From: Clostridia bacterium
GTDB lineage: Bacteria; Bacillota_A; Clostridia; Oscillospirales; CAG-382
Direction of reading: 5' to 3'
DNA length: 11,732 bases
Assembly (NCBI GenBank): GCA_017614095.1
Contig: JAGACN010000155.1
Location: 1-11,732 of the forward strand
Part shown: positions 1 to 11,732 of the stretch, piece after piece
How positions within the stretch are numbered: the first letter of the stretch is position 1
Layout of the letters: every line of letters starts with the position of its first letter
Program-made: the position numbers and the translations under genes
The notes under the pieces: model-generated
The model's database searches: none
What the model was told of the DNA's origin: nothing
What the model saw: the letters and a program-made list of their open reading frames with translations, nothing else

Positions 1-12
1 CAGAAAGAAGAT

Positions 13-18
13 AAGGAG
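13..18 (+). promoter_or_regulatory. Ribosome binding site of the AAA+ ATPase gene
   Basis: AAGGAG lies six bases upstream of the ATG at 25, a near-perfect Shine-Dalgarno match that fixes the start. No promoter can be judged because only 24 bases upstream are visible. Confidence 0.8.
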
Positions 19-24
19 CGACCT

Positions 25-1959
25 ATGCCTTCCTATTTCGTACGCGTCTGTCTGAGCTATTCGTTTGCTCAGGAAATGAACGAGCGGGACATCTTTCCCG
101 TATCCGTTCTGGAACAGAACCTGCCCGCGGCTTTTCAGACCAAGCGCCTGTTTCACCGGTACACCTTCGGACTGCTTCAGATGGAAGCCGAGAACCCGAA
201 GGCCATCCGGGAAACGGTCAAGACCGTCTGGTCGGACCTGTATCCGAACCATCCGGACGCCGTCCGTCTGATGATTGCCCCCTCTTCGGAGGACGATATC
301 GGCAAACTGATGCGGTCCGTGTATACCGCCTACTACGGGGCGGAGCCCTATCTCGAGATGCTGACGGAGATCGCGGAGATGATCCCGCTGTTAAAGGAGC
401 GCGACGCGATGAAGGCCATCTCGACGCGCAGCTATCTGTTCGCCATCGATCCCGGCTGCGGCTTTACGACGCTGCTGTCCTCATTCGGAGACTTTCTCCG
501 CAGGATGGGCGTGTTCGGCGAGGAGGGCGAACAGCGGTCCAAATACATCGAGTACGTGCTGGGCAAGGAATCGGGCGGCGGGTGCATCGACGCGGACGAT
601 CTGGTCGGCGAACTGAAATCCGCCGAGGAGATCACGCTGAACGTGGTCGGCATGGACATTTCGTACTACCTGGAAGGGCAGAAGCTGGACGAGCTGAGAC
701 AGTTTGTCCGCCGGCTGCGCGATTTGGCCATGACGTACATCTTCGTTTTCCGCATTCCCTATCTGGAAACGAAGGCGATGAAGGATCTCGAGTCGGTACT
801 GGCGGACCAATTGGTCTTGCGAACGGTGGCCATCCCGCCGCTGCACAACCACGTGCTGCGCGAATTCTTCTGGGACGCGCTGAGCCGGTACGGCTACGCG
901 ATGGACGACGCGCTGGTGGAGACCTTTTACCGGAAACTGAACGAGGAACGGACGGACGGCCGATTCTACGGCTTCCGCACGGTGGACAAGATCGCGCGCG
1001 AAATCGTCTTGTGGAAAGCGCGGCACGACGCGGAGTCGGACGCGTGCGGCATCGAGGTCCAGAAGGACCGGATCGTGCCGGACGACCTGGCGAACTACGT
1101 GAAGGATCCGTCCGCCAAGAAGACCGGGTACGACGAACTGTCCGAACTGATCGGCATGGAGACCATTCGCGACCGCATCCGCGAGATCGTGTCCCAGGTC
1201 AAGATCTCCATGCAGAACGAACGGCTGGATCGCCCCTGCATCCATATGCGCTTCGTCGGCGCGCCGGGCACCGGTAAGACGACGGTCGCGCGCATCATCG
1301 GCAAGATCTTCCAGGAGGAGGGAATCCTGCGGAAGGGCGCCTTCCTGGAATACTCCGCGCGGAACCTGTGCGCGGAATACGTCGGCCAGACGGCAGTCAA
1401 GACGGCGGCCATCTGCCGCGACGCCTACGGGTCGGTCCTGTTCATCGACGAGGCGTACGCCCTGTACGAGAACACCCATCAGTCGAACGACTACGGCAAG
1501 GAGGCGCTGACCACCCTCATCTCGGAAATGGAGAACCACCGCGACGACATGATGGTCATCATGGCCGGCTATACGGACGACATGGAGACGCTGATGGAAG
1601 GGAACGCCGGTCTGCGCAGCCGCATGCCGTACGTGATCTCCTTCCCGAACTACACCCGCGACCAGCTGCACGCCATCTTCATGAGCATGGTGTCCAGACA
1701 TTTCGACTACACCCCGGAACTGGAAGCGGAGTCCAGGACGTATTTCAACGACCTGTCGGATTCCTTCGTCCAGTCGCGCGAATTCTCCAACGCCCGGTTC
1801 GTCCGGAACCTTTACGAACGGACCTGGTCCAAGGGCGCTTTGCGCGCGTCCATGGCCGGCCTGTCCCAGATCGCGCTGACGAAAGAGGATTTCATCGCCG
1901 CCAGCAGCGAGAAGGAATTCCGCGAAAAGCTCAAACAGACCATCAAGGTCGGCTTCTGA
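25..1959 (+). CDS. AAA+ ATPase of CbbX/SpoVK type with degenerate N-terminal P-loop module
   Basis: A complete 644-residue protein. The C-terminal half (about residues 365-640) is a CbbX/SpoVK-like AAA+ domain: Walker A GAPGTGKT at 412-419, Walker B VLFIDEAY at 471-478, and an arginine-finger segment GLRSRMP around 529-535 followed by FPNYT, typical of this subfamily. Such proteins remodel or disassemble partner proteins as ring oligomers using ATP. The N-terminal half is not recognised as a known domain, but residues 142-149 read DPGCGFTT, a P-loop shape in which the Walker lysine is Phe147. The hydrophobic strand at 238-245 (YIFVFRIP) lacks the Asp-Glu pair of a Walker B, so this may be a second, inactive AAA-like module. 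No signal peptide or membrane segment is evident. The start is supported by AAGGAG at 13-18, six bases before the ATG. The substrate is unknown; upstream genes lie outside the window. The gene converges on the minus-strand operon. Confidence 0.9.
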   Translation: MPSYFVRVCLSYSFAQEMNERDIFPVSVLEQNLPAAFQTKRLFHRYTFGLLQMEAENPKAIRETVKTVWSDLYPNHPDAVRLMIAPSSEDDIGKLMRSVYTAYYGAEPYLEMLTEIAEMIPLLKERDAMKAISTRSYLFAIDPGCGFTTLLSSFGDFLRRMGVFGEEGEQRSKYIEYVLGKESGGGCIDADDLVGELKSAEEITLNVVGMDISYYLEGQKLDELRQFVRRLRDLAMTYIFVFRIPYLETKAMKDLESVLADQLVLRTVAIPPLHNHVLREFFWDALSRYGYAMDDALVETFYRKLNEERTDGRFYGFRTVDKIAREIVLWKARHDAESDACGIEVQKDRIVPDDLANYVKDPSAKKTGYDELSELIGMETIRDRIREIVSQVKISMQNERLDRPCIHMRFVGAPGTGKTTVARIIGKIFQEEGILRKGAFLEYSARNLCAEYVGQTAVKTAAICRDAYGSVLFIDEAYALYENTHQSNDYGKEALTTLISEMENHRDDMMVIMAGYTDDMETLMEGNAGLRSRMPYVISFPNYTRDQLHAIFMSMVSRHFDYTPELEAESRTYFNDLSDSFVQSREFSNARFVRNLYERTWSKGALRASMAGLSQIALTKEDFIAASSEKEFREKLKQTIKVGF

Positions 1960-1975
1960 CCGACCCCTTGAAAAC

Positions 1976-2015
1976 AGAACGCGCCGCTGTCCGGTCCGGA
2001 CAGCGGCGTTCGTAT
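1976..2015. terminator. Bidirectional intrinsic terminator between convergent genes
   Basis: The arms at 1982-1993 and 1997-2008 are perfect inverted repeats (CGCCGCTGTCCG and its complement), giving a 12-bp GC-rich stem with a 3-base loop. On the plus strand it is followed by TTCGTATTTT. On the minus strand it is followed by GTTCTGTTTTC. It lies 22 bases after the stop of the AAA+ gene and 28 bases after the stop of the zinc-ribbon gene, so it can serve both. The U-runs are modest but the stem is very strong. Confidence 0.85.
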
Positions 2016-2036
2016 TTTCGGGCGTTTTGCAGAGGG

Positions 2037-2606
2037 TTATCCGTTTTTTTGTTTCTCCTCGATCCGGTCGAAGATCTCCGCGCGCGACTTCGTACGGACG
2101 AAGTTGATGATGAAAAAGATCGCGGCAACTTCGTTGAACAGGACGCAGAAGACGATCATGCCGACCGCCGTGCAGCGCTTGCGCGCGACGGCAACGTCGG
2201 TATAGACGGCGGAGAGGTAGTAGCCTGCTTTCGGGGCCATCTTCAGACTGATGATCGCGCTGGGCAGCAGGACGAGCAGTCCGACGCACAGCCAGAAGAC
2301 GGCCGCCGCGCCGAAGACGACGAAGGTGCCGGCGCTGGTCTGCGGACTGTCGTACGTACGGCCGAGAACAAAACCCATGAGCGCAAGAAAGAAACCGCTC
2401 GAGATGAGGAAGATGGACGCGATCAGCGCAACGATCCCGCCGATCTTCCAGGCGATCCGTTCGCCGCGCAAAAGACCGGTCATTTGCTGCAGGGCGGCCG
2501 TTTCCTCTTCCGTATAGGCAGGCCCGTTGTCCTGCATGGCGCCGCACTGCGGGCAGGTGACGGCAAGATCGTCGATGACCATGCCGCAAGCTTTACATAC
2601 TTTCAT
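2037..2606 (-). CDS. Zinc-ribbon membrane protein, function unknown
   Basis: A 189-residue protein opening with a small zinc ribbon: Cys4-x2-Cys7 and Cys18-x2-Cys21, the second pair inside a CPQCG motif. A polar linker follows, then three hydrophobic segments at about 53-82, 93-120 and 145-168, the first long enough to make two crossings. The tail is charged and lysine-rich. This is the common 'zinc ribbon plus membrane helices' layout of Bacillota proteins, for which no biochemical role can be inferred. It is the last gene of the operon: its first 14 bases overlap the end of the VanZ-like gene, and the bidirectional terminator follows 28 bases after its stop. The start is supported by AGAAGG upstream of the ATG. 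A much longer antisense-like frame over the same DNA is composition-driven and was not accepted. Confidence 0.8.
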   Translation of the reverse strand: MKVCKACGMVIDDLAVTCPQCGAMQDNGPAYTEEETAALQQMTGLLRGERIAWKIGGIVALIASIFLISSGFFLALMGFVLGRTYDSPQTSAGTFVVFGAAAVFWLCVGLLVLLPSAIISLKMAPKAGYYLSAVYTDVAVARKRCTAVGMIVFCVLFNEVAAIFFIINFVRTKSRAEIFDRIEEKQKNG

Positions 2607-3117
2607 TTCGTAGTACCTTCTTTCTGTGGATTTTTCGCCGGATGGCCCGGATCAGCAGCGCGATCAGGAAGGCGATCAGGATGCCGGCCAGCGCGCCGCA
2701 GAGATCCAAAAGGACGTCCGACCATTGCGGGCCCCGCCCTTCGGAGCTGAGCTGGATGGCTTCGTCGGATAACGCGGTCAGGAAGCAAAGGAGCGGGCAG
2801 AGGAGATAGAGGAGCTTTTTCTTTCCGGCCGGCCGGAAGAACCAGACGGTCAGCAGCGTCAAAACGCCGAGTCCGAAGAATTCCGTGAAGTGCGCGGTCT
2901 TCCGGACGTAGTGGGAAATGTTTTCGTAGGTGGGCGGCACGTTGACGGCAGGCAGTATTTCCTCGTAGACGGGTTTGACCACTTCCACCACCTGCGCGCT
3001 CTGTTCGCCGGATTCTTCGGCGTCCTTCATGGAGTTGGAGAAGATCCAGATCTGCAAAGCGAGCGTCAGGACAAGGAAGACGATCGGGAGGATCAGACGT
3101 TTGCGGGACCGTTTCAT
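2593..3117 (-). CDS. VanZ-like family membrane protein
   Basis: A 174-residue membrane protein with hydrophobic segments at about 8-26, 76-95, 101-118 and 134-157 and a basic C-terminus. The VanZ-family signatures are present: FSNSM after the first helix, RKTAHFTEF at 72-80 before the second, and DEAIQ at 118-122 followed by GRGPQWSDVLLDLCG, the Asp-rich stretch before the last helix. VanZ from the vancomycin cluster confers low-level teicoplanin resistance, but most relatives sit in non-resistance settings and their activity is unknown. This copy should therefore not be called a resistance gene. Its ATG overlaps the recN stop as ATGA, with only a weak ribosome site, so translation is probably coupled to recN. 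Its 3' end overlaps the zinc-ribbon gene by 14 bases. Confidence 0.85.
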   Translation of the reverse strand: MKRSRKRLILPIVFLVLTLALQIWIFSNSMKDAEESGEQSAQVVEVVKPVYEEILPAVNVPPTYENISHYVRKTAHFTEFFGLGVLTLLTVWFFRPAGKKKLLYLLCPLLCFLTALSDEAIQLSSEGRGPQWSDVLLDLCGALAGILIAFLIALLIRAIRRKIHRKKVLRNESM

Positions 3118-4799
3118 GTCGCGTCACCGTGCAGCAGCTCCGCAGCCGCTTTCCGGACGGCGTCCGTGATCTGCAGACCGCCCATGATGCGGGACAGTTC
3201 GCTTATTCGGCCGGGCTCGTCCAGCAGTTCGACGGCCGTTTCCGTCCGTCCGCCGACGTCCGCTTTCGAAATGCGGTAATGGTTCTCGGCGCGGGCGGCC
3301 AGCTGCGCGGCGTGCGTGACGCAGATCACCTGCGAGCCGGTCTCTTCCGCGACGCGGGCCATCATGCGCCCGATCTTTTCGTTCGTTTTGCCGGAGATGC
3401 CGGCGTCGATCTCGTCGAAGATCATCGTCGGGGTCTGTTCGGCGTCCGCCAGCGCGAACTGCAGGCAGAGCATCATCCGGGACAGCTCGCCGCCGGAAGC
3501 GATCTTTCCGATCGGCTTGGGCTCCTCGCCGGCGTTGGCGCTGACCGCGAAGGAAACGAGGTCCGCGCCGTCCGGTCCGAACGTCCCGTTCCCGTCCCCG
3601 GCCGGCAGGACCGTGATGAGGAAACGGACATTCGGCATGTCCAGCTCCGTCAATGCCTGCCGGACGGATGTCGACAGGGTCTCGGCCGCTTTCTTTCGGG
3701 TGGCGGACAGTTCTTCCGCGGTGGAGAGCAGTTCTTTCTGTTTCTCTGTTAGCTTTTCCCGGATCTCTTCCAGGTCGTCTTCCGTCCGTCCGAGTTTGTC
3801 GAGATCCTCTTTGAGGGAAGCCGCTTTGGCGGCCAGTCCCGCTTCGTCCGTTTTGTATTTGCGTTCCAGTGAGGAAAGCAGATCCAGCCGGTCTTCCACC
3901 TTCTGCAGACGCGCGGCCGGGTTTTCGCCCGGCTCGGCGTACTGCTCCAGCGTTTCCGCAATATCCGTCAGTTCCGCTTTGACGTTGTCCAGCCGTTCCA
4001 GCAGTTCGTCGCCGTCGGGCAGCACGTCCGCAAGCCTGCGCAGCGCGTTCGAGGCGGTCCGGACGTCGGAAACGGCGGACCGATCGGACCGGTAGAGCGC
4101 CTGGTAGGCGGTACCGGCCTGCTCGGCGATGCGTTCGCGGTTGGCCAGCAGCGCGTGTTCGGCGGTCAGTTCCGCCTCTTCGCCGACGCGGATCCTGGCC
4201 TGTTCCAGTTCGTTCGCCTGGTAGGCCAGCAGGTCCCGCTTTTCCTCCAGCGCGTCCGCTTCCTTTTTCCGGTCCTCCAGTTCTTTCCGGAGGGCTCTCG
4301 CTTCGCCGTAGACGGCGCGGTAGCGGGCCTTCTGTTCGCCGTTCTTCGCGTAGGCGTCCAACAGTTCGCGCTGCCGCTCTTCGGTCGACAGCCCGATCGT
4401 GTCCTGCTGGCCGTGGATGTGGATGAGCAGGGGAGCGATCTCCCGCAGTTTGGACAGCGGAACGGCGCGTCCGTTTATTTTGACGGTCCCGCGCCCGTCC
4501 GCGAACAGACGGCGCTGGATGAACAGGTTCCCGTCTTCGTCCGGAGAAACGTCCGCTTCCGTCAGTTTGTCCCGGAGGATGCCTTCCGGCACGTAGAAGA
4601 GGCCTTCCGTCAGCGCGGAGTCCTCACCGGACCGGATCCGTTCCCGTTCGCCGCGGCTGCCGCACAGCAGACCGATGGCGTCGATCAGGATGCTCTTGCC
4701 CGCGCCGGTCTCGCCCGTGAACGCGGAAAAGCCGCCGTTCAGGTCCAGATCCAGCAGACGGATCAGAGCGATGTTTTCAATATGCAGTGACACCAGCAC
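3114..4799 (-). CDS. recN: DNA repair protein RecN (SMC-like ATPase)
   Basis: RecN is an SMC-like ATPase of double-strand-break repair that acts early at DNA ends in Gram-positive bacteria. At 561 residues this copy has the usual family length. Motifs in order: Walker A GETGAGKS at 29-36, Q-loop HGQQD at 129-133, a long charged heptad-like region about 155-380 forming the coiled-coil arms, ABC signature ASGGELSRM at 434-442, Walker B TMIFDEIDAG at 458-467, and the H-loop His496 in VTHAAQ. All nucleotide-binding elements are intact. The start is GTG at 4799, chosen because AAGGAGG lies eight bases upstream (4808-4814) and the resulting N-terminus (MLVSLHIENIALI) fits the family; the next in-frame GTG is too far from that site. 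It follows nadK after a 42-base gap and overlaps the VanZ-like gene by 4 bases. Confidence 0.97.
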   Translation of the reverse strand: MLVSLHIENIALIRLLDLDLNGGFSAFTGETGAGKSILIDAIGLLCGSRGERERIRSGEDSALTEGLFYVPEGILRDKLTEADVSPDEDGNLFIQRRLFADGRGTVKINGRAVPLSKLREIAPLLIHIHGQQDTIGLSTEERQRELLDAYAKNGEQKARYRAVYGEARALRKELEDRKKEADALEEKRDLLAYQANELEQARIRVGEEAELTAEHALLANRERIAEQAGTAYQALYRSDRSAVSDVRTASNALRRLADVLPDGDELLERLDNVKAELTDIAETLEQYAEPGENPAARLQKVEDRLDLLSSLERKYKTDEAGLAAKAASLKEDLDKLGRTEDDLEEIREKLTEKQKELLSTAEELSATRKKAAETLSTSVRQALTELDMPNVRFLITVLPAGDGNGTFGPDGADLVSFAVSANAGEEPKPIGKIASGGELSRMMLCLQFALADAEQTPTMIFDEIDAGISGKTNEKIGRMMARVAEETGSQVICVTHAAQLAARAENHYRISKADVGGRTETAVELLDEPGRISELSRIMGGLQITDAVRKAAAELLHGDAT

Positions 4800-4807
4800 G
4801 GGGAAAG

Positions 4808-4814
4808 CCTCCTT
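4808..4814 (-). promoter_or_regulatory. Strong ribosome binding site that fixes the recN GTG start
   Basis: The minus strand reads AAGGAGG eight bases before GTG 4799. It is one of the best Shine-Dalgarno matches in the operon, and it decides for the non-ATG start. Confidence 0.8.
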
Positions 4815-4820
4815 CCATAG

Positions 4821-4834
4821 AATATTGTATACGA
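4821..4834 (-). promoter_or_regulatory. Possible -10 element in the nadK-recN gap
   Basis: The 42-base gap holds an AT-rich island whose minus strand reads GTATACAATATTC. It contains TACAAT, a 5/6 match to TATAAT. No convincing -35 hexamer was found 16-18 bases upstream, where the DNA is GC-rich nadK coding sequence. An internal promoter giving recN some independent expression is possible but weakly supported. Confidence 0.25.
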
Positions 4835-4841
4835 TCGGCCG

Positions 4842-5699
4842 CTAGGACAGCTTGCGCAGCAGCACTTCGTAGAAATTGGCGTTTTTCAGTTTGACCAGCC
4901 GCAGGCAGGAGGGCGACCGGGATACGGTCAGCCTGCCGCCTTCGGGCAGGGTGGAGACCACTTTGCCGTCGCAGGTCACGGCGGCGGAGCCCTCCGCGGC
5001 GATCTCCAGAACGGATTCCGGGGAGAAGACCATCGGATGGACGGAGGACAGCGTGAACGCGGCCAGCGGACAGAGCACCAGCGCGTTCAGTTTGGGGTCG
5101 ATGATGGGGCCGCCGGCGGACAGGTTGTAGGCCGACGAGCCGGTCGGGGTGGACAGGATCATGCCGTCCGCCCGGTAGCTGCTCACTTCGTGGCCGTCGC
5201 AATAGAGTTTCAGTTTCAGGATCTTCCCGGCCTGCTCCCGGCAGATGACCGTCTCGTTCAGCGCAAGGAAGGGGCCGGTCACGGCTCCGCTTACGTCCTT
5301 GACGGACACGTCCAGCAGCATCCGGTTTTCGACGGGCGCTTCGGACAGGCCGTCCAGCAGCTGCAGTTCGCCGGTCTCCAGTTCGGTCATGTATCCGACG
5401 TTGCCGAAATTGATGCCCAATAGCGGAATCGGTTCGCCCTGTCCGTTCGGGTGGGCGCACGCCAGGTGCGCGGCGCGCAGCATAGTGCCGTCGCCGCCCA
5501 GCACGACCGCGAGGTCGTTTTTCGCGAAGGCCGTTTCCGGCGCGCAGAAGGGAAGGCCGTCGCTCTCATAGGCTTTGTCCGTCACGCAGACGGTCCAGCC
5601 GAGCGTACGCAGTTTGTCCGTCACCGCGCGGAGCGGTTCCGCGGGCAGCGTTTTGCGTGTATTCGGATACAGGCATACGGTATGGGTTTGGATCCGCAT
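4842..5699 (-). CDS. nadK: NAD kinase
   Basis: This enzyme phosphorylates NAD to NADP in the cytoplasm, using ATP or polyphosphate, and is the only known route to NADP in most bacteria. The 285-residue protein has normal family length. Visible motifs are the GGDGT phosphate-binding loop at 68-72, the GINFGNVGYM segment at 95-104, the conserved Asn-Glu pair at 148-149 (ALNET), and the glycine-rich ADGMILSTPTGSSAY stretch at 177-191 with SAGGP after it. It starts three bases after the tlyA stop, with AAGGAG inside the 3' end of tlyA as ribosome site. In many Clostridia an argR gene follows nadK; here only 42 bases separate it from recN. Confidence 0.97.
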   Translation of the reverse strand: MRIQTHTVCLYPNTRKTLPAEPLRAVTDKLRTLGWTVCVTDKAYESDGLPFCAPETAFAKNDLAVVLGGDGTMLRAAHLACAHPNGQGEPIPLLGINFGNVGYMTELETGELQLLDGLSEAPVENRMLLDVSVKDVSGAVTGPFLALNETVICREQAGKILKLKLYCDGHEVSSYRADGMILSTPTGSSAYNLSAGGPIIDPKLNALVLCPLAAFTLSSVHPMVFSPESVLEIAAEGSAAVTCDGKVVSTLPEGGRLTVSRSPSCLRLVKLKNANFYEVLLRKLS

Positions 5700-5702
5700 G
5701 AG

Positions 5703-6443
5703 TCAGTTCTCCTTCCGAAAGAGCGCGAGGTATTCCCGGTTCCCGTCGCCGCCGAGGATGGGGGAATCCATCCATTGCATCAGCCGGAGTCCTTCTCCGG
5801 CAGCTGCGGCCTGCAGTCTGTCCAGGATCTTTTTGAACTTTTTGCCGTCCGGGTCGCGCACGATGCCGTTCTTTCCGACCAGTTCCGGGCCGGCTTCGAA
5901 TTGCGGCTTGATCAGGGTGATCAAGCGTCCGCCCTGCGGCAAAAGGGAGGACAACGCGGGATAGATCAGGGATTGCGAGATGAAGGACACGTCCATGACG
6001 GCCATGTCCGGCAGGAGCGGGAACAGGTCCTTCGTCATATAGCGGGCGTTGGTCTGCTCTATGCTGACCACGCGCGGGTCGGACCGGAGCGACGGATCCA
6101 GCTGTCCCTTCCCGACGTCGACCGCATAGACGGTCTTCGCGCCGCGCCGGAGCAGGCAGTCGGTGAACCCGCCGGTCGACGCGCCGACGTCCAATACCGT
6201 TTTGCCGGCGGGCGAGACGGAAAAGCCGTCCAGCGCGGCAGCCAGTTTCAGACCGGCCCGGGAGACGTAGGCGTCCGGTTCGGGATCGACGTCCAGAACG
6301 TCCGATGCGGACACGGGAAACGCGTTTTTGGTGACCGTCTGTCCGTTGACGCGGACGCGGCCTTCGGAAATGGCATCGACGGCTTTCGCGCGGCTGGGGA
6401 ACAGCCCGCGCTCCGTCAGTTCGCGGTCAAGTCTCATCGGCAT
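5703..6443 (-). CDS. tlyA: TlyA-family rRNA (cytidine-2'-O)-methyltransferase
   Basis: TlyA enzymes 2'-O-methylate cytidines of ribosomal RNA using S-adenosylmethionine. In mycobacteria loss of TlyA gives capreomycin resistance; the old label 'hemolysin' is historical. The 246-residue protein has an N-terminal S4 RNA-binding domain (about 3-60, with RLDRELTERGL at 4-14) and an FtsJ/RrmJ-like methyltransferase domain. The SAM-binding loop is LDVGASTGGF at 84-93. A likely catalytic Lys-Asp-Lys-Glu set is visible as Lys66, Asp151 (VMDVSF), Lys179 (IKPQFE) and Glu237 (NREYL). The chosen ATG at 6443 overlaps the end of dxs by 17 bases. A second ATG six bases further in is equally possible, since no strong ribosome site distinguishes them and translation is probably coupled to dxs. 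Confidence 0.95.
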   Translation of the reverse strand: MPMRLDRELTERGLFPSRAKAVDAISEGRVRVNGQTVTKNAFPVSASDVLDVDPEPDAYVSRAGLKLAAALDGFSVSPAGKTVLDVGASTGGFTDCLLRRGAKTVYAVDVGKGQLDPSLRSDPRVVSIEQTNARYMTKDLFPLLPDMAVMDVSFISQSLIYPALSSLLPQGGRLITLIKPQFEAGPELVGKNGIVRDPDGKKFKKILDRLQAAAAGEGLRLMQWMDSPILGGDGNREYLALFRKEN

Positions 6444-8295
6444 TTATCCACGTCTGGATCTCGGATGCGATCTGGTCGGGCTGGAACCCGCACAGCCGGA
6501 AGAGGTCTTCGTTGCTTCCGTGCGGGAGGAACCGGTCCTCCACGGCGCGGATGCGGAACTGCTGGCCGGCGGCCAGCCCGTTCTCGGCGAGCGACGAGAA
6601 GAGATGTTCGCCGACGCCGCCTTCCCGCATGCCCTCTTCGAGGAAATACAGATAGGGGATGTCCCGCGCGAGCACGCGGATCTTCTCGGGATTGAGCGGT
6701 TTGATCTTGACCAGTTTGATGATGCGGACGGAGATGCCCGCTTTATACAGCTCGTCCGCCGCCAGCAGCGCTTTTTCGGTGATGATGCCGTAGGTCATCA
6801 AAGCGACGGAGGGATTGCGTCCGAAGTCTAAGACGCGCGGCCCGCCGATGACGCGGAAAACGTCGCGGCGGTATTCTTTTTCGCCGCCTTTGGGATAGCG
6901 CACGACGGACGGTCCGTCCAGAGTCAGCGCCTCGCGCAGACAGCCGCGCAGTTCGTCGAAGGATTCCGGGGAATAGATGGTGAATCCGGGGAGCGCGTTG
7001 GCGAAGGAAACGTCGAAAATGCCGTGGTGGGTGACGCCGTCCGGCCCGACGAATCCGGCGCGGTCCAGGGCGAACACCACGGGCAGGTGCTGAATGGCGC
7101 AGTCGTGCAGCATCTGGTCGTAGCACCGCTGCGCGAACGTGGAGTAGACGGCGAACACGGGCCGCATCCCTTTGGCGGCCAGTCCGCACGCGAAGGTCGC
7201 CGCGTGTTCCTCCGCGATGCCGACGTCGAAGAAGCGGTCCGGGAACCGTTCCTGGAAGGGAATCAATCCGGTGCCGTCCGGCATGGCTGCCGTGATGGCG
7301 CAGATGCGCGGATCTTCTTCGGCCAGTTCGCACAGCAGATCGCCGAAGACGGAAGAGAAAGTGGGCTTGTCCGACGGACGGACGCCCTCCTCCAGGGAGA
7401 AGGGACCGACGCCGTGGTACAGGTCCGGGCGCTCTTCGGCAGGGGCGTAGCCCTTTCCTTTTTTCGTGCAGATGTGTACGACGGAGCATTTCCCGTCGTT
7501 TTTCGCTTCCGTCAGGATGGTCTCCAGCAGGCTTTCGTCGTTGCCGTCCAGCGGGCCGTAATAGGACAGGCCCAGATGCTCGAAGAAATTCTCGCGGACC
7601 AGGAGATGCTTGAATCCGCGCTTGATCCAGCTGCTGAACCGGACGAGTCCCTTGCCGATGAGCGGGATGCGAAGGAAGAACTGCTTGATCCTGTTCTTCA
7701 TCCGGTAGTATTTCGCGGAGTTGCGGAAGCGGCTGAGATAGTTGTCCATCGCGCCGACGTTTTTGGCGATGGACATGTTGTTGTCGTTCAAAATGATGAT
7801 GAGGTTGGCGCACGGGGCGCAGTTGTTCAGCGCTTCGAACGCCATGCCGCCGGTGAAGGCGCCGTCGCCCAGGACGGCAACGGTAATCGCGTCGGACCCG
7901 TTCAGCATGTTCGCGCGCGCGATGCCGACCGCGGCGGAAACGGAGGTGGAGCTGTGTCCGCATCCGAACGCGTCGCAATCCGATTCCTCCCGGTTCGGGA
8001 ATCCGGACAGACCGCCGTAGGTCCGGAGCGTGGACAGGCGGTCCCGGCGGCCGGTCAGCATTTTATGTACGTAGGACTGGTGGCCGACGTCGAACAGGAT
8101 GCTGTCTTCGGGGCAGGAAAACACGCGGTGAAGCGCGACGGTCAGTTCCACGGCGCCCAGGTTGGACGCGAGATGACCTCCGGTCGCCGAGACGGTCTCC
8201 AGCAGTTCTTGCCGGATCTCCTCGATGAGCGAAGGGATCTGCTCCGCCGGGATTTGTTTGATATCGTTCGGTTGTTGGATGGAATCGAGCAGCAT
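6427..8295 (-). CDS. dxs: 1-deoxy-D-xylulose-5-phosphate synthase
   Basis: Dxs condenses pyruvate with glyceraldehyde 3-phosphate to give DXP, the entry step of the MEP isoprenoid pathway and also a precursor of thiamine and pyridoxal. The protein has 622 residues, the usual length. Key elements are His41 in TGGHLASNLG, DVGHQSYVHK at 69-78, the thiamine-diphosphate motif GDGAFTGG at 143-150 ending at the Asn-rich LNDNNMSIA near 169-177, the catalytic Glu362 in GIAEEHA, and DRAG at 411-414 followed by THHG. The transketolase C-terminal domain starts near 490. It lies 49 bases after the OapA-like gene, with GAGG five bases before the ATG, and overlaps tlyA. IspA, which uses the downstream products of this pathway, is encoded just beyond the OLE RNA in the same operon. 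Confidence 0.97.
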   Translation of the reverse strand: MLLDSIQQPNDIKQIPAEQIPSLIEEIRQELLETVSATGGHLASNLGAVELTVALHRVFSCPEDSILFDVGHQSYVHKMLTGRRDRLSTLRTYGGLSGFPNREESDCDAFGCGHSSTSVSAAVGIARANMLNGSDAITVAVLGDGAFTGGMAFEALNNCAPCANLIIILNDNNMSIAKNVGAMDNYLSRFRNSAKYYRMKNRIKQFFLRIPLIGKGLVRFSSWIKRGFKHLLVRENFFEHLGLSYYGPLDGNDESLLETILTEAKNDGKCSVVHICTKKGKGYAPAEERPDLYHGVGPFSLEEGVRPSDKPTFSSVFGDLLCELAEEDPRICAITAAMPDGTGLIPFQERFPDRFFDVGIAEEHAATFACGLAAKGMRPVFAVYSTFAQRCYDQMLHDCAIQHLPVVFALDRAGFVGPDGVTHHGIFDVSFANALPGFTIYSPESFDELRGCLREALTLDGPSVVRYPKGGEKEYRRDVFRVIGGPRVLDFGRNPSVALMTYGIITEKALLAADELYKAGISVRIIKLVKIKPLNPEKIRVLARDIPYLYFLEEGMREGGVGEHLFSSLAENGLAAGQQFRIRAVEDRFLPHGSNEDLFRLCGFQPDQIASEIQTWINADET

Positions 8296-8344
8296 GACGG
8301 CCTCGTTTCGGTTTTCTTCTTAAATATATATGTTTCGCTCCGCC

Positions 8345-8950
8345 CTATTTCCGGAACCCGGTCAGGACGCGCGCGACGGCAAGTACGATCTTTTCGGAGT
8401 TGTCCATCGCGATGTGTTTGCCGACCGCCTTGAGCCCGACGATCAGCGCGGCGATCAGGGAGGTCAGGCAGAGGGTCAGCCAGAAAGCGCCCCTGCCGAT
8501 GACCAGCTGGGCGGCGATGACGGAACCCATCGCGCCGGAAACGACGCCGCAGATATCTCCGATGATGTCGTTGCAGAAGGAGGTCACCCTGGGGGAGTTG
8601 TTCACCAGCCAGACGGCCTTCTTCCCGGTCTTCAGACGGCGGGAGGCCATCGAATGGAAGGGGGAGGGGTCCGCGGTCGCGACGGCCAGTCCGATGATGT
8701 CGAACAGCACGCCGACCAGGATGAAGAAGACGAGCAGCAGGAATGAGAGAAAGACATTCTTCAGTTCGGCGATCTCACCGGTGCCGACGGAGATGACGGC
8801 CGTGATGAAGAAACTGAGCAGGAAGGCGAGGATGATCCAGCGGATCTTTTCTTTTTTGCGCTGCTGCGCTTTGTCCTTCCGGTGCGCGTTCTTTTTTGCA
8901 AACCCGTTTTCGGGCTGGTTTCCGTTGACGGATCGAGGAGGTTTTGACAT
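8345..8950 (-). CDS. oapA: OapA-like (OLE RNA-associated) integral membrane protein
   Basis: A 201-residue membrane protein. The first 36 residues are polar and strongly basic, suited to RNA contact. Hydrophobic segments follow at about 37-56, 66-90, 130-150 and 154-173. A loop rich in conserved-looking residues lies between the second and third: Asp84 within the second helix, PFHSMASRR at 97-105, then NSPRVTSFCNDIIGDICG at 118-135, with Asp128-x3-Asp132 at the membrane edge. Distant similarity to DUF21/CorB-type magnesium transport proteins is seen by eye. The family match rests on motifs, size and position: OapA of Bacillus halodurans is encoded between the OLE RNA and dxs, binds OLE RNA and holds it at the membrane, and a DxxxD motif has been reported as important for its role. 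The start at 8950 is chosen over an in-frame one at 9016 because AAGGA sits just upstream. A generic DUF21-like protein is the alternative. Confidence 0.75.
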   Translation of the reverse strand: MSKPPRSVNGNQPENGFAKKNAHRKDKAQQRKKEKIRWIILAFLLSFFITAVISVGTGEIAELKNVFLSFLLLVFFILVGVLFDIIGLAVATADPSPFHSMASRRLKTGKKAVWLVNNSPRVTSFCNDIIGDICGVVSGAMGSVIAAQLVIGRGAFWLTLCLTSLIAALIVGLKAVGKHIAMDNSEKIVLAVARVLTGFRK

Positions 8951-9030
8951 ACAATGTTCCTTAAAAAAATATAAATGATGGCGGTGCGAAACGTAAACTT
9001 TGCGGCATACGGTCAAGCAGGATTTCCCCG

Positions 9031-9056
9031 AAAAATACTTTCCGTTACCGGAAAAG
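9031..9056 (-). terminator. Terminator-like hairpin at the 3' end of the OLE RNA
   Basis: The minus strand reads TTTCCG-GTAA-CGGAAA (9054-9039), a 6-bp stem extendable by a G-U pair, with a GNRA-type loop, followed by G and TATTTTT (9037-9031). The short stem suggests partial termination with read-through into oapA, which has its own ribosome site 80 bases on but no clear promoter. Confidence 0.5.
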
Positions 9057-9526
9057 CGGTTCCCCTTTCAATTCTTCGCCGGGACATCGCTGTTCCCGGG
9101 GCTTGATTGCCTTAACAGTCCGCACTGCAATCCGTTTCGCACCTAAACTTCTCAGCCTAGGAGATTTCCTCACTAACCTACAGCACCGCCTAGTCCTTTT
9201 TTGCAGATACAATTTCAGAGTTTTCGGCTCATCCGCTGCACCCACTCAAGGCAGGCTACACCATCCACAGCGTCGAATACACGCACCGCATGATGGGTTT
9301 AATCTTTAATCTGTCAGGATTTCGGTCTACCGGCCTCACAGAGAAAAGCCTCCCGGGCAGTTGGGTCGGATCCGTATGCCATTACGGGCGGCCCAAAAGC
9401 CCTTTCTCCCAGCATCCACCCCAGACTGGGCGTAAGAAGCAGACACAAGGAGTTTCATCGATTTGCCTTTTCATGCGTTTTTAGGCACATGTCCGGCGGC
9501 CTTCGGTTAACTAGGATACTGCGCCA
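9031..9526 (-). ncRNA. ole: Probable OLE RNA (ornate, large, extremophilic)
   Basis: Between ispA and the OapA-like gene is a gap of about 600 bases with no credible protein gene on either strand and lower GC than its neighbours. OLE RNA lies in this spot in Bacillota genomes, on the operon strand, and forms a membrane ribonucleoprotein with OapA linked to alcohol, cold and magnesium responses. On the minus strand several local helices can be read: CATGTG/CGCATG (9486-9491 with 9472-9477), CCGTA/TACGG (9383-9387 with 9372-9376) enclosed by TTGGG/CCCAA (9392-9396 with 9361-9365), and CCGGGA/TCCCGG (9079-9084 with 9094-9099) capped by a GCGA tetraloop after a single bulge. Ends are estimated from a candidate promoter and a terminator-like hairpin, giving about 495 nt, somewhat shorter than the roughly 600 nt usual. 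The call is from context and structure, not from an alignment to the OLE consensus. Confidence 0.75.
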
Positions 9527-9531
9527 TCCTT

Positions 9532-9560
9532 TTTATACAGATGAAACCGGACGGTTTCAG
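9532..9560 (-). promoter_or_regulatory. Candidate sigma-A promoter for the OLE RNA
   Basis: On the minus strand, CTGAAA (9560-9555, 4/6 to TTGACA) is followed by exactly 17 bases and TATAAA (9537-9532, 5/6 to TATAAT). Transcription would begin near 9525, just where the non-coding region starts. The -35 overlaps the ispA stop codon. A promoter here would let the RNA be made in excess over the operon mRNA. Confidence 0.4.
9542..9559. repeat. Palindrome over the ispA stop codon
   Basis: TGAAACCG and CGGTTTCA form an 8-bp inverted repeat with a two-base centre. On the minus strand it begins with the TGA stop of ispA and fills most of the spacer of the candidate OLE promoter. It lacks a following U-run, so it is not a normal terminator. 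It could be an operator or an RNA processing hairpin, or chance. Confidence 0.5.
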
Positions 9561-10456
9561 TTCTGTCGGGATAAAATGAATTCGCAATACTGAACGAGCG
9601 CGGATTTCGGTTCGGAATCCGGGAATCCGTCCAGCAGCTTTTTCGCCTCCCGGCACAGGGAAGCGGCATAGTTTTTTGCCTCTTCCTCGCCGAGCAGGGC
9701 GGGGAAGGTGCTCTTTTCGGACGCCAGGTCCTTGCCCGGCGTTTTGCCGAGTTCCTCGGCGGTCGCGTGGAGATCCAGCAGATCGTCCGCAATCTGGAAC
9801 GCCAGCCCGGTCAGACGGCCGAACCGCGACGCGGATCCCAGAAAAGCATCCGGGTCGTCCGGGCCGGATATACAGCCCAGCATGCAGGCCGCCGCGAACA
9901 GCGCGCCGGTCTTCCGGTCGACCAGTTGTTCCAATACGTCGCGCGGGATCACCTCATGCTCGGACTGCAGATCGATCTGCTGTCCGCCGCACATGCCTTC
10001 GTAGCCTGCCTGAGAGGACAGGATGCGTACGGCAAGCAGGTTGCGTTCCGGCGATACCCGGGGGTTGAGCGCCACCGTTTCGACCGCTTTCAGGGCGAGC
10101 GCGTCGCCGGCCAGCAGCGCCGTGGCGGAACCGTAGACCATATGGTTGGTCGGCTTTCCCCTGCGGATGGTGTCGTTGTCCATCTCCGGCAGATCGTCGT
10201 GGATCAAGGAGAAGGCATGCATCATTTCCAGTCCGGCCGCGTAATGCAGCGCGTCCGCGCGCTTTCCTCCGCACAGTTCGCAGAAGGTGAGCGTCAGAAA
10301 CGCGCGCAGCCGTTTGCCGCCGGCCAGAAGGGAATAGCGCATGGATTCGTTCAGCAGGCGTGCGGGATCCCGCTCCGGCGGGAGCAGTTCCTCCAATGCC
10401 TTCGCCGTTTCTTGCGCGCAGGCGTCCAGCCGTTTACGCAGCAGTTCCGCGCTCAT
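9557..10456 (-). CDS. ispA: Farnesyl diphosphate synthase (short-chain polyprenyl synthase)
   Basis: The enzyme adds isopentenyl diphosphate units to dimethylallyl diphosphate, making FPP for undecaprenyl phosphate, quinones and other products. Its 299 residues show the full polyprenyl synthase pattern: LLAGGKRLR at 43-51, first aspartate-rich motif DDLPEMD at 87-93, RRGKPTNH at 98-105, GQQID at 158-162, and second aspartate-rich motif DDLLD at 224-228 followed by KTPGKD at 238-243. Phe82, five residues before the first aspartate, is a bulky aromatic as expected for a C15 product limit; a GGPP role is less likely. The ATG overlaps the xseB stop by 4 bases (ATGA), so translation is likely coupled. 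Its stop codon overlaps the palindrome and candidate promoter of the following RNA gene. Confidence 0.95.
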   Translation of the reverse strand: MSAELLRKRLDACAQETAKALEELLPPERDPARLLNESMRYSLLAGGKRLRAFLTLTFCELCGGKRADALHYAAGLEMMHAFSLIHDDLPEMDNDTIRRGKPTNHMVYGSATALLAGDALALKAVETVALNPRVSPERNLLAVRILSSQAGYEGMCGGQQIDLQSEHEVIPRDVLEQLVDRKTGALFAAACMLGCISGPDDPDAFLGSASRFGRLTGLAFQIADDLLDLHATAEELGKTPGKDLASEKSTFPALLGEEEAKNYAASLCREAKKLLDGFPDSEPKSALVQYCEFILSRQN

Positions 10457-10701
10457 TCCTGAAAGTCCCGGAAGGCGATCTCGCCGTTCTTTTCCTCCAC
10501 GACGCGGACTTTTGCTTCCGCGGCGGAGAGTTTGTCCGAACAGAATTTGATGAGTTCGTTGCCTTCGTCGTACAATTGCATCAGATGGTCCAGCGGGACG
10601 TTCCCGCTTTCCAGCTGACGCACGATCTTTTCCAGTTTTGCCAGCGCTTCCTCAAACGTCAGTTCCGCGTTTTCGGCCACTTCTTTTTTGGTCTCTTCCA
10701 T
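10453..10701 (-). CDS. xseB: Exodeoxyribonuclease VII small subunit
   Basis: XseB is the small subunit of exonuclease VII, which degrades single-stranded DNA to oligonucleotides together with XseA. The 82-residue product has the family pattern: LTFEEALAKLEKIVRQLESG at 14-33, then PLDHLMQLYDEG at 36-47 and a helical tail, forming the expected helical hairpin. The ATG at 10701 is preferred over an in-frame TTG at 10725 because AAGGA lies seven bases before the ATG, while nothing suitable precedes the TTG. With the ATG, the gene begins 50 bases inside the 3' end of the pseudouridine synthase gene. xseA, normally immediately upstream, is absent here and must lie elsewhere if the enzyme is functional. 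Confidence 0.93.
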   Translation of the reverse strand: MEETKKEVAENAELTFEEALAKLEKIVRQLESGNVPLDHLMQLYDEGNELIKFCSDKLSAAEAKVRVVEEKNGEIAFRDFQE

Positions 10702-11500
10702 GGGCGTTTCCTTTTCCGCTTTCAACGTTGGCCGGTCTGCCGGCCGCTTTGGTTCTTTTTACGGGAATACCGCCTGTCGCGCGGGATTCCAGTTTCTTCT
10801 TTTCTTCCGGCGTCAGATGCCGGTAGGCGCCCGGTTCCAGGTCGCCGACGGACAGGTCCGCGATCCGGATCCGCTTCAACTGCATGACGGACAGCCCGGT
10901 CTCTTCGCACATCCGGCGGATCTGGCGGTTCTTGCCTTCCGACAGGACGAATTTTACGCGGCTGACGTGCTCGTTGCGGTCCATCAGCGTCACGTCCACC
11001 GGCAGGATGGGTTCGCCTTCCAGCGACCGGATGGCGCGGAGATGGTCCAGCTGGTTGTTTTCGACGTATCCGCGCAAGAAGGCGACGTACGTCTTTTTGA
11101 TCCCGCCCGACGGATGCATGATCCGGTTGGCGAATTCGCCGTCGTCGGTCATGAGCAGCAATCCTTCGCTGTCCTTGTCCAGCCGTCCGACGGGATAGAG
11201 GCGGCCGGGGACGTCCTTCACGAGGTCCGCGACCGTCTGCCGGCCCTGCTCGTCCTTCATTGTGGTGACGTAGCCGGCGGGCTTGTAGAGCATGAGATAG
11301 GTCTTCCGTCTGTTCGGCTTGCGGACTTCTTTTCCTTTGTAAGCGACTTTGTCTCTGTCCGGGTCGACCCGGTCGCCGAGGCCGGCTTTTTCGCCGTTGA
11401 CGGTCACCCGTCCGGCTTCGATCTCTTTTTCCGCCGCCCTGCGGGACATCAGCCCGCAGTCGGACAGATATTTTTGCAGCTTTATATCCATATCGGTCAT
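10652..11500 (-). CDS. rluB: RluB/RsuA-family rRNA pseudouridine synthase
   Basis: This enzyme converts a uridine in ribosomal RNA to pseudouridine. The 282-residue protein has an N-terminal S4 RNA-binding domain (about 6-55, LQKYLSDCGLMSRRAAEKEI) and a catalytic domain with LYKPAGYVTT at 71-80, the catalytic Asp108 in GRLDKDSEG, and the RQIRRMCEETG segment at 192-202. RluB (23S) is the usual label for this Bacillota family, but RsuA-type (16S) or RluE/RluF specificity cannot be excluded from sequence alone. The last 40 or so residues form a basic, low-complexity tail; its final 16 codons overlap xseB in another frame. The ATG at 11500 overlaps the stop of the preceding small gene as ATGA; a second ATG at 11491 is possible. 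Confidence 0.92.
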   Translation of the reverse strand: MTDMDIKLQKYLSDCGLMSRRAAEKEIEAGRVTVNGEKAGLGDRVDPDRDKVAYKGKEVRKPNRRKTYLMLYKPAGYVTTMKDEQGRQTVADLVKDVPGRLYPVGRLDKDSEGLLLMTDDGEFANRIMHPSGGIKKTYVAFLRGYVENNQLDHLRAIRSLEGEPILPVDVTLMDRNEHVSRVKFVLSEGKNRQIRRMCEETGLSVMQLKRIRIADLSVGDLEPGAYRHLTPEEKKKLESRATGGIPVKRTKAAGRPANVESGKGNAHGRDQKRSGRKRGTDV

Positions 11501-11732
11501 TCCGGCTTTCCGTTTTCAGCGCTTTCCGGTTCGTACATCCAGTCGTTCCAGGGGAAGTTCTTCCAGATGTTCGCGTGCAGCCGGTGCATTTCTTCCGTGA
11601 TCAAAAGCGCGTAGCCGGCGATCAGCGCGAATCCGACGACCACGTATTTTGCTTTCTCCCACGCAAAGGGCGAGGCGCCGTCTCCGTCCGTTGACTTCAT
11701 CTTTTTCACGCCGCCAAGCGCAACCAGCAGCC
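11497..11732 (-). CDS. Small membrane protein, unrecognised, probably 5'-truncated by the window edge
   Basis: The frame ending at 11497 stays open to the window edge. Reading from the edge gives a hydrophobic LLVALGG, then a polar linker, one clear membrane segment (VVVGFALIAGYALLI, about residues 24-38 when counted from GTG 11709), and an aromatic-rich tail containing NFPWNDWMY. Possible internal starts are GTG 11709 (70 residues) and ATG 11700 (67 residues), but neither has a convincing ribosome site, so the coding region probably continues beyond the window. Its stop overlaps the next gene as ATGA, so it belongs to the operon. No family is recognised; spore-maturation genes often precede rluB in Clostridia, but no spmA or spmB signature was seen. 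Confidence 0.6.
   Translation of the reverse strand, partial: LLVALGGVKKMKSTDGDGASPFAWEKAKYVVVGFALIAGYALLITEEMHRLHANIWKNFPWNDWMYEPESAENGKPE

Follow-up and report, generated by a model that had tools for sequence, protein, structure and literature searches.

An OLE RNA-OapA locus with a truncated P9.3 arm in an uncultured Clostridia lineage

The stretch of DNA analysed here (11,732 nucleotides, hereafter the window) carries the gene order ispA-OLE-oapA-dxs-tlyA-nadK-recN (Table 1). A first-pass annotation, made from the letters alone, had read this order as ispA, an RNA, a membrane protein and then dxs to recN, and the neighbours were confirmed by Pfam and NCBIfam. It had also described the interval between ispA and oapA as a structured, non-coding gap of roughly 600 bases, lower in GC and on the operon strand, and had taken it to be OLE RNA, which ranks with the largest structured RNAs of bacteria whose chemistry is not known. 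Both points are borne out by the covariance-model search: a minus-strand match to the Rfam OLE model (RF01071), the sole match at gathering level within the window, fills nearly all of the gap and spans the full model (positions 1-616 of 616), scoring 384.3 bits where the gathering score is 50 (E = 4.2e-110), a value at which a chance match was rejected. No ORF of at least 80 aa lies wholly within the gap on either strand, and a protein-coding gap was rejected on this ground. The GC content of the gap is about 50% (0.50 for OLE itself) as against about 60% in the flanks; the annotation had called a copy in a GC-rich lineage informative, but such a GC content is not unusual, the OLEs compared having values between 0.37 and 0.56. 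For 34 aligned OLEs including that of the window, RNAalifold gave 150 consensus pairs, 83 of them with at least one two-sided change that kept the pair. The window carries a genuine copy of OLE beside its membrane partner gene in an uncultured, gut-type Clostridia lineage; OLE-OapA is a known system, and its RNA has been described from gut microbes before (PMC11332333).

Table 1. Features of the OLE-oapA locus, with positions in the window.
Feature	Position	Strand	Basis
ispA, farnesyl diphosphate synthase	9557..10456	-	NF045485, 275.5 bits vs 275
OLE RNA (RF01071), 582 nt, whole model	8962..9543	-	covariance-model match
P3/P3.1, 5' side	9495..9509	-	12 pairs, 94.1% of cells paired
A-rich L4 loop CCUAAAAA, bridge B1 of the published dimer (PMC12286853, PMC12265935)	9478..9485	-	identical in 34/34 aligned OLEs
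Truncated P9.3 arm, 13 nt, GAG CCGAAAA CUC, between P9 GGAU and UGAAA motifs	9218..9230	-	model skip and arm survey
P3/P3.1, 3' side	9174..9190	-	12 pairs, 94.1% of cells paired
oapA, membrane protein of CNNM type (201 aa, DxxxD motif)	8345..8950	-	PF01595, 29.8 bits (cut-off 28.4)
dxs, 1-deoxy-D-xylulose-5-phosphate synthase	6427..8295	-	TIGR00204
tlyA-type rRNA methyltransferase	5703..6443	-	TIGR00478
nadK, NAD kinase	4842..5699	-	PF20143, PF01513
recN	3114..4799	-	TIGR00634

The protein that follows the RNA matches the CNNM domain narrowly above the Pfam cut-off. As previously noted, it has a basic N-terminus, which is rich in K and R, and a DxxxD motif; the motif reads DIIGD (D127/D131) and is invariant in all 22 aligned sequences (that of the window and 21 chosen among the 120 listed of 432 homologues). 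DxxxD has been described as a distinctive feature of OapA that is absent from CNNM domains (PMC11332333). Pfam detected neither a CBS nor a CorC_HlyC domain in the protein, for which reason MpfA was rejected, and the earlier assignment to OapA stands. The mechanical list of ORFs begins this gene at TTG 9016, inside OLE; a start at ATG 8950 is more likely, as this codon lies past the end of the RNA (8962). Only 11 bases separate the OLE match from this start codon, and dxs follows oapA in 10 of the 12 related loci compared, an arrangement that would also suit an OLE acting mainly in cis, as a leader regulating oapA and dxs, instead of as a free RNA. However, OLE of H. halodurans is an abundant RNA that acts in a membrane RNP (PMC12265935), and we attach very little probability to a leader function.

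In the same comparison of 12 loci, which used the window's proteins as queries, oapA has ispA upstream and dxs downstream in eight (L157, L003, L011, L004, L006, L008, L009 and L046); L012 and L166, the latter on a contig that ends early, have oapA-dxs with no ispA match, and in L021 and L044 oapA alone of the window's neighbour proteins was recognised. From this comparison, near relatives share ispA-oapA-dxs and the order varies further out. Within the window, a gap of 42 bases, without argR, separates nadK from recN; the nearest related genome (G001) has a single argR match, on another contig, where by eye it lies beside amino-acid ABC transporter-like genes. Downstream of recN are a VanZ-like protein (2593-3117, minus strand), a small protein without an NCBIfam match (2037-2606, minus strand) and, on the opposite strand, an AAA ATPase (25-1959, plus strand).

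The first-pass annotation made no mention of a missing P9.3 arm. The covariance model skips about 46 P9 positions in the window copy, leaving a short stump between two P9 motifs (Table 1). Three kinds of RNA-RNA bridge have been proposed for an OLE dimer from cryo-EM, and in the third, B3, the L9.3 apex forms a symmetric kissing loop whose tetranucleotide switches among GGCC, GAUC and AGCU, with covariation at the apex in support (PMC12286853). We could read arms at 99 of 112 loci and counted 91 as distinct, because some loci represent the same genome twice; 78 of these are 49-61 nt long and the other 13 are 9-28 nt. Every one of the 78 long arms has GGCC (57) or AGCU (21) within its central 18 nt, and this position, together with the shared tetranucleotides, suggests that the surveyed arm is the published P9.3. 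The 13 loci at which the search expression returned no arm stand outside these counts: L022 and L029 have full GGCC arms, L030 and L069 have P9 spans of full length, the full arm of L081 (G028) has a central UCGA, and the eight others include L007, whose OLE runs off its contig, and L005, which has no OLE match. Reading GUCGAC, the middle of the L081 arm adds a self-complementary form to the three named in PMC12286853.

A self-complementary tetranucleotide occurs in mid-arm in all 23 full arms of the 34-sequence alignment. Ten of the 12 short arms checked lack all four forms (GGCC, AGCU, GAUC and UCGA), and the remaining two, L102 and L107, have a self-complementary tetranucleotide at the first base of the arm only. 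None of the four forms is present in the 13-nt arm of the window, which is without the P9.3 arm and self-complementary L9.3 loop of the published three-bridge dimer. When arms were folded alone, the hairpin loops predicted by RNAfold exposed a self-complementary 4-mer for 12 of the 23 full arms and for none of the 11 short arms; since these loops discriminate poorly (12/23 full arms), the argument about the apex rests on sequence position. Predicted loops of short arms include GAAA (G002, G027) and UUCG (G025). For the 13 nt of the window alone RNAfold predicted no pairing, and by eye a GAG/CUC stem around CCGAAAA is possible. A subclade without P9.3 (L002, L003, L102 and L105, from G002, G003, G025 and G027) has a GC-rich extension of P8 of about 25 nt.

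The 11 short-arm OLEs (the window and ten genomes) form a single clade (100/100) in a tree built from 34 OLE cores after removal of the arm columns. The nearest relative, L001 in G001, is titled 'uncultured Ruminococcus sp. isolate RUG12874', where we take RUG to stand for rumen genomes; its OapA is 76% and its OLE core 92% identical to those of the window. Several other close loci come, by their assembly titles, from gut samples of rabbit, deer, yak and goat. Two further OLEs lack the arm. L165 (G107), outside the 63-genome GTDB family of G001, has UAUC-GUAA-GAUA in its place within a full-length OLE match (351.9 bits), on a contig that also bears oapA and dxs, and L021, from an assembly titled Bacilli, has no P9.3 arm and has oapA downstream. 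A broader tree that includes both, with 2 of 37 sequences left out as they did not parse, requires three changes of arm state. Grouping of the window clade with L165, a sequence of unsure placement because of its long branch, was rejected (p = 0.02), as was a single loss common to the window clade and L021 (p = 0.0005, tree without L165). P9.3 was thus lost once in the window clade and separately in L165 and L021. In an even sample of the order (394 genomes), strict patterns that miss divergent OLEs recovered 8 short and 71 full arms, and seven of the eight short arms belong to the window clade.

The loops assigned to the other bridges are retained. L4 does not vary across the alignment (Table 1), L5.1 reads CGCCCAG in 11/11 short-arm and 17/23 full-arm OLEs (the other six vary), and L6.1 in the short-arm OLEs is AAUGGCAU (9/11) or AACGGCAU (2/11). 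Judged by sequence only, the L4 and L5.1/L6.1 contact loops of the published three-bridge dimer are present in the window; bridge B2 also involves an L7 contact (PMC12286853). This bears on whether a short-arm OLE might no longer dimerise and might act as a monomer with OapA, a reading prompted by the loss of B3, one published dimer bridge and one with covariation behind it (PMC12286853). An interface released from pairing should drift, but the L4 and L5/L6 loops did not, and we therefore regard a monomer as improbable.

The P3/P3.1 helix, which has been proposed to cross the membrane (PMC12265935), is likewise kept. The proportion of its cells that are paired (Table 1) compares with 70.8% in shuffles, and 102 cells have two-sided changes compared with 33.9 in shuffles, values that 0 of 500 shuffles equalled in either case; two-sided changes are found in 11 of the 12 pairs, a count reached by 30 of the 500. 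Because the structure was derived from the same alignment, this test favours it over the slid controls. By eye, two GNRA-capped hairpins of domain 2 remain in the window OLE, one of which should be the OapB site. At one G of the GAUGAAG motif, shared by the 33 other aligned sequences, the window has an A, which is also found in some more distant OLEs (L029). This substitution, along with the disappearance of about 40 nt from an arm that most relatives keep long, might be taken to mean that the ole gene of the window is decaying and no longer functional. Yet the short form is maintained in 11 related sequences with a conserved core, the covarying helices are kept and OapA is intact alongside, so that decay seems to us most unlikely.

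Partner proteins were surveyed in the 63 genomes of the GTDB family of G001, with OapB, OapC and CorC sought in relatives only. OLE is present in 32 genomes, and OapA in the same 32 and in G007, which has no OLE match. CorC_HlyC proteins, counted by PF03471, which alone is no proof of MpfA identity, are found in 2 of the 32 genomes with OLE as opposed to 26 of the 31 without it (Fisher p = 1.5e-10). Within one family, these counts repeat the published anticorrelation of MpfA and OLE (PMC11332333). Since OLE/OapA and CorC-type proteins swap almost cleanly, the published idea that they are alternatives becomes testable among close relatives. Two genomes, G014 and G065, have both OLE/OapA and CorC_HlyC, against the near-exclusive pattern of the family.

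An OapB homologue was identified through its similarity to the OapB in PDB 7k9b (E = 1.8e-9). At E values up to 0.01 it occurs in 36 of 63 genomes, 22/32 with OLE and 14/31 without (p = 0.08), in draft assemblies whose absences are weak evidence; the nearest genome gives only a weak match (29.8 bits, 33% identity). OapB is present in seven of the 10 genomes with a short arm and in 15 of the 21 with a full arm (p = 1), G022 being left out of this comparison with its OLE cut by a contig end. Arm loss therefore does not follow OapB, and a loss of P9.3 tied to that of OapB was rejected. L7Ae-family matches, present in 53 of the 63 genomes, are not specific to YbxF (OapC).

Taken together, it is probable that the window holds a functional OLE-OapA locus whose RNA pairs with itself via L4 and L5.1/L6.1 and works without the P9.3 clasp. 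The transcription, dimerisation, membrane placement and function that we presume for this OLE would fit together as follows. OLE would be transcribed within an ispA-oapA-dxs operon, and OapA would bind the RNA and hold it at the membrane, as in the published model, where the particle serves responses to stress and Mg2+ (PMC12265935). The particle of the window would serve such stress and Mg2+ tasks, which CorC/MpfA-type proteins seem to cover in relatives without OLE. In the window clade the loops L4 and L5.1/L6.1 would still provide self-pairing of the RNA, and with the P9.3 arm and its kissing loop cut to a short stump, the particle would work without the P9 arch. The locus can persist without the B3 clasp, and dimerisation is expected to proceed via L4 and L5/L6 alone.

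Whether the P9 arch is more generally an optional module, with B3 discarded at least three times, sometimes in favour of an ordinary tetraloop cap, and with the L4/L5/L6 contacts and OapA kept, is a proposition that we hold in even balance. If it is correct, the essential OLE dimer would be the one held by two bridges, and the arch would have a separable task that is specific to certain lineages, for example the linking of particles or regulation. As the window copy is without the P9.3 arm, the proposed role of this arm in clasping OLE molecules can be tested. A natural, repeatedly evolved OLE that lacks one bridge shows which dimer contacts evolution insists on, and the short-arm form, as a smaller RNA, lends itself to resolving the flexible parts.

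Several known systems resemble the one described here. MpfA and the CorC family distantly share the CNNM domain with OapA, but they differ in the CBS and CorC_HlyC domains that the window's protein lacks and are nearly exclusive with OLE in the family. With the full-length OLE class (RF01071; H. halodurans, C. acetobutylicum) the window copy shares the whole core, P3/P3.1, L4, L5.1, L6.1, the two domain 2 hairpins seen by eye, a downstream oapA and isoprenoid-gene neighbours; unlike that class, it is without the P9.3 arm and its self-complementary loop. The titles and abstract openings of the OLE structure and dimer literature, among the matches listed, indicate no natural loss of P9.3, and the available part of PMC12265935 contains no discussion of a natural loss of the P9 contact. 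According to that source P7 and P8 make no dimer contacts, a possible reason for their absence from some OLEs (PMC12265935). Variant 2 (RF39 clade), also a reduced OLE, is without P7 and P8, whereas the window keeps both and is without P9.3. Variant 1 has shorter P7, P8 and P9, often lacks the OapB site and is commonest in TANB77 (PMC11332333); its bit-score limits use another model, and the window was set against it by description. The shortened P9 is common to both, but in the window neither P7 nor P8 is shorter than the Rfam consensus, P7 being shorter than in many sister sequences, and both domain 2 hairpins remain. Because variant 1 already has shorter P9 stems, the short-arm OLE is best described as a sharper subtype, not a new kind, and may sit inside variant 1.
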